Below, piece after piece: positions 1 to 64,000 of a stretch of DNA of 64,000 bases; position 1 is the stretch's first letter; every line of letters begins with the position of its first letter. Both the position numbers and the translations under genes were made by a program. The notes beneath the pieces were generated by a model. That model searched no databases. It had not been told where the DNA came from and saw nothing but the letters and a program-made list of their open reading frames with translations. Origin of the DNA: an uncultured Haliea sp. (GTDB lineage Bacteria; Pseudomonadota; Gammaproteobacteria; Pseudomonadales; Halieaceae); the NCBI GenBank assembly GCA_947258585.1, contig CAMYIZ010000030.1, forward strand, positions 124,001-188,000, in the 5' to 3' direction.

Positions 1-68
1 TCATTCACCTGCTGTGCGAGCTGGTAGACCAGAACCTGTTTGGAAACCACAACGGAAGCTCATCATGA
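1..68 (+). CDS. C-terminal end of a SIS-domain protein (DiaA/GmhA family), partial
   Basis: Only the last 21 codons are present, read from base 3 to the TGA at 66-68. The residues (IHLLCELVDQNLFG) match the C-terminal helix of DiaA/phosphoheptose-isomerase-type SIS proteins, which sit directly upstream of dolP in many gammaproteobacteria. The stop overlaps the ATG of the next gene (ATGA), suggesting translational coupling. The short length limits certainty; DiaA (DnaA-binding initiation factor) and GmhA cannot be separated here. Confidence 0.6.
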   Translation, partial: IHLLCELVDQNLFGNHNGSSS

Positions 69-637
69 AACTCATCGCCCCCCTCATCATCCTTTTCGGC
101 ACGCTGTTCGCCAGCGGCTGTGGCAGCATGCTGGCCTCGGTGGAGGCCAACCCCATTGAAGACGACCCCAGCCGGCGCACCATGGCCCAGCGTCTCGAGG
201 ACGAAAGCATTGAAGTCAAGGCGGTGGTCAACATCCACGCCGCGGACCCCGGCTACGACGAAGCCCACCTGGTGGCGGTGAGCTACAACGGCTTCGTCCT
301 GCTCACGGGACAGGTGGATACCGAGCGACTCAAGACTCTGGCGGCCGACGAGGTGCGCAAGATCCGCGGCGTGCGCCGGATTTACAACGAACTGGAAGTG
401 AGCCCCGCCATCGGGGCCCTGACCCGCACCCGCGATGCCTGGATAACCACCAAGATCAAGTCGTGGCTGCTGGCCAATGTGGACACCCCCGGAGTGCGCA
501 CCAAAGTGGTCACCGAGAACAGCGTGGTCTACCTGATGGGGCTGGTGACCAAAGCGGAAGCGCGGCGCATTGCCGACGTGGCGGCTTCGGTCACCGGTGT
601 GACCCGCGTGGTGCAGTTGTTTGAGACCCTGCCCTGA
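65..637 (+). CDS. dolP: BON-domain outer-membrane lipoprotein DolP (YraP)
   Basis: The protein has 190 residues. It opens with a lipoprotein signal peptide ending in a lipobox (F-A-S-G-C, Cys19), followed by two BON domains (about residues 45-110 and 120-185) with the expected V-x-V-x-G-x-V strands. In Escherichia coli DolP is an outer-membrane lipoprotein that helps keep the envelope intact and supports the Bam complex. The ATG at 65 is chosen over an upstream in-frame ATG at 14 because it places the signal peptide at the N terminus and overlaps the upstream stop. Length fits the family (about 190). Confidence 0.9.
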   Translation: MKLIAPLIILFGTLFASGCGSMLASVEANPIEDDPSRRTMAQRLEDESIEVKAVVNIHAADPGYDEAHLVAVSYNGFVLLTGQVDTERLKTLAADEVRKIRGVRRIYNELEVSPAIGALTRTRDAWITTKIKSWLLANVDTPGVRTKVVTENSVVYLMGLVTKAEARRIADVAASVTGVTRVVQLFETLP

Positions 638-657
638 CGGGGTTCTCGCGCGCCGCC

Positions 658-1059
658 CTACTTGACGATTTTGAGGGACGGCCTCACCTCGGGCTTGCCC
701 GTCGCCGGGCCACTGTCACCCCCGGGGGGATCGTCCGGGCTCTCCGGCGGGTCCTCGGGCTCAAACACCATACCCTGGCCATTTTCCCGGGCATAGATAC
801 CGATAATCGCCGTCACCGGCACCAGGATGTCCGTCGGCGTGCCGCCGAACCGCCCGTTGAAGCTGACCCACTCATTGCCGATTTGCAGCTCGATCACCGC
901 ACTGGGGCTGACATTCAGGACTATCTGGCCGTCCTTGACATACTGGCCGGGCACCTCCACCCCCTGCCGGGTAGCGTCCACCAACAGATAGGGCGTACAG
1001 TCATTGTCGACAATCCAATCGTACAGCGCCCGCATGATGTACGGGCGACTGGCGGACAT
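658..1059 (-). CDS. sspB: ClpXP protease specificity-enhancing factor SspB
   Basis: The product has 133 residues. SspB tethers ssrA-tagged and other substrates to ClpX. The folded domain is recognisable from the RPYIMRALYDWIVDN start, the VPGQYVKDGQIVLN strand and the FNGRFGG and IYAREN motifs. After about residue 100 comes a Pro/Asp/Gly-rich linker ending in a basic-hydrophobic tail (RPSLKIVK), which is the known ClpX-docking peptide. The ATG at 1059 matches family N termini; a GTG six codons upstream is possible. It lies 32 bp downstream of sspA, the usual pair. Confidence 0.92.
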   Translation of the reverse strand: MSASRPYIMRALYDWIVDNDCTPYLLVDATRQGVEVPGQYVKDGQIVLNVSPSAVIELQIGNEWVSFNGRFGGTPTDILVPVTAIIGIYARENGQGMVFEPEDPPESPDDPPGGDSGPATGKPEVRPSLKIVK

Positions 1060-1091
1060 GGTGGCTGTGGTTTTCACGGCTTCGGGACGCG

Positions 1092-1748
1092 CTACAGGCG
1101 CATCTCGCGCTCTTGCTCGGACAGGCTCTCCTGGAAAGACTCCCGGTTGAACAGGGCGTCCATATAGGCCAGCAGGGGCTTGGTTTGCTTCGCGGGCTTG
1201 ATATCAATACCCAGCGAGGGCAACCGCCACAGGATGGGAGCGAGGCAACAGTCGACCAGGGTGAACTCATCGCTCATGAAGAACGGCTTTTCGGCGAAGA
1301 TGGGCGCTATACCGACTATCCCGTCGCGCAGTTCCTTGGTGGACTTGCTGACCACATTGTCGCTGCGGGAATGGAGGATGGAATCCACGAGGGAACACCA
1401 GTCCTTCTCGATCCGGTGAATGTACAGCCGGCTCTCGGCCCGGGCAACGGGATAAACGGGCAGCAGGGGCGGATGCGGGAAGCGCTCGTCCAGGTACTCC
1501 ATCATCACCTTGGACTCGTAGAGCACCAGGTCGCGGTCCACCAGGGTCGGCAGGGAATTGTAGGGGTTCAGGTCAGCAAGCTCCGCCGGCGGATGCGCGC
1601 TGTCGGACTCGATCATGTCCACCGTGACCCCCTTCTCCGCAAGCACGATGCGGACGCGGTGGCTGTACTGGCTGGTGCTATCGGAAAAGAAAGTCATGGA
1701 GGACCGTTTGGCCACGGCGCCCATTGCGTTTTCATCAACTCGTTTCAT
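1092..1748 (-). CDS. sspA: Stringent starvation protein A (GST-fold RNA polymerase-associated protein)
   Basis: The 218-residue product has a glutathione-S-transferase fold. The N-terminal thioredoxin-like half includes [14 protein letters not shown] and an [13 protein letters not shown] segment, then [18 protein letters not shown]; an all-helical half follows. SspA binds RNA polymerase and acts in stationary phase and acid or starvation stress; it is not a catalytic transferase. It precedes sspB on the same strand. The start is uncertain: an ATG eight codons downstream (1724) gives a length closer to Pseudomonas SspA. Confidence 0.92.
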
Positions 1749-1769
1749 AGTGCAGTCCAGGACAGTGAA

Positions 1770-1795
1770 GGGCCGGGGCCAGGCGGCCCCGGGCC
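1770..1795 (-). terminator. GC-rich hairpin between petBC and sspA
   Basis: GGGGCC at 1775-1780 faces GGCCCC at 1785-1790 with a four-base loop, with partial extension on both sides. There is no T-run, so this could be a weak attenuator or an mRNA-stabilising stem rather than a full intrinsic terminator. Confidence 0.35.
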
Positions 1796-1804
1796 GGGGA
1801 CAAA

Positions 1805-3844
1805 TCAGTGAATATTTTTCCAGTACTCGCGATTCAACAGCCAGGCGAAGATGAAGAACAGGGCTATGAACAACAGTACGTACACGCCAATCCGCTTGCG
1901 ATCAGCTGCCATCGGCTCTGCAGTATAGGCGAGGAAATTGACCAGGTCGTACATCGCGTCGTCAAATTCCGCCGGCGACATGGAGCCTTCGCTGGCCAGG
2001 GTAAACTGACCACAGGGCTCTTCCAGCAGCGCCTCCCCCGTCAGGGGATCGCGCTTGATGCCGCCATTCTCAGCCTTGCCCGGACCCATGGCGCACTCCT
2101 GCAGGCCCTGCAAGCCGAGCAACACATGGGGCATCCCCACGTCCTTGAACACCTTGTTGTTGACCCCGTACGGGCGGCTGTCGTCCTTGTAAAAGGTACG
2201 CAGGTAGGTGTACAACCACTCGGGCTGGCGAGCTCGTGCCACCAGGGTCAGGTCAGGCGGTGTCACGCCGAACCAGACCTTGGCCAGGGCGTCATCCATG
2301 GCATTGTCCATCAATGAACCAATGCGCACATCCGGATCGAAGATCAGGTTCTCCGCGAACAGGTCTTCGGGGATGCCGAGGTCCGCCGCCACCCGGTTGT
2401 AGCGGGAGAACTTCATCGAATGGCAGGCCATGCAATAGTTCATGTACAGCTTGGCGCCGTTCTGCAACGACGCCTTGTCTGCCGGGTCGACACTGATCTC
2501 ATCACAGGGGATGGCGCCGCAGTTGAACTCACCGCCCGCGCCCACCGCTTTCAGCGGCAGGATAGTGAGGGCCAGGATCAGGGCCAGACCAGCCACGCTA
2601 CCCCAGAACCCGATACCACCGTCCATGGTAACGCGCTCTGGCACCGGTTTGGTCTTGTCGAGCGTCGACCAGATCGGCATCAGCAGGAAAAATGCAAAGT
2701 AAAACACCGAGCAGATCTGGGCCAGGAAGGTCCGTTCCGGCGTGGGCGCCTTGACACCGAGCACCCCGAGGATCAGGAAGGACGCCACAAACAGGACCAG
2801 CATGATCTTGTTGAGGTTGCCGCGATAGCGCCAGGACTTGACCGGGTTACGATCCAGCCAGGGCAGCAGGAACGGGATCGCCACCGAGGCGGCAAAGGCG
2901 ACGAAGCCCCAGAACTTGTCCGGTACCGCCCGCAGCACCGAGTAGAAGGGCGTGAAGTACCATACCGGCGCGATGTGATCCGGGGTTTTCAGCGGGTTCG
3001 CCTCTTCGAAATTGGCGTACTCGAGGAAAAATCCGCCCATTTCCGGCATGAAGAACATGACGGCGCAGAAGATGAACAGGAACACCCCGATCGCCTGCAG
3101 GTCGTGCACCGTGTAGTAGGGGTGGAAGGCCACGCCGTCCAGCGGGATACCGTCCGGACCTTTCTTCTTCTTGATCTCCACGCCATCGGGATTGTTCGAG
3201 CCCACCTCGTGCAGGGCGAGCAGGTGCAGTACCACCAGCGCCAGCAGGACAATGGGCAGGGCGACAACGTGCAGGGCGAAGAACCGGTTCAGCGTGACAC
3301 CGGAAATGAGGTAGTCGCCGCGGATCCAGGTGACCAGGCCCTCGCCGACCACGGGAATGGCACCGAACAGGGAGATGATCACCTGGGCTCCCCAATAGGA
3401 CATCTGGCCCCAGGGCAGTACATAGCCCACGAACGCTTCCGCCATCAGGACCACGAAGATCAGCATGCCGAAGATCCAGATCAGCTCGCGCGGCTTCTTG
3501 TAGGACCCGTAGATCAACGCGCGGAACATGTGCAGGTAGACGACTACGAAGAAGGCCGAAGCGCCAGTGGAGTGCATGTAGCGCAGCATCCAGCCGTAGT
3601 CGACGTCGCGCATGATGTATTCGACGGAGGCGAAAGCTTCTTCCGCGCTGGGCGTGTAGTTCATGGTCAACCAGATGCCGGTCAGCAGCTGATTGACCAG
3701 GACCAGCAGGGAGAGCACCCCGAAGTAGTACCAGAGGTTGAAGTTCTTGGGCGCGTAGTACTGGCCCATGTGGGTGTTCCAGGCGCGCATGATCGGCAGG
3801 CGCTCATCCACCCAGTCCCGTAGTCCAACAAGCATATTGATCAT
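1805..3844 (-). CDS. Fused cytochrome b / cytochrome c1 of the bc1 complex
   Basis: One uninterrupted 679-residue frame carries both redox subunits of ubiquinol:cytochrome c reductase. Residues 1 to about 415 are cytochrome b: eight hydrophobic segments, heme-ligand His residues around MHSTGA and VYLHMFR and later [17 protein letters not shown], and PVWY at the quinol-oxidation site where many homologues have PEWY. A membrane segment at about 425-445 then leads into cytochrome c1 with the heme c motif CMACH near residue 470 and a C-terminal anchor at about 655-672. Most bacteria encode the two separately; a comparable fusion is known as fbcH in Bradyrhizobium, where the product is cleaved. 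Its ATG overlaps the Rieske stop by one base (TGATG). Confidence 0.93.
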
Positions 3845-4440
3845 CAGGCTGCCTCCCCGTCCATGCCGATTACCATGACGTCGTCGCTCTCGTAAAAGTA
3901 GGGCGGGATCACCAGATTGGTCGATGCCGGGGCAGTGTTATAGACGCGTCCGGACAGATCGAACTTGGAGCCGTGACAGGGACAGAAAAACCCGCCCAGC
4001 CATGCGTCGCCACCGAGATCTGCGGCGCCGACTTCGGGGCGATACTTGGGAGCGCAGCCCAGGTGGGTACAGAGGCCCTCGGCGACAAAGATCTCGCGGC
4101 GTATGGCCCGCGCGGAACCTTCAATGTAGTCAGGCTGGATGGAAATGGCGGAGTCCGGATCCTTGAGTTCAGGGGTCAGCTTGTCCAGGTCAGCGAGCTG
4201 GGCTTCCGTGCGATACACAACGTAGACCGGCTTGCCGCGCCACTCGACCACCACCATCTGGCCGGGCTCGAGTTTGCTGATGTCCGCCTTTACCGGGGCG
4301 CCTGCTGCCTTGGCCTTGGCGGACGGGTTCCAGGACCCGACAAAGGGTACGGCAATGCCCACAGCGCCTGCGACGCCCACCACACTCGTCGCGGCCGTCA
4401 GGAAACGTCTCCTGCCGGTATTCACGCCATCGCTACTCAT
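3844..4440 (-). CDS. petA: Rieske iron-sulfur subunit of the bc1 complex
   Basis: The product has 198 residues. A twin-arginine type N terminus (RRRFLTAA) is followed by one membrane segment (about 14-36) and the Rieske domain, with the [2Fe-2S] ligands in CTHLGC (124-129) and CPCHGS (153-158). It passes electrons from quinol to cytochrome c1 on the periplasmic face. The ATG at 4440 has a strong AGGAG site and a promoter at 4516-4544. It is the first gene of the bc1 operon. Confidence 0.96.
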   Translation of the reverse strand: MSSDGVNTGRRRFLTAATSVVGVAGAVGIAVPFVGSWNPSAKAKAAGAPVKADISKLEPGQMVVVEWRGKPVYVVYRTEAQLADLDKLTPELKDPDSAISIQPDYIEGSARAIRREIFVAEGLCTHLGCAPKYRPEVGAADLGGDAWLGGFFCPCHGSKFDLSGRVYNTAPASTNLVIPPYFYESDDVMVIGMDGEAA

Positions 4441-4515
4441 GCTTTTTTCTCCTGATTACCGGCCGGGCGCAAGAGCCACCAAACCGTAGGGACCACTTCG
4501 CAAAAAATGCTGCAA

Positions 4516-4544
4516 ATAGTAATGACTTTGCCCGTTCGTGACAA
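4516..4544 (-). promoter_or_regulatory. Sigma-70-type promoter of petA-petBC
   Basis: On the minus strand a TTGTCA -35 box (4539-4544), a 17-base spacer and a TACTAT -10 box (4516-4521) lie about 75 bases upstream of the petA ATG. Spacing is ideal and both boxes are near consensus. Confidence 0.6.
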
Positions 4545-4599
4545 GGTAAAGCCCCGTCTACACAACCACCGGAAGGCGCAAGCCCCTGTTTTCCTTCAC

Positions 4600-4637
4600 A
4601 AAAAAACGCCCGGCCTGTATTCCAAACCGGACGTTTT
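4600..4637 (-). terminator. Intrinsic terminator after rplM-rpsI
   Basis: Arms at 4603-4613 and 4627-4637 form an 11-bp stem with one mismatch. On the minus strand the stem is followed by a run of T (complement of the A-run at 4601-4606). It lies about 40 bases past the rpsI stop. Confidence 0.8.
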
Positions 4638-4675
4638 CGAGACGCGACAGTCGGCCCGAGAGGCCAACCGAACAA

Positions 4676-5068
4676 TCAGCGCTTGGAGTACTGGGGACGC
4701 TTGCGCGCCTTGCGCAGACCCACTTTCTTCCGCTCGACTTCCCGGGCGTCGCGAGTCACATACCCGGCGCGACGCAGGGTGCCGCGAAGCGACTCATCGT
4801 AATCCATCAGCGCGCGAGTAATGCCGTGGCGAATAGCGCCGGCCTGACCGAAGCTGCCGCCGCCTTCCACCGTGACATTGATGTCGAACTTGTCGGCCAG
4901 TTCGACCAGTTCCAGGGGCTGGCGCACGATCATCCGCGCCACTTCACGACCAAAATACTGGTCGAGCGGACGCTTGTTGACCGTGATGCTGCCACCACCG
5001 TTCTGGATGAACACGCGAGCCGTGGAGGTCTTGCGACGGCCGGTACCGTAATATTGGGTTGCTGACAT
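4676..5068 (-). CDS. rpsI: 30S ribosomal protein S9
   Basis: The product has 130 residues, the standard length. Family features are the [15 protein letters not shown] start, the [15 protein letters not shown] middle and the basic tail [11 protein letters not shown], whose C terminus contacts P-site tRNA on the 30S subunit. It is 12 bp behind rplM in the usual two-gene operon and is followed by an intrinsic terminator. Confidence 0.98.
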
Positions 5069-5080
5069 AGAAAGTTTCCG

Positions 5081-5509
5081 TTAGATGTTCAGTGCTTGCG
5101 GCTGCTGCGCAGTATGCGGATGCTCGGCGCCCGCATACACCTTCAACTTCTTGAACATGGCACGACCCAGCGGATTGCGGGGCAACATGCCCTTGACCGC
5201 GGTCTGGATGACACGCTCCGGGGCCTTGTCGATCAATTTCTCGAAGGAAATTGACTTGATCCCACCGATAAAGCCGGTGTGGTGGTAGTACATCTTGTCC
5301 GTTGCCTTGGCACCGGTCACACGCACCTTCTCCGCGTTGATGACCACAATGTAGTCACCCGTGTCGACGTGCGGCGTGTACTCCGCCTTGTGCTTGCCGC
5401 GCAGGCGGTGAGCAATTTCGCTGGCCAGACGCCCCAGGGTCTTGTCAGAAGCGTCTACCACGAACCAGTCGTGGCTCACTTCTTCGGCTTTGGCACTAAA
5501 AGTTTTCAT
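5081..5509 (-). CDS. rplM: 50S ribosomal protein L13
   Basis: The product has 142 residues, identical in length to E. coli L13. Motifs include [34 protein letters not shown] and [20 protein letters not shown]. The ATG at 5509 is chosen over the frame's earlier ATG at 5536 because of family alignment and the AGAGG site just upstream. L13 is an early assembly protein of the large subunit. A promoter and a small leader hairpin lie immediately upstream. Confidence 0.97.
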
Positions 5510-5522
5510 GAATAAACGCCTC

Positions 5523-5536
5523 TTGGAGGGCTCCAA
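5523..5536 (-). promoter_or_regulatory. Leader hairpin upstream of rplM
   Basis: On the minus strand TTGGAG and CTCCAA are perfectly complementary (14 bases in all; five or six pairs). The stem sits in the short predicted leader, directly before the AGAGG ribosome-binding site, where it could tune rplM translation. Autoregulation is an inference. Confidence 0.4.
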
Positions 5537-5550
5537 TTTCGAGAGCGCGA

Positions 5551-5579
5551 ATACTACTGCTTCGCACCCGGCTTTTCAA
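5551..5579 (-). promoter_or_regulatory. Sigma-70-type promoter of rplM-rpsI
   Basis: TTGAAA (5574-5579), a 17-base spacer and TAGTAT (5551-5556) on the minus strand, followed by a GC-rich discriminator (TCGCGC) typical of growth-rate-controlled ribosomal promoters. The implied leader is about 35 nt. Confidence 0.7.
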
Positions 5580-5649
5580 GCTCAAAAATAACGATTGCCG
5601 GCGCCCCGTCGCCAGGGCCGCCAACAAGCTGTACCACAGGTTCTCAACG

Positions 5650-6750
5650 TCAGGGGCGATGTTCCCTGGCCAGGTATTCGTGGGACTGCATTTCCTGCAA
5701 GCGGGACACAGTGCGCTGGAATTCGAACTGCAGGCGGTGGCCATCATACAGGCCGGACAGGGGTCTGTCAGCAGCCATGACGAGTTTTACGTTGCGGTCG
5801 TAGAACTCATCCACCAGGTTGATGAAGCGGCGCGCCGCATCGTCATTGCCGGCACCGAGCGCCGGCACCCCGGACAACACGACGGCGTGAAAAATCCGGG
5901 CCAGCTCGATGTAGTCATTCTGGGAACGCGGACCACCGCAGAGCTCGCTGAAATCGAACCACACTACGTCATCCGCCAAACTGCGGCAGCGGATCTGGCG
6001 ACCATTGACCAGGAGGTTCTCCCCGGGCTGCCCCGGATGGGGCGCCAGGCGTTCAAAGCTCTGCTGCAGGCTGCGATCCGCGCCCTCGTCGAGCGGGTAA
6101 TGATAGAGCTCGGCCTGTTCCAGGGTGCGCAGGCGGTAGTCGATACCGGCGTCCACATTCACCACCAGCGTGTGGCGCTCCAGCAGGGCAATGGCGGGCA
6201 GGAAGCGCTGCCGCTGCAGACCGTTCTCGTACAGGTGCGCAGGCTCGATATTGGAGGTGGCCACCAGGGTCACCCCGCGGGCAAACAGCGCCTCCATCAG
6301 GCCTCCCAGGATCATCGCATCGGCGATGTCAGTCACGAAGAACTCGTCAAAGCAGATCACCCGGGCCTCTGCCGCGAGCCGGTCCGCGACCAGCAACAGC
6401 GGGTTCTTCTCCCCACCCAGCTGTTTCAGCTCGGCGTGTACCCGCTGCATGAAGCGATGGAAATGTACCCGCAGTTTGGCCTCAATGGGCAGGCATTCGT
6501 AGAACGTGTCCACCAGGTAGGTCTTGCCGCGACCGACGCCTCCCCACAGATACAAGCCCTGCTCGGGCTCCTGCCGCCGCCGCTGCCAGAACCGCCACCA
6601 GGGCCGGCGCTGCGACTCCCGGACCAACAGGCGCTCATACAGGTCCTGCAGCAGGCGCACCGCCGCCTCCTGGGCGGGGTCCCGGGAAAACCCTTCCCGT
6701 TGCAAATCGGCCTGGTAGCGCTGCCAGGGGCTGGTCAAAATCTGGCTCAA
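5650..6750 (-). CDS. zapE: Cell-division ATPase ZapE (AFG1-like)
   Basis: The 366-residue P-loop ATPase has a Walker A in GGVGRGKTYLVD (about residue 70), a Walker B in VICFDEFFVTDI, the ATSNIEP motif, and a C terminus ending FQRTVSRLQEMQS, closely matching E. coli ZapE. ZapE associates with the Z-ring and acts late in constriction, especially under low oxygen or heat. The frame opens with TTG at 6750. Its neighbours (zapG divergent, rplM downstream) match the conserved zapG-zapE-rplM order. Confidence 0.94.
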   Translation of the reverse strand: MSQILTSPWQRYQADLQREGFSRDPAQEAAVRLLQDLYERLLVRESQRRPWWRFWQRRRQEPEQGLYLWGGVGRGKTYLVDTFYECLPIEAKLRVHFHRFMQRVHAELKQLGGEKNPLLLVADRLAAEARVICFDEFFVTDIADAMILGGLMEALFARGVTLVATSNIEPAHLYENGLQRQRFLPAIALLERHTLVVNVDAGIDYRLRTLEQAELYHYPLDEGADRSLQQSFERLAPHPGQPGENLLVNGRQIRCRSLADDVVWFDFSELCGGPRSQNDYIELARIFHAVVLSGVPALGAGNDDAARRFINLVDEFYDRNVKLVMAADRPLSGLYDGHRLQFEFQRTVSRLQEMQSHEYLAREHRP

Positions 6751-6871
6751 GCGGGTATCCGGTCAGAGTCTGGAGATGGTATCGGCGGCACACTCTAACG
6801 ATGCCCCGGGTCCTTGGCAACCGAGGCCACACTGGGCGGGGAAGCCAGGTCCTGCCGAAAATGCTACAAAA

Positions 6872-6902
6872 CGAGACCTGGGGCCCCTGGTCTCGGTATA
6901 CT
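6872..6902 (+). promoter_or_regulatory. Long palindrome plus -10 box upstream of zapG
   Basis: A near-perfect 24-bp inverted repeat spans 6872-6895: arms CGAGACC and GGTCTCG, a T/T mismatch, and a GGGGCCCC core. It is followed at once by TATACT (6897-6902), a good -10 box. It replaces any recognisable -35 element, so it may be an operator or activator site in the zapE/zapG divergent region. Confidence 0.5.
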
Positions 6903-6936
6903 GGGGCGGCCCTTATCGCTGGCTAGAGGATTTCCC

Positions 6937-7401
6937 GTGTATAGTTTGACGATACTTGTCGCCACCGGCGCCATCGCGCTCCTGGTTGGCCTCGGCCTTG
7001 GCATCCTGCTGGGCCGCCGCACCTCCGACAACGGACAGCGCTTGCGCGAGACCGAGCGCAAACTGGACCAGCTGACCCAGGACAAACGCGCCTACGAGGA
7101 GGAGGTCGTCGAGCACTTCACCCAGACCGCCGCGCTGTTGAACACCCTGACTGACAGCTACCGCAACGTACACAACCACCTGGCTACCGGAGCCGAGACC
7201 CTGTGCCAGGAGCGCGGCCCGGTCTCGCTGGAGCGGCTACAGGGCCGCGCCGATGACGCCGAAATCCCCGCCCACCTCGCCCGCATCCAGCCTCCCCTGG
7301 ACTACGCCCCCAAGGCCTCGCCGGAGGAGAAAGGCATGCTCAACGAAGAGTTCGGCATTGAACGGGCACGGATCCGGGAGGCTCGGGACGCGGAGGCCTG
7401 A
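6937..7401 (+). CDS. zapG: ZapG (YhcB, DUF1043) inner-membrane envelope protein
   Basis: The 154-residue product has one N-terminal membrane helix (about 5-25, ending LLGRRT), a coiled coil (about 30-70) and the family segment HFTQTAALLNTLTDSYRNVHNHLA. In E. coli YhcB/ZapG links cell division with envelope biogenesis. The start is GTG 6937, with AGAGGA six bases upstream; the open frame begins earlier (6814), but that part has no family resemblance. It is divergent from zapE. Confidence 0.88.
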   Translation: MYSLTILVATGAIALLVGLGLGILLGRRTSDNGQRLRETERKLDQLTQDKRAYEEEVVEHFTQTAALLNTLTDSYRNVHNHLATGAETLCQERGPVSLERLQGRADDAEIPAHLARIQPPLDYAPKASPEEKGMLNEEFGIERARIREARDAEA

Positions 7402-7410
7402 AGCCCTGGT

Positions 7411-8172
7411 TCACACCGGATTGTCGATGTCCACAAACCGGTGATCCAGCCCGAAGCGCGCCGCCAGATGCTCGCCCAGGGCCTGGACCCCGTAGCGTTC
7501 GGTAGCGTGGTGGCCCGCAGCGACAAAGTGCATGCCCTCCTCCCTGGCGATATGCACCGTCTGCTCTGACGCTTCCCCGGTCAGGAACAGGTCAGCCCCC
7601 GCGGCCACCGCCGCGCCAATATAGGACTGGGCGGCGCCGGTACACCAGGCAATGCGCTGTACCGGCTGGTCCGGGTCACCAATGTGCAGCGGTGCCCGCC
7701 CGGTCAATGACTCCAGCCGCGCCACCAGGTCCGCAGCTCGCAGGGGTTCCGGCAGTCGCCCCACGCTGCCCACGGATTCGGGGCTTCCGGCATCCAGGTC
7801 CTCCGGCTCCAGAATCCCCAGCAGAGCACCGAGCCGCGCGTTGTTGCCGAGTTCCGGGTGGGCATCCAATGGCAGGTGGTAGGCCAGGAGGCTGAGGTCG
7901 TGCTGCAGCAGGGTGCCCAGGCGCCGACGCTTCATACCCACCACCGGCTGTGGCTCGCCCCGCCAGAAAAAGCCGTGGTGCACCAGAACCAGATCCGCAG
8001 CAAGTTCAGCGGCGGCGTCCAGCAGTAACTGGCACGCGGTGACGCCGCTGACGATACGCTGCACCCGTGGACGACCCTGCACCTGCAGGCCGTTGGGGCA
8101 GTAATCGCTGAAGCGCCCCGCCTGCAGGAGTTCATCAGTGTAGGCAACCAGTTGGTCGAGATCGACGGGCAT
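7411..8172 (-). CDS. Nif3-like dinuclear metal-centre protein (YbgI/DUF34 family)
   Basis: The 253-residue product matches the widespread NIF3 family, often labelled GTP cyclohydrolase I type 2 homologue. Visible are the metal-site segments LVLVHHGFFWRGE, LLAYHLPLDAHPELG and, near the C terminus, FVAAGHHATERYGV. Members form hexameric rings with two metals per subunit; the true substrate is unsettled. The ATG at 8172 (MPVDLDQL) is preferred to an upstream in-frame start at 8256. It ends nine bases from the zapG stop, in convergent orientation. Confidence 0.9.
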   Translation of the reverse strand: MPVDLDQLVAYTDELLQAGRFSDYCPNGLQVQGRPRVQRIVSGVTACQLLLDAAAELAADLVLVHHGFFWRGEPQPVVGMKRRRLGTLLQHDLSLLAYHLPLDAHPELGNNARLGALLGILEPEDLDAGSPESVGSVGRLPEPLRAADLVARLESLTGRAPLHIGDPDQPVQRIAWCTGAAQSYIGAAVAAGADLFLTGEASEQTVHIAREEGMHFVAAGHHATERYGVQALGEHLAARFGLDHRFVDIDNPV

Positions 8173-8268
8173 AATGCAGTTCCGGAAAGGTGGTGGCGGG
8201 TTCACAGCTGCTGTATCGCCCGCCATCATATACAATGCAGTCGCGATTCGACACACGGCCCCTGCTCT

Positions 8269-9381
8269 ATGACCAACAGCCTGCGCTTTATGATGTGGCC
8301 AGCCATCGCCGGCCTGCTGGCGGCGCTGCTGATCCTGGACCGCTGGGTGCTGCCGCGTCCCGCCACCGTCAGCGCCAATGGCGCTACAGCGAGCTACGCG
8401 CCGGCCGTGCGCAGCGCCACTCCGGCGGTCGTCAACATCTATACGGCAAAACTGGTGCCATCCCGCAGCAACCTGTTGCAGAACGAACTACTCTCCCGCC
8501 GCTTCGATGCAGCCCCCGCGCAGCGACAGCGTATCGAACGCTCGCTGGGCTCGGGCGTGATCATGACCGAGGAGGGGCACATCCTCACCAACAACCATGT
8601 CATTGATGAAGCCGATGCCATCCAGGTTTTGCTGCACGATGGCCGCTCGGCCAACGCTGTCGTCATTGGCACCGATCCGGCCACTGATCTCGCGGTGTTG
8701 CAGGTGCAACTGCAGGACCTGCAACCTATCTCCATCGCGGATTCCGACACCGCCCGGGTGGGCGACGTCGTACTCGCCATCGGCAACCCGCTGGGCTTTG
8801 GCCACTCGGTGACCCAGGGCATTGTCTCCGCGCTTGGCCGCTATGGCCTGCAGCTGTCCGTCTACGAGGACTACATCCAGACCGACGCCACCATTCACCT
8901 GGGAAATTCCGGCGGTGCGCTGATCAACGCCCGGGGGGAACTGCTGGGGATCAACACCCTGATCTATACGGGGACCGACCAGTCCCGCGGCGTTTCCACA
9001 GGTATCGGCATAAGCCTGGCTATTCCGGCCAACATGGCCCTGTTCGTCATGGCAGACCTGATCCGCTACGGCGAGGTCATTCGCGGTTGGCTGGGAGTGA
9101 GCGTGGCACCGGTGCGAGGCCTGGACGGACAACCGCCGGGCCTGCAATTGCTGGAGGTCACCGCCGTCGCCGCCGACAGCCCCGCCCAGCGGGCTGGGGT
9201 CATGGTCCGGGACATCATCACCCACATCGATGGCGAGCCGGTTCGCGATGGCCGCCTGACGATGCACCGCATTGCCCAGCTGCGGCCCGGCGACAAGATC
9301 GACATTACCGTGGTGCGCAACAACCAGACAGTGGACCTGCAGGCCATCGTCGGCACCCTGCGACAGTCACCGACGTCCTGA
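8269..9381 (+). CDS. degS: Membrane-anchored periplasmic serine protease, DegS/AlgW type
   Basis: The 370-residue product has an N-terminal membrane anchor (about 8-28), a trypsin-like protease domain with the triad His110 (LTNNH), Asp140 (PATDLAVL) and Ser214 (GNSGGA), and a single PDZ domain from about 265. A single PDZ plus an uncleaved anchor indicates the DegS/AlgW subgroup, which cuts the anti-sigma factor RseA/MucA to start the envelope-stress response. The ATG at 8269 is chosen for the membrane anchor. It is convergent with hisD. Confidence 0.92.
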   Translation: MTNSLRFMMWPAIAGLLAALLILDRWVLPRPATVSANGATASYAPAVRSATPAVVNIYTAKLVPSRSNLLQNELLSRRFDAAPAQRQRIERSLGSGVIMTEEGHILTNNHVIDEADAIQVLLHDGRSANAVVIGTDPATDLAVLQVQLQDLQPISIADSDTARVGDVVLAIGNPLGFGHSVTQGIVSALGRYGLQLSVYEDYIQTDATIHLGNSGGALINARGELLGINTLIYTGTDQSRGVSTGIGISLAIPANMALFVMADLIRYGEVIRGWLGVSVAPVRGLDGQPPGLQLLEVTAVAADSPAQRAGVMVRDIITHIDGEPVRDGRLTMHRIAQLRPGDKIDITVVRNNQTVDLQAIVGTLRQSPTS

Positions 9382-9396
9382 CAGCCTCGCGCCGGC

Positions 9397-10686
9397 TTAC
9401 TTGAGCCGATACTCTGCGCTGCGGGCGTGGGCGGTCAACTGCTCGCCCCGCGCCAGAACCGAGGCAATCCGCCCCAGCGATTGCACCCCCTGCTCGCTGC
9501 ACATGATCAGCGAACTGCGTTTCTGGAAGTCATAGACTCCCAGCGGCGAGAAGAACCGCGCCGTGCGCGAGGTGGGCAGGACGTGGTTGGGCCCGGCGCA
9601 GTAATCCCCCAGGCTCTCTGATGTGTAGCGACCCATGAAGATGGCGCCGGCATGCCGCACCGCCGCCAGCAGCGCCTCCGGCTCGGCCACCGACAGCTCA
9701 AGGTGTTCCGGCGCCAGCTCGTTGCTGACCGCCACGGCTTCATCCAGGTCACGGGTCAACACCATGGCACCGCGGCGCTCCAGGGAGGCGCGGATAATAT
9801 CCGCCCGCTCCATGGCAGGCAGCAGGCGCTGGATGCTGGCGCCCACCCGATCCAGGTAGCTGGCGTCGGGGCACAACAGAATGGCCTGGGCATTCTCATC
9901 GTGCTCGGCCTGGGAAAACAGGTCCATCGCCACCCAGTCGGGATCGGTGGAACCATCGCAGATCACCAGGATCTCCGAGGGCCCCGCGACCATATCTATC
10001 CCCACCCGCCCGAACACCTGGCGCTTGGCGGTGGCGACATAAATATTACCCGGGCCGACGATCTTGTCGACCGCAGGCACCGTGGCAGTGCCAAAGGTGA
10101 GCGCCGCCACGGCCTGGGCCCCGCCCAGAGTGAAGATCCGGTCGACCCCGGCAATGGCCGCCGCCGCCAGCACCAGGTCGTTGAGTTCGCCGCCCGGGGC
10201 CGGCACCACCATGATGATCTCGCCGACACCGGCCACGTGGGCGGGCAGCGCATTCATCAGCACCGAGGACGGATAGCTGGCCTTGCCACCCGGCACATAG
10301 ATACCGACCCGGTCCAGCGCCGTGATCTTCTGGCCCAGCAGGTTGCCCTCGGCGTCGCGGTACTGCCAGCTTTCCTGGCGCTGGTGCTCGTGGTAGCTGC
10401 GCACCCGGATCGCAGCCTGCTCCAGCGCCTCGCGTTGGGCCGACGGAATCGCGGTCAGCGCGGCGTCAATACGGGCCCGGGGAATTTCCAGCTCCGCGGC
10501 CCCGCCCAGCTGCAGGCGGTCAAATCGGGCCGTGTACTCGAGCAGTGCCGCATCGCCGCGGGCCCGGACGTCAGCGAGGATGCCGGCAACGGTTTGTTCC
10601 ACCGCCAGATCCAGCCCCGCCTCCCACTCGGTCAAGGCCGCCAGCCGCGCCGCGAAATCCGTATCGGTTGTGGACAGCCGCTGCAT
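9397..10686 (-). CDS. hisD: Histidinol dehydrogenase
   Basis: The 429-residue enzyme performs the last two oxidations of histidine synthesis (histidinol to histidine, NAD-dependent). Motifs include [20 protein letters not shown], the [16 protein letters not shown] loop, AGPSEILVI, the zinc-site [12 protein letters not shown] and the C-terminal [10 protein letters not shown]. The start overlaps the hisG stop by one base (TGATG at 10684-10688); the open frame extends upstream inside hisG without homology. The hisC found next to hisD in Pseudomonas is absent here. Confidence 0.96.
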
Positions 10687-11321
10687 CAGGCACTCCCGGT
10701 TGCGGCTGCCAGCCGATCCACCAGGTTCTGGATCGCGCGGTACTGGGAACGCATTGCCGCCTTGTTGACGATCAGCCGGGAACTGATGCGGGCAATTTCG
10801 TCCAGCGGCTCCATGCCGTTGGCGCGCAGGGTATTGCCGGTGTCGACAATGTCCACGATGAGGTCGGCCAGGTTCATCATCGGTGCCAGTTCCATGGCGC
10901 CGTAGAGCTTGATGACGTCGGCATGCACGCCCTGCGCGGCAAAGAAGCGCCGGGCGATATTGGCAAACTTGGTCGCGACCCGCACCCGGGCACCGCTTCC
11001 CTGCCACCCCACGGGTCCGGCCGTCATCAGCCGACAGCGGGCAATCCCCAGGTCCAGGGGCTCGTACAGCCCCTCCGCACCGTGCTCCAGCAGGATATCC
11101 TTGCCCACCACGCCCAGGTCAGCGGCACCGTGGCGCACATAGGTGGGAACGTCGGTGCCGCGGATGACCACCAGCTGGAGGTCGGCGCGCGTCGTGGCGA
11201 ACACCAGCTTGCGGCTGCTGTGGATGTCCTCCAGCGGTTCAATACCGGCTCGCGCCAGCAGCGGCAGCGTTTCCTTGAGAATGCGGCCCTTGGTCAGGGC
11301 CATGGTCAGCGGCTTGCTCAT
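10686..11321 (-). CDS. hisG: ATP phosphoribosyltransferase, short form (HisG-S)
   Basis: The 211-residue product is the short type of HisG, which lacks the C-terminal histidine-binding domain and needs HisZ as a regulatory partner. It catalyses the first committed step of histidine synthesis (ATP plus PRPP). Diagnostic segments are [38 protein letters not shown] and the PRPP-loop [12 protein letters not shown]. hisZ is not in the window. It is coupled to hisD and lies seven bases after murA. Confidence 0.95.
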
Positions 11322-11328
11322 CTCAACC

Positions 11329-12865
<1,537 letters not shown>

Positions 12866-12978
12866 TCCTCTGGCCACCTGCCCGCGCGGGGCAAAAGACG
12901 CGCATTCTAGGAGAATTCAACCGCCATGGCGAGGGCGGGGCCGCCGGGACCTGCCGCAGCCAGCCGTCTGCAACAGCC

Positions 12979-13644
12979 TCAGGTGTCGATTTCTACCGCG
13001 GTCCAGCTGGCGATCACCTGGTCCAGGTCACCGCCGTGCTTGCGGGCGGCGGACTCGAACTGGCTGCGGTAGATTTCCCCGAGATTGACATTCTCGATCA
13101 CCATATTCCGCAGCTTCCAGGACCCGTCCCGGTCGCGACCCATGTGATAGACCAGCACATAGGGCTCCGTGCCCTCACTGAAAATCAGCTGCCTGACCGC
13201 AACGCGGGACCCGGCGGACTCCTCCTCGCTGAGCTCTGGCAGCTCGATCCGGGAGCCGCCGAAGGCCAGCAGGCCCTTGCCGTAGGTGCGTACCAGGCCG
13301 ACACGCATGACCTCAGTGAAGCGCTCCAGCTGTTCGCGCAACTGCTCGCGGCCCTCGGCGTCCAGGGAACGGTAGCGTTCGCTGCTGGCGTAGGGTCCCA
13401 TCACGCCGCGGGCAAAGCCGCGGAAGTCGACCACAGAGTCCAGAATCTCCTGCAGCTGGTCGTAGAAGCGCTCCGGCTCGGCATCGACGTAGGCCTGCGC
13501 CTCATCTACCGCCGACATCACCGCGTCGGTGGCCTGGCGCACCACCTCGTGGGCGCCCTGTGGCGGGTCTGTGTCCAGGGCATGGACCAGGCTTGAGCCG
13601 GCTGCCAGTAACATGGCTGCGGCAAGATGCAGCAACTGCTTCAT
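12979..13644 (-). CDS. mlaC: Periplasmic phospholipid-binding protein MlaC
   Basis: The 221-residue product has a signal peptide (cleavage near residue 22, LVHA-LD) and the MlaC/Ttg2D domain: VDFRGFARGVMGPYA, FTEVMRVGLVRTYGKGLL and DGSWKLRNMVIENVNLGE. MlaC shuttles phospholipids between the outer-membrane MlaA complex and the inner-membrane MlaFEDB transporter. Here mlaF, mlaE, mlaD and mlaB, normally adjacent, are missing: upstream is divergent yrbG, and downstream only 100 bp separate it from ibaG. The partners may be elsewhere. Confidence 0.92.
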   Translation of the reverse strand: MKQLLHLAAAMLLAAGSSLVHALDTDPPQGAHEVVRQATDAVMSAVDEAQAYVDAEPERFYDQLQEILDSVVDFRGFARGVMGPYASSERYRSLDAEGREQLREQLERFTEVMRVGLVRTYGKGLLAFGGSRIELPELSEEESAGSRVAVRQLIFSEGTEPYVLVYHMGRDRDGSWKLRNMVIENVNLGEIYRSQFESAARKHGGDLDQVIASWTAVEIDT

Positions 13645-13737
13645 AAAGTGATTCCTGAATTGAATTACAAGTCCGCTGGCGCTCTGTATACTGCCGGCCT
13701 GCCTCCCGCGCTGGGCGCACCCACCGGAGTTTGCATT

Positions 13738-13766
13738 TTGACAAGCCCCCGGGGGTACAGTTCAAT
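13738..13766 (+). promoter_or_regulatory. Promoter of the yrbG-kdsDC-lptCAB block
   Basis: A perfect TTGACA (13738-13743), a 17-base spacer and TTCAAT (13761-13766) lie 40 bases before the yrbG ATG. The spacer contains the perfect palindrome CCCCCGGGGG (13746-13755), an unusual element between the two boxes. Confidence 0.6.
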
Positions 13767-13805
13767 AGCTCGGCCGCCGCGTACTTTAACAGGATTTCCA
13801 GACTT

Positions 13806-14783
13806 ATGCTGTTAGCAACAGCCGCCATTCTTGTCGGATTTATTGTCTTGATCTGGAGCGCCGACCTGTTCATAGCGGGCGCAGCTGCCATTGCCTCCAA
13901 CATGGGTCTGTCCCCCATTATCATCGGTCTTACCATTGTTTCCATCGGCACCTCGGCACCGGAAATCCTGGTTTCGGTAACGGCAGCGCTGTCGGACGCG
14001 GGCGAACTTGCCATCGGCAACGCCATTGGCTCCAACATCGCCAATATCGGCCTGGTCCTTGGCGCGACCCTGATGATTGCCCCCATGACAGTGCAGCGCG
14101 GCTGCATGCGGCGCGAGCTGCCAACCCTGCTCATGGTGACCCTGGGTACTGCGCTGCTGATCCTCGACGGCGTCCTGTCGCGGGTAGACGGCCTGATCAT
14201 GCTGGCAACCCTGGCCGTCATCATGACCCAGATGGTGCGCAGCGAAGAAACGGATCCGGACCTGCTGGAGGAAGTGTCCAACATGACCGCGGCGCCACCG
14301 CGCATGAGCAAGGCCTGGCTGACGTTCTTCCTGGGCCTGGTTCTCCTGGTGGCCAGCAGCCGGCTGCTGGTCTGGGGCGCAACCGAAGTGGCAGAGCAGC
14401 TGGGGGTATCACAACTGGTGATCGGTCTCACCGTGGTAGCCATCGGTACCAGCCTGCCTGAACTGGCCGCGACCGTCGCCAGCGCACTGCGCGGCCACAC
14501 GGATATCGCCGTCGGCAACGTCATTGGCTCCAACCTGTTCAACCTGCTGGCGGTCATGGCGATACCCGGCCTGATCACGCCCGAAACGCTGGAGCCTCTG
14601 GTGCTGTACCGGGACTACCTGACCATGACCGCCATCACCGTACTGCTGGCGGCGGCCATTTTCCTGAGCCGCAACCGGCGCAAATCCGGTGATGGCGGCC
14701 ACGCCTATCTGGGACGCTCGGTCGGCATGCTGTTACTCTCGCTATACGCCCTGTACTATTACTGGCTATACCGGACCCGCTGA
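13806..14783 (+). CDS. yrbG: Calcium/sodium antiporter, YrbG family
   Basis: The 325-residue inner-membrane exchanger shows about ten hydrophobic segments and the two inverted alpha repeats of the Ca2+:cation antiporter superfamily: GTSAPEILVSVTAAL with GNAIGSNIANIGLVLG in the first half, and GTSLPELAATVASAL with GNVIGSNLFNLLAV in the second. The acidic residues in both repeats are intact. It starts at ATG 13806. It precedes kdsD, as in E. coli and Pseudomonas, although its link to LPS synthesis is positional only. Confidence 0.94.
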   Translation: MLLATAAILVGFIVLIWSADLFIAGAAAIASNMGLSPIIIGLTIVSIGTSAPEILVSVTAALSDAGELAIGNAIGSNIANIGLVLGATLMIAPMTVQRGCMRRELPTLLMVTLGTALLILDGVLSRVDGLIMLATLAVIMTQMVRSEETDPDLLEEVSNMTAAPPRMSKAWLTFFLGLVLLVASSRLLVWGATEVAEQLGVSQLVIGLTVVAIGTSLPELAATVASALRGHTDIAVGNVIGSNLFNLLAVMAIPGLITPETLEPLVLYRDYLTMTAITVLLAAAIFLSRNRRKSGDGGHAYLGRSVGMLLLSLYALYYYWLYRTR

Positions 14784-14797
14784 GCCACCTGGCCACC

Positions 14798-15775
14798 ATG
14801 CACGCAAACGACCACGACAGCTACGTTGCCTCCGCGCTGCGCACCATCCGCATGGAGCGCGAGGCTGTGGGCGCGCTGGAGCAGCGCATAGACGGCGCCT
14901 TCGTCAGGGCCTGCGAACTGTTGTTGGCCATCCGCGGCAGGGTGATCGTCACCGGCATGGGCAAGTCCGGCCACATCGCGAGCAAGATCGCCGCCACGCT
15001 GGCCAGCACGGGCACACCCGCGTTCTACGTGCACCCGGCGGAGGCCAGTCACGGCGACATCGGGATGATTACCGCCGATGATGCCGTTGTTGCCCTCTCC
15101 AACAGCGGACGCTCCCCGGAAGTCGTTACCCTGTTGCCGCTGCTCAAGCGCCTAGGTATTCCGCTGGTCAGCATGACCGGCGACGCCTGCTCACCACTGG
15201 CGGAGGCTGCCGATGCCCACCTGGACACCGGCGTCAGCATTGAGGCCTGCCCGCTCAACCTGGCGCCCACCTCCAGCACCACCACGGCCCTGGTCATGGG
15301 CGACGCACTGGCGATAGCGTTGCTGGAAGCGCGCGGCTTTACCGCCGAGGACTTCGCGTTCTCTCACCCCGGCGGCACGCTTGGCAAGAAACTGCTGCTC
15401 AAGGTTGAGGATGTCATGCACACCGGCACCGCCATCCCGAGGGTGCAGCCCGACACCGTCCTGGCTGCCGCCCTGCTGGAAATCAGCCGCAAGGGCCTGG
15501 GCATGACCACGGTCACCGATGCCGATGATCATCTGCTGGGAATCTTCACCGACGGCGACCTGCGCCGGGCACTGGATGAGGATGTCGACGTCCGCAGCAC
15601 CCGGATCAACGCGCTTATGACCCGCAACGCCAAGAGCATAGCGCCCAATATGCTCGCCGCGGAAGCACTGCGCATCATGGAAGAAAACAAGATTACCTCG
15701 CTGGTGGTCCAGGACAGGGAGCGCATGGTCGGCGTACTTCACCTGATGAGCCTGTTGCAGGCGGGGATAGCCTGA
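14798..15775 (+). CDS. kdsD: D-arabinose 5-phosphate isomerase
   Basis: The 325-residue enzyme converts ribulose 5-phosphate to arabinose 5-phosphate for Kdo synthesis. It has a SIS sugar-isomerase domain (about 30-190; VTGMGKSGHIASKIAATLAS, HPAEASHGDIGMI) and two CBS domains (about 200-265 and 275-325). Length and architecture match E. coli KdsD. It is followed after one base by kdsC. Confidence 0.96.
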   Translation: MHANDHDSYVASALRTIRMEREAVGALEQRIDGAFVRACELLLAIRGRVIVTGMGKSGHIASKIAATLASTGTPAFYVHPAEASHGDIGMITADDAVVALSNSGRSPEVVTLLPLLKRLGIPLVSMTGDACSPLAEAADAHLDTGVSIEACPLNLAPTSSTTTALVMGDALAIALLEARGFTAEDFAFSHPGGTLGKKLLLKVEDVMHTGTAIPRVQPDTVLAAALLEISRKGLGMTTVTDADDHLLGIFTDGDLRRALDEDVDVRSTRINALMTRNAKSIAPNMLAAEALRIMEENKITSLVVQDRERMVGVLHLMSLLQAGIA

Positions 15776-15776
15776 C

Positions 15777-16313
15777 GTGGGCTTTGCCGGCAACTCCGAT
15801 CCCGCAGCACTGGCACAGGGTATCCGGCTGCTCGCACTGGATGTGGACGGGGTCCTCAGCGATGGCCGCGTGATCTACGCCAGCGATGGCAGCGAGCTCA
15901 AGGCTTTCAATATCAAGGATGGCCTGGGCGTCAAGTTGCTGCAGCGCGCCGGCGTCACGGTGGCGATCATTACCGGGCGCAGGTCCGAGGTGGTCGGGCG
16001 CCGCGCGGGGGAACTGGGTATCACACATTTGCTCGAGGGCCGGGAAGACAAGCTCACCGCGCTGCGGGAGCTGTGTGACCACCTGGGCCTGGACCTGGCA
16101 GAGTGTGCCTACATGGGTGACGACCTGCCAGACCTCGGGGCGATCAGGGCAGCCGGCCTGGGCCTGACGGTAGCGGACGCGGTGGCCGAAGTGCGGGAGG
16201 CTGCAGACTGGTGCAGCGCCGCAGTTGGCGGCGCGGGCGCCGTGCGCGAGGCCTGTGAATGGCTGCTGCGCCAGCGGGGCGAATGGACGGCCACCCTGGC
16301 GGAGTTCAGCTGA
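15777..16313 (+). CDS. kdsC: 3-deoxy-D-manno-octulosonate 8-phosphate phosphatase
   Basis: The 178-residue HAD-family phosphatase has the nucleophile motif LDVDGVLSDG, the ITGRRSEVV segment and the acidic motif YMGDDLPDLGAI. It releases phosphate from Kdo 8-phosphate. It begins with GTG at 15777, one base past the kdsD stop, and its stop overlaps the lptC ATG (TGATG). Confidence 0.95.
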   Translation: MGFAGNSDPAALAQGIRLLALDVDGVLSDGRVIYASDGSELKAFNIKDGLGVKLLQRAGVTVAIITGRRSEVVGRRAGELGITHLLEGREDKLTALRELCDHLGLDLAECAYMGDDLPDLGAIRAAGLGLTVADAVAEVREAADWCSAAVGGAGAVREACEWLLRQRGEWTATLAEFS

Positions 16314-16873
16314 TGGGGGGCAGCCGGAGAACCTGGGTGCTGGCCACGGTGCTGGCCCTGCTATCAGCCTGGTACTGGACCATGGTGGGAGACGGCGGGA
16401 TTGACCGCAGCACCCGGGGCAAGGGCGCGGAAGTGGTACAGACCTACCTGGTCAACACCCGCAGCCTCTCCTTCGCCGAGGATGGCGCCCTGGCCGAGGT
16501 CATGGAAGCCACGCGTATTGAACACTTTGCCGGGGACGAGGTCTCAAGCCTACAGCAGCCGCGCTTTTATTCGCACGACGGCAACAACCGCACCTGGGCG
16601 GCGACCGCCGAACAGGGCAGACTCAAGCACCGCACCAACGTGCTGATCCTGCGCCGCAACGTCGTGCTCAGCAACGACCAGTCGGGGGGCAGCCTGCAGG
16701 CACAGGCCATGACCCTGAACCTGCGACTGCGCACTGCCCAGTCAAAGGTCCCCGTGACCGCGCAGCTGGATGGCAACATCCTGCGCGCGGACGGAATGTT
16801 CGCCAACCTCGCCAAGGAAACCATCCTGCTGCAGCCCAATGTGGAGGGCACTTATGTTCCGACTGGCCCCTGA
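16313..16873 (+). CDS. lptC: LPS export system protein LptC
   Basis: The 186-residue bitopic protein has an N-terminal membrane helix (about 7-24) and a periplasmic beta-jellyroll domain with the family segments RIEHFAGDEVSSLQQPRFYSHD and NNRTWAATAEQGRL. LptC links the LptBFG transporter with the LptA bridge. Start ATG 16313 overlaps the kdsC stop, and the 3' end overlaps lptA by 20 bases. Confidence 0.93.
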   Translation: MGGSRRTWVLATVLALLSAWYWTMVGDGGIDRSTRGKGAEVVQTYLVNTRSLSFAEDGALAEVMEATRIEHFAGDEVSSLQQPRFYSHDGNNRTWAATAEQGRLKHRTNVLILRRNVVLSNDQSGGSLQAQAMTLNLRLRTAQSKVPVTAQLDGNILRADGMFANLAKETILLQPNVEGTYVPTGP

Positions 16874-17435
16874 CCAGGGACGCGCACCGCGGCGGACCCT
16901 GCGGGCGGCAATTGCCGCGGCTGCCTGGTTGCTGGCGGCGGGCGCCAGCGCCTTGCCCGAGGACCGGCTGCAGCCCATACGCATCAGCGCCGATCAGGCA
17001 CTGCGGGACGAGCGGCAGGGATTCACCGAGTACACTGGCAATGTGCGCATGCAGCAGGGCAGCCTGCAGATTGAAGCCGAAAAGATCACCGTTTTCCATC
17101 AACAGGTGGCCGCGGATCGCATTCTCGCCGAAGGCAGTCCCGCCCGCCTGCAGCAGCAGCCCGAAGCCAGCAAGGGTATCGTCCACGCCTCCGCGCAGGT
17201 TATCGAGTATTTCAAGGCAGAGGACCGGGTGCATTTACGCCGGCAGGCCCGGATAGAGCAGGATGGTTCGATTGTGACCGGCAACACGATTGACTATTTC
17301 ATGACCGAACAGCGGGTACGGGCGGACGCGGGCCGGCGGGAAGACGGCGGCCGGGTTGAAGTCGTCATTCCGGCGCAGGCCCTTGAGGACGGAGAGCAGG
17401 ACGGAGCACCCAGTGGCGCAGCTGAAAGCGAGTAA
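16854..17435 (+). CDS. lptA: LPS transport periplasmic protein LptA
   Basis: The 193-residue protein has a signal peptide ending near residue 33 (AGASA-LPED) and an OstA/LptA beta-jellyroll: [38 protein letters not shown], and later [23 protein letters not shown]. LptA oligomers carry LPS across the periplasm. The ATG at 16854 lies inside lptC, giving a 20-base overlap. An acidic tail follows the jellyroll. Confidence 0.94.
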
Positions 17436-18138
17436 CCTGGCCAAGGCCTACCGCGGCCGCAAGGTGGTGGTGGACGTTTCGCTGGAACTCGGCAGCGGGG
17501 AAGTGGTGGGGCTGCTGGGGCCGAACGGCGCCGGCAAAACCACCTGCTTCTACATGATTGTCGGTATTATCGCCGCAGACGAGGGCAGCATTGAACTCAA
17601 CGGCGAGAACATCACCCAGCTGTCCATGCACGAGCGCGCGCGACGGGGGCTAGGCTACCTGCCCCAGGAAGCATCGATATTCCGCAAAATGTCAGTGGAG
17701 AACAACCTGCTGGCGATCCTGGAAACGCGCCCGGACCTGAACAAGTCGGAGCGTCACAGTCATTGTGACCGCCTGCTCGAGGAGTTCCACCTCACCCACC
17801 TGCGCAGCAATCTCGGGCAATCCCTGTCCGGCGGCGAGCGCCGCCGGGTGGAGATCGCCCGGGCACTGGCCACCGAGCCGGACTTTATCCTGCTGGACGA
17901 GCCCTTTGCCGGGGTTGACCCGATTTCAGTGAGTGACATCAAGGACATCATTACGCACCTGCGCAAACGCGGCATCGGCGTCCTGATCACCGATCACAAC
18001 GTGCGCGATACCCTGGATATCTGCGAACGGGCATTCATTGTCGGAGAGGGGCACATCATCGCCGACGGCACCGCCCAGGAAGTGCTGGACAATCCGCGGG
18101 TACGCAAGGTGTACCTGGGCGAGCACTTCCGCCTGTAG
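17413..18138 (+). CDS. lptB: LPS export ABC transporter ATP-binding protein LptB
   Basis: The 241-residue ATPase equals E. coli LptB in length. Features are Walker [10 protein letters not shown], the Q-loop in [14 protein letters not shown], the signature [15 protein letters not shown], Walker [14 protein letters not shown] and H-loop TDHNVRDTL. It powers LPS extraction with LptFG, which is not in this window. It starts with GTG 17413, overlapping lptA by 23 bases. Confidence 0.97.
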
Positions 18139-18255
18139 CGCCAGAACGCGTCCTAGCAAAATTCACGCCATCCTGTTGCGCGCCGCTATAAGCCGGCGCT
18201 ACACTCAGCTGACCGCCACATCCAAGATGGTACACGGGATGATTCCTCCACGCTG

Positions 18256-19758
18256 ATGAAACAGTCGCTACAGCTCAAGCTCGGCCAACAGCTGACCATG
18301 ACCCCACAGTTGCAGCAGGCTATCCGGCTGCTACAGCTGAGCACGCTGGACCTGCAGCAGGAAATCCAGCAGGCCCTGGACAGCAACCCGCTCCTCGAGG
18401 TGGCGGAGGACGAATTCGACGCCGATGTCGAGGTGGACAACACCACGCGGCTGGAGCGCACCCGTGAACAGGCCGGCGAGAGCCTGCTGGAAAGCCTCGA
18501 AGGAAAAAACACCGAGAGCCAGAGCCTGGCCGAGGACTGGCAGCCCGGCAGCCTGCCCGAGGAGCTGCCGGTGGATACCCAGTGGGAAGACCTGATGCCC
18601 ACCTCCTCCGCGCCCGCCGGGAATGGCGAGGACAGCTTCGACAGTGACTATGACAGTCGTAACAACGCGACCGAGAGCCTGCAGGACCTGTTGCGCTGGC
18701 AGCTCAACCTCACCCGCCTGTCGGACACCGACCGGGTCATTGCCCTGGCACTGATCGATGCCACGGACAGCAACGGCAGACTGCAATCCAGCGTGGAGGA
18801 TATCCACCAGGCGCTGACCCCGGAGCTGGATATCGACCTCGATGAGGTCGTCGCGGTGCTGCACTGCCTGCAGCAGTTCGAACCCGCCGGTGTATGCACT
18901 CGCGACCTGCAGGAATGCCTGCTGGTCCAGCTGCAGCAAAAGCCTGCCAATACCCCCTACCTGGAGCAGGCCAGGCTGATGATCAACCGCCACATGGCGC
19001 AACTCGGCAGTGGCGACTACAAACAGATCATGCGTCGCATGCGCCTGACTGAGGACCAGCTGAAGGCAGTGCTTGACCTGATTCGCTCCCTGGACCCCAA
19101 TCCGGGCGAGAACGTGGGCGATGACGCCACCGAGTACGTGGTTCCCGATGTCTTTGTCAGCAAGCGCAATGGCCGCTGGGTCGTCGAGCTCAATCCCGAC
19201 ATTGCCCCCCGCTTGCGTATCAATGAAAGCTATGCGAGCCTGATCAAGCGAGCGGACAGCAGCGCCGACAACACCTTCCTCAAGGACAACCTGCAGGAGG
19301 CGCGCTGGTTCCTGAAGAGTCTTTACAGCCGCAACGAAACCCTGATGAAGGTGGCCAGCAAGATTGTCGAGCACCAGCGCAACTTCCTGGAATATGGAGA
19401 GGAGGCCATGAAGCCACTGGTGCTGCACGATATCGCCAATGCAGTCGAGATGCACGAGTCCACCATATCGCGGGTGACAACGCGCAAGTACATGCACACC
19501 CCGCGGGGCATATTCGAGCTCAAGTATTTCTTTTCCAGCCACGTGGGCACCACCGCAGGCGGCGAGGCATCATCCACCGCCATCAAGGCCCTGATTCGCA
19601 AGCTGGTTGCCGCGGAAAACCCGCGCAAACCACTCAGTGACAACAAGATCGCAAACCTGCTGGAAGAACAGGGTCTGCAAGTAGCGAGAAGAACGGTAGC
19701 CAAATACCGGGAGATGCTGCTGATCCCACCCTCTAACGAGCGCAAGAGATTGGTCTAG
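18256..19758 (+). CDS. rpoN: RNA polymerase sigma-54 factor
   Basis: The 500-residue product has the Gln/Leu-rich region I ([23 protein letters not shown]), an acidic region II, the core-binding region, a helix-turn-helix (about 385-405, [15 protein letters not shown]) and the C-terminal RpoN box [12 protein letters not shown]. It directs transcription from -24/-12 promoters with AAA activators. It is followed by hpf, ptsN, rapZ and ptsO as in most gammaproteobacteria. Confidence 0.98.
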
Positions 19759-19767
19759 AATACCAGA

Positions 19768-19784
19768 GTACTGCACTGCAGTAC
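19768..19784. promoter_or_regulatory. 17-bp palindrome between rpoN and hpf
   Basis: GTACTGCAcTGCAGTAC is a perfect inverted repeat of two 8-base arms around one base. There is no T-run after it, so it is not an obvious terminator. It lies nine bases past the rpoN stop and 80 bases before hpf. An operator or mRNA stem controlling hpf is possible. Confidence 0.4.
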
Positions 19785-19864
19785 GTTACCAGGCGGCCGC
19801 CAGCACGTCGGCCCGCCAACTCCGGGAGTAACACCCCGGCTTTCCGATGAAGAAGGAGTCAGGT

Positions 19865-20152
19865 ATGCAATTAAATGTCAGTGGTCACCACGTTGATGTC
19901 ACCAATCCGCTGCGTGAATACGTGGAAAGCAAGTTCGAGCGGCTGCAACGACACTTTGACCAGATCACCAACACGGACGTGACCCTGATCGTCGAAAAAA
20001 TGGTGCAGAAGGCCGAGGCCACGATTCATATTTCGGGCGCGGATATCTTCGCCGCGGCAGAGTCCGAAGATATGTACGCCGCCATTGACGCGCTGGCCGA
20101 CAAGCTGGATCGCCAGCTGATCAAGCACAAAGAAAAATCCCGAGGTCACTAG
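19865..20152 (+). CDS. hpf: Ribosome hibernation promoting factor, short form
   Basis: The 95-residue product is a short HPF (YhbH) with motifs MQLNVSGHHVDVTNPLREYVESKFERLQRHF (start) and ADIFAAAESEDMYAAIDALADKLDRQL. Short HPF acts in forming inactive 100S ribosome dimers in stationary phase. The ATG at 19865 has a good AGGAGTCAGG site and matches family length; an ATG six codons upstream is less likely. Confidence 0.95.
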   Translation: MQLNVSGHHVDVTNPLREYVESKFERLQRHFDQITNTDVTLIVEKMVQKAEATIHISGADIFAAAESEDMYAAIDALADKLDRQLIKHKEKSRGH

Positions 20153-20161
20153 GATCCCATC

Positions 20162-20620
20162 ATGCAAGTTCTCTCCGAACTGCTGTCCCCCGTGCGCACG
20201 GTCTCCCGTGCGCCGGGAAGCAGCAAGAAAAGGCTGTTCGAGATCCTTGCCCGGGTCATCAGCGAGGACAACCCCCATCTCGTAGACACCGACATTTTTG
20301 CCCAGTTGATTGCGCGTGAACGCCTGGGCAGCACAGGCCTTGGCGCCGGCATCGCCATTCCCCACTGTCGCATCGCCAACTGCAGCGAACCGATTGGCTG
20401 CCTCGCGACCCTGGAGGAAGCTATCGATTTCGATGCGCCGGACGACATCCCCGTAGACATACTCTTCGTCCTGCTGGTCCCCGAGGAGGCGCACCAGGCC
20501 CACCTCGACATCCTCGCGCGGATTGCGCGACTGTTCAGCCAGTCAGATTTTTGCGAGCAACTGCGCAGCGCCCCCGACTCGGAAACCCTGTACCGCCGCG
20601 CCACCGGCTGGACCGCCTGA
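20162..20620 (+). CDS. ptsN: Nitrogen PTS enzyme IIA (EIIA-Ntr)
   Basis: The 152-residue regulatory phosphotransferase has the phosphorylatable His68 in GAGIAIPHCRI. It receives phosphate from the NPr encoded three genes away and regulates potassium transport, nitrogen response and envelope functions in related bacteria. It sits in the conserved rpoN-hpf-ptsN-rapZ-ptsO cluster, nine bases after hpf. Confidence 0.96.
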   Translation: MQVLSELLSPVRTVSRAPGSSKKRLFEILARVISEDNPHLVDTDIFAQLIARERLGSTGLGAGIAIPHCRIANCSEPIGCLATLEEAIDFDAPDDIPVDILFVLLVPEEAHQAHLDILARIARLFSQSDFCEQLRSAPDSETLYRRATGWTA

Positions 20621-20630
20621 GTTGCCCATC

Positions 20631-21485
20631 ATGCAGCTGGTCATTATCTCCGGTCGCTCCGGCTCAGGGAAAAGTACTGCCCTGCACCAGCTCGAGGACG
20701 AAGGTTACTACTGTATCGACAACCTGCCCGTGGCGCTGTTGCCGGCTCTGGTGGAGGAGGCCAGCCGCCCCGAATTCGAACACTTCCGCGGCGCCGCCGT
20801 CTGCATTGACGCCCGCAACGCCTGGCGCAACCTCGAGGACTTCAGTGCCATTGTCGAGGCGCTGCCAGACACGGTGAAAAGCGAGATCCTGTTTCTCGAT
20901 GCGCAGGACAGTGTCCTGATCAAGCGTTTCAGTGAAACCCGGCGCAAACACCCGCTCAGCGGCGAACGGATGCCGCTGGCCGAAGCGATCGAGCGAGAGC
21001 GGCAGCTCCTGGAGCCCATCGCCAGTGCCGCCGCCCTGGTGCTGGACACCAGCCAGATGACCATCTACGAACTGCGCGACGCCATTCGCCAGCGGCTGGT
21101 GGGTGACCTGTCCGGCAGCATGTCCATCCTGATCCAGTCTTTTGGCTTCAAGCGCGGCGTGCCTACCGACGCCGATCTGGTCTTCGACGTGCGCATGCTG
21201 CCAAATCCCCACTGGGTAAAGGAGTTGCGGTTGCAGAACGGGATGGATCAGGATGTGGTTGATTTCCTGGAACAGCAGCCGCTGACCGGAGAGCTGTTCG
21301 ACAGCATCTGCCACTACCTGGACCGCTGGCTCCCCCACTACCGCGACAGCAACCGCAGCTACATGACCGTGGCCATCGGTTGTACCGGTGGCCAACATCG
21401 GTCAGTATATCTGGCGGCCAGGCTGTTCCGGCATTACCAGCAGCAATACCCTCAGGTCCACATTCGACACCGGGAGCTGCAATAG
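20631..21485 (+). CDS. rapZ: RNase adapter protein RapZ
   Basis: The 284-residue protein has a P-loop (SGRSGSGKST near residue 8), the DNLPVALLPAL segment, SFGFKRGVPTDADLVFDVRMLPNP and a C-terminal CTGGQHRSVYLA motif. In E. coli RapZ guides small RNA GlmZ to RNase E and so controls amino-sugar synthesis. The ATG at 20631 fits the family; the open frame extends upstream into ptsN without homology. Confidence 0.96.
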   Translation: MQLVIISGRSGSGKSTALHQLEDEGYYCIDNLPVALLPALVEEASRPEFEHFRGAAVCIDARNAWRNLEDFSAIVEALPDTVKSEILFLDAQDSVLIKRFSETRRKHPLSGERMPLAEAIERERQLLEPIASAAALVLDTSQMTIYELRDAIRQRLVGDLSGSMSILIQSFGFKRGVPTDADLVFDVRMLPNPHWVKELRLQNGMDQDVVDFLEQQPLTGELFDSICHYLDRWLPHYRDSNRSYMTVAIGCTGGQHRSVYLAARLFRHYQQQYPQVHIRHRELQ

Positions 21486-21496
21486 CAGCGGGCACT

Positions 21497-21766
21497 GTGA
21501 TCCAGACAAAAATCACAATCATCAACAAACTGGGGCTACATGCCCGGGCTGCTGCCAAGTTCGTCGGCTGCACCACGGCCTATGCCAGCACGGTGCGCGC
21601 GGGCCGCGACGGCCAGATGGTGGATGGGAAGAGCATCATGGCGGTCATGATGCTGGCCGCGGGCCAGGGCACTGTACTCGACCTCGAAATTGATGGCGAG
21701 GATGAGCACGCGGCCCTGACAGCGCTGCAAGACCTGATCGGAAACCGTTTCGACGAGGGCGAATAG
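21497..21766 (+). CDS. ptsO: HPr-like phosphocarrier protein NPr
   Basis: The 89-residue HPr-fold protein has active-site His15 in NKLGLHARAAAKFV and the second helix GKSIMAVMMLAAGQGT. It relays phosphate from EI-Ntr to PtsN. It starts with GTG 21497, 11 bases after rapZ. A tandem repeat cluster follows the stop. Confidence 0.93.
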   Translation: MIQTKITIINKLGLHARAAAKFVGCTTAYASTVRAGRDGQMVDGKSIMAVMMLAAGQGTVLDLEIDGEDEHAALTALQDLIGNRFDEGE

Positions 21767-21782
21767 CGGCCAGCATCGCCGT

Positions 21783-21909
21783 CACTCGCCGGCGGCACCT
21801 CGCCGGCCACACCTCGCCGGCCGCACACTCACAGGTCCTACCTCGCGGGCGACACCTCGCCGGCCGCACCTCGCCGGCCGCACCTCGCCGGCCGCACCTC
21901 GCCGGCCAC
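21783..21909. repeat. 14-bp tandem repeat (about nine units)
   Basis: The unit ACCTCGCCGGCCGC is repeated head to tail between ptsO and mgtE. Exact or nearly exact units start at 21797, 21811, 21840, 21854, 21868, 21882 and 21896; degenerate units are at 21783 and 21825. Each unit contains the palindrome GCCGGC. The period of 14 is not a multiple of three and no gene spans the array. Confidence 0.9.
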
Positions 21910-21986
21910 ATTGTTACTCACGGCGCTTTGGCCGATAATTGGCAGCGCGGATCCACCGCAGCAGACTACAGCGGATTTCTGTCCCC

Positions 21987-23339
21987 ATGGCCCAGCGCTC
22001 CACGACATCACAGGCTAGACTCGACCGCCTGGCGGACGCCTTGGGCAGCGGAACCTTTGCCGACGTCAAACGCATGCTCAACGGCCTGCCAGCGGCCGAC
22101 GTCGCCCACCTGCTGGAGTCCTCGCCGCCCAAATTCCGCCACATCCTGTGGCAGATGGTGGAGCTGGACAACGAAGGCGACGTCATCAACGAACTCGGTG
22201 ACGAGTTGCGGGCCCACTTCCTCAGCGACATGGACGCCGCGGAAGTCGCCCAGATCACCGAACACCTGCAGGACGACGATCTCGCCGACATTCTGCAGCA
22301 GCTGCCGGATCGGATAACCCGGGAAGTCCTCGACTCCATGGATCACCGGGACCGGGCACGCCTGGAACAGGTGATGACCTATCCGGACGATACCGCCGGC
22401 GGCCTGATGAGCACGGACACCATCACCATTCGCCCGCCGCTGACCCTGGATGTGGTACTGCGCTACCTGCGCCGGCACACCGAAATCCCGGCCATGACCG
22501 ACAATCTGATCGTGGTCAACCGCAACGACCAGTTCATCGGCCTGCTGCCGCTCAACACGCTGCTGGTCTCGGACCCCTCGTCGACCGTGCGCGAGATGAT
22601 GGTTACCGACATCGCGCCGATACCGGCGTGGATGCCCGACGACGAGGTGGCGCGCCTGTTCGAACGCAACGACTGGGTATCCGCGCCGGTGGTGGACGAC
22701 GGCGGCCGCCTGCTGGGCAGGATCACCATTGACGACGTGGTGGATGTAATCCGCGAAGACGCCGATCACTCCCTGACTTCCATGGCCGGCCTCGCCGAGG
22801 ATACCGACACCTTTGCGCCGGTGGTGCAGACCGCGAGCCGCCGGGCCGTATGGCTGGGGATCAACCTGGCGACCGCCTTTCTCGCCGCCTCGGTAATCAA
22901 CCTGTTCCAGGACACCATCGAGAAAGTGGTGGCGCTGGCGGTATTGATGCCCATTGTTGCGTCAATGGGCGGTATCGCCGGCACCCAGACCCTGACCGTG
23001 ATGGTCCGCGGTATCGCCCTGGGCCAGGTCGGCAAGAACAATGAATCCTGGCTGATCAACCGCGAGGTCGCGGTCGGTGCGCTCAACGGCATGCTCTGGG
23101 CATCGGTCGTGGCAATCGCCGCTTCCCTCTGGTTCAGCGACTGGAACCTGGGCCTGATCATTGCCCTGGCAATGATCATCAACCTGGTCACCGCCGCCTT
23201 CACGGGAGCCGCCCTGCCGCTCATGCTGAAGCGGATGAAGATTGATCCGGCACTCGCCGGCGGCGTTGTCCTGACCACGGTAACGGATGTGGTTGGGTTT
23301 TTCTCTTTCCTCGGCCTGGCGACCTGGTTTTATGCCTGA
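21987..23339 (+). CDS. mgtE: Magnesium transporter MgtE
   Basis: The 450-residue product has the full MgtE architecture: an N-terminal superhelical domain (about 15-125), paired CBS domains (about 130-250) that sense Mg2+, a plug helix, and five membrane segments from about 285 with the pore motif PIVASMGGIAGTQTLTVMVRG. It imports Mg2+ through the inner membrane. Start ATG 21987 is chosen by family length. The last eight bases overlap darP. Confidence 0.95.
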   Translation: MAQRSTTSQARLDRLADALGSGTFADVKRMLNGLPAADVAHLLESSPPKFRHILWQMVELDNEGDVINELGDELRAHFLSDMDAAEVAQITEHLQDDDLADILQQLPDRITREVLDSMDHRDRARLEQVMTYPDDTAGGLMSTDTITIRPPLTLDVVLRYLRRHTEIPAMTDNLIVVNRNDQFIGLLPLNTLLVSDPSSTVREMMVTDIAPIPAWMPDDEVARLFERNDWVSAPVVDDGGRLLGRITIDDVVDVIREDADHSLTSMAGLAEDTDTFAPVVQTASRRAVWLGINLATAFLAASVINLFQDTIEKVVALAVLMPIVASMGGIAGTQTLTVMVRGIALGQVGKNNESWLINREVAVGALNGMLWASVVAIAASLWFSDWNLGLIIALAMIINLVTAAFTGAALPLMLKRMKIDPALAGGVVLTTVTDVVGFFSFLGLATWFYA

Positions 23340-23907
23340 CTACAATTCCGAAGATGATTACGAATCCGCGCCCGATGCTCCCAGTAAGAGCGAGCTGAAG
23401 CGGCGCATGACCGCTCTGCAGGCCCTGGGAGAAACCCTGACCGGCCTCAGTGACAAGCAGCTGCGCAAGATCCCGATTGACGACCAGCGGCTGGCAGATG
23501 CGATCCAGGAGGCCCGTCGGATCAATTCCAACAGCGCCCGCCGGCGCCATCTGCAATTCATCGGCAAACTGATGCGCGATATCGATTCTGCGCCAATCGC
23601 CGATGCCCTGGCCGCCCTCGACCGGGAGCGCCATCAGGACACGGCGCGGTTCCAGGGCCTGGAGCAGCTGCGTGACCGCCTGCTGGCGGCCGGCTTGCCG
23701 GGTATCGAGGAAGTCGTCGAGCGCTGGCCCGACGCCGACCGTCAGCACCTGCGCCAACTGCTGCTGCAGGAGCAGCGCGAGCGCCAGCGCGACCAGGCGC
23801 CCGCCGCCCGGCGCAAGCTCTTCCGCTACCTCAGAGAGCTGGACGAATCCGCGGCTGGCGAAGACGATGATTCGGGTGCCGAAGAGGATTCAGGCGCCGA
23901 AGACTGA
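23332..23907 (+). CDS. darP: Ribosome biogenesis protein DarP (YjgA, DUF615)
   Basis: The 191-residue protein has the family motifs SKSELKRRMTALQALGETL, LRKIPIDDQRLADAIQEAR and RRRHLQFIGKLMR. E. coli DarP/YjgA associates with late 50S precursors. Its start overlaps mgtE by eight bases. The acidic tail (EDDDSGAEEDSGAED) is longer than usual and its last 82 bases overlap the 3' end of yhdP on the other strand. Confidence 0.93.
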   Translation: MPDYNSEDDYESAPDAPSKSELKRRMTALQALGETLTGLSDKQLRKIPIDDQRLADAIQEARRINSNSARRRHLQFIGKLMRDIDSAPIADALAALDRERHQDTARFQGLEQLRDRLLAAGLPGIEEVVERWPDADRQHLRQLLLQEQRERQRDQAPAARRKLFRYLRELDESAAGEDDDSGAEEDSGAED

Positions 23908-26900
23908 GCCGGGGTCCCCGCCTCCGGCGCAAGCTCCCCGCTGTCGCTGTCGTCCGGCCCGGCCCTGCTCCCGCCCGTGTCGAAAATGCGGTCCAGGCGG
24001 ATCTGCGGATCGTCCCAGGTGCCGGTAATGCTGTACACCGCGCTGGAGAGCTGGGAAACCTGCTTTTCAAACAGCTTGCTGACCACGAAAACACCCGCCG
24101 CTATGGGCAGCCCGGCGGTCAATGCCGCCACCCAGGGCAGGTTGCTGGCCACCGGGAGCGTGGCCACCAGCTCGCCATTGAGTGTGCGGGAGGCGATGTC
24201 GGAACTGCCGCTGAAACGGAAGCCCGTGGCGGCACTGGCGACGTCGAGCCGCGGCACCTCAATCTGGCCCGCGGCGAAGTTCACATCCCCCTCCATGCTG
24301 TCAAACGGAATACCCGACTCAAACAGCTGGCTCAGGCTCAGACGCTGGATGATGTCGGCCAGGTTGAGAATGCTGACTACCCGCAGGGTGCCCGAGGCGC
24401 TCGCCGAGGCGGTCAGGAACCGGCCCTCCTCCACGGCCACCGACAGCGAACCGCTGCTGGCCGCGAGAGCGAACTGCTGCGGCGCACCGGGCCAGCGCAG
24501 ATCCAGACCAAACCGACCGCCACTGGTCTCCAGAATCCGTTCATAGTCCAATGCTGCCAGGGTGGCGCCGAGATCGCCGGCGAACAGCTCGGCCTGCAAC
24601 CGGGTACCTTCCGCCGTCCACAAGAGACTGCCGGGGGCCTCCGCAGGTATGCTGAATCCCAGCAGTTCACCGTGAATCCGCCGCACATCAAGGCGATCTT
24701 CGCCCGGTGCCAGCGCAAAGGCCAATTCACCAAGGGGTCGCGCGCGGCGCCGCAAATCAGCAATATCGAATTCCACGGCAGGCCAGTCGCGGAACTGCCC
24801 GGGGTCTGGCTCATCGCCCCCGCCGCCACCGAGCCCCGCGATATCCAGGTAGTCCAGGTCCACGCGGGCGCTGGCCAGATCGCGGGCAACCCTGGCCGCA
24901 CCCTGCATCCAGTCGGTTTCCAGCTTGACCCGCCAGTGCCCGGGCTCCTGTTCCAGATCCAGGAGCACCCGCTGCCAGTCCTGGCCCTGCAGCTGAAGAC
25001 TGTCGACCAGAAGGTCCTCCACCGACAGGCGCAGGCCGCCGGTCGCCTGCAGGTCCGCCTGCTGCCCCCACAGGTTCGCCACCAGCGACTGCCACGCGGC
25101 TACATCGATCAACGCCGCATGACCAGAGACGCGCAGCTGCCCGGGCAACAGCGGCAGTGAGCGATCCTGCAAGCCCAGGGCGGCGCTCTGCAGGCGCCCG
25201 TCGCCGATACTCAACTGTGCGTGCCAGCGACGCCCTCCTTTCAGCTCCAGTTGCAGCGGCCGGGCACCGAGCTCGGCCTGCAATGTGAAGGGCAGGACTG
25301 CGCCGGCGGGCTTGGCCCAGGTCGCCGGCAGGTCCAGCGCCAGCCCCTGGAGATCCGAGTTGAGCTGCAATCGCGGCAGCCTGCCCGGGGCAAAGTCCAG
25401 GGTGCCGTTGAAACCCGCGGCACCGCTGACCAACGGCGGCAGCACGGGCCCCAGCCACTCGCGCAGATCATCTACCTCGACGTCGGATGCAAAGCTGAGC
25501 TGCACCGGCGCCATGCTTTCCGCGCGGTTTCCAGACTGCGCCGCCGCTGGCAGCTGCCGCAAAACGAGGGCCAGCGGTCGTCCCCAGAGGCTGGCTGTCA
25601 ACTGCTCAGCGCTGAAACCGCTGGCGGAGTTGTAGGAGAGTGTCCCGCCGATATCCTCGAGCTGCAGGTTGCCCGGCTGGATGTCCAGCGCCCCCTCGCT
25701 TACCGCAATTCGCAGGTCCACCAGGGGTGGAGGCGGCGCCTTCGCCAGCAGCAACTGCAGGCGAATATCCGCATTCATGCTGCCCCGGGCCTGCCACTCT
25801 GTCAGTGCACCACGGAGACCGGCCCCCGCAGGTGACTGGTTGAGCACCTGCAGACCATCACTGGCAGCTCCAGCCAGACTGGCGGCGATTGCCAGATGCA
25901 TGCTGCCCTCGGCATCGCGCCAGGCTTCCGCAGACAGGGTCTCGATGTCCGTCTCGTAGAGACTCGCCCTATCCGCCCAGACGCTGACATTGGTGTCATC
26001 GATCAGCACCGTACCCTGAACGCCGGTCAGCACCGGCCACTCCGGATGGTACGACAACCGCGCATCGCGAACGTCGAAAAACAGCTGCACTGTGCGCAAC
26101 GGGGCGGCGCCGGGACGCAGGCTGCCGCGCCACAGGAAGGCACCGGCATCCACCAACCCCTGCTCCAGGCTGGATTGCAGCCAGGCGAGCAGGTTTTCAT
26201 TGAGGATATAGGGCAGGTAGCGGGCGCGATAGCCGGCATCAGTGTCGCGCAGCCCCACCAGCAGGTCCATCTCCACACCCGCAGTGCTGGCGGCGAAGGG
26301 GATATTGAGCCCCAACAGGGCGCGTGCCGTGCCCTCTTCCCCCACCGCGGTCAGCAAACCACTGTGCAGGCGCAGGCCGTCAGCGTTCCAGGCCATATCC
26401 AGGGTGCCGAACAGTTCGCGATAGGCCAGCGGCTCCCGGTACACCCTGGGGAGGTCCAGTACCACGTCCTCGCTGTCGAGAATCAGCTCGCCAGCGCCGG
26501 GTTCCAGATGCAGAAAGCCGCGGGCTCCGGCCACTCCCGGAGCGCCGCGCCAGGAATTCAGTGCCAGGTCCTCAAAGCCCAGGTCCAGCGACCAGGCCCT
26601 GGCGCTGGAGGTGACATCCTCCAGGTACAGTTGCAGGCCGCCCAGGCTACCCACCGGGTCCAGCTCAGCCATCACTGCGGCGAGCGCCGGTGGCAGCAGA
26701 CGCGTTCCGCGCAACAGCTCACTGCTGTCCGCCAGCGGCAGCCCACTGCCTCGAACACGGAGCGAGTCTCCCCACAGGTCAAGCTGCAGGCGAGGGAGGG
26801 TAAATGCCTCCCCCTGGTAGCCGATCTCCACGTCCGAGGTGAACAGGGTCAGGCGCTGTCCGCGCTGCAGCAGACTGGACTCCAGCCGCAGCGAGTCCAG

Positions 26901-27767
26901 GGGCAGGGACCAGGCATTGTTGTCGCCCTCAAGCAGGAGATCCTTCCCCGCCAGCCGCAGCTGCAATCCGGAGATACCGCCCGCCCAGGCGAGCCAGCCC
27001 TCCACAACCGCACCGCCGGTGGCCCGGAGCGGCAGGGTTTCACCCAGCAAGGGCTGCCAGCGAGCCAGCTGTTCCAGGTCGACCAGATTGGCGCGCAGGT
27101 AGACATCGCCAGTGTAATCGTCCTCCGCCAGTGGATTGCCCATGCCATCGGCGAGAATCAGCAGCTGGGAGCCATCCACCGAGGCCAGCCCTGCCCGCAG
27201 CTGGCGCCGGCTGCCATCCCGCGACAGGGACAGATCCAGCGCCAGCAATTCCTGCTCGCCATTCGGCAACCGCAGCTGCAGGGTATTGGCCACAAGCACC
27301 ACCCGCTCAATATCCAGCAACAGGGCCTGCAGCCAGGCCGCCGCGGTACCACCGCCACCACCGAGGCCCTGGAGTTGGAAGCGGCCCTCCGCATCCAGTT
27401 CGCCCGTCAGCAGCAGATCCTCCAGCCGCAGGTGGCTAAACCGCAGTGAACGGCTGACCAGACTGTGCCAGACATCCAGCGTCACCCGGCCACCGCCCAG
27501 GAGCAGTGGCTCGCCGTCGGAAAACCCGAGGCGCAGGCCCTGAAATACCAGCACCGGGCTGAAGCCGTGCCACTCGGCGGACAAACTCCCCTCCTCTACC
27601 GCGAAGGGAGCACGCGCATTCACCTGTTCCACCAGCCAGCCCTGATTTTCCCCGACCATGGACACCAACAGGCGGCCACTGCTGACAAAGACCGCCAACA
27701 GCACCACGAAGCCGACAATGCTGCCCCAGAGGACGTTGCTCAGACGCTGGTACACCGACGGCTTCAC
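23826..27767 (-). CDS. yhdP: AsmA-like inner-membrane protein YhdP
   Basis: The 1313-residue product has one N-terminal membrane helix (about 13-35) followed by a very long periplasmic beta-strand repeat region ending in the AsmA/DUF3971-type C-terminal domain (SMEGDVNFAAGQIEVPRLDV; FRFSGSSDIASRTLNGELV). YhdP is one of the AsmA-like proteins (with TamB and YdbH) that carry phospholipids to the outer membrane. The tail is Ser/Pro/Glu-rich low-complexity sequence, overlapping darP antisense. rng is 15 bases upstream. Confidence 0.93.
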   Translation of the reverse strand: MKPSVYQRLSNVLWGSIVGFVVLLAVFVSSGRLLVSMVGENQGWLVEQVNARAPFAVEEGSLSAEWHGFSPVLVFQGLRLGFSDGEPLLLGGGRVTLDVWHSLVSRSLRFSHLRLEDLLLTGELDAEGRFQLQGLGGGGGTAAAWLQALLLDIERVVLVANTLQLRLPNGEQELLALDLSLSRDGSRRQLRAGLASVDGSQLLILADGMGNPLAEDDYTGDVYLRANLVDLEQLARWQPLLGETLPLRATGGAVVEGWLAWAGGISGLQLRLAGKDLLLEGDNNAWSLPLDSLRLESSLLQRGQRLTLFTSDVEIGYQGEAFTLPRLQLDLWGDSLRVRGSGLPLADSSELLRGTRLLPPALAAVMAELDPVGSLGGLQLYLEDVTSSARAWSLDLGFEDLALNSWRGAPGVAGARGFLHLEPGAGELILDSEDVVLDLPRVYREPLAYRELFGTLDMAWNADGLRLHSGLLTAVGEEGTARALLGLNIPFAASTAGVEMDLLVGLRDTDAGYRARYLPYILNENLLAWLQSSLEQGLVDAGAFLWRGSLRPGAAPLRTVQLFFDVRDARLSYHPEWPVLTGVQGTVLIDDTNVSVWADRASLYETDIETLSAEAWRDAEGSMHLAIAASLAGAASDGLQVLNQSPAGAGLRGALTEWQARGSMNADIRLQLLLAKAPPPPLVDLRIAVSEGALDIQPGNLQLEDIGGTLSYNSASGFSAEQLTASLWGRPLALVLRQLPAAAQSGNRAESMAPVQLSFASDVEVDDLREWLGPVLPPLVSGAAGFNGTLDFAPGRLPRLQLNSDLQGLALDLPATWAKPAGAVLPFTLQAELGARPLQLELKGGRRWHAQLSIGDGRLQSAALGLQDRSLPLLPGQLRVSGHAALIDVAAWQSLVANLWGQQADLQATGGLRLSVEDLLVDSLQLQGQDWQRVLLDLEQEPGHWRVKLETDWMQGAARVARDLASARVDLDYLDIAGLGGGGGDEPDPGQFRDWPAVEFDIADLRRRARPLGELAFALAPGEDRLDVRRIHGELLGFSIPAEAPGSLLWTAEGTRLQAELFAGDLGATLAALDYERILETSGGRFGLDLRWPGAPQQFALAASSGSLSVAVEEGRFLTASASASGTLRVVSILNLADIIQRLSLSQLFESGIPFDSMEGDVNFAAGQIEVPRLDVASAATGFRFSGSSDIASRTLNGELVATLPVASNLPWVAALTAGLPIAAGVFVVSKLFEKQVSQLSSAVYSITGTWDDPQIRLDRIFDTGGSRAGPDDSDSGELAPEAGTPAQSSAPESSSAPESSSSPAADSSSSLR

Positions 27768-27782
27768 GGGATCACCAGCACG

Positions 27783-29021
27783 TCACTGATGCGCCGCGGA
27801 CGGTAGGGCCACACGGCCACTGCCGGCGCAGTGGGGACAGGGCCCGAGCAGCAGGTCGGCCAGCGGTGGCCGCGACTGCCGGCGACTGAAAATGACCAGC
27901 CCCAGTCGGCCTGCGCTGCTGACCGGACCGGCATCGGGATCGCTGCTGAGTGCCTGTTCCAGCGCCATCGACACGGCACGGCGGTGCCCCGCCTCCCGCA
28001 GGTCGATGAAGTCGACCGCAATAATGCCGCCGAGACCGCGCAATCGCAGCTGCCGCGGCAGCGCTGCGGCAGCCTCCAGGTTGACCTGCAGCAGTGTTTC
28101 CTCCAGGTCGCCAGAACCGGTAAAAGCGCCGCTGTTGACGTCGACGGTAGTCATCGCCTCCGTGCGCTCGATGACCAGGTTGCCGCCCGAGGGCAAGCGC
28201 ACTTCCGCCGCCAGCGCGGCGTCGATTTCCGCCTCGACCCCGCGGCGCTGGAACAGGGTCCCGGAGGTTTCGCCATCCGCAACCACCGCGACGGGAACGG
28301 CGAGGTTGTCCGCGCACCAGGCGTTGATGGCAGACGCGCAGGCTGCATCGTCCACGGTAACCCGGGTCAATCGCGTAGCGGCACTGTCGCGCAGCACCCG
28401 CTGCGGTAACGGCAGCTCAGCCAGCACAAGGCGCGGAGCGACTGTATGCGCCGCGCTGTCCCGCAGCTGATCCCAGCGTGCGGCGAGCTTTCGGGCATCC
28501 GCGCGCAGCACGGGCTCCGGGATGTTCTCCGCCGCCGTGCGAGCCACCAGGCCGCCGCCCCCCAGTGCGGGCTCCGCGACCAGCGCCGACAGCAGTTGCT
28601 GCAGCCGCTGCCGCTCTGACGGCGTACGGATACGGCGGGACACGCTGCCCCCGGTGCCGGAGGTGGCCAGCACCAGGTAGCGCGAGGCGAGCGTAATTGA
28701 GGTGGTCAACCGGGGGCCCTTGTCGCCGATGGCGTCGCGGGTGACCTGGACCAGCAGCCCCTGTCCCACGCACAGTTGATCGCCGATCTCGCCCCGCTGC
28801 GGCGTGTCAGCGGCGCTCAGCAGACCGTTGATGCCCTCGCCAATATCAACAAAGGCGCTGTTCATGCCGGGCACCAGCCGCCGAACCCTGCCGACATAGA
28901 GATTGCCCACGAGACCGGGGCGGTCCGCAGATTCCATGTGCAGCTCACAGGGCACCCCGTCGGCCAGCAGTGCGACCCGGGTCAGGCCAGCGCTGACACT
29001 GACCAGGATTTCTTCAGCCAT
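27783..29021 (-). CDS. rng: Ribonuclease G, shortened at the C terminus
   Basis: The 412-residue endoribonuclease has the S1 region (YVGRVRRLVPGMNSAFVDIG), the catalytic Asp pair in TEAMTTVDVNSG and GGIIAVDFIDL, and the zinc-link CPHCAGSG. E. coli RNase G is 489 residues; this protein ends ten residues after the zinc-link and so lacks the roughly 75-residue small domain. RNase G matures 16S rRNA 5' ends and degrades some mRNAs. Start ATG 29021 overlaps maf by eight bases; an open stretch further upstream has no homology. Confidence 0.92.
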   Translation of the reverse strand: MAEEILVSVSAGLTRVALLADGVPCELHMESADRPGLVGNLYVGRVRRLVPGMNSAFVDIGEGINGLLSAADTPQRGEIGDQLCVGQGLLVQVTRDAIGDKGPRLTTSITLASRYLVLATSGTGGSVSRRIRTPSERQRLQQLLSALVAEPALGGGGLVARTAAENIPEPVLRADARKLAARWDQLRDSAAHTVAPRLVLAELPLPQRVLRDSAATRLTRVTVDDAACASAINAWCADNLAVPVAVVADGETSGTLFQRRGVEAEIDAALAAEVRLPSGGNLVIERTEAMTTVDVNSGAFTGSGDLEETLLQVNLEAAAALPRQLRLRGLGGIIAVDFIDLREAGHRRAVSMALEQALSSDPDAGPVSSAGRLGLVIFSRRQSRPPLADLLLGPCPHCAGSGRVALPSAAHQ

Positions 29022-29604
29022 CCGGGGAACCCAGGGTGGTTGCGACACCGTGCCGGGCCAGCAACTGCCAGGTTTCCGCCAGCGGCAAACCGACCACGTT
29101 GCTGTAGCTGCCCTCAATACTGCTGACCAGGGCGCCGCCCAGACCCTGGATTCCATAGCCGCCGGCCTTGTCCCAGGGCTCCGGCGTCGCCAGATAGTTC
29201 TCGCATACCTCGCGGCAGAGGGTCAGGAAAGTCACCCGGGTTTCCACCTCAACCGCCGCGGCGCCATCGGCGGAACGCAGACAGACCGCCGTAATCACCG
29301 AGTGGGTGCGCCCGCTGAGACGGGCCAGCATGGCGAGACCGCCAAAGTGATCCGCAGGTTTGCCGAGGACATCCTCATCGATCACCACGGTGGTATCGGC
29401 CGCCAGTACCGGCGCCCCATCGCCGCGCCGGTTCCAGACTGTCTCCGCCTTTTCCCGGGCCATACGGATAACGTAGCTGAGGGCAGCTTCACCCGAACAT
29501 ACACTCTCATCAATCGCCGCAGCATCCACTACGAAATGGACACCGAGTCGGGTCAACAGTTCATGCCGGCGAGGGGAAGCGGATGCGAGGATAAGCGTTT
29601 GCAT
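29014..29604 (-). CDS. maf: Maf/YhdE-type nucleoside triphosphate pyrophosphatase
   Basis: The 196-residue protein has the Maf signature LASASPRRHELL, the AREKAE helix, VLAADTTVVIDEDVLGKP and the C-terminal KAGGYGIQGLGG. Family members hydrolyse dTTP/UTP or modified nucleotides as house-cleaning enzymes; the position after mreD fits YhdE. The ATG at 29604 starts immediately before the signature and ends two bases from the mreD stop. Confidence 0.94.
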   Translation of the reverse strand: MQTLILASASPRRHELLTRLGVHFVVDAAAIDESVCSGEAALSYVIRMAREKAETVWNRRGDGAPVLAADTTVVIDEDVLGKPADHFGGLAMLARLSGRTHSVITAVCLRSADGAAAVEVETRVTFLTLCREVCENYLATPEPWDKAGGYGIQGLGGALVSSIEGSYSNVVGLPLAETWQLLARHGVATTLGSPDG

Positions 29605-29605
29605 G

Positions 29606-30094
29606 TCAACTGATCCGGTAGTGGCGACGGATACCGCGCAGCAGGTGGAGGACAACGGGCCAGAGCAGGGCGCTGGACACCGCCGGCAGCAGGAACAGAA
29701 GGCTGCGGGCACCGGCGCCCTCCAGGTTCTGCACCCACTGCCCGAGTAACTGGTGCAAACCAATCAGCAAAAACACTACGCCACACTGCTGCCACAGGCT
29801 GAATACCCGCAGTCGCTGGTACACCAGCAGCGAGCAGAACGCCAGCACCGAGAGAGAGAATGCATTCTGGCCGAGCACAGCACCCTCAAGTACGTCTACC
29901 AGCAGCCCCAGCAGCAGTGCGGTGAAAATACCAACGCGGTGCGGCAGGGCGATACACCAGTAGATGACCACCAGTGCAATCCATTCCGGGCGAGCCCACA
30001 GCAGCCACTGCGGCAGGGGCACCACCGCCAGCACCGCTGCCACCAAGAAGCTGGCCGCCACCACGGTGAATACCAGCGCGTTCCCCGCCGTCAC
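29606..30094 (-). CDS. mreD: Rod shape-determining protein MreD
   Basis: The 162-residue integral membrane protein has about five hydrophobic segments and the conserved segment PEWIALVVIYWCIALPHRVGI. It belongs to the elongasome with MreB, MreC, RodA and PBP2. It lies three bases after mreC and two bases before maf. Confidence 0.93.
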   Translation of the reverse strand: MTAGNALVFTVVAASFLVAAVLAVVPLPQWLLWARPEWIALVVIYWCIALPHRVGIFTALLLGLLVDVLEGAVLGQNAFSLSVLAFCSLLVYQRLRVFSLWQQCGVVFLLIGLHQLLGQWVQNLEGAGARSLLFLLPAVSSALLWPVVLHLLRGIRRHYRIS

Positions 30095-30097
30095 GAC

Positions 30098-30952
30098 TCA
30101 GGACTCCGGGGCCGCGGGGACCGGTTCCTCCGGCGCCTCGATAAAGACCAGCAGGACGTGGCGGCTGCGGTTCAGGGCCGCACTCGGGCGGGCAATGACT
30201 CGCGCGAAGGGCTGGCCGGGGTCACGCTGCACCAACACGACCTCGCCCACGGGGTAACCCACGGGAAAGCGGCCCCCGAGACCGGAGCTCACCAGCAGGT
30301 CTCCTTCCTGAATGTCAGTGGTCGCGGAAATATGCTGGATCTCCAGGGCGTCCAGAGAGCCGGTACCCTCGGCGATGGCGCGAATACCGTTGCGGTTGAC
30401 CTGAACCGGCAGCGAGTGGGTCTGGTCTGTCAGCAACAGCACCCGGGAGGTCAGCTCACCGACATCGATGATCTGGCCCATAAGCCCATCGGCGTCAATC
30501 AGCGGCTGGCCAACATAGACGCCATCCCGGGCCCCCTTGTTGAGCACCAGCTGATGTCGGACCGGGTCCGGTGACACCCCGATAAGCTCGGCGACCAGCA
30601 CGTCATTGCGCAACATGGCGGTGGAATTGAGCAGCCCGCGCAGGCGGGTATTCTCGGCCTGCAAGGACGCCATCTGCAGCGAGCGCCCCTGCAGCAGGAG
30701 GTTTTCCCGGTGCAGGCGCTGGTTGTCCTCCAGCAGCTGGCGGCGAGCGCGGATATGGGTGTCTCGCCAGGCGCCGAGACTGGCAGGGATGTCGGCGATC
30801 CAGGTCACCGGCGCCGCCAGGTTATCCAGCACGGCGCGTGTCTGCGCGAGGCTGTTGAAACGCAGGTCGGCGGTGATCAGGCACACGACCACCAGGACCG
30901 CCAGCAAAATGCGCAGGCCGAGGTGGGATTCCTTGAGAAATAGCGGCTTGAT
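30098..30952 (-). CDS. mreC: Rod shape-determining protein MreC
   Basis: The roughly 284-residue bitopic protein has a membrane helix (LRILLAVLVVVCLITADLRF), a coiled coil (about 60-105) and a beta-rich C-terminal domain with GLMGQIIDVGELTSRVLLLTD and DLLVSSGLGGRFPVGYPVGEV. The start is problematic: homology begins at IKPLFLKESHLG, encoded from an ATC at 30952, and no ATG, GTG or TTG lies nearby. The nearest usual starts are GTG 31045 and an in-frame start at 31069, both well inside mreB, or TTG 30907 within the membrane helix. Confidence 0.88.
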   Translation of the reverse strand: MKPLFLKESHLGLRILLAVLVVVCLITADLRFNSLAQTRAVLDNLAAPVTWIADIPASLGAWRDTHIRARRQLLEDNQRLHRENLLLQGRSLQMASLQAENTRLRGLLNSTAMLRNDVLVAELIGVSPDPVRHQLVLNKGARDGVYVGQPLIDADGLMGQIIDVGELTSRVLLLTDQTHSLPVQVNRNGIRAIAEGTGSLDALEIQHISATTDIQEGDLLVSSGLGGRFPVGYPVGEVVLVQRDPGQPFARVIARPSAALNRSRHVLLVFIEAPEEPVPAAPES

Positions 30953-30971
30953 AGCAGCGCCCGCGACAGGG

Positions 30972-32015
<1,044 letters not shown>

Positions 32016-32249
32016 TTACTACCTTGTGAATAGATCGGGGAACTCCGGTCGCGGAGCTCTGCAAGCACCCCTTGCTGCCACCTTTCCGGGTTGGGACTGC
32101 CCTCGGACAAAACGCGGCAATATCATTATTCTGCGGTGTGGGACTTAGCTCGCAACTGTATCAATCGCGGGGATTTTGAGCAAGGCGCAAATGTGATAAC
32201 TTTACGCCCCCGCCGTGCAGGCGGCACATTACCAACGGTAGCGAAGTCG

Positions 32250-32537
32250 ATGACAGTAAAGCAGGACGAAATTGAGAAAATCGCCGAGCTGGCGCGAGTC
32301 CGGATCGCTCCGGAAGAGGCGGCCGAGGTCACCGCTCGCATCGCCAATATCCTGACCCTCGTGGACCAGCTGCAGGCCGTCGACACTGACGGGGTAGAGC
32401 CCATGGCCAACCCTCTGGATGCGGTCCAGCGCCTGCGCGCGGATACCGTTACCGAAATCAACCAGCGCGAGGCCTTCCAGGCAATCGCACCGGCGGTGGA
32501 AAACGGCCTGTACCTGGTCCCCAAAGTCATCGAATAG
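32250..32537 (+). CDS. gatC: Aspartyl/glutamyl-tRNA amidotransferase subunit C
   Basis: The 95-residue protein has the GatC features [37 protein letters not shown] and the C-terminal [13 protein letters not shown]. GatC wraps around GatA and stabilises the GatCAB complex that amidates misacylated Glu-tRNA(Gln) or Asp-tRNA(Asn). The ATG at 32250 is chosen by family length. A short GC stem lies in the gap to gatA. Confidence 0.95.
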
Positions 32538-32563
32538 CGGCCAGGCCGCCTGCAGGACGTCTC

Positions 32564-34017
32564 ATGCATGAACTTTCAGTCGCCCAGCTGAGCCTCGGGC
32601 TGCGCGAGAAGCAGTTTTCCAGCCTTGAACTCACGCGCCGCTACCTCGACCGTATCCGCGCGCTCGACGGACAGTACAACAGCTTTGTCACCGTCGACGA
32701 AGAAGGCGCCCTGGCGGCGGCCGCGGCGGCGGACGCTCGCCTGGCGGCGGGGGAAACCGGACCACTGCTGGGTATACCGCTGGCCCACAAGGACATTTTC
32801 TGCACCCGCGGCATCCGCACCAGCTGTGGCTCCAGAATGCTGGACAATTTCGTTCCGCCCTATGACGCGACAGTCACCTCGCGCCTGCGCGAGGCGGGCA
32901 CCGTCATGCTCGGCAAGACCAATATGGACGAGTTCGCCATGGGCTCCTCCAACGAGTCCAGTTTTTACGGCCCGGTTCACAACCCCTGGCGCCCCGACTG
33001 TGTGCCCGGCGGGTCCTCCGGCGGTTCCGCCGCCGCGGTCGCAGCCCGCCTTGCGCCGCTCGCGACGGGCACCGACACCGGCGGGTCGATCCGCCAACCG
33101 GCGGCTTTCTGCGGCATCACCGGCCTCAAGCCCACCTACGGGCGGGTGTCCCGACTGGGCATGGTGGCCTTTGCCTCCAGTCTGGACCAGGGCGGGCCCA
33201 TGGCCCGCAGCGCCGAGGACTGCGCCCTGCTGCTGAACGCCATGGCCGGCTTTGACCCGCTGGACTCCACCTCCTCCGAACTGCCGGTAGAAGACTACAG
33301 CGCCGGCTTGCAGCAGCCGCTGGCCGGCTTGCGCATTGGCCTGCCCCGGGAGTATTTCGGCCAGGGCCTGGACGCGGCCACCGGAGAGCGAATCCACGCC
33401 GCCCTGGCACTGCTGGAGCAGCAGGGCGCGAAACTGGTGGACATTTCCCTGCCCCATACCGGGCTCAGCATTCCAACCTACTACATCATCGCGCCCGCGG
33501 AAGCCTCCACCAACCTGTCGCGCTTTGACGGCGTGCGCTACGGCTACCGCTGCACGCAGCCACAGAACCTGCACGATCTCTATACCCGCAGCCGCCAGGA
33601 GGGCTTCGGCGACGAGGTCAAGCGGCGCATCCTGGTGGGCACCTATGCGCTGTCCGCCGGCTATTACGACGCCTATTACAAGAAGGCCCAGCAGGTCCGG
33701 CGCCTGATCCGGCAGGATTTCCTCGACGCCTTTGACGCGGTGGATGTGATCGCCGGCCCCACTACGCCGGGGCCCGCCTTCGCGCTCGGCGCCAAGGGCA
33801 GCGACCCGCTGGCCATGTACCTGGAGGATGTCTACACCCTGGCGGTGAACCTGGCCGGCCTGCCCGGCATGTCCGTGCCCGCCGGGATGGTGGATGGCAG
33901 ACCGGTGGGCCTGCAGCTGATCGGCCAGCACTTCCAGGAAGCGCGTCTGCTCAACGTCGGGCACCAGCTGCAGCAGGCCTCGGACTGGCACTTGCAGGCC
34001 CCGGCGGGAGGTGAGCA

Positions 34018-34021
<4 letters not shown>
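32564..34021 (+). CDS. gatA: Aspartyl/glutamyl-tRNA amidotransferase subunit A
   Basis: The 485-residue amidase-signature enzyme generates ammonia from glutamine. The Ser-cisSer-Lys triad is visible: Lys in [10 protein letters not shown] and the serines in [14 protein letters not shown] and [15 protein letters not shown]. The stop overlaps the gatB ATG (ATGA at 34018-34021). Confidence 0.98.
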
Positions 34022-35480
<1,459 letters not shown>

Positions 35481-35484
<4 letters not shown>

Positions 35485-35774
35485 AAAAAGACAAGGAAAA
35501 GGTCATCGACGAGGTCTGGACCGAGGAGCACGTTCGCAGCTTCCTGCAGGTCCGCGCCCACGATGGCAGCGACACTGACTTCCACATGCTGCTGAAAGCC
35601 TACCAGAGCATGCGCGCCTCGGATTTCGAGCTGTTCGTGGACTTCTTCATCAGCGACGGACGCAAGCTGAATGCCACGGGCAAGGACGGCCGCAGCGTGC
35701 TGCAGATCGTCGACGAGCATCGCCACGGGAAAGAGTACGCGGACATCCTTCGCCGCGCCGGCGCCAGCGCCTGA
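35481..35774 (+). CDS. Small conserved protein, PA4642-like
   Basis: The 97-residue acidic/basic protein starts at an ATG overlapping the gatB stop (ATGA). The segment [28 protein letters not shown] followed by [25 protein letters not shown] resembles small pseudomonad proteins of the PA4642 type and has an ankyrin-like helix-turn-helix character. The family assignment is from memory of its sequence pattern. The function is unknown; the overlap suggests co-translation with gatB. Confidence 0.7.
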
Positions 35775-35796
35775 GGCCGGCCAGGCCCGACCACTC

Positions 35797-36405
35797 CTAA
35801 CTGTCGCTGGGTACCCTGCCCTTGAGAAACCGCTCGCGATTCCGGCGCTTTTGCTCATCACTCTTGCGCAACAGCAGGTAAACGGCGCCGGTACCGCCAT
35901 GGCGGGGCTGGGCGCTGTGGAATGCCTGCACCACCGGCATCTCCCGCAGCCAGACATCGACATGCCCCTTGAGCACTGCACTGCGCTCCCGCTCGGCCTT
36001 GCGCTCGCCCTTGCCGTGGATCAGCAGGGCACTGCGCACCCCCAGCTCGAAGCACTGCTCGACAAAGTCGAACAGTTCCCTGCGGGCCACACGCACCGTC
36101 ATCCGGTGCATGTCCAGCCGGGCCTCCTGGTCATACCGGCCCTGGCGTAACTTGCGATAGACCCCGTTCTGCACCCCCGGCCGCTTGAACTCCAGCACAT
36201 ACCAGGGGTCCAGCGGCTCGGCCTCGCGGTCGTTGAGAGTATTCCGGTCCGCCTCCGGAGCGGACACCGCTGCCTGCCGCCGCTCTGCCAGGGAGCTGTC
36301 GCGGTCGTCCACGGACCCACCGCCCAACGCCACCCTGCGCTCCCGCTTGAGTGGCACCACGTCGACCATTTCCTGGTGAAAAAGCGTTTTGTCGTCGTCA
36401 GCCAT
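35797..36405 (-). CDS. Smr-domain protein (SmrA/SmrB type nuclease)
   Basis: The 202-residue protein has a variable N-terminal half and a C-terminal Smr domain from about residue 95: LDMHRMTVRVARRELFDFVEQ, SALLIHGKGERK and VVQAFHSAQPRHGGTGAVYLLLR, carrying the LDxH and HGxG motifs. Smr domains cut nucleic acids; in E. coli SmrB rescues collided ribosomes, and SmrA is similar. Which paralogue this is cannot be decided from sequence alone. It is convergent with the gatB-linked small gene. Confidence 0.87.
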   Translation of the reverse strand: MADDDKTLFHQEMVDVVPLKRERRVALGGGSVDDRDSSLAERRQAAVSAPEADRNTLNDREAEPLDPWYVLEFKRPGVQNGVYRKLRQGRYDQEARLDMHRMTVRVARRELFDFVEQCFELGVRSALLIHGKGERKAERERSAVLKGHVDVWLREMPVVQAFHSAQPRHGGTGAVYLLLRKSDEQKRRNRERFLKGRVPSDS

Positions 36406-36464
36406 GGCTTCGCGCTCCCATGCGATGCATTATTATAACCGACACCCGGGAGCACAAGCTGATT

Positions 36465-37193
36465 ATGGAAGGAAACCTGGTGCGCGGCGCCGACTACCTG
36501 GTGCGCGGCGCCCGCCTGTTGACACATCCGGCGCTGCGGCTGTTCGTGATCGTGCCGCTGCTGGTCAACATACTGATCTTCGGGTCCCTGCTGGGCCTGA
36601 CATTCAGCTTCCTCGACCGCAGCATCAGCAGCTGGATGGCGGCCCTGCCCGACTGGCTGGGTTTTCTCGAGTGGATTATCTGGCCCCTGCTGGTGGTGGT
36701 GTTTGCCCTGCTCACCGGTTATGCCTTTACCGCCGTTGCCCTGTTGCTGGCCTCGCCCTTCAACAACCTGCTGGCCGAGAAAACAGAGGAACTGGTGACC
36801 GGCCAAGCCGTTGACGCCCTCGAGGGCCCGCTGGCGGCACTGCTGTCGGTGCCCAGGGCCGTGCTGCGGGAACTTGCCAAGCTGTTGTATTACCTGCCGA
36901 TGGCCCTGCTGGTCCTGATCCTGAGCTTTGTGCCGGGCCTCAACCTCGCCGCGCCGTTGCTCTGGTTCCTGCTGGGCGCCTGGATGATGAGCATCCAGTT
37001 CGTGGACTACCCGGTGGACAACCACCAGCTGGGGTTCGCGGAGGTGAAGGTCGCCGTCGGCCGGCGCCGCCTCAGCAGCCTGGGTTTCGGCGGCCTCGTG
37101 GCCCTGTGCGCGGGAATCCCGGTGGTCAACTTCTTCGTGGTGCCCGCCGCGGTGGTGGGCGCCACCCTGCTGTGGTGCGAGGAGCTCCGCTAG
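36465..37193 (+). CDS. cysZ: Sulfate transporter CysZ
   Basis: The 242-residue membrane protein has the DUF540/CysZ pattern: LVRGARLLTHPALRLFVIVPLLVN, a re-entrant helical core, LLASPFNNLLAEKTEELVTG and the conserved SIQFVDYPVDNHQLGF. CysZ imports sulfate for cysteine synthesis. The ATG at 36465 gives family length; another ATG at 36420 is possible. It is divergent from the Smr gene and convergent with rhlB. Confidence 0.92.
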   Translation: MEGNLVRGADYLVRGARLLTHPALRLFVIVPLLVNILIFGSLLGLTFSFLDRSISSWMAALPDWLGFLEWIIWPLLVVVFALLTGYAFTAVALLLASPFNNLLAEKTEELVTGQAVDALEGPLAALLSVPRAVLRELAKLLYYLPMALLVLILSFVPGLNLAAPLLWFLLGAWMMSIQFVDYPVDNHQLGFAEVKVAVGRRRLSSLGFGGLVALCAGIPVVNFFVVPAAVVGATLLWCEELR

Positions 37194-37206
37194 CGGCGCG
37201 CTCGCT

Positions 37207-38580
37207 CTACGCCAGCAACTCCGCCGGCGGGTGGGTGCATTCCAGCCGCTCCCCGAGCAGGGCTTCGATGTCGGGCAACAGAAAGGCGTCGTCCTCGCTG
37301 GCAAAGCTGATGGAGGTACCGGTGGCGCCGGCACGGCCGGTGCGGCCGATGCGATGCACGTAATCGTCCGGGTCTTCGGGCAGGTTGTAGTTCACCACGT
37401 GACTGACACCCTCGACATGGATACCGCGGCCGGCGACATCGGTGGCTACCAGCACCTTTATCTCGCCCTTCTTGAACTGGGCCAGGGTGCTGCTGCGCTT
37501 GGCCTGGGGGATCTCACCGGAGAGAATACCGCAGGAGACGCCGGCTTTGCGCAGGCGCTCGTGCAGGCGGCGGACCTGGTCGCGACGGTTGGCGAAGACG
37601 ATGACGCTGGTAGCCTCGGGACTGCGCACCAGGTTGACCAGCAGTTTGTAGCGCTGCTCGCTGCTCACCAGGTAGACTTTCTGGTCGACCGAATCGGTGG
37701 CCACGTGGTCGGGCTCGATCTCCACCGTTATCGGCTCGTAGGTCCACTGCTCGGACAGATTGATGATGTCCTGGGTAAAGGTGGCCGAAAACAGCAGGGT
37801 CTGACGGTCTTCCCTGCGCGGCGTGGCGCGAACGATGCGCTTGACCTGGGGGATGAAGCCCATGTCCAGCATCCGGTCAGCTTCGTCGAGCACCAGGATT
37901 TCCACCCGGTCGAGGAACACGTCCCGGCGCTGCATAAAGTCAATCAGGCGCCCCGGGGTCGCGACCACCAGGTCGACCACCACCGAACCGAGGCGGTTGA
38001 GCTGCTTTTGGTAATCCATCCCGCCGATCAGGGTCGCCACCTTGAGCCCGGTGTGCCGCGCCAGTTCCTCGGCGTCCGCCGCGATCTGCATCACCAGTTC
38101 CCGGGTCGGTGCGATCACCAGTGCCCGCGGCTCGCCCAGAAAGCGTTCACCTTCTTCGGGGTTGCAGAGCAGATCGTTGAACACCGTGATGAGAAAGGCA
38201 GCGGTCTTGCCGGTGCCGGTCTGGGCCTTGCCGATAGCGTCGTGACCCTGCAGGGTATGGGGCAGAATGGCGGCCTGGATGGGCGAGCAGTACTGGAAGC
38301 CGAGGTCGGCGATGCCGTGCATCAGCTCCTCGCGCAGGCCCAGGTCGTGGAACCGGGTCTGTCCTTCCTGCGGCGGCACCTGGAAATCGTCCAGCGACCA
38401 CGTATCCTCGACCCTGGCGGCTTGCCGCGGACGAGAGCGCCCGGACTTGCCCTGGCCGCGGTCGCTGTGACCGGGACTGCGAGGTGGCTTGCCATGGGTG
38501 GAATCGCTGCTGGGGGCTTCCGGGGTGGGAGCGGGGGAAGCAGAGCTGCTGCCGCCGCGACCGAGTAGACTCTTGATCAA
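37207..38580 (-). CDS. rhlB: ATP-dependent RNA helicase RhlB
   Basis: The 457-residue DEAD-box helicase has a Ser/Pro/Arg-rich N-terminal extension (about 1-75), then the Q motif, Walker [21 protein letters not shown] ([13 protein letters not shown]), SAT (LLFSATFT) and [10 protein letters not shown]. RhlB unwinds RNA for the RNase E degradosome. It begins with TTG 38580 preceded by AGGAAA. It lacks a long basic C-terminal tail. Confidence 0.93.
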
Positions 38581-38627
38581 GGTAATTTCCTGTCCGGGTT
38601 CACAATATACCGCTGCGTAATGGCGCG

Positions 38628-39242
38628 CTAGTCTAGCATTTTTGGCCGTGAATAGCTGTGCCGGGGGAAAAGGCGTGAAAGGTAGTAGTCGACGCTAAAG
38701 AAACGCCCTCCCCCCAGCCACACCAGCGCCAGCAGCATGATGAAATAGGTCGCGGCAAACTCGATTCCGTTGTTGAGAATCACCAGGTTGCCGTGCTCCG
38801 TGAGCCAGGCGTAATTGCCGTGCTCGCGCAGCAGATCATGGGCCGTACCCAGGCGCACCGCGATCTCCTCCGAGCCGGAATCGGCGATGGCCGCCCACCC
38901 GTTTTGCCAGTGCACAGTCAGCGCGGCGACGGCCATGGTCACCAGCAGGGGCAGCGCGACCCAGCGGGTGGCGAGGCCCAGTAGCAGCAGGAGCGCGCCA
39001 ATGGCCTCGGTATAGGCCGCCAGGTGGGCCAGCAGCGCTGGAAACGGCAGTCCCAGACCCCAGTCCGGATTGCCAAACCACTCGATGGTGTTGTCCATCG
39101 CCCCGATCTTCTGCACCCCGGCGAACCAGAACACCGGCACCAGGTAGAGCCGCAAGGCCAGCGCTGGCAGCCAGTCCAGGTGGCGCAGGGAGCCAAATAC
39201 CCCCTCGTGCAGCGTGTAGTAACAGGATGCCAGGCGATTCAT
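38628..39242 (-). CDS. DoxX-family membrane protein
   Basis: The 204-residue inner-membrane protein has four hydrophobic segments and DoxX-family features ([42 protein letters not shown]). DoxX-like proteins are linked with redox or quinone functions, but the substrate is unclear. It replaces murI, which follows moeB in Pseudomonas. It is 47 bases from rhlB on the same strand. Confidence 0.85.
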
Positions 39243-39294
39243 CTTCGAGCCTCGTGGAATTCAGGCATTGTGACAGTGGCGGCGGCAAAAAGTT

Positions 39295-39350
39295 TGCCGC
39301 AGCGTCGGCTGTCGCAGCAACGGCTGCCGCAGCATCGGCTGCCGCAGCAA
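39295..39350. repeat. 15-bp tandem repeat (about 3.7 units)
   Basis: Units CGGCTGTCGCAGCAA (39306), CGGCTGCCGCAGCAT (39321) and CGGCTGCCGCAGCAA (39336) follow a partial unit, in the gap between moeB and doxX. A minus-strand frame across it would read Ala-rich repeats, but no gene start uses it. Confidence 0.8.
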
Positions 39351-39360
39351 GCAACGCGCC

Positions 39361-40110
39361 CTATGGCCGGCAATCCGGGCATTCAGGGCGCCGGCCCAGG
39401 GTCAGCCGCTGCACGGCCAGGCTGCGCAGGTCCAGCACCAGCAGGGCGTTGCGCAGGGTCGACTCCATGCCGACCAGGTATTTTATAGCCTCCAGGGCCT
39501 GCAGCGAACCCAGAACCCCGACCACGGGACCCAGCACGCCGTTCTCGCTGCAGGACAGGCCCCCGTCATCCGCTGCCGCCTCCGGGTACAGGCAGCGATA
39601 ACAGGGTCCGCCAGCTGCCGTGTCAAAGAGCGCCAGCTGCCCTTCGAGGCGAATGGCGGCGGCGGACAGCAGGGGGACACCCGCCGCCACACAGGCCCGG
39701 TTGAGGGCATAGCGGGTGGCAAAACGGTCGCTGGCATCGAGCACCAGGTCAACACCCTCCACCGCCGCTGGCATACTGACGGCATCGAGATGACGATCAA
39801 TCACGTCCACCCGGACCCCGCGATTGATGGCGCTCACGGCACGGGCGGCGGAGCGCGCCTTGTTGTCGCCCAGGCCCGCTTCGGTATGGGCAATCTGGCG
39901 CTGCAGATTGCTGAGCTCCACCCGGTCGCCATCCGCCAGGCGCAGGGTCCCGACGCCGGCAGCGGCCAGGTACAGGGCGGCGGGACAGCCGAGGCCGCCC
40001 AGACCCACCACCAGCACCGTCGCTGCCGCCAGCATTTCCTGGCCGGCGACATCCACATCCGGCACCAGCAGCTGCCGGCTGTAGCGCTCCAGATCCACGT
40101 CATCCAGCAC
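39361..40110 (-). CDS. moeB: Molybdopterin-synthase adenylyltransferase MoeB (ThiF/E1-like)
   Basis: The roughly 249-residue E1-like enzyme has the ATP loop VVGLGGLGCPAALYLAAAGVG, LSNLQRQIAHTEAGLGDNKA and two zinc CxxC pairs (CYRC, CPDC). MoeB activates the MoaD C terminus for molybdopterin synthesis; a ThiF-type role cannot be excluded. The GTG at 40110 (LDDVDLERYSRQLL) aligns with E. coli MoeB and overlaps prmC by 11 bases; an in-frame ATG lies at 40185. The order hemA-prfA-prmC-moeB supports MoeB. Confidence 0.9.
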   Translation of the reverse strand: MLDDVDLERYSRQLLVPDVDVAGQEMLAAATVLVVGLGGLGCPAALYLAAAGVGTLRLADGDRVELSNLQRQIAHTEAGLGDNKARSAARAVSAINRGVRVDVIDRHLDAVSMPAAVEGVDLVLDASDRFATRYALNRACVAAGVPLLSAAAIRLEGQLALFDTAAGGPCYRCLYPEAAADDGGLSCSENGVLGPVVGVLGSLQALEAIKYLVGMESTLRNALLVLDLRSLAVQRLTLGRRPECPDCRP

Positions 40111-40933
40111 CGCGGCGCCCCCCGGAGATCCGTTCCCGGCCACCCAGGTCGCGACGGGTCGCCACCTCGTCAAAGCCGGCGGCAACCAGCAATTGCCTTA
40201 CCGCCTCGCCCTGCTGGAATCCGTGTTCCAGCAGCAGCCACCCGCCCGGCCGGAGGTGCGCGGACGCGCCCGCCGCCAGCTGCCGCAGGTCGTCGAGACC
40301 GCTGGCCCCGGCCACCAGCGCGTTGCGAGGCTCAAAGCGCACGTCCCCGCTGGCCAGCCAGGGGCTGTCACTTTCCACATAGGGCGGGTTGCTGACAATC
40401 AGTTCGAAGCGTGCGCCGGACAGGGCGGCAAACCAGTCGGAGGACAGCAGACGCACGCGCCCCGGGCAGAGCCGCCGGACATTGTCTTCGGCCACTGCCA
40501 GCGCCGCCGCGGAGACGTCGGCTGCAGTCAGCTGCCAGGAGGGGCGCTCGGTCGCCAGGGCCAGGGCAATGGCGCCGCTGCCAGTGCCGAGATCCAGCAC
40601 CGTTGCGGTCGCGGGCAGCGCCAGCTCCAGGGCCCACTCCACCAGGGTCTCGGTTTCCGGACGGGGAATCAGGGTGGCCTCGGTCACCCGCAGCGGCAGG
40701 GACCAGAACTCCCGCTCGCCGGTCAGGTAGGCCACCGGCGCGCCGCAGCGGCGCCGCTCCAGCAGGGCCGCGAACTCGGCCGCTTGCGTCGCGCTCAGCC
40801 GATGTTCCGGCCATGCGTAGAGCCAGCTGCGGGGTTTTTCGAGAAGGTGGCCGAGCAGGATTTCAGCGTCGCGGCGCGGGCTGTCGCCCGGCAGCTCATC
40901 GCCGGCGCGCAGGCAGGCCCCGACCGTCGTCAT
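40100..40933 (-). CDS. prmC: Release-factor glutamine methyltransferase PrmC (HemK)
   Basis: The 277-residue SAM-dependent enzyme methylates the GGQ glutamine of release factors. It has a helical N-terminal domain with YLTGEREFWSLPLRV and TLIPRPETETLVEW, SAM motif VLDLGTGSGAIALALA and catalytic NPPYVE. Its ATG overlaps the prfA stop by one base, so enzyme and substrate are co-expressed. Confidence 0.96.
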   Translation of the reverse strand: MTTVGACLRAGDELPGDSPRRDAEILLGHLLEKPRSWLYAWPEHRLSATQAAEFAALLERRRCGAPVAYLTGEREFWSLPLRVTEATLIPRPETETLVEWALELALPATATVLDLGTGSGAIALALATERPSWQLTAADVSAAALAVAEDNVRRLCPGRVRLLSSDWFAALSGARFELIVSNPPYVESDSPWLASGDVRFEPRNALVAGASGLDDLRQLAAGASAHLRPGGWLLLEHGFQQGEAVRQLLVAAGFDEVATRRDLGGRERISGGRRGAG

Positions 40934-42018
40934 CAGTGTGCGGCCAGCGCCGCCAGCTGATCCGCCTGGTACTCCTGCCGCAGGGGACCGACGATGGCAC
41001 CGAGGTTGCCCTCCATCACCTCATCCAGGCTGTACAGGGTGAGGTTGATGCGGTGGTCGGTGACCCGGCCCTGGGGAAAGTTGTAGGTGCGGATTCGCTC
41101 GGAACGGTCGCCGCTGCCGACGAGATTGCGGCGCTGCTCGGCCTGCTCCGCAGCCTGCTTGTCCACCGCCGACGACATCAGTTTCGCCTGCAGCAGGGAC
41201 AGGGCCCGGGCCCGGTTCTTGTGCTGGGAGCGCTCGTCCTGGCATTCCACCACGATACCGCTGGGCAGGTGGGTGATCCGCACGGCCGAATCGGTCTTGT
41301 TGACGTGCTGGCCACCGGCGCCCGAGGCACGGAAGGTGTCCACACGAATATCTGCCTTGCTGATCTCACCGACATCCACCTCGTCCGGCTCCGGCATCAC
41401 CGCCACGGTACAGGCGGAGGTGTGGATACGACCCTGGGACTCGGTAGCAGGCACCCGCTGCACGCGGTGGGCGCCGGACTCGAACTTGAGATGGGCGTAG
41501 ACGTCGCGCCCTTCCACCAGGCTGATGACCTCCTTGTAGCCGCCGTGCTCGCCGTGGCGCTCCGACAGCACTTCGATGCGCCAGCCCATGTGTTCCGCGT
41601 AGCGGCAGTACATGCGAAACAGGTCGCCGGCAAAGATTGCCGCCTCGTCACCGCCGGTGCCCGCGCGCACCTCGAGGAACACGTTGGCGGAGTCGTGGGG
41701 GTCCCTGGGCAGGAGCAGGGTCTGCAGCTCCAGCTCCAGGCTGGCCAGCCGCTGGCCGGTGCTCTCGATTTCCTCCTCGGCCATGGCGACCATTTCCGGA
41801 TCGGACTCCGTCAGCATCTGCCGGGCTTCGGCCAGGTCCTCCCGGACCCGGTTGTACTCGGCGTAACACTGTACTACCGCTTCCAGTTCCGAGTATTCGC
41901 GGGAGAGATCGCGAAACCGGTTCTGGTCGGCGATGGTGTCGGCATCCCCAAGCAGGGCCGACACCTCCTCGTGGCGGTCCGCGAGGGCATCAAGTTTGGT
42001 CAGCAGCGAAGCTTTCAT
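40933..42018 (-). CDS. prfA: Peptide chain release factor 1
   Basis: The 361-residue RF1 decodes UAA and UAG. The stop-codon recognition loop reads PAT in [14 protein letters not shown], as expected for RF1 rather than RF2, and GGQ lies in [19 protein letters not shown]. Its ATG overlaps the hemA stop (ATGA at 42015-42018). Confidence 0.98.
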
Positions 42019-43427
42019 TGCAGTGTGCGTTTGCCGGGTTGTGAGCTGGGAATGTCCCTGTTGGTGGGTTCCGGTTCAGGGCCCGGAAGTTCGCCCTCGA
42101 TTGCGCCCGGGCCGCTGGCCCCGGTAGCGGCACCCGCCGGCCCGGTAGCCGCCCGGGGCGCGGATTCCAGCCCCAGCAGCTTGCGGGCGCCCGCCAGCAG
42201 GTCCTGACGGCCCTCGGCACTGGCCCGCTTGAGACCCGCGGTCGGGGCGTGAATGAGCTTGTTGGTAATCCCGCGCGCCAGCTGGGCGACAATCTGCTGG
42301 GGGTCGTCACCGCGCGCCAGGCCACGCAGCGCACGCTGCACTTCCTGCTCCCTGATGTTCTCGGCCAGCTCCCGGTACTGTCGCACGGTATCTACCGCGG
42401 CGAGGCTGCGCACTTCCTCCAGCACCTGGGCGACACCCTCCTCGATCAGCAGGTCCGCCTTGCGCGCCTCGCTCTGGCGGCTGCGCAGGTTCTGCTCCAC
42501 GACCTCCCGCAAATCATCCACGGTATACAGGTAGATGTCGGCCAGCTCGGCCACCTGGGGTTCAATGTCCCGCGGCACGGCAATATCGATCATGAGTATG
42601 GGCCGGTGCTTGCGCGCCCTGATGGCCTGCTCGACCGCGCCCTTGCCGAGAATGGGCAGCTGGCTGGCGGTCGAGGTAATCACGATGTCCGAGTGCAGCA
42701 GGTGCTCGGGAATGTCCGCCAGCAACACCGCCTCCGCATTGAACTTCTGCGCCAGCTCCCGCGCCCGGCCGAGGGTGCGGTTGGCGATGACAATCCGCCG
42801 GACTCCGGCCTCGATCAGATGGCGGGCCACCAGCTCAACCGTTTCTCCGGCACCGACGAGCAGCGCGTCGCAGCGGCTGAGGTCGGAAAAAATGTGCCCG
42901 GCCAGGTCGACCGCGGCGTAGGCCACCGACACCGGATTCTCGCCGATCGCAGTATCGGTGCGCACTTTCTTGGCAATCGCGAAGACCCGCTGGAACAGGC
43001 GGTCGAGTTCGCCACCGATGGTGCCCGCCTCCAGCGCCACTGCATAAGCGGACTTGAGCTGGCCGAGAATCTGCGGCTCGCCCAGCACCATGGAATCCAG
43101 GCCGCTGGCAACCTTCACCATATGCTGCAGCGCGGCTCCTGCTTCGTGAAAGTAGGCGGCCCGGCGCAACTCCTCGCTGCTGAGATGGTGGTAGTTGGCC
43201 ATCCACTCGATCAGCAGGCCGGACTTTTCCGCCAGCCTGCTGTTGTCCGGGGCCATGGCATACAGCTCTGTGCGATTGCAGGTGGACAGAATGACAACCT
43301 CGTCCAGGCCGGCCTGCTCACAGGCGTCTTCCAGTGCCTCGGCCACCTGCTCTGGCGCAAACGCCACCCGCTCGCGCACTTCCACCCCCGCGGAGTTGTG
43401 GTTGATGCCCAGGGCGATAAGGTTCAT
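42015..43427 (-). CDS. hemA: Glutamyl-tRNA reductase with extended C terminus
   Basis: The 470-residue enzyme reduces Glu-tRNA to glutamate-1-semialdehyde, starting tetrapyrrole synthesis. It has [23 protein letters not shown], the catalytic cysteine in [12 protein letters not shown], and the NADPH domain [15 protein letters not shown]. coli HemA is 418 residues; here a Pro/Gly/Ala-rich tail of about 50 residues follows the dimerisation domain. Start ATG 43427 fits the family. Confidence 0.96.
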
Positions 43428-43639
43428 GGCGTTTGTGGTCAGCTCCCGTGGCGGCGGGCCACAGGGCCGCGGACCAAACCACATCCAGTAAAAATATGTG
43501 CAGATTCTAGCAAGTTACAACCCAAAAGACAGGTGTTTGCGTAACTGAACACTGGAACCTCCGCGCTTCTGCGGGGTCCACAGATGTTGGGATTAGTGTC
43601 CCGACTATGTCACTATACCGCCGTGTTCGCTGGATACCG

Positions 43640-45397
43640 ATGCCTGCCCTGACCATGTTCCGACTACTCCTGACTTCTGCGCTGCTGCTGGTGGCGTCCG
43701 GCTGCGCTACCGCGCCCGGATCAGCCCCGGCATCCATGGCGGGCCAGGGCGCCGGGGCCGCAGCGGATGTGGAAGCGCCGGAACCGCCGGAACGGGCCTT
43801 CCCCGAGGACAGCATCTACCCGCTGCTGGTCGCCGAGTTTGCCCTGCGCCGCAGCGCCTATGACACCGCTCTGGGCAATTACCTGGAACAGGCGGACCGG
43901 CTGCGCGATCCCGGGGTCAGTGCCCACGCCACGCACCTCGCGCAGTTCATGAAGCGCGAGCCCCAGGCCCTGCAGGCTGTACAGCTTTGGGTGGAACTGG
44001 AGCCCGAACACCCGGAAGCCAACAACACCCTGGCCACCCTGCTTATCCGCCAGGGCAGGCCGGCGGCCGCGGTCCCGCACCTGGCGACCGTCGCCCGACA
44101 GGGGCTGCAGCCCAACTTTCCGATCCTGCTGGGGGGCTTCCGCGAGCTGTCCGACACTGAAAAACAGGCACTCTCCGACGCCGTGAGCGCCCTGGAAGAT
44201 GACTTTCCGGACGACACCCGCCTGCTGCTGACCCGCGCCCTGATCCTCGATGAACTGAAGCAGGCGACAGCCGCCAGCGCCGTCCTGGCACAGCTGTTTG
44301 CACTGGAGCCCGGGCAAACGCAGGCCTTGCTGCTGGATGCCAAGCTGCGGTTGCAGGCGGATCATCCCGCCCCCTTTGCGCGCATCGAGGCGGCGCTTGT
44401 GGCGGAGCCGGAGAACAGCGCCCTGCGCCTGCAGTATGCGCGACTGCTGACCCGCTCGGACATCGATGCCGCTCGCCGCCAGTTTGAAATCCTGTCAGCG
44501 CAATCGCCACGGGATGGTGACCTCCTGCTCTCCCTGGCTTTGCTCAACCAGGACCACGGTGACACCCTCGCCGCAAAGGCCTACCTGCGCCAGGTCCTGG
44601 CACTGGAGCAACGCGTCGATGAGGCAAATTACTACCTGGGGCGCATCGCCGAGGATGAAAACAGGCCAGATGAGGCCATTGCTGCCTACAGTCGGGTGGA
44701 AGACCCCGAGAGCCGGGAGTTCTTCAGCGCCCGCGGCCGGGTCGGCAGGATGCTTATCGAAAGCGGTGACAGCAGCGGCAGCGCCGAGTTCTTCGACCTG
44801 CAGCGGCAGGCCTATCCCGAGCTGCGGGAGCAGCTCTATGCGCTGGAATCGGAACTGCTGGCCCAGGCGGGACTGCTCGATGCCAACATGGCACTGCTCA
44901 ACCAGGCCGTGGCCGAACTACCCGACAGCACTTCCCTGCGCTACAGCCGCGCCATGCTCGGCGAGCGGGTCAACGACCTGGCACTGATGGAGTCCGATCT
45001 GCGCCACATCCTGACCCTGAACCCGGACAATGCCACCGCCCTCAATGCGCTCGGCTATACCCTGAGCAACCGGACGACCCGCTATGACGAGGCCTATGCA
45101 CTGATCGCGCGCGCACTCACCCTCTCGCCCGATGAGCCCGCCATTCTCGACAGCATGGGCTGGGTGCTGTTTCACCAGGGCAAGGCAGAGGAAGCCGTCG
45201 GCTACCTGCAGCGTGCCTGGGAGAGCCTACCCGATCCCGAAGTGGCGGCACACCTGGGTGAAGTCCTCTGGTCGCTGGGCGAGGAGCAAGAAGCCTATAG
45301 CATCTGGCGCGAAGGCCTGCGACAGGACCCGGAGCACGGGGTCCTGCGGGAGACCCTCGAGCGGCTGGATGTCTCCATCTCTGACCTCCGGCAGTGA
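43640..45397 (+). CDS. TPR-repeat lipoprotein upstream of lolB
   Basis: The roughly 585-residue protein has a lipoprotein signal (LLLVASGC, Cys22), a short low-complexity linker and then tetratricopeptide repeats to the C terminus, for example LNALGYTLSNRTTRYDEAYALIARALTLSPDEPAILDSMGWVLFHQG. It corresponds in position and pattern to Pseudomonas PA4667 between hemA and lolB. Molecular function is unknown; an envelope scaffolding role is plausible. ATGs at 43607 and 43655 are alternatives. It overlaps lolB by four bases. Confidence 0.88.
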   Translation: MPALTMFRLLLTSALLLVASGCATAPGSAPASMAGQGAGAAADVEAPEPPERAFPEDSIYPLLVAEFALRRSAYDTALGNYLEQADRLRDPGVSAHATHLAQFMKREPQALQAVQLWVELEPEHPEANNTLATLLIRQGRPAAAVPHLATVARQGLQPNFPILLGGFRELSDTEKQALSDAVSALEDDFPDDTRLLLTRALILDELKQATAASAVLAQLFALEPGQTQALLLDAKLRLQADHPAPFARIEAALVAEPENSALRLQYARLLTRSDIDAARRQFEILSAQSPRDGDLLLSLALLNQDHGDTLAAKAYLRQVLALEQRVDEANYYLGRIAEDENRPDEAIAAYSRVEDPESREFFSARGRVGRMLIESGDSSGSAEFFDLQRQAYPELREQLYALESELLAQAGLLDANMALLNQAVAELPDSTSLRYSRAMLGERVNDLALMESDLRHILTLNPDNATALNALGYTLSNRTTRYDEAYALIARALTLSPDEPAILDSMGWVLFHQGKAEEAVGYLQRAWESLPDPEVAAHLGEVLWSLGEEQEAYSIWREGLRQDPEHGVLRETLERLDVSISDLRQ

Positions 45398-46002
45398 GGC
45401 GCTCCAGCCTGGCTTTGCTGCGCCTGCTGCCGCTTTTGCTGCCGCTGTTCCTGGCTGCCTGCGCCACCGGACCCGCGCCGGTGGCCGAACATCCCTGGCA
45501 GCTGCGGACCCAGCAACTGGCGGCCCTCGAGAACTGGACCGCGCGCGGCAAGATCGCCCTGCGCAGCGGCCAGCAGTCCGAATCCGCCAGCCTCGACTGG
45601 CAACAGCGCGGCAGCGACACGCGGCTCCAGCTCGCCGGCCCCATGGGCCTGCAGGCCACGGAAATTCACAGCAATGGCCGCGAGCTGCTGGTCCAGCGCG
45701 GTGAAGAACTTACTCGGCTGGACATCACCACCCCGGATGCATTGCGCCTGCAGACCGGCTGGGACCTCCCGCTGCAGGCCCTGCCGTTCTGGCTGAAAGG
45801 CATGCCCGCGCCGGAACCGCGCGCCACCGCCGTGAATATTGCTGACGAACTGCTGCAACAGCTCGACCAGAACGGCTGGGTTATTCGCTACGAGCGCTAC
45901 CAACAGTTCGGTGACTACCTGCTCCCCACCCGCCTCAGCATCGAACGCGGGGACACCAGGGCGCGGGTTATTATCCAGGACTGGCAGCCGGGCGCTGTGT
46001 AA
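45394..46002 (+). CDS. lolB: Outer-membrane lipoprotein receptor LolB
   Basis: The 202-residue lipoprotein has a signal peptide ending in LFLAAC (Cys23) and the LolB fold segments NWTARGKIALRSGQQSESASLDWQQ, GLQATEI and LPFWLKGMPAPE. LolB accepts lipoproteins from LolA and inserts them in the outer membrane. It starts with GTG 45394 overlapping the TPR stop, and its stop overlaps the ispE ATG (TAATG). Confidence 0.94.
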   Translation: MRRSSLALLRLLPLLLPLFLAACATGPAPVAEHPWQLRTQQLAALENWTARGKIALRSGQQSESASLDWQQRGSDTRLQLAGPMGLQATEIHSNGRELLVQRGEELTRLDITTPDALRLQTGWDLPLQALPFWLKGMPAPEPRATAVNIADELLQQLDQNGWVIRYERYQQFGDYLLPTRLSIERGDTRARVIIQDWQPGAV

Positions 46003-46832
46003 TGGCAGCCGCACTGACCCTGCTGTCCCCCGCCAAACTGAACCTGTTCCTGCATGTCACCGGCCGCCGCAGCGACGGCTACCACAACCTGCAGACGGTA
46101 TTCCAGCTGCTGGACTGGGGCGACAGCATGCGCTTTACCCCCGACCACAGCGGCCAGGTACAGCTGGACATGCCGGGCTTCGCGCTGCCCGCCGAGGACA
46201 ACCTGATCCTGCGGGCCGCCCACCTGCTGCAGCGCGGGAGCCAGGGGGCCCGGATTTCCTGCGAGAAACGCATTCCCATGGGCGGCGGGCTGGGGGGAGG
46301 CTCCTCCAATGCCGCCACCACGCTGCTGGCCCTGAATCACCTCTGGCAACTGGGGCTCGCGCCGGCTGAACTACAGGCCCTGGGCGCCCGCCTCGGCGCC
46401 GACGTGCCGGTGTTTGTCGGCGGCCACAGCGCCTGGGCGGAAGGGATCGGCGAACAGCTCACACCCATCGCCCTGCCGGACGCCTGGTACCTGGTCATCA
46501 AGCCCGGCTGCTCAGTGCCCACCGGGGAAATTTTTTCCAGCCAAGAATTGACACGGGACACCTCGCCCAGCACAATAGCCGCCTTTTTTCAGGGGGTCCA
46601 CCGCAACGACTGCGAGCCGGTTGTGGTGGCCAGATACCCTGAAGTCGGAGCAGCGCTGCGGTGGCTGCGGACCTTCGCCGAGGCGAGGCTGACCGGCACC
46701 GGCGCCTGTGTTTTTGCCGCTTTTGGCAGCCAGCGTGCAGCGACAGCGGTGCAGCAGCAGGTGCCGGCACAATGGAAGAGTTTCACTGCCCGGGGCACGA
46801 ATGTGTCACCGGTACTGAAGGCCCTGGCCTGA
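46002..46832 (+). CDS. ispE: 4-diphosphocytidyl-2-C-methyl-D-erythritol kinase
   Basis: The 276-residue GHMP kinase of the MEP isoprenoid pathway has LLSPAKLNLFLHVTGRRSDGYHNLQTVFQ, the ATP loop IPMGGGLGGGSSNAATTLLALN and LTGTGACVFAAF. It is coupled to lolB and followed after 17 bases by tRNA-Gln, an arrangement also found in pseudomonads. Confidence 0.97.
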   Translation: MAAALTLLSPAKLNLFLHVTGRRSDGYHNLQTVFQLLDWGDSMRFTPDHSGQVQLDMPGFALPAEDNLILRAAHLLQRGSQGARISCEKRIPMGGGLGGGSSNAATTLLALNHLWQLGLAPAELQALGARLGADVPVFVGGHSAWAEGIGEQLTPIALPDAWYLVIKPGCSVPTGEIFSSQELTRDTSPSTIAAFFQGVHRNDCEPVVVARYPEVGAALRWLRTFAEARLTGTGACVFAAFGSQRAATAVQQQVPAQWKSFTARGTNVSPVLKALA

Positions 46833-46849
46833 GGTAAACAACAGATTAT

Positions 46850-46924
46850 TGGGGTGTCGCCAAGTGGCAAGGCACCGGGTTTTGATCCCGGCATTCGTAG
46901 GTTCGAATCCTACCACCCCAGCCA
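46850..46924 (+). tRNA. tRNA-Gln (anticodon TTG)
   Basis: The 75-nt sequence folds as a complete cloverleaf with encoded CCA. The acceptor TGGGGTG pairs with CACCCCA including the U1-A72 pair typical of tRNA-Gln; the anticodon stem CCGGG/CCCGG holds TTTTGAT, and the T-arm is GTAGG-TTCGAAT-CCTAC. It lies between ispE and prs and is followed by tandem repeats that each copy its 3' end. Confidence 0.97.
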
Positions 46925-47080
46925 TACAGAAGAACTTCGTGGCAATTCCGCGGTATGCGGTTGCAACGAAGGAGGAAAGCCGACCGGTAGGGTTCGAACA
47001 GGTTCGACCGCTGCCGCAGGCCGTGGGGCGGAGGAGCAACGCGACGCCGGGCGCAGCCCGAGGGCCGAAGGCCCGAGTCA
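46907..47080 (+). repeat. 174-bp tRNA-Gln-associated repeat, copy 1
   Basis: The unit begins inside the 3' part of tRNA-Gln and runs to just before the next copy of that 3' end. It differs from copy 2 at about six positions (roughly 97% identical). It contains a 99-nt spacer with GGTAGGGTTCGAAC, which resembles the tRNA T-arm, followed by the start of a 75-nt tRNA-like module. Confidence 0.95.
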
Positions 47081-47098
47081 ATCCTACCACCCCAGCCA
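47024..47098 (+). other. 75-nt tRNA-like module 1
   Basis: The module starts with TGGGGCGG, nearly the 5' acceptor of tRNA-Gln, and ends with CCTACCACCCCAGCCA, identical to the tRNA 3' end. The total length is exactly that of tRNA-Gln. The eight-base ends pair with one C/A mismatch. The interior has two hairpins, CGGGC-GCA-GCCCG and GGGCC-GAA-GGCCC, in place of the D, anticodon and T arms, so it is not a decoding tRNA. Confidence 0.7.
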
Positions 47099-47254
47099 TA
47101 CAGAAGAACTTCGTGGCGATTCCGCGGTATGCGGTTGCAACGAAGGAGGAAAGCCGACCGGTAGGGTTCGAACAGGTTCGACCACTACCGCAGGCAGTGG
47201 GGCGGAGGAGCAACGCGACGACGGGCGCAGCCCGAGGGCCGAAGGCCCGAGTCG
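47081..47254 (+). repeat. 174-bp tRNA-Gln-associated repeat, copy 2
   Basis: Second full unit, in direct tandem with copy 1. In this copy CCACT and AGTGG (in the stretch before the module) pair perfectly, whereas copy 1 has one wobble and one mismatch at the same stem. The period of 174 is 58 codons, so several frames stay open, with no sign that they are genes. Confidence 0.95.
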
Positions 47255-47272
47255 ATCCTACCACCCCAGCCA
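47198..47272 (+). other. 75-nt tRNA-like module 2
   Basis: Same design and same length as module 1, with only two substitutions, one in the bases flanking the first hairpin and one in the linker before the tRNA 3' end. Both GC hairpins and both acceptor-like ends are unchanged. Confidence 0.7.
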
Positions 47273-47347
47273 TACAGAAGAGCTTCGCAAGCTGAGCGCA
47301 TGAGGCGGCGGTTGCGGAGCTGACGGCCGACCGGCCCACCCCAGCCA
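47255..47347 (+). repeat. Degenerate third copy of the tRNA-Gln repeat
   Basis: The first 33 bases match the other copies with one change, then the sequence diverges, keeping GCCGACCGG. It ends in CCACCCCAGCCA (47336-47347), a fourth occurrence of the tRNA-Gln 3' terminus, 24 bases before the prs start. Confidence 0.85.
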
Positions 47348-47371
47348 TGTATTCCCCAGGAGAGAAGTGCC

Positions 47372-48319
47372 GTGTCCTCCAAGCTGATGGTCTTCACCGG
47401 TAACGCCAATCCGGAGCTGGCCCAGAAAATCGCCAACCGGCTGTACTTGTCCCTGGGCAAGGCCAGCGTCGGCAAGTTCAGCGATGGCGAGATTGCGGTA
47501 GAGCTGAACGAAAATGTTCGCGGCAAGGACGTCTTCGTGGTGCAGCCGACCTGTGCGCCGACCAACGACAACCTGATGGAGTTGCTGGTCATGATCGACG
47601 CGCTGCGACGGGCGTCGGCTGCGCGGATTACCGCGGTGGTGCCCTACTTCGGGTACGCCCGCCAGGATCGCCGGGTACGCTCGGCGCGGGTGCCGATCAC
47701 CGCCAAGGTCGTGGCTGACATGATGGTGACAGTGGGGGTCGACAGGGTACTCACCGTCGACCTGCACGCCGAGCAGATCCAGGGCTTCTTCGGCTGCCCG
47801 GTAGACAACGTCTACGGCTCGCCGGTCCTGAACGAGGACATCCTGGCCTGCAATTACGATAACCTGATCGTGGTGTCGCCCGACATCGGCGGTGTGGTCC
47901 GGGCGCGGGCAATCGCCAAGCAGCTGGACGACGCCGACCTGGCGATCATCGACAAGCGCCGGCCGCAGGCCAACGAGGCCCAGGTCATGAACCTGATCGG
48001 CGAGGTCGACGGCCGCATCTGCCTGCTGGTGGATGACATGGTCGACACAGCGGGAACCCTGTGCAAGGCCGCCGACGCCCTCAAGGAGCGCGGCGCGAGC
48101 AAGGTTCTGGCCTACTGCACCCATGCGGTGCTGTCCGGCCGCGCCCTGGACAATATTATGGGCTCCCAGCTCGACGAGCTGGTGGTCACAGACACGATTC
48201 CCCTGAGCGCGGAAGCCCGGGCGATATCGAAGATCCGCCAGCTGACCATTTCGGATCTGCTGGCGGAATCGATACGCCGGGTGTCCAACGAGGAATCCAT
48301 CAGCGCGCTGTTCCAATAG
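47372..48319 (+). CDS. prs: Ribose-phosphate pyrophosphokinase
   Basis: The 315-residue enzyme makes PRPP from ribose 5-phosphate and ATP, feeding nucleotide, histidine and NAD synthesis. Motifs are [56 protein letters not shown] and the PRPP loop [17 protein letters not shown]. It starts with GTG 47372 after CCAGGAGAG, immediately beyond the tRNA-derived repeats. Confidence 0.98.
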
Positions 48320-48390
48320 GAGTAGCGCTTAACCAAGCCCACTGTTGCGCCGGTCGCAGGCAAGGCAGTGTTATCAAAGGAGTCCAGACA

Positions 48391-49035
48391 ATGTCTGACC
48401 AATTTGAATTGTATGCAGAGGTGCGTGAGGACCTGGGGAAAGGTGCGAGCCGCCGCCTGCGTCGTCTCGCTGATCAGGTCCCAGCCATCATTTATGGTGC
48501 CGGCAAGGATCCCCAGCCCCTGTCCATTATCCGCAAGGACCTGGAGAAAGCCCTGGAGAACGAGGCATTCTTTTCCCATGTACTGGTTATCAACGTAGCC
48601 GGCACCAAGGAGAAGGCCATTCTCAAGGACCTGCAACGCCACCCGGCCCGGAACAGCGTCACCCATGCTGACTTCCTCCGCGTGAATGAAAAAGTTGCGA
48701 TCAAGGTGCATGTGCCGATCCACTTCCTGAACGAAAAGACCTGCCACGGCGTGAAGGTCCAGGGTGGCATGATCCAGCATCAGGAAACCGACATCGAAGT
48801 GCTCTGTCTGCCGACAGACATCCCCGAGTACATCGAAGTCGACATGGCCGATGTGAAGACCGGTGACATCATTCACCTGTCTGATATTGCCCTGCCCAAG
48901 GGTGTGACCTCAGTGGCCCTGGCCCTGGGCGAAGACCACGACCTGGCCGTTGCCTCCGTGGTTGCACCAAAAGGCGGCAGCGATGCCGACGAGGACTCCT
49001 CTTCGGACGAGAGCTCAGACAGCAGCGAGGACTAA
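48391..49035 (+). CDS. rplY: 50S ribosomal protein L25, general-stress (Ctc) form
   Basis: The 214-residue protein is the long L25/Ctc form: an N-terminal 5S-rRNA-binding L25 domain (about 1-95) with [21 protein letters not shown] and [16 protein letters not shown], and a TL5-type beta domain (about 100-190). The tail is Ser/Asp/Glu-rich. ATG 48391 follows AAAGGAG. The order prs-rplY-pth-ychF is conserved. Confidence 0.95.
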
Positions 49036-49061
49036 ACCCTCGCGCGAGCGAGGCACTGGCG

Positions 49062-49652
49062 TTGGCAACTTCAATTTCCATGATTGCCGGACTGGGCAAC
49101 CCGGGCAGCGACTACCGGGGAACCCGTCACAACGCCGGTGCCGATTTCGTCGAGGCTCTGGCGCGCACGCACGGCGCCACCCTGCAGGCCGAGTCCCGCT
49201 TTTTCGGGCTTACCGCCCGCATCCAGTGTGCGGGTCACGACCTGCGCCTGCTTATTCCCAGTACATTCATGAACCGGTCTGGCCAGGCGGTTGCCGCCAT
49301 GGCGGGCTTCTACAAGCTGGCGCCAGAGGGCATCCTGGTGGCACACGACGAACTGGACATCCCCCCCGGCACCGCCCGGTTCAAGCGCGGTGGCGGCCAC
49401 GGCGGCCACAACGGCCTGCGCGATATTGTCTCCAGCCTCGGCAACAACAGCAGTTTTGCACGCCTGCGCATCGGCATCGGCCATCCCGGCCACGCTTCCC
49501 GGGTAACCGGCTACGTACTTGGCAGGCCACCCGCGAACGAGCGGGAAAAAATCGACGCCAGTATCGATGCGGCGATGGCCGCCCTGCCCCTGCTGCTGGC
49601 GGGCGAGGATACCCGGGCCATGACTCAACTTCACAGCTTCAGCGCCGCCTGA
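49062..49652 (+). CDS. pth: Peptidyl-tRNA hydrolase
   Basis: The 196-residue enzyme releases peptides from prematurely dissociated peptidyl-tRNA. It has [23 protein letters not shown] with the catalytic His, [15 protein letters not shown] and [13 protein letters not shown]. The TTG start at 49062 has GAGG upstream; an ATG at 49080 is an alternative with a shorter N terminus. The stop codon lies in the loop of a perfect hairpin. Confidence 0.95.
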
Positions 49653-49660
49653 GCGGCGCT
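49641..49660 (+). terminator. Hairpin over the pth stop codon
   Basis: AGCGCCGC and GCGGCGCT form a perfect 8-bp stem with loop CTGA, which contains the pth TGA. There is no T-run after it. It may protect the upstream mRNA or weakly terminate before ychF. Confidence 0.45.
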
Positions 49661-49700
49661 GCAGGCCTTCACCCAACGTCTGCAACTACAGGATTCACAC

Positions 49701-50795
49701 ATGGGTTTCAAATGCGGAATCGTCGGTCTGCCGAACGTCGGCAAGTCCACCCTGTTCAACGCCCTGACCCGGGCCGGCATCGACGCGGAGAACTTCCCCT
49801 TCTGCACCATCGAGCCCAACGCGGGTATCGTGCCGGTACCCGACCCGCGCCAGAAACTGATCGCCGAGATCGTCAAACCGCAGCGGGAAGTCTCCACCAC
49901 CATGGAGTTTGTCGACATCGCCGGCCTGGTGGCGGGGGCCTCCAAGGGCGAGGGCCTGGGCAACCAGTTCCTGGCCAACATCCGCGAGACCGATGCCATC
50001 GCCCACGTGGTGCGCTGCTTCAATGACGACAACGTGATCCACGTCGCCAACCGGGTGGACCCGCGCGCGGACATCGACGTCATCAACACCGAACTGGCGC
50101 TGGCCGATCTGGAAAGCTGCGAGAAACAGTTGCAGCGCGTCACCCGCAACGCCAAGGGCGGGGACAAGGAAGCCATTGCCATCAAGGCGCTGCTGGAAAA
50201 CAAGCTGCTGCCACACCTGAATGAAGCCCTGCCGGTGCGGTCACTGGCGCTGGACCCGGCCGAGCAGGCTCTGGTCAAGACCCTGCACCTGCTTACGGTC
50301 AAGCCGACCATGTACATCGCCAACGTGGATGAAGACGGTTTTGACAACAACCCCTACCTGGACACCGTGCGTGAGATTGCCGCCAGCGAAGGCGCCGTGG
50401 TCGTGGCCATCTGCAACAAGCTGGAGTCGGAGATCGTGGAACTGGAGGACGCGGAGCGCCAGGAGTTCCTGCAGGACCTGGGTATGGAAGAGCCGGGGCT
50501 GGACCGGGTGATTCGCGCCGGCTACCAGTTACTCAACCTGCAAACCTACTTTACCGCCGGGGTGAAAGAGGTGCGCGCCTGGACGGTGAAGATAGGCTCC
50601 ACCGCACCCGAAGCCGCCGCTGTCATCCACACCGATTTCCAGAAGGGCTTTATCCGCGCCGAAGTGATCAGCTACGACGACTTCATCGCCTACAAGGGTG
50701 AGCAGGGAGCAAAGGACGCGGGCCGCTGGCGCCTTGAAGGCAAGGAATATATCGTCAAGGACGGTGATGTGATCCACTTCCGTTTCAATGTCTGA
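49701..50795 (+). CDS. ychF: Redox-regulated ATPase YchF (OLA1 family)
   Basis: The 364-residue Obg-family P-loop protein has Walker [47 protein letters not shown], the ATP-selective NVDE variant of NKxD in YIANVDEDG, and a TGS domain at about 280-363. It binds ribosomes and prefers ATP. It ends the conserved core of the window; the next gene is accessory. Confidence 0.97.
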
Positions 50796-50844
50796 AGGAG
50801 ACATCGGTGCTGGCCGAGACAGGTGCTTGTGTTGCGTTGCGCCA

Positions 50845-50918
50845 TAACTTTCAATCGGACGATACTTTATTTACCAATGGACGAATATAAACTTTCAATT
50901 GGACGGACTTTTATTTAC
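50845..50918 (+). promoter_or_regulatory. Iterated operator-like repeats before the ATPase pseudogene
   Basis: Two imperfect direct repeats of 30-31 bases (50845-50874 and 50888-50918) share AACTTTCAAT, GGACG and TTATTTAC. A third core, CAATGGACGA, lies between them. The three CAAT-GGACG cores are spaced 23 and 21 bases apart, about two helical turns. The stretch is AT-rich compared with its surroundings. Confidence 0.6.
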
Positions 50919-50957
50919 GTTTAGCCGCTCTTAAGGTGCAAACAAAGGGCAGGCAAC

Positions 50958-51919
50958 ATGCGCTACCCCAGATTCTCTGAAGCACCCTTGCGCGAAGCCC
51001 TGCAGGACACTCCAGTAGTCCTGATCCACGGGTCGCGTCAATGTGGCAAGACTACCCTGGCTCAAGCTGTCGGCGCGGACCTCGAATACCGCTATGTCAG
51101 TCTAGACGACGATAACCAGTTGCAAGCCGCAAAGCTGATCCAGTGGGCTTCGTGCAGACCTTGCCCGAGCGGACCATCCTGGACGAAATCCAACGCGCAC
51201 CGGAGCTGTTCACCAGCATCAAGGCCAACGTCGATCAGAACCGTCAACCGGGTCGCTTTATCCTGACCGGCTCCGCCATGATTCAACGCGATATCCAGGA
51301 CATCGCCAATATTCGCAACCTGGATAGCCTGCCAATACTTCTTTCTCTGGCCGCCAGCCAAACTGCTCGCCTCTTCAATGCCACCGACCTTGCCTCGCCC
51401 TTCGCAATCAGCCGCCCCACTATCCGCGAGTACCTCGTTCTACTGGAGCAGATTTTTCTGATTGAGCAGCTGCAGCCCTGGCATAGCAACCGACTGAGCC
51501 GACTCATCAAGACCCCCAAGCTGCACTTGACAGATACCGGCCTGGCCTGTTCTTTACTTGGGATCAACAGCCGAAATTTATGGCAGGACAAGGCGCTGCT
51601 TGGGCAACTGCTGGAAACTTTCGTTTATCAAGAGCTGCGGAAGCATGCCGACTGGCATGAGGAAGATTTGCGTTTCTACCACTATCGCGACAAGGATAAA
51701 GTGGAAGTTGATATTATCATTGAGCAGGGTCGACAAATCGCCGGCATCGAAATCAAGACGGCTGCCACCATTACCCAGAGCGACTTCAAAGGACTGAAGA
51801 AGTTGAGGGAGAATTGCGGCAAACAATTTGCTGCTGGCGTGGTATTTTACGATGGCAAGGACATTCTGCCATTTGGGGGGAACTTATACGCAGTGCCGTT
51901 ATCCGCTCAGACAGAGTGA
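50958..51919 (+). pseudogene. AAA ATPase with DUF4143 domain, frameshifted and internally deleted
   Basis: The N-terminal part (50958 to about 51130) has a P-loop, IHGSRQCGKTTL, and VSLDDDNQLQAAK; the frame then shifts, and the rest (ADPVGFVQTLPERTILDEIQRAPELF onward, to 51919) is in another frame. Restoring one A near 51130 would join them. A second lesion is an apparent in-frame loss of about 100 residues: LTGSA, normally followed by the rest of the ATPase core, joins directly to IQRDIQDIANIRNLDSL. The DUF4143 end (KLHLTDTGLACSLLG) is intact. The function of this ATPase family is unclear; it is common in accessory DNA. Confidence 0.85.
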
Positions 51920-51952
51920 ACCCGACGCGCTCTTGTTCCGCGGATGTCCGCT

Positions 51953-53209
51953 TTAGAACTGCCTGTGGTACACCGGTGCGAAGCCACCACCGGGAGTGCG
52001 GAAGTTGGTGGCCTGGCCCTGATACAGTCGCGCCGCCACCCATTGCACCGCGCCTTCGTAGACATAGTTGCGCAGGTCGTACTTGAAGACCAGCGGCGTC
52101 GTTGCACCCAGGGCGAAACGCTCGCCCGGGGGTACCAGCGCCTGGGCCACAAAATCTCCTGCCAATATCTCGCTCCACACCCGCCTGGTAACCTTGTCAC
52201 CGCGCCAGGCCGCCCTGCTACCGTAACCGCTCGCGGGCTTGAAAAACAGCCGCTTGCGCTGGGCCCACAGACGCTCGGCATGGGCGGGGTCGACGACTTC
52301 AGTTCGGGGAATACCCTGCAGGAGAATCTGTTGCTGGCTTTCAGGTACCTGCAGGGCAGTCAGTTCCAGCGTATCAGTCAGCAGCGCCAGATTGCGCTTG
52401 TCCGCATACAGGGCATGGGCCTGCGGATGGGGCGTCAGTACCACCGCATTGGCCAGGTAGGCTTCGCGAATGGCAGCGCTGCCGGGCTTCTCCAGCAGAA
52501 AATCCGTCAACCGATTATAGACCAGATCGACAGGCCTGGATCCGGCGCAGAGCGCACCGTTGCTGAATTGCAGTTGCTCCGGCGCCACAATGACCGCTTC
52601 GATGCCGCAGCGCTGGAACAGTTTCCGGAACAGGATAAACTCCGGATACAGGTACTGCTCCCCGGGATTCTCATCGACAATCGCGATGCAGCGCAGTGGC
52701 TGGTCACGGCCCGACAACTGCCATTCCCGCTGGAACATGGCGACAATGGCCTGCTCCAGTTGCAGTGCGGTCGCCGCGCCGGGAACAAGCTCCGCCACTT
52801 CCGGGCAGCAGGCACGCTGGGCCCGGGCCAGCACGGCATTGAGCAGCGCGCCGCCGGCGTTGGTATTGATTTCTATGAGCCCGACAGACTCGGCACCAAC
52901 ATGAAAGTCATAGCCCATGAAAACGCCTCTGGCGCCACCGGGGTCGTGACGGGCGATGGCCGGTGCGGAGTCCAGCACCCTCCGCCGCCACGGCCCGGAA
53001 TTCACCACGGTTTCGACGGCGCCGATGACGGCATTCATCCGCTGGATATGATCACTTTCGACAAATACCGGCTGCGCATAGAACAGGTAGGGGCAGCGTT
53101 CCCGGGTCATTTGATAGAGACCCTGCTCCCCCAGCTCCGTTTCCAGCGCCCGGCCCAAGGCGGCCTCGTCAAGGCTCACGCAAAAGCAGTGTTGATTCAG
53201 CGCCTTCAA
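51953..53209 (-). CDS. ATP-grasp-like enzyme of unknown substrate in the arsenic operon
   Basis: The 418-residue soluble protein has no signal peptide. Its C-terminal third has ATP-grasp features: RLFFKPASGYGSRAAWRG (glycine-rich ATP loop with Lys), DFVAQALVPPGERF, and KYDLRNYVYEG followed by RLYQGQATNFRTPGGGFAPVY. The middle has GLIEINTNAGGALLNAVLARA, suggesting a second substrate- or metal-binding loop. Such enzymes form amide or similar bonds with ATP. It starts seven bases after the acr3 stop, on the same strand, so it is likely the fifth gene of the ars operon. Substrate and product are unknown; glutathione or another thiol conjugate is only a guess. Confidence 0.65.
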   Translation of the reverse strand: MKALNQHCFCVSLDEAALGRALETELGEQGLYQMTRERCPYLFYAQPVFVESDHIQRMNAVIGAVETVVNSGPWRRRVLDSAPAIARHDPGGARGVFMGYDFHVGAESVGLIEINTNAGGALLNAVLARAQRACCPEVAELVPGAATALQLEQAIVAMFQREWQLSGRDQPLRCIAIVDENPGEQYLYPEFILFRKLFQRCGIEAVIVAPEQLQFSNGALCAGSRPVDLVYNRLTDFLLEKPGSAAIREAYLANAVVLTPHPQAHALYADKRNLALLTDTLELTALQVPESQQQILLQGIPRTEVVDPAHAERLWAQRKRLFFKPASGYGSRAAWRGDKVTRRVWSEILAGDFVAQALVPPGERFALGATTPLVFKYDLRNYVYEGAVQWVAARLYQGQATNFRTPGGGFAPVYHRQF

Positions 53210-53216
53210 ACCAGCG

Positions 53217-54299
53217 CTACCCGGGACGCGCAGCGGGGAACCAGTGGCTGGTGCGGTTGGCGAAGGCCACCAGTGACAGCATCACCGGCACTTCCACCAG
53301 CACGCCGACGACAGTCACCAGGGCAGCGCCAGAATTGAGCCCGAACAGTCCAATGGCCACGGCCACCGCCAGCTCAAAGAAATTTGAGGTACTGATCAGG
53401 GCGCAGGGAGCGGCGACATTGAACGGCACCCGCCACAGGTAGGCCGCGGCGTAGGCGACCGCAAAGATCCCGTAGGATTGAATCAGCAGCGGCACGGCAA
53501 TCAGGGCGATCAACAGCGGCTGTTCCAGGATAACCTGCCCCTGAAACCCGAACAGGAGTACCACAGTCGCCAACAGCCCCAACACTGACAGGGGTTTGAT
53601 GCGCGAGGTGAAGCGCGATACCCGGGCTTCGCCCTGTGCCCCGGGACCCGCCGTGCGGACCAGATGCATTCGGGTCAGAGAGCCAGCCACCAGTGGTATA
53701 ACCACATACAGCACAACGGATAACAGCAGGGTTTCCCAGGGTACGCTGATATCGGTGACGCCCAGCAACAGGGCGACAATCGGCGCAAAGGCAAAGATCA
53801 TGATGACATCGTTGAGAGACACCTGCACCAGCGTGTAGGTCGCATCGCCCCGGGTCAGTTGTGACCAGACAAACACCATCGCCGTGCAGGGCGCGGCGCC
53901 GAGCAGAATCATGCCGGCGATGTACTGGCTGGCATTGGCCGGGTCGATCAGGTCGGCAAACACAACCTCAAAAAACAACACGCCCAGTGCAGCCATGGTA
54001 AAAGGCTTGATCAACCAGTTGACCACCAGGGTGATCACCAGCCCTTTCGGGCGCTCATGGATATGCTTGAGACTGGTGAAGTCCACCGACACCATCATCG
54101 GATAGACCATGAACCAGATCAGTACTGCCACGATAAAGTTGATTGAGCCGTACTCGAATCCGGCGAGCAGCTGGAAGGTATCGGGCAGCAAGGTACCCAG
54201 GGTGAGACCCGCAGTAATGCAGAGCAACACCCACAACGACAGGTAGCGCTCGAACAGGCTGAGTGGGGAGACGGTTTGCTTCCGGGTCGTTGCATTCAT
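53217..54299 (-). CDS. acr3: ACR3-family arsenite efflux permease
   Basis: The 360-residue inner-membrane carrier has ten hydrophobic segments and the ACR3 marks: the conserved cysteine in [37 protein letters not shown] and [17 protein letters not shown]. It exports As(III). The ATG at 54299 overlaps the arsJ stop (ATGA). It belongs to the operon arsR-gapdh-arsJ-acr3. Confidence 0.93.
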
Positions 54300-55561
54300 T
54301 TCCAACTGCGTCCATTGCCTGATTTGGATAATGAGCCAGAATACCTGGCGCCGGGCAGCCAGAGAGAAACAACCACTGTTGCCACCAGCATCCCGGCAGA
54401 TATCCACAGGCAGGCTGCCAGCCCACCGGTACCCTGGCCGGCCATCTGGAACACCCAACCCGAGAGTACCGTGCCGATCAAACGCCCCATGGCGTTGGCC
54501 ATGTAGTAGAAGCCGACATCCAGTGATACGCCGTCACGACCGGCATAGCTGACGATCAGGTAGCTGTGCAGCGAGGAATTCACCGCGAACAGGACCCCGA
54601 ACAGGAGCAGACCGCCAATCAGGATTGTGGCGGGATCTATCCCCGCGCCCAGTCCCAGCGCGATCAACATCGGCAACAGCGCCAGGCTGGCTGCCCACAA
54701 AGTCGCTGATCGCCCGTCTGGAACCGCCCCCTGCAGACTTCCGGTAATCCGCGGGGCGATGGCCTGCACCGCACCGTAGCCGATAATCCACAGGGCGAGA
54801 AAGCCGCCGGTCTGGCTGTGGTTCCAGCCCAGGGTCTGGGACAGGAACACCGGCAGGGCCACCACGAACCAGACATCCCGCGCGCCGAACAGCAGCATGC
54901 GCGCCGCGGAAAGAATGTTGATGGCCCGGCTCTTGGAGAAGATATCGCGAAATTTCGGCTTGTTCGCAGCCTTGCCCAGGTCCGTTTGCAGGAGCACCAG
55001 GCTTGCCAGCCAGACCAGCGCCAGGGCCGTCGCCATTGCCGCCACGGCGCCGGCAAAACCCAGCCAGGTCAACAGCACACCGCCGAGGAAAAAGCCCGCC
55101 CCCTTGAGCGCGTTTTTCGAGCCGGTGAGAATGGCGACCCACGTGTACAGCGTGCCCTGGGCGTCGGCCGGCACCAGCAGCTTGATCGAGCTTTTGGCGC
55201 TCATCTTGTTCAGGTCCTTGGCGATGCCCGACAGCGCCTGGGCCGCCATCACCCAGGGCACAGTGAGCATGGCCGCGGGTACCAGCAACATTCCCAGGGC
55301 CATGACCTGCAGCGCCAGGCCGATGGTCATGGTTCGATTGAGGCCCACATGGGCACCGAGCCAGCCACCCACCAGGTTGGTGATCACCCCGAAGATCTCG
55401 TAGAACAGGAACAGCAGCGCGATCTCCAGCGGCGAATAACCCAGCCCGTGGAAGTGCAGCACCACCAGCATGCGCAGAGCGCCATCCGTCAGCGTGAAGG
55501 CCCAGTAGTTGCCGGTGACCACCAGGTATTGGCGGATCTCCGCGGAGAGGTGGTTCAGCAT
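54296..55561 (-). CDS. arsJ: Organoarsenical efflux MFS transporter ArsJ
   Basis: The 421-residue major-facilitator protein has about 12 hydrophobic segments, opening [44 protein letters not shown], typical of ArsJ. ArsJ exports 1-arseno-3-phosphoglycerate, formed by the partner GAPDH from arsenate, so arsenate can be removed without reduction. The partner lies two bases upstream, which supports this assignment. Confidence 0.92.
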
Positions 55562-55563
55562 CG

Positions 55564-56580
55564 CTAGCCGCCCTGATCCAAGCGCCCGACCTTCAGCGCC
55601 AGTTCCGCGGTGCGGTTGGCGTAGCCCCACTCGTTGTCATACCAGGCATAGATTTTCACCTGGGTCTCATTGATCACCATGGTGGACAGGGCATCGATAA
55701 TGCTCGACCGCGGGTCGGTCTTGTAGTCGATGGACACCAGCGGGCGCTCCTCGTAACCGAGGATGCCCTGCAGCGGGTCGGATTCCGCGGCACTTTTGAG
55801 CAGCTGATTAACGGCTTCCGCAGTCGTCGCGGTCTCCACTTCAAACACACAGTCGGTCAGCGAAGCGTTGGCCAGGGGCACCCGCACCGCGTGGCCGTTG
55901 AGCCGCCCCTTGAGCTCCGGGAAAATCCCGGTAATGGCGGTTGCCGAGCCTGTCGTGGTCGGAATCAGGCTCATCCCGCAGGCGCGGGCACGGCGCAGGT
56001 CCTTGTGGGGGGCGTCGAGAATCGTCTGGGTGTTGGTCACACTGTGGATGGTGGTCATGCTGCCGTGGTGAATACGCAGGTTCTCGTGAATGACCTTGAC
56101 CACCGGGGCGAGGCAGTTGGTGGTACAGGAAGCCGCGGTAACGATCCGGTGGGTTTGCGGTTGGTACAGATGGTCATTCACCCCCATGACCACATTCAGC
56201 ACCTCCGGCTCCTTTACCGGAGCAGTCACCACTACCCGCTTGACGCCCTGGGCCAGGTAGGCGTTCAGCACATCGACCTTCTTCATTTTGCCGCTGGCTT
56301 CAATGACGAGATCGCAGGCTGACCAGTCGGTTTCCTCGATGCGGGTGTTGCGACTGGTGGCAATCTGCCGCCCCTCGATCACAATCGCGCCATCCCGGGC
56401 AGTGGCATCCCGGTCCCAGCGCCCGTGCACGGAATCGAATGTCAACAAGTGCGCCAGGGTTGACGCATCACCCGCCGGGTCGTTGATCCGGATAAATTCG
56501 ACCTCGGGCCAATCCCATGCCGCACGCAGTACCAGACGGCCCATGCGGCCAAACCCATTGATGCCAATCTTGATGGTCAT
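55564..56580 (-). CDS. ArsJ-associated glyceraldehyde-3-phosphate dehydrogenase
   Basis: The 338-residue GAPDH has NAD-binding [15 protein letters not shown], the catalytic cysteine Cys152 in SCTTNC, and [15 protein letters not shown] near the end. In arsJ operons this paralogue uses arsenate in place of phosphate and makes 1-arseno-3-phosphoglycerate for ArsJ. It is placed between arsR and arsJ, and so is a detoxification copy rather than the central glycolytic gene. Confidence 0.93.
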
Positions 56581-56605
56581 GAAGAACTCCGGGTAGAAGT
56601 GGAAG

Positions 56606-56956
56606 TTAACGGCAATCGCCGGCCCGCTTTTGTCGTTCAATGGCTTGCAGGCGCAACACATCCCCGGCACAGGGCGCCACTGTGCCGAGCCCGTCGCGGG
56701 TTGCAGCGAGCACCTTGCGCTGCCAGGATCCCAGCCCGGGGTGGAGGCGGTAGTACACCCACTGCCCTTCCCGGTGGTCACTGACCAGATTGCACGCACG
56801 CAGCTGGGCCAGATGCCGGGAAATCATGGGCTGGGAAACCTCGAGCGCATCGGCGAGATCACAGACACAGATCTGCTCCCGGACCAGCAGCAGCAACACA
56901 CAGCGCAAGCGGGTCTCGTTGCCGAGGCATTTGTAGAAGTTCTCGCCTTTTACCAC
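56606..56956 (-). CDS. arsR: Arsenic-responsive repressor ArsR
   Basis: The roughly 116-residue winged-helix repressor has [41 protein letters not shown]. The Cys30-Val-Cys32-Asp-Leu motif at the start of the binding helix is the As(III) site of classical ArsR. The GTG at 56956 has AGGCAGGA upstream; the frame is open back to a GTG at 57016. It is the first gene of the operon, and an operator overlaps its promoter. Confidence 0.88.
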
Positions 56957-57022
56957 GCCATCCTGCCTTGCGCCGTATGACAATTCGTCTGCCCGGTCAC
57001 GGAGCAGTCTCTCCACCTACCA

Positions 57023-57062
57023 ATATGCGGATAACCATATATCTTGTCTGGCCGAAAATCAA
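57023..57062 (-). promoter_or_regulatory. ars promoter with ArsR-type operator
   Basis: On the minus strand TTGATT (57057-57062), a 17-base spacer and TATGGT (57034-57039) form a promoter. Inverted repeat ATATG/CATAT (57023-57027 and 57036-57040) with an 8-base spacer overlaps the -10 box, an arrangement like other ArsR/SmtB operators. Confidence 0.55.
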
Positions 57063-57226
57063 TCCTGCCGGCAGCGCCGCGGCCTGATGCCGGGGCAGGG
57101 TGGCCCGACTCCGGCGCTCGATTATCGGCGTTTAAACCTTCATAAAAGCCCTGTTTTGCTTCATCATCGACCTGTTGCGCCGGCAATCGGCATCCAATAC
57201 CGTTCCGAATCAGGGAGTAAGCAAGC

Positions 57227-58102
57227 ATGGCCCGCACTGTTACCGTCGCCGCCACCCAGATGGCCTGCAGCTGGGACCGGGAGGCCAACATCGCCAATGG
57301 CGAGCGCCTGGTGCGCGCGGCCCAGGCCGAGGGCGCCCAGGTCATTCTGCTGCAGGAACTGTTCGAGACCCCCTACTTCTGCCAGCATCCCAATGAAGAC
57401 TACATGCTGCTGGCGACCCCGCTGGCGGAGAACCCCGCGGTACAGCACTTCCAGGCACTGGCCAGGGAGCTGCAGGTCGTGCTGCCAATCAGCTACTTCG
57501 AGCTGGCGGGCCGCGCCCGCTTCAATTCGGTGGCCATCATCGACGCCGACGGCAGCGTGCTGGGCAATTACCGCAAGAGCCATATCCCGGACGGCCCCGG
57601 CTATCACGAGAAGTTCTACTTCAACCCGGGCGACACCGGCTTCAAAGTCTGGAACACCCGCTTCGGGCGCATCGGCGTCGGCATCTGCTGGGACCAGTGG
57701 TTCCCCGAGAGCGCCCGCAGCATGGCCCTGCTGGGGGCAGAGCTGCTGTTCTATCCCACCGCCATCGGCAGCGAACCCCACGACCCGACGATTCACAGCC
57801 GCGACCACTGGCAGCGGGTACAGCAGGGTCACGCCGGCGCCAACCTGATGCCGCTGGTCGCCAGCAACCGCATCGGCCGCGAACTGCAGGACGGCAGCGA
57901 CATCACCTTCTATGGCGGCTCTTTCATTGCCGACCACACCGGCGCCCTGGTCGAGGCGGCTGACGGCGACAGTGAGACCGTCCTGGTACACAGCTTCGAC
58001 CTGGACGAAATAGAAAAGATGCGCACCGCCTGGGGCGTGTTCCGGGACCGGCGCCCGCCCCTGTACCAGCCCATCAATACCCTGGATGGTGAACACGCGT
58101 GA
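57227..58102 (+). CDS. aguB: N-carbamoylputrescine amidase
   Basis: The 291-residue nitrilase-superfamily enzyme has the catalytic triad Glu44 ([11 protein letters not shown]), Lys117 ([19 protein letters not shown]) and Cys154 ([12 protein letters not shown]). It converts N-carbamoylputrescine to putrescine, the last step of the agmatine route. The start is ATG 57227 with GGGAG upstream, and the end overlaps aguA by four bases. Confidence 0.95.
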
Positions 58103-59196
58103 GCCTGCGCACCAGCACACCGCGGGCGGACGGCTTCTTCATGCCCGCGGAATGGGCGCCCCAGAGCCAGGTCTGGACGCTCTGGCCCGAGCGCCCGGAC
58201 AGCTGGCGCGCCGGCGCCCTGCCCGCCCAGGCCGCCTTCCTGGAAGTGATCCGCGCCATCGCCCGCTTCGAGCCGGTAACGGTAGGCGCATCCCGGGACC
58301 AGTTCCAGAACGCCAGCCAGGCACTGGCCGAAGCGGACAATGTGCGGGTCATCGAGCTGTCCAACGACGACGTCTGGATGCGCGACTGCGGCCCCACCTT
58401 CCTCATTGACGGCAAGGGCGGGCTGGCAGCGGTGGACTGGGAGTTCAATGCCTGGGGCGGCCACCACGGTGGACTCTACCCAAACTGGGACCTGGACAAC
58501 CAGGTGGCGCAGAAAGTCGCCCAGCTGGAGCGGGTACCGCGCTACGCGACTCCGGAATTTGTCCTGGAGGGCGGCTCGATCCACGTCGATGGCGAAGGCA
58601 CGCTGATTACCACCGCGGAGTGCCTGCTGCACCCGAACCGCAACCCGCAGCTGAGCCAGGCGGAGATCGAACGCTACCTGCGCGACTACCTCGCGGTGAA
58701 CACCATCATCTGGCTACCCGAGGGCATGTACAACGACGAGACCGATGGCCACGTCGACAACTTCTGCTGCTTTACCCGTCCCGGCGAGGTGCTGCTGTGC
58801 TGGACCGACGACGAGAGCGACCCCAACTACAGCCGCTGCCGGTCGGCGCTGGCGGTGCTGGACAGCAGCCGCGATGCCCGGGGGCGGCAGCTGGTCGTGC
58901 ACAAGATACCGATTCCCGCGCCGGTATACGCCATGCTGGAAAGTGAGGGCGGTGCGCTCGGCCAGCTGCCCGACGAGGATGGCCAGCCTGAACGGCTGGC
59001 TGCATCCTATGTCAATTTCCTGATCGTGAACGGCGGGATCATCGTCCCGGGGTTCGATGACCCGCAGGACAGCGTTGCCCTGACGCTACTGCAGGAGCTG
59101 TTCCCCGAGCGCGAGGTCGTGATGGTGCCGGGGCGGGAGATCCTGCTGGGAGGCGGCAATATCCACTGCATCACCCAGCAGCAGCCGCGCCCCTGA
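58099..59196 (+). CDS. aguA: Agmatine deiminase
   Basis: The 365-residue guanidine-modifying enzyme turns agmatine into N-carbamoylputrescine and ammonia, feeding AguB. Key motifs are [66 protein letters not shown] and the catalytic Cys357 in [12 protein letters not shown]. It starts with GTG 58099 overlapping the aguB stop. Its last 26 bases overlap the convergent sorting-signal gene. Confidence 0.95.
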
Positions 59197-59896
59197 GACG
59201 AACCACTGCGGCAACCAGACCCAGCGCCATCAGCATCAGCATCCATACTGACATCGCCGGCACCGCGGCCACGGGCGCAACGCTGACATTGTCGTGGTAG
59301 CCCGCCGCGGCAAAAGTGAAGAAGCTGCCAGTCTTGAACACCAGTGTGACTGTGGAGGAAGGGGCAACAAAGGTGCCGCTGAAAGGCTCCCATTGAAACT
59401 GGAATACTTCGTTGTTCCCGAGATTGTTGACTTCGCGCTTGGCAATCAGGATATCGTTGGCTCCTAACCCGCTGTCGATGGCGGCCTCGGTTGGCGTGCC
59501 ATCGTAGATCACCACTTCCCACCAGGTACCGTTGTTGCCATCCACGTTGCCCGCCACACCGCCGCTCCAGAAACCGCTGACGGTATAGGCCTGCCCCGGT
59601 GTGACACTGAGCGTCTGGGTCAAGCCGCCATGGGCATTGCCGGAACCGCTGCCTTTCTTCTGGGCGTGCGATATCGCGCCGGCAAAGGGGCAGCCGTTGG
59701 TGGGCACCCAGATATCGCAGTCATTACTGTGGATCCAGACGTCGTTCCAGAACCCGCTGGGGGGCGCAGTCCAGGTGTTCCAGCCGGTGAGCCCCGCCTC
59801 AAAATCACCGTTACTGACCAAATTCTGGGATTGAACCGACTGGGCCAGACCCAGCAGAAGAAAGCACAACAAAGCAACAAATCTGGTATGGGTCAT
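59171..59896 (-). CDS. Secreted protein with PEP/IPTL-CTERM-like sorting signal
   Basis: The 241-residue protein has a signal peptide (cleavage near residue 23, SVQS-QN), a beta-rich domain opening [17 protein letters not shown], as in carbohydrate-binding-like modules, and a C-terminal [25 protein letters not shown]: motif, membrane helix, then Arg. This tripartite tail resembles exosortase targets (IPTL/PEP-CTERM type). No exosortase is in the window. An ATG 25 codons upstream is less likely. Function is unknown; it may be a surface or matrix protein. Confidence 0.75.
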
Positions 59897-60047
59897 GGCC
59901 GCCTTCCCTGAATGGACTAATTCCCAGTAGCATGAAACACAAGCGCGTCTTCTGGCAAGCGGTAGTTTCACCCTGCAGGGTAATCAGGCCGCGGCGATAG
60001 AGCGCCGTTTACCAGCGACCAGCCCATCTTGAAGGGGACAGATGCGC

Positions 60048-60076
60048 TTGACTTGACCAGGCAAAATGGCGAAAAT
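60048..60076 (+). promoter_or_regulatory. Promoter of tRNA-Met
   Basis: TTGACT (60048-60053), a 17-base spacer and GAAAAT (60071-60076), then a GCGCGCC discriminator typical of stringently controlled stable-RNA promoters. It lies 40 bases before the tRNA. Confidence 0.6.
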
Positions 60077-60115
60077 GCGCGCCTTTTCGGGGCTCAGCCC
60101 CCGGACCAAAATCGT

Positions 60116-60192
60116 GGCTACGTAGCTCAGCTGGTTAGAGCACAGCATTCATAATGCTGGGGTCGGTGGTTCAAGTCCACCCGTAGCTACCA
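60116..60192 (+). tRNA. Elongator tRNA-Met (anticodon CAT)
   Basis: The 77-nt cloverleaf has encoded CCA, anticodon stem CAGCA/TGCTG with loop TTCATAA, D-arm TAGCTCAGCTGGTTAGAGC, and T-arm GGTGG-TTCAAGT-CCACC. The acceptor GGCTACG matches elongator Met tRNAs more than initiator or Ile2. The first pair is G1-T72 rather than G-C, which is unusual. A T-rich stretch follows. Confidence 0.93.
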
Positions 60193-60226
60193 CTTTTTCC
60201 TTTTTAAATCAAAAGCTTAAAAAACC

Positions 60227-60640
60227 TCAAATCGCTCTGAGATTCTCCCTCCTCCCGATTGCGGGAGATTTGCGGGAGTTTTCATTGTTGATCAAGGTCA
60301 GGGTCGGTGCCGAGGTACCGGACCAGCTCACTTTTTCCACCGCGTCGATCAGTTCCCCGATTTCAGCCGCGGAATAGTGCGTCGTGATCTGGCCGTTCTT
60401 GTGGCCCAGGAGCACCTGCCGGGTTTCATGACTCACGCCCTTGGCCCGCAACCGGCGACCGAAGGTATGCTTCAAATCATGGACCCGCACCTGCGGCAAT
60501 CCAGCCTCCTCCTGCGCCCGACGCCAGGCCTTGGTGTTGATGCGATTCACCGGTCTACCCTTGGCATAGGTAAACACATGCTCCGGATTCCTGCCGCGCT
60601 GACGATTGATCACCGCCCGTGCTTCGGCATTCATCACCAC
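60227..60640 (-). pseudogene. Tyrosine recombinase (integrase), C-terminal remnant
   Basis: About 137 residues survive. They include the catalytic box II VRVHDLKHTFGRRLRAKGVS with the HxLKH/R pattern, the LLGHKNGQITTHYSAAE segment with His and the active-site Tyr region. The N-terminal half is missing, as an in-frame stop lies just upstream. It ends 35 bases from tRNA-Met and points toward it, the usual layout for an element integrated at a tRNA gene. Confidence 0.85.
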
Positions 60641-60695
60641 CAGTCGGCCCCTCCATTCTTCACCCCGTCACCCGGGAACACAAACACGCTGGTTT

Positions 60696-61073
60696 TCAGG
60701 CCAACTGTATAAGCTGGTTTAGCAAGGCCAGCACCTCGGCGAAGCGGGCATCGGTCACGCTTTTCATTGGATGGGGCGCGCCGCCGCGCAGGCGCCAGTC
60801 GAAGGACTTGGGCTGATGGCAAAGCACGTAACTGGCTTGCCCGGCCTTGCGCCCGCCAGCAACGCCGACAGCTACCGCGAAGGGGTTATCAGCGTTATAG
60901 CTGGCAGTGGTCATCGGCAGGCCAATGACCAGGGACGTGCGTTCATTAAAAGCTTTGGGAGACAGAACCAGAAAAGGATGTACATCGCGCATTTCTTTCC
61001 CGCGCTGAGGGTTGCAGTCTATCCATATGACGTGCTGGCGCTCGGGTACCCAGCCCTTGGTTCGTTTTACCAC
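60696..61073 (-). CDS. mazF: PemK/MazF-type mRNA endonuclease toxin
   Basis: The 125-residue toxin has the MazF pattern: GWVPERQHVIWIDCNPQRGKEMRDVHPFLVLSPKAFNERTSLVIGLPMTT and AVGVAGGRKAGQASYVLCHQPKSFDWRLRGGA. MazF toxins cut RNA at short motifs. It starts with GTG 61073, overlapping the antitoxin by seven bases, the normal antitoxin-toxin order. Confidence 0.92.
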   Translation of the reverse strand: MVKRTKGWVPERQHVIWIDCNPQRGKEMRDVHPFLVLSPKAFNERTSLVIGLPMTTASYNADNPFAVAVGVAGGRKAGQASYVLCHQPKSFDWRLRGGAPHPMKSVTDARFAEVLALLNQLIQLA

Positions 61074-61321
61074 CGCTCTGCCCCCAGGCGCTCATCGACA
61101 GACATGACCTCCCCGCCGTGGCGCTCGGGGTCAAAGCGAGCCAGGCGCTGCTCCAGGCTCAGGGGTTCGTCATGCAGCGGCGTGATGATGATTCGTTCCC
61201 CTTCTACCGTAATACGTACCCGCTGGTCGGCATGCAAGCGCGCAGCACGAGCCACAGCCGCAGGCAGGCGCACACCAAGGTTGTTGCCCCAATGCTTGAT
61301 ATCAAGAACCGTTTCGGTCAT
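61067..61321 (-). CDS. mazE: MazE-type antitoxin (AbrB/SpoVT fold)
   Basis: The 84-residue protein has a swapped-hairpin DNA-binding N terminus (LDIKHWGNNLGVRLPAAVARAARLHADQRVRITVEGERIIITPL) and an acidic toxin-binding tail. It neutralises MazF and probably represses its own operon. Start ATG 61321; the frame extends further upstream into a degenerate region, with a palindromic AT-rich stretch (GTTTAAAC near 61341) in the likely promoter. Confidence 0.9.
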   Translation of the reverse strand: MTETVLDIKHWGNNLGVRLPAAVARAARLHADQRVRITVEGERIIITPLHDEPLSLEQRLARFDPERHGGEVMSVDERLGAERW

Positions 61322-61703
61322 GGCAATCTCCGGGATAATGTTTAAACGAAGTATAAACATAATTTGCCGTGCCGACAAATGCAGGCGCGGAGGGAACCAA
61401 AGCGATATCAGTATTCGCCGCGACAAGCCGAGAATTCGACCGGAATGCAGCGGGAACCGGGCCTGCAAAGAGATATCCGCGGCGGTGCCCTGCCGGAGAA
61501 CGAAATCCTCAAGATGCTGGTCGCTGTCACCATCGAAGTACAGCGCCTTGTGCCCCACCCCGCCGGCGCCCTGACCGTCAGCCGCGGTGGAATACTCCGC
61601 CCTGGACAGGCCGAACTCCCGCGCGTACCAGAGTGGCCCGAGCGGCTCGTTCCAGTCCGTATCCCTCGCCTTGGCCTCGGCGATGCCGGCGATGTCGACA
61701 AAT
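61322..61703 (-). other. Degenerate sequence between mazE and the receptor remnant
   Basis: The minus strand is open in the mazE frame back to 61792, reading for example EAKARDTDWNEPLGPLWYARE. I recognise no family. It may be the rest of a TonB receptor in altered frames or foreign sequence joined by deletion. No start codon with a ribosome site supports a separate gene. Confidence 0.4.
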
Positions 61704-62039
61704 ACCCACGCCGCCATAGTGGAAATTGACGATGTCAAAACCGCGCGCCGTGTGATCGGTGCGATCTGTCTCCACTTCCTCCACGGTGACACCGGGCGTG
61801 TAGTTCAGCAGATCGCTGATGTTGTTGAAGGCGAAATCATCCATTTGCGCGCGCGGGATGGCGGTGACGGTCTGGGGTGTTTCAAACAGGGTCAGGTTGA
61901 GCCTGGTGGCAGTATCGGTCTTGCCCTGCTCCCCGTAGATGCGGACCGTTTCCAACGGTTTGGCCGTTGAGGCTACTGTCTGCTGAGTATCGCCTCCCTG
62001 CTGAGCCACGGCCGGAAGACCGCCCAGCGTCGCCGCCAT
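61578..62039 (-). pseudogene. TonB-dependent siderophore receptor, N-terminal remnant
   Basis: Residues 1-112 from ATG 62039 show a signal-peptide end (AVAQQ), a TonB-receptor plug start (LFETPQTVTAIPRAQMDD, LLNYTPGVTVEEVETDRTDHTARGFDI) and then break off after NFHYGGVG. The beta-barrel is missing and the frame stops at 61578. The signal peptide appears to start upstream of 62039, but there is a stop and no usable start there. The family imports ferric siderophores. Confidence 0.85.
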
Positions 62040-62165
62040 GACAGCCAGGGGCAGGACAGGTCGGATTCGCTCTGGGTCGTTATGCTTTTACATGTGTGGG
62101 CTCATGTGGGGTAACAAATTCAATGGCGGAGTCAACGGACGGCAAAACTCTGGAAAATATTATTA

Positions 62166-62187
62166 CGAATAGCAATCATTCCTATTT
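62166..62187. promoter_or_regulatory. Fur-box-like inverted repeat
   Basis: AATAG (62168-62172) and CTATT (62182-62186) flank CAATCATTC, so the site contains the AATCATT core of Fur boxes. It lies between the TonB-receptor remnant and the divergent periplasmic gene, where a shared iron-regulated promoter is expected. Confidence 0.45.
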
Positions 62188-62243
62188 GTATTTGTGGCGA
62201 GACGGTGTAAAGATGGGCACCTCAATATCCTGGAGACACTGCC

Positions 62244-63038
62244 ATGCAAAAACATGTAAAGGGGTCACTTGGTTTGCTGGTTGTACTTACGGCCATCACC
62301 ACCCATGCGGGCGCTACTGGAGCAGGAACGGCAGTCCCTGTTGCCGATGCGGCGGGCGCAGTGCAACTGGCCGCAGTATCCCCGGAAGACCAGGCCGTCG
62401 ATCCTGCGGACCAGGACACCGTTACTTTTCTGGGGCAACTCGGATTGATCCGCGGACACCTCTGGGTAGGATTGCAGCTTTACAGCAAGGGTCATCACGA
62501 GATGGCGAGGACGCATATGAAGCACCCGGAAGACGAGTTGTACGCGGACCTGCTGCCGGCTCTGGAAGCGAGAAACTCCGCCGGCTTCGCCGCGGAACTA
62601 ACCGCGCTCAGCAGCGCGGTGGAGTCCGATCAGCCCGTTGCGGCCGTTGAGCAGGCGCACAATGCCCTGTCACAAGCGATGGATCGGGTGGAGGGTCTTG
62701 CGGACGTCTCCCTGAAAACGGTGCTATTGAGCATCGAGTACATGACTCGCACGGCGGCAGAGGAGTACGCGCTGGGTGTGAGCGAGGGCCATGTGGTGAA
62801 TCATCACGAGTACCAGGATTCCCTGGGATTCACCGAGGCAGCCCGCCAGCGCCTGGACAAGCTCGCCGCCAATCTGTCCCAAACCGAGGCTGAAGCCGCT
62901 GACAGGGTTCGTCAACAATTACAGCGGATAGACGCCCTGTGGCCAGAACTCGTCCCCGCAGGTCGACTGCATGGGGATGCGAGCTTGCTTTACGCTGCCG
63001 CGGATGACATTGGCGCCATTGCGTTGTCCCTGCCATAG
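62244..63038 (+). CDS. Periplasmic helical protein of unknown function, possibly iron-related
   Basis: The 264-residue protein has a signal peptide (cleavage near residue 23, THAGA) and a helical body. A His-rich stretch (GHLWVGLQLYSKGHHEMARTHMKHPEDELY) with several His, Glu and Asp could bind metal. I do not recognise a named family with certainty; similar sequences occur near FTR1-type iron permeases as far as I recall. The ATG at 62244 has TGGAG upstream. A Fur-like site and the divergent receptor remnant suggest iron regulation. Confidence 0.65.
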   Translation: MQKHVKGSLGLLVVLTAITTHAGATGAGTAVPVADAAGAVQLAAVSPEDQAVDPADQDTVTFLGQLGLIRGHLWVGLQLYSKGHHEMARTHMKHPEDELYADLLPALEARNSAGFAAELTALSSAVESDQPVAAVEQAHNALSQAMDRVEGLADVSLKTVLLSIEYMTRTAAEEYALGVSEGHVVNHHEYQDSLGFTEAARQRLDKLAANLSQTEAEAADRVRQQLQRIDALWPELVPAGRLHGDASLLYAAADDIGAIALSLP

Positions 63039-63074
63039 CGGAGGGACCTGATGAACAGTACAGATCACATGCCT

Positions 63075-63103
63075 GGGTCGGTGGCGTAAGGCCGCCCCGA
63101 CCC
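63075..63103. terminator. Strong stem-loop between convergent genes
   Basis: GGGTCGG (63075-63081) and CCGACCC (63097-63103) form a perfect 7-bp stem, with a smaller GGC/GCC stem possible inside. No T-run follows on either strand. Its place between two convergent genes suggests a bidirectional terminator or stabiliser. Confidence 0.4.
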
Positions 63104-63158
63104 TGTGGCACCCCGCTCTATCCGGTGGATTATCCTGAAGTGCCACCAGTCGCCCCCA

Positions 63159-64000
63159 TTAGTCCGCTTCAATCAAGTCCAGAGGGTACTTGTACATGCT
63201 TTCCGTCTGGTCATCGCCAATCAGGAATACGTTCTCCATATGCGAGGGGCCATAGCGACTGCCGAAATAAAGGCAGTCAACACTCAGTACCATGAAGGGC
63301 TTGACCTCAAAGCCCTGCTCCGCTGCCAGCAGCCCCGTGGACGGGAAGGCGACCGGGCTTTCCAGCGGCACGCGTCCGATCGAATGAATAATCATCAGCA
63401 GCTTCTCCGGAACAGTCAGTTCCAAGGCCGAGGAAGAGCGCACGGATTCACAAATGGCGGCCGTATTCGCCCCAGGCCTTAGCTGCGCAACCATGTCTGA
63501 AAAACAGCGCTGTACCTGGGCGTGCTGTTCGCGATAGGCGGGAGGAGCCTTGCCGAAATGCGCTGTTCGGCTGATATCAATCCAGGTGTTTTTGTAACGC
63601 CCCTGGGTTTCAAGTATCGCTATATCGCCTTGGGAGAAGGGCTTGTCGTAGAACGTACGAAACAAATCAGGCCTGAAAATGGTGTCATAACTGCCGCCAA
63701 ACAACATGGGGCTGTGGGGCAACGGGTCGATGTCCTCATCGATCATGAAGTGGGCCACCCGCTTCTCGATCTCCGCCCAGCTACGTCCACAGCGCAACTC
63801 ACCCACAGTGAATTCCATTACCCTGTCCGCCTTCACCCCGGTTTCGCGGAAGACGTCCAACTCAGCCGACGTTTTTATCGAGCGGGCGGCCATGATGGTT
63901 TCGAGCCCATCGGCGTATTTCTGTCCGATCGACTGGTTCAGCGCCATACCGACACGCAGATCATCAAACAGTACGGTCTCTCCCACCAATCCCTGATGGC
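63159..64000 (-). CDS. M24-fold (Xaa-Pro peptidase/creatinase-like) protein, partial
   Basis: At least 276 residues of the C-terminal pita-bread domain are present, and the frame runs off the window end. Canonical positions are partly changed. The first metal Asp (in DxG) is Thr in LETQGRYKNTW; the second is kept in WIDISRT; His is kept in IIHSIG; the HExP motif reads LESP; the final Glu is kept in HMENVFLI. The protein may be a non-peptidase M24 relative such as a creatinase-like or lyase-type enzyme. An internal TTG at 63987 is not taken as the start. Confidence 0.75.
   Translation of the reverse strand, partial: HQGLVGETVLFDDLRVGMALNQSIGQKYADGLETIMAARSIKTSAELDVFRETGVKADRVMEFTVGELRCGRSWAEIEKRVAHFMIDEDIDPLPHSPMLFGGSYDTIFRPDLFRTFYDKPFSQGDIAILETQGRYKNTWIDISRTAHFGKAPPAYREQHAQVQRCFSDMVAQLRPGANTAAICESVRSSSALELTVPEKLLMIIHSIGRVPLESPVAFPSTGLLAAEQGFEVKPFMVLSVDCLYFGSRYGPSHMENVFLIGDDQTESMYKYPLDLIEAD

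Follow-up and report, generated by a model that had tools for sequence, protein, structure and literature searches.

The array behind tRNA-Gln(UUG) in the window (the whole 64,000-nt stretch of DNA analyzed here) adds a divergent new member to a known kind of repeat, and its units almost certainly belong to the tRNA-linked repeat (TLR) family, which is represented in Rfam by RtT (RF00391). The conserved object is a predicted six-helix fold with strong covariation, and the comparison of units suggests that each one carries a sense copy as well as a complementary copy of part of the adjoining tRNA. We favor, with some reserve, the reading that the array is a co-transcribed structured RNA repeat which would be processed at tRNA-like 3' ends and gained or lost at the 3' ends of tRNA genes. 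TLRs were first described in 1978 and have no known function according to PMC8144298. A fold backed by covariation, together with an arm that changes with the host, makes this decades-old repeat testable, and the pairing of sense and complementary tRNA copies in each unit is a clue to the role of these old repeats.

The host gene lies at 46850-46924 on the forward strand (ARAGORN; Rfam tRNA model, 64.4 bits). The gene order is lolB - ispE - tRNA-Gln - array - prs - L25 gene, with ispE at 46002-46832 (+) and prs, the gene for ribose-phosphate diphosphokinase with a GTG start, at 47372-48319 (+). The tRNA leads into direct repeats at 46906-47079 and 47080-47253, which are 174 nt each and 97% identical (array score of 715 in Tandem Repeats Finder). 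The motif CCACCCCAGCCAT occurs four times at the array with spacings of 174, 174, and 75 nt. Measured from the CCA end of the tRNA to its own CCA, unit 1 occupies 46925-47098 and unit 2 occupies 47099-47272 (both +). A 75-bp remnant of a third unit follows at 47273-47347 (+); it consists of the spacer and CCCACCCCAGCCA, the antisense arm and the hairpins being gone, and a similar remnant is present in the same-genus genome G004. The repeat search thus confirmed the preliminary description of this DNA, which had reported two full 174-bp repeats and a degenerate third behind tRNA-Gln. Two other tandem arrays were seen in the window, one at 21785-21907 (14-bp unit, 8.7 copies) and one at 39295-39349 (15-bp unit, 3.7 copies).

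Each unit is built in the order spacer, antisense T arm, sense copy of the T-arm 5' half (positions 49-57), a variable stem-loop insert (hairpins P3-P6), and terminal tRNA copy. In unit 1, the antisense arm GGTAGGGTTCGAAC (46986-46999, +; direct reading, 5' strand of P1/P2 in the model) is the reverse complement of the tRNA-Gln T arm GTTCGAATCCTACC, save for one G-U. The 5' half of the T arm is copied in sense as AGGTTCGA at 47000-47007 (+; direct reading, conserved alignment columns), and hairpin P3, CCGCTGCC GCA GGCCGTGG, lies at 47008-47026 (+), as judged from covariation and the comparison of tRNA-Gln units. Covariation and the match of model R2 (see below) place P4 at 47027-47048 (+, limits approximate), P5 (GGGC GCA GCCC, GGGCGCAGCCC) at 47049-47059 (+), and P6 (GGGCC GAA GGCCC, GGGCCGAAGGCCC) at 47062-47074 (+). 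The terminal copy AATCCTACCACCCCAGCCA (47080-47098, +) is identical to positions 58-76 of the tRNA-Gln 3' end over 19 nt. The equivalent segments of unit 2 are the antisense arm at 47160-47173, the sense copy at 47174-47181, P3 at 47182-47200, and the terminal copy at 47254-47272 (all +), the last being exact over 18 nt. The two GC hairpins noticed earlier as kept in both copies are indeed present and recur in unit 2; the antisense and sense T-arm segments, which both recur there as well, had been missed. As the sense copies run up to position 57 and resume from position 58, the hairpins interrupt the tRNA sequence at the 57/58 junction, which the antisense arm spans.

The assignment to the TLR family was made with three models. 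The Rfam RtT model aligns with unit 1 over its full length (1-130 of 130) at 15.3 bits (E 3.2), which does not reach its gathering score of 45; the Rfam model alone makes no call. The same model gave matches at E<=0.01 in 80 of 369 class genomes, 23 of which have a match over the gathering score and 57 none, and in 14 control genomes it matched in E. coli only. Model R1 was made from 65 aligned units (2 from the window, 4 from the same family, 2 from E. coli tyrT, and 57 from the class). Model R2 was built on 130 R1 matches from 97 of 127 class loci (L033-L159), none of them from the window's family, and its alignment was fitted by R1, which held six family units and the two E. coli tyrT units among its 65. 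On the 64-kb window, R2 found unit 1 (46973-47098, 46.0 bits, E 1.1e-9) and unit 2 (47147-47272, 43.9 bits, E 3.9e-9), these E-values being rough by the tool's own statement, and gave no further match up to E 10. The third-unit remnant was not found by the family model (R1: 4.5 bits, E 0.16). R2 also detects E. coli TLRs, none of which gave it parameters, at these places: tyrT (4), rrnB 5S, lysT/W/Y/Z/Q, lysV, and the argQ-argV cluster (3). In the control set of 25 unit-free tRNA-Gln loci from the family (L006-L016, L018-L031), R2 gave a single match of 12.6 bits (E 0.47). Like TLRs, which come as one to several units, the window array lies directly 3' of a tRNA on the same strand, and the 3' ends of its units equal that of the upstream tRNA, over 19 nt in unit 1 and over 18 nt in unit 2. 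The preliminary description had drawn a parallel to the E. coli tyrT repeats that yield rtT RNA; this was right and is stronger than claimed, since R2 places both in the same family. It had also regarded a tRNA-Gln version with whole tRNA-sized modules as, to its knowledge, undescribed. A tRNA-Gln version is not new in kind, as tRNA-Gln is the nearest upstream tRNA in 38 of the 150 RtT matches listed.

The six-helix structure was set by hand in place of the RNAalifold result and then tested. On the MAFFT alignment, 83.9% of the cells are paired compared with 67.3% in shuffles, and cells with a double change number 421 compared with 154 in shuffles (0/500), while slid controls gave 94-129. Every pair of P3, P4, and P6 has changes on both sides in this alignment. 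The R1-fitted alignment gave 88.8% paired cells and 932 double-change cells versus 310. RNAalifold, run on the MAFFT alignment A2, returned only 14 pairs, in which the sense T-arm copy pairs with the terminal copy, so that the insert sits in the loop of a T stem. This pairing and the six-helix structure compete for the terminal strand, and the pair at alignment columns 56/172 is formable in 53 of the 65 sequences, which makes the T-stem pairing a possible alternative. In single-sequence folding of the window units, folds with P1 enforced lie 5.6 and 10.7 kcal/mol above the minimum-energy fold, and the acceptor half of P1 is not complementary in these units. The conflict between the two kinds of evidence is real, and we trust the comparative evidence over single-sequence folding. 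G-U pairs outnumber A-C mismatches 76 to 45 when the outer P1 pairs are left out (P5 21:4, P3 4:20); this excess is weak, and hence the strand of the RNA is not proven by wobble pairs.

The minimum-energy fold of the window units includes the acceptor-like stem of the preliminary description, which had read the end of each repeat as a whole tRNA-sized module of 75 nt; such a module would have a real acceptor-like stem and be processed as a tRNA-like RNA. In the two full copies, TGGGGCGG (at 47024 and at 47198) indeed starts exactly 75 nt ahead of the terminal A, and it can pair with CCACCCCA at seven of eight positions. We compared ten tRNA-Gln units of the family, leaving out G028 with its decayed 3' end for the spacing, which gives nine units from eight loci (L310 and L312 duplicate the values of G518 and G520 and add no further counts). 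The 75-nt spacing and the TGGGGCGG stem are kept in four of the nine, namely the two window units, G004, and G024 (6-7 of 8 pairs), but are lost in G025, G518, G520, G525, and G450 (1-5 of 8 pairs). Across the tRNA-Gln units of the family, the stretch that runs from GGTTCGA to CCA measures between 82 and 101 nt, and the tRNA-sized spacing is therefore limited to a few close relatives. Moreover, TGGGG is the 3' arm of hairpin P3, which is present in all ten tRNA-Gln units and uses the same bases with compensatory changes (CCACTGCC/GGCAGTGG, CCAACGC/GCGTTGG, CAAACGCC/GGCGTTTG, and CTAACGCC/GGCGTTAG), whereas the stem of the module lies outside the covariation-supported fold. Relatives that keep neither the 75-nt spacing nor the hairpins had been named as the outcome that would refute the module; the spacing is lost in five of nine, while the hairpins are kept. 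Spacing and covariation in relatives thus rule out the tRNA-sized module as a conserved feature despite single-sequence folding, and processing as a tRNA-like RNA of this size is highly improbable.

The family is seen across many Gammaproteobacteria. Among the 150 RtT matches listed in the class survey, 120 have a same-strand upstream tRNA in the fetched stretch and 30 have none there; in two cases, the tRNA is at least 700 nt away. In 86 of these 120, the match ends in at least 17 nt of the 3' end of that tRNA (84 in exactly 18-19), and the other 34 share less than 17 nt with it, which speaks against the reading that we favor. A second count took copies of the host's last 16 nt with at most two mismatches within the loci brought in by the RNA models, and thus misses units on contigs without the tRNA; it gave 170 terminal copies in 96 genomes behind 11 isotypes (Ser 64, Gln 43, Arg 18, Tyr 17, Val 12, Lys 7, Glu 2, Pro 2, Gly 2, Phe 2, and Asp 1). 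The match covers exactly 18-19 nt in 143 of these copies, 20 nt in one, more in none, and fewer in 26. The typical terminal copy hence starts at T-loop position 58 (143/170).

TLR cores were also observed in three viral contigs of IMG/VR (L306 1142-1176, L307 12230-12570, and L308 10307-10343). One of them lies behind a tRNA-Thr (ARAGORN), and tandem copies end like the 3' ends of tRNA-Lys and tRNA-Ser; these cores may mark a prophage border or be phage-borne. Since integrases typically go with repeats of a tRNA 3' end, and TLR cores occur on three viral contigs, one could take the array for an ordinary att-site duplication left at tRNA-Gln by a departed phage or island. The unit, however, has a conserved six-helix fold and a host-complementary arm, neither of which is, to our knowledge, a feature of att duplications, and we find such an origin hardly credible.

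Across the units compared, the antisense arm is complementary to the T arm of the host and, in many relatives and more weakly, to its acceptor. The arm fits its own host above the hosts of other isotypes in 83 of 86 units (mean of 16.7 versus 13.1 of 24). For a test by position, 119 of the 170 copies were reduced to 101 (one per genome and host 3' end), of which 94 were placeable, and the arm was placed by a host-independent motif. With host shuffles that ignore the relatedness among genomes, the own host exceeded 1000 of 1000 shuffles at acceptor positions 66-72 (0.486 versus a shuffled mean of 0.362), at T-stem positions 63-65 (0.652 versus 0.338), and at T-stem positions 49-51 (0.595 versus 0.303; n = 94 throughout). 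The sense copy at 49-51 matches the host less than the arm does (0.45, shuffled 0.285).

These values leave room for a reading in which the arm, being complementary to host positions 49-72, would have the host as its target: it might guide insertion at 57/58, or it might have a regulatory effect by opening the T arm of the precursor tRNA. Such a role would agree with the closer tracking of the host by the arm than by the unit's own sense copy at 49-51, and with the cells in which host and terminal copy differ outside position 58, where the arm fits the host in four of four. It would also agree with the place where the arm most often departs from complementarity (GA), namely 57/58. Most of the match is, however, equally explained by pairing inside the unit (P1, P2), and the four discordant cells are few. 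The 19 discordant cells at position 58 do not decide (12 host, 5 terminal copy, 2 neither), the arm base there being mostly the generic one. We know of no guided enzyme for such insertion or regulation and regard an action of the arm on its host as doubtful. A host-complementary arm is not mentioned in the portions of PMC8144298 and PMC4986893 covered here, nor did literature searches over titles and the opening lines of abstracts bring up a paper on it; Rudd 1999 and Egan and Landy 1978 may have it.

Presence of units is patchy even among close relatives. In five of the seven genus mates of the window's genome, the gap from tRNA-Gln to prs is 29 nt and holds no unit; G004 has one unit and a remnant at tRNA-Gln, and the contig of G002 ends there. 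Behind tRNA-Tyr, there is a unit in G004 and an exact empty site in the window's genome with a closely similar following sequence. The sequence after this empty site (L289 versus L290) is like the flank downstream of the G004 unit and unlike the flank in G001, G003, G005, and G007; this would be in keeping with an earlier loss in which the 19-nt repeats recombined. Close relatives thus offer precise empty sites at tRNA-Gln, tRNA-Val, and tRNA-Tyr, and gain and loss are not told apart by them. A second array of the window's genome stands behind tRNA-Val(GAC) on contig C6 (L167 984-1383) and comprises a complete unit (R2 E 9e-4, R1 E 0.0047) plus a truncated one (R2 E 0.11). It is shared by G004 and has a different form in G002, and no unit was seen there in the other five genus mates. 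The T stem of this tRNA-Val reads GCCAG/CTGGC in the two genomes with this array form (G000 and G004) and GGCGG/CCGCC in the other six genus members, including G002. By eye, each unit of the tRNA-Val array starts with a terminator-like hairpin and a T run in its spacer. Across the family, R1, which includes six units from 5 of the 140 genomes, has a match in 63 of the 140, in 23 of 28 genera, and in three of eight genomes of the genus. Genera rich in units include those of G425 (14 matches) and G437 (6). A pattern scan of named records gave matches in Parahaliea maris and Halioglobus pacificus.

One genome (G072; L081 and L131), the only one of its genus in the set, carries inserts behind tRNA-Gln and tRNA-Val that are 94% identical, while each arm fits its own host. 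The fit of the tRNA-Val arm includes position 59. This likeness could come from movement or from gene conversion. In 56 same-genome pairs with different isotypes, the mean identity is 0.708 compared with 0.653 between genomes. The G072 pair is the only one at 0.94, the others reaching 0.83 or less, and recent movement therefore looks rare. The inserts of G066 are 96% similar, but both hosts are tRNA-Ser with the same 3' end. The comparison of inserts that singled out G072 and G066 left out six of the 86 units, in which the sense motif is missing. We considered intragenomic similarity as a general proof of mobility and rejected it, as G072 alone is clear.

Sporadic presence, precise empty sites, and the host-fitting arms on the shared insert of G072 would also suit a selfish element at the DNA level, that is, a mobile, non-autonomous repeat that would enter at the 3' ends of tRNAs and restore the tRNA with its terminal copy. 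The fold would then be needed only as DNA in mobility, with transcription incidental. Terminator-like hairpins with a T run between tRNA and unit, seen by eye at tRNA-Val in the window's genome and G004 and at several Gln(CUG) and Ser loci, point the same way, as transcription of the units there needs read-through. On the other hand, no integrase or transposase is found among the ORFs nearest the window array, a single pair among 56 is so similar and gene conversion explains it too, and TLR RNAs of defined size are reported from E. coli (PMC8144298). A selfish DNA element is thus possible but on the unlikely side, and the same grade applies to a fold that serves only as DNA. A more speculative picture, which we propose only tentatively and consider rather improbable, joins mobility with the arm: TLRs would be mobile tRNA-end elements that carry a complementary host copy across the insertion point 57/58, their RNA or DNA would be directed to or act on the host tRNA, and the arm would be rewritten on a change of host.

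In the processed co-transcript that we prefer, the unit would act as RNA and would be transcribed together with the tRNA, as no terminator-like site was found in between and prs follows the tRNA after about 29 nt in five same-genus genomes. A scan of 46700-47420 found no promoter- or terminator-like site. The antisense arm would hold two tRNA fragments (P1, P2) around the hairpins, and the enzymes that mature tRNA would cleave at each tRNA-like CCA end. Units would multiply or vanish via recombination between the 19-nt repeats, and new tRNA genes would be reached by insertion at the tRNA 3' end. Membership, fold, host tracking, and the precise presence or absence of units are shown by the sequences themselves; we infer transcription and processing at this locus, and likewise that units change and spread by recombination and insertion. 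TLR RNAs have been detected in E. coli (PMC8144298) and Actinobacillus (PMC4986893). For the window array, a processed co-transcript is the somewhat better bet, whereas for spread by insertion, we see the chances as even. As the array separates tRNA-Gln from the start of prs and the scan gave no promoter- or terminator-like site, it could also serve mainly as a leader or attenuator of prs. TLRs, however, stand behind many tRNAs and 5S and before other genes, for example on the side of E. coli nadA, murB, and xapR, and five genus mates have no unit here, which makes a prs leader quite unlikely.

Taken together, the fold, the 57/58 boundary, the host-tracking arm, and the patchy presence form a wider pattern of interest, to which earlier work on such repeats can be related. 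PMC8144298 describes 22 TLR sequences at ten loci of E. coli, in which 18-19 bp equal the 3' end of the upstream tRNA or rRNA. According to this 2021 study, the RNAs of the three TLRs linked to 5S are processed and bind both Hfq and CsrA, RNase E has been suggested for the 3' cut, and an early claim that TLRs help in recovery from starvation was retracted; the phenotypes that it reports are only modest. A covarying tandem GA motif has been noted in RtT (PMC7657543), attenuator-like repeats similar to rtT were placed in BIMEs by their authors (PMC2965389), and a length difference in tandem repeats is on record for the Salmonella rtT RNA (PMC2658671).

Among these systems, the RrA, RrB, and RrF sRNAs of the E. 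coli rrn operons are TLRs behind 5S. They differ from the window units in their 5S host, and production by terminator read-through and processing is described as a feature of these E. coli RNAs (PMC8144298). R2 finds the rrnB copy at 53.7 bits (L219 6799-6931), which is the DNA between terminators T1 and T2; the rrnB T1T2 cassette, widely used in cloning vectors, carries a TLR (PMC8144298). Arrc20 and Arrc21 of Actinobacillus pleuropneumoniae, which we liken to the window units by description, are Rfam RtT members near tRNA genes with positive Northern blots, but they are described as lying upstream of tRNA-Asn and tRNA-Lys genes, unlike the window units, which lie downstream (PMC4986893). With Rfam RtT, the window units share a full-length alignment with the same segments in order, although below the gathering score. 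The closest likeness is to the TLRs of E. coli K-12: a tandem array behind a tRNA with 18-19 bp of the upstream tRNA or 5S 3' end (PMC8144298), a unit length of 174 bp here and about 178 bp at tyrT, and one fold by which R2 finds both. The window units differ from them in their host, a tRNA-Gln in another order of Gammaproteobacteria, in the acceptor half of P1, which is not complementary, and in P5, which reads GGGC/GCCC instead of the commoner GCCC/GGGC.
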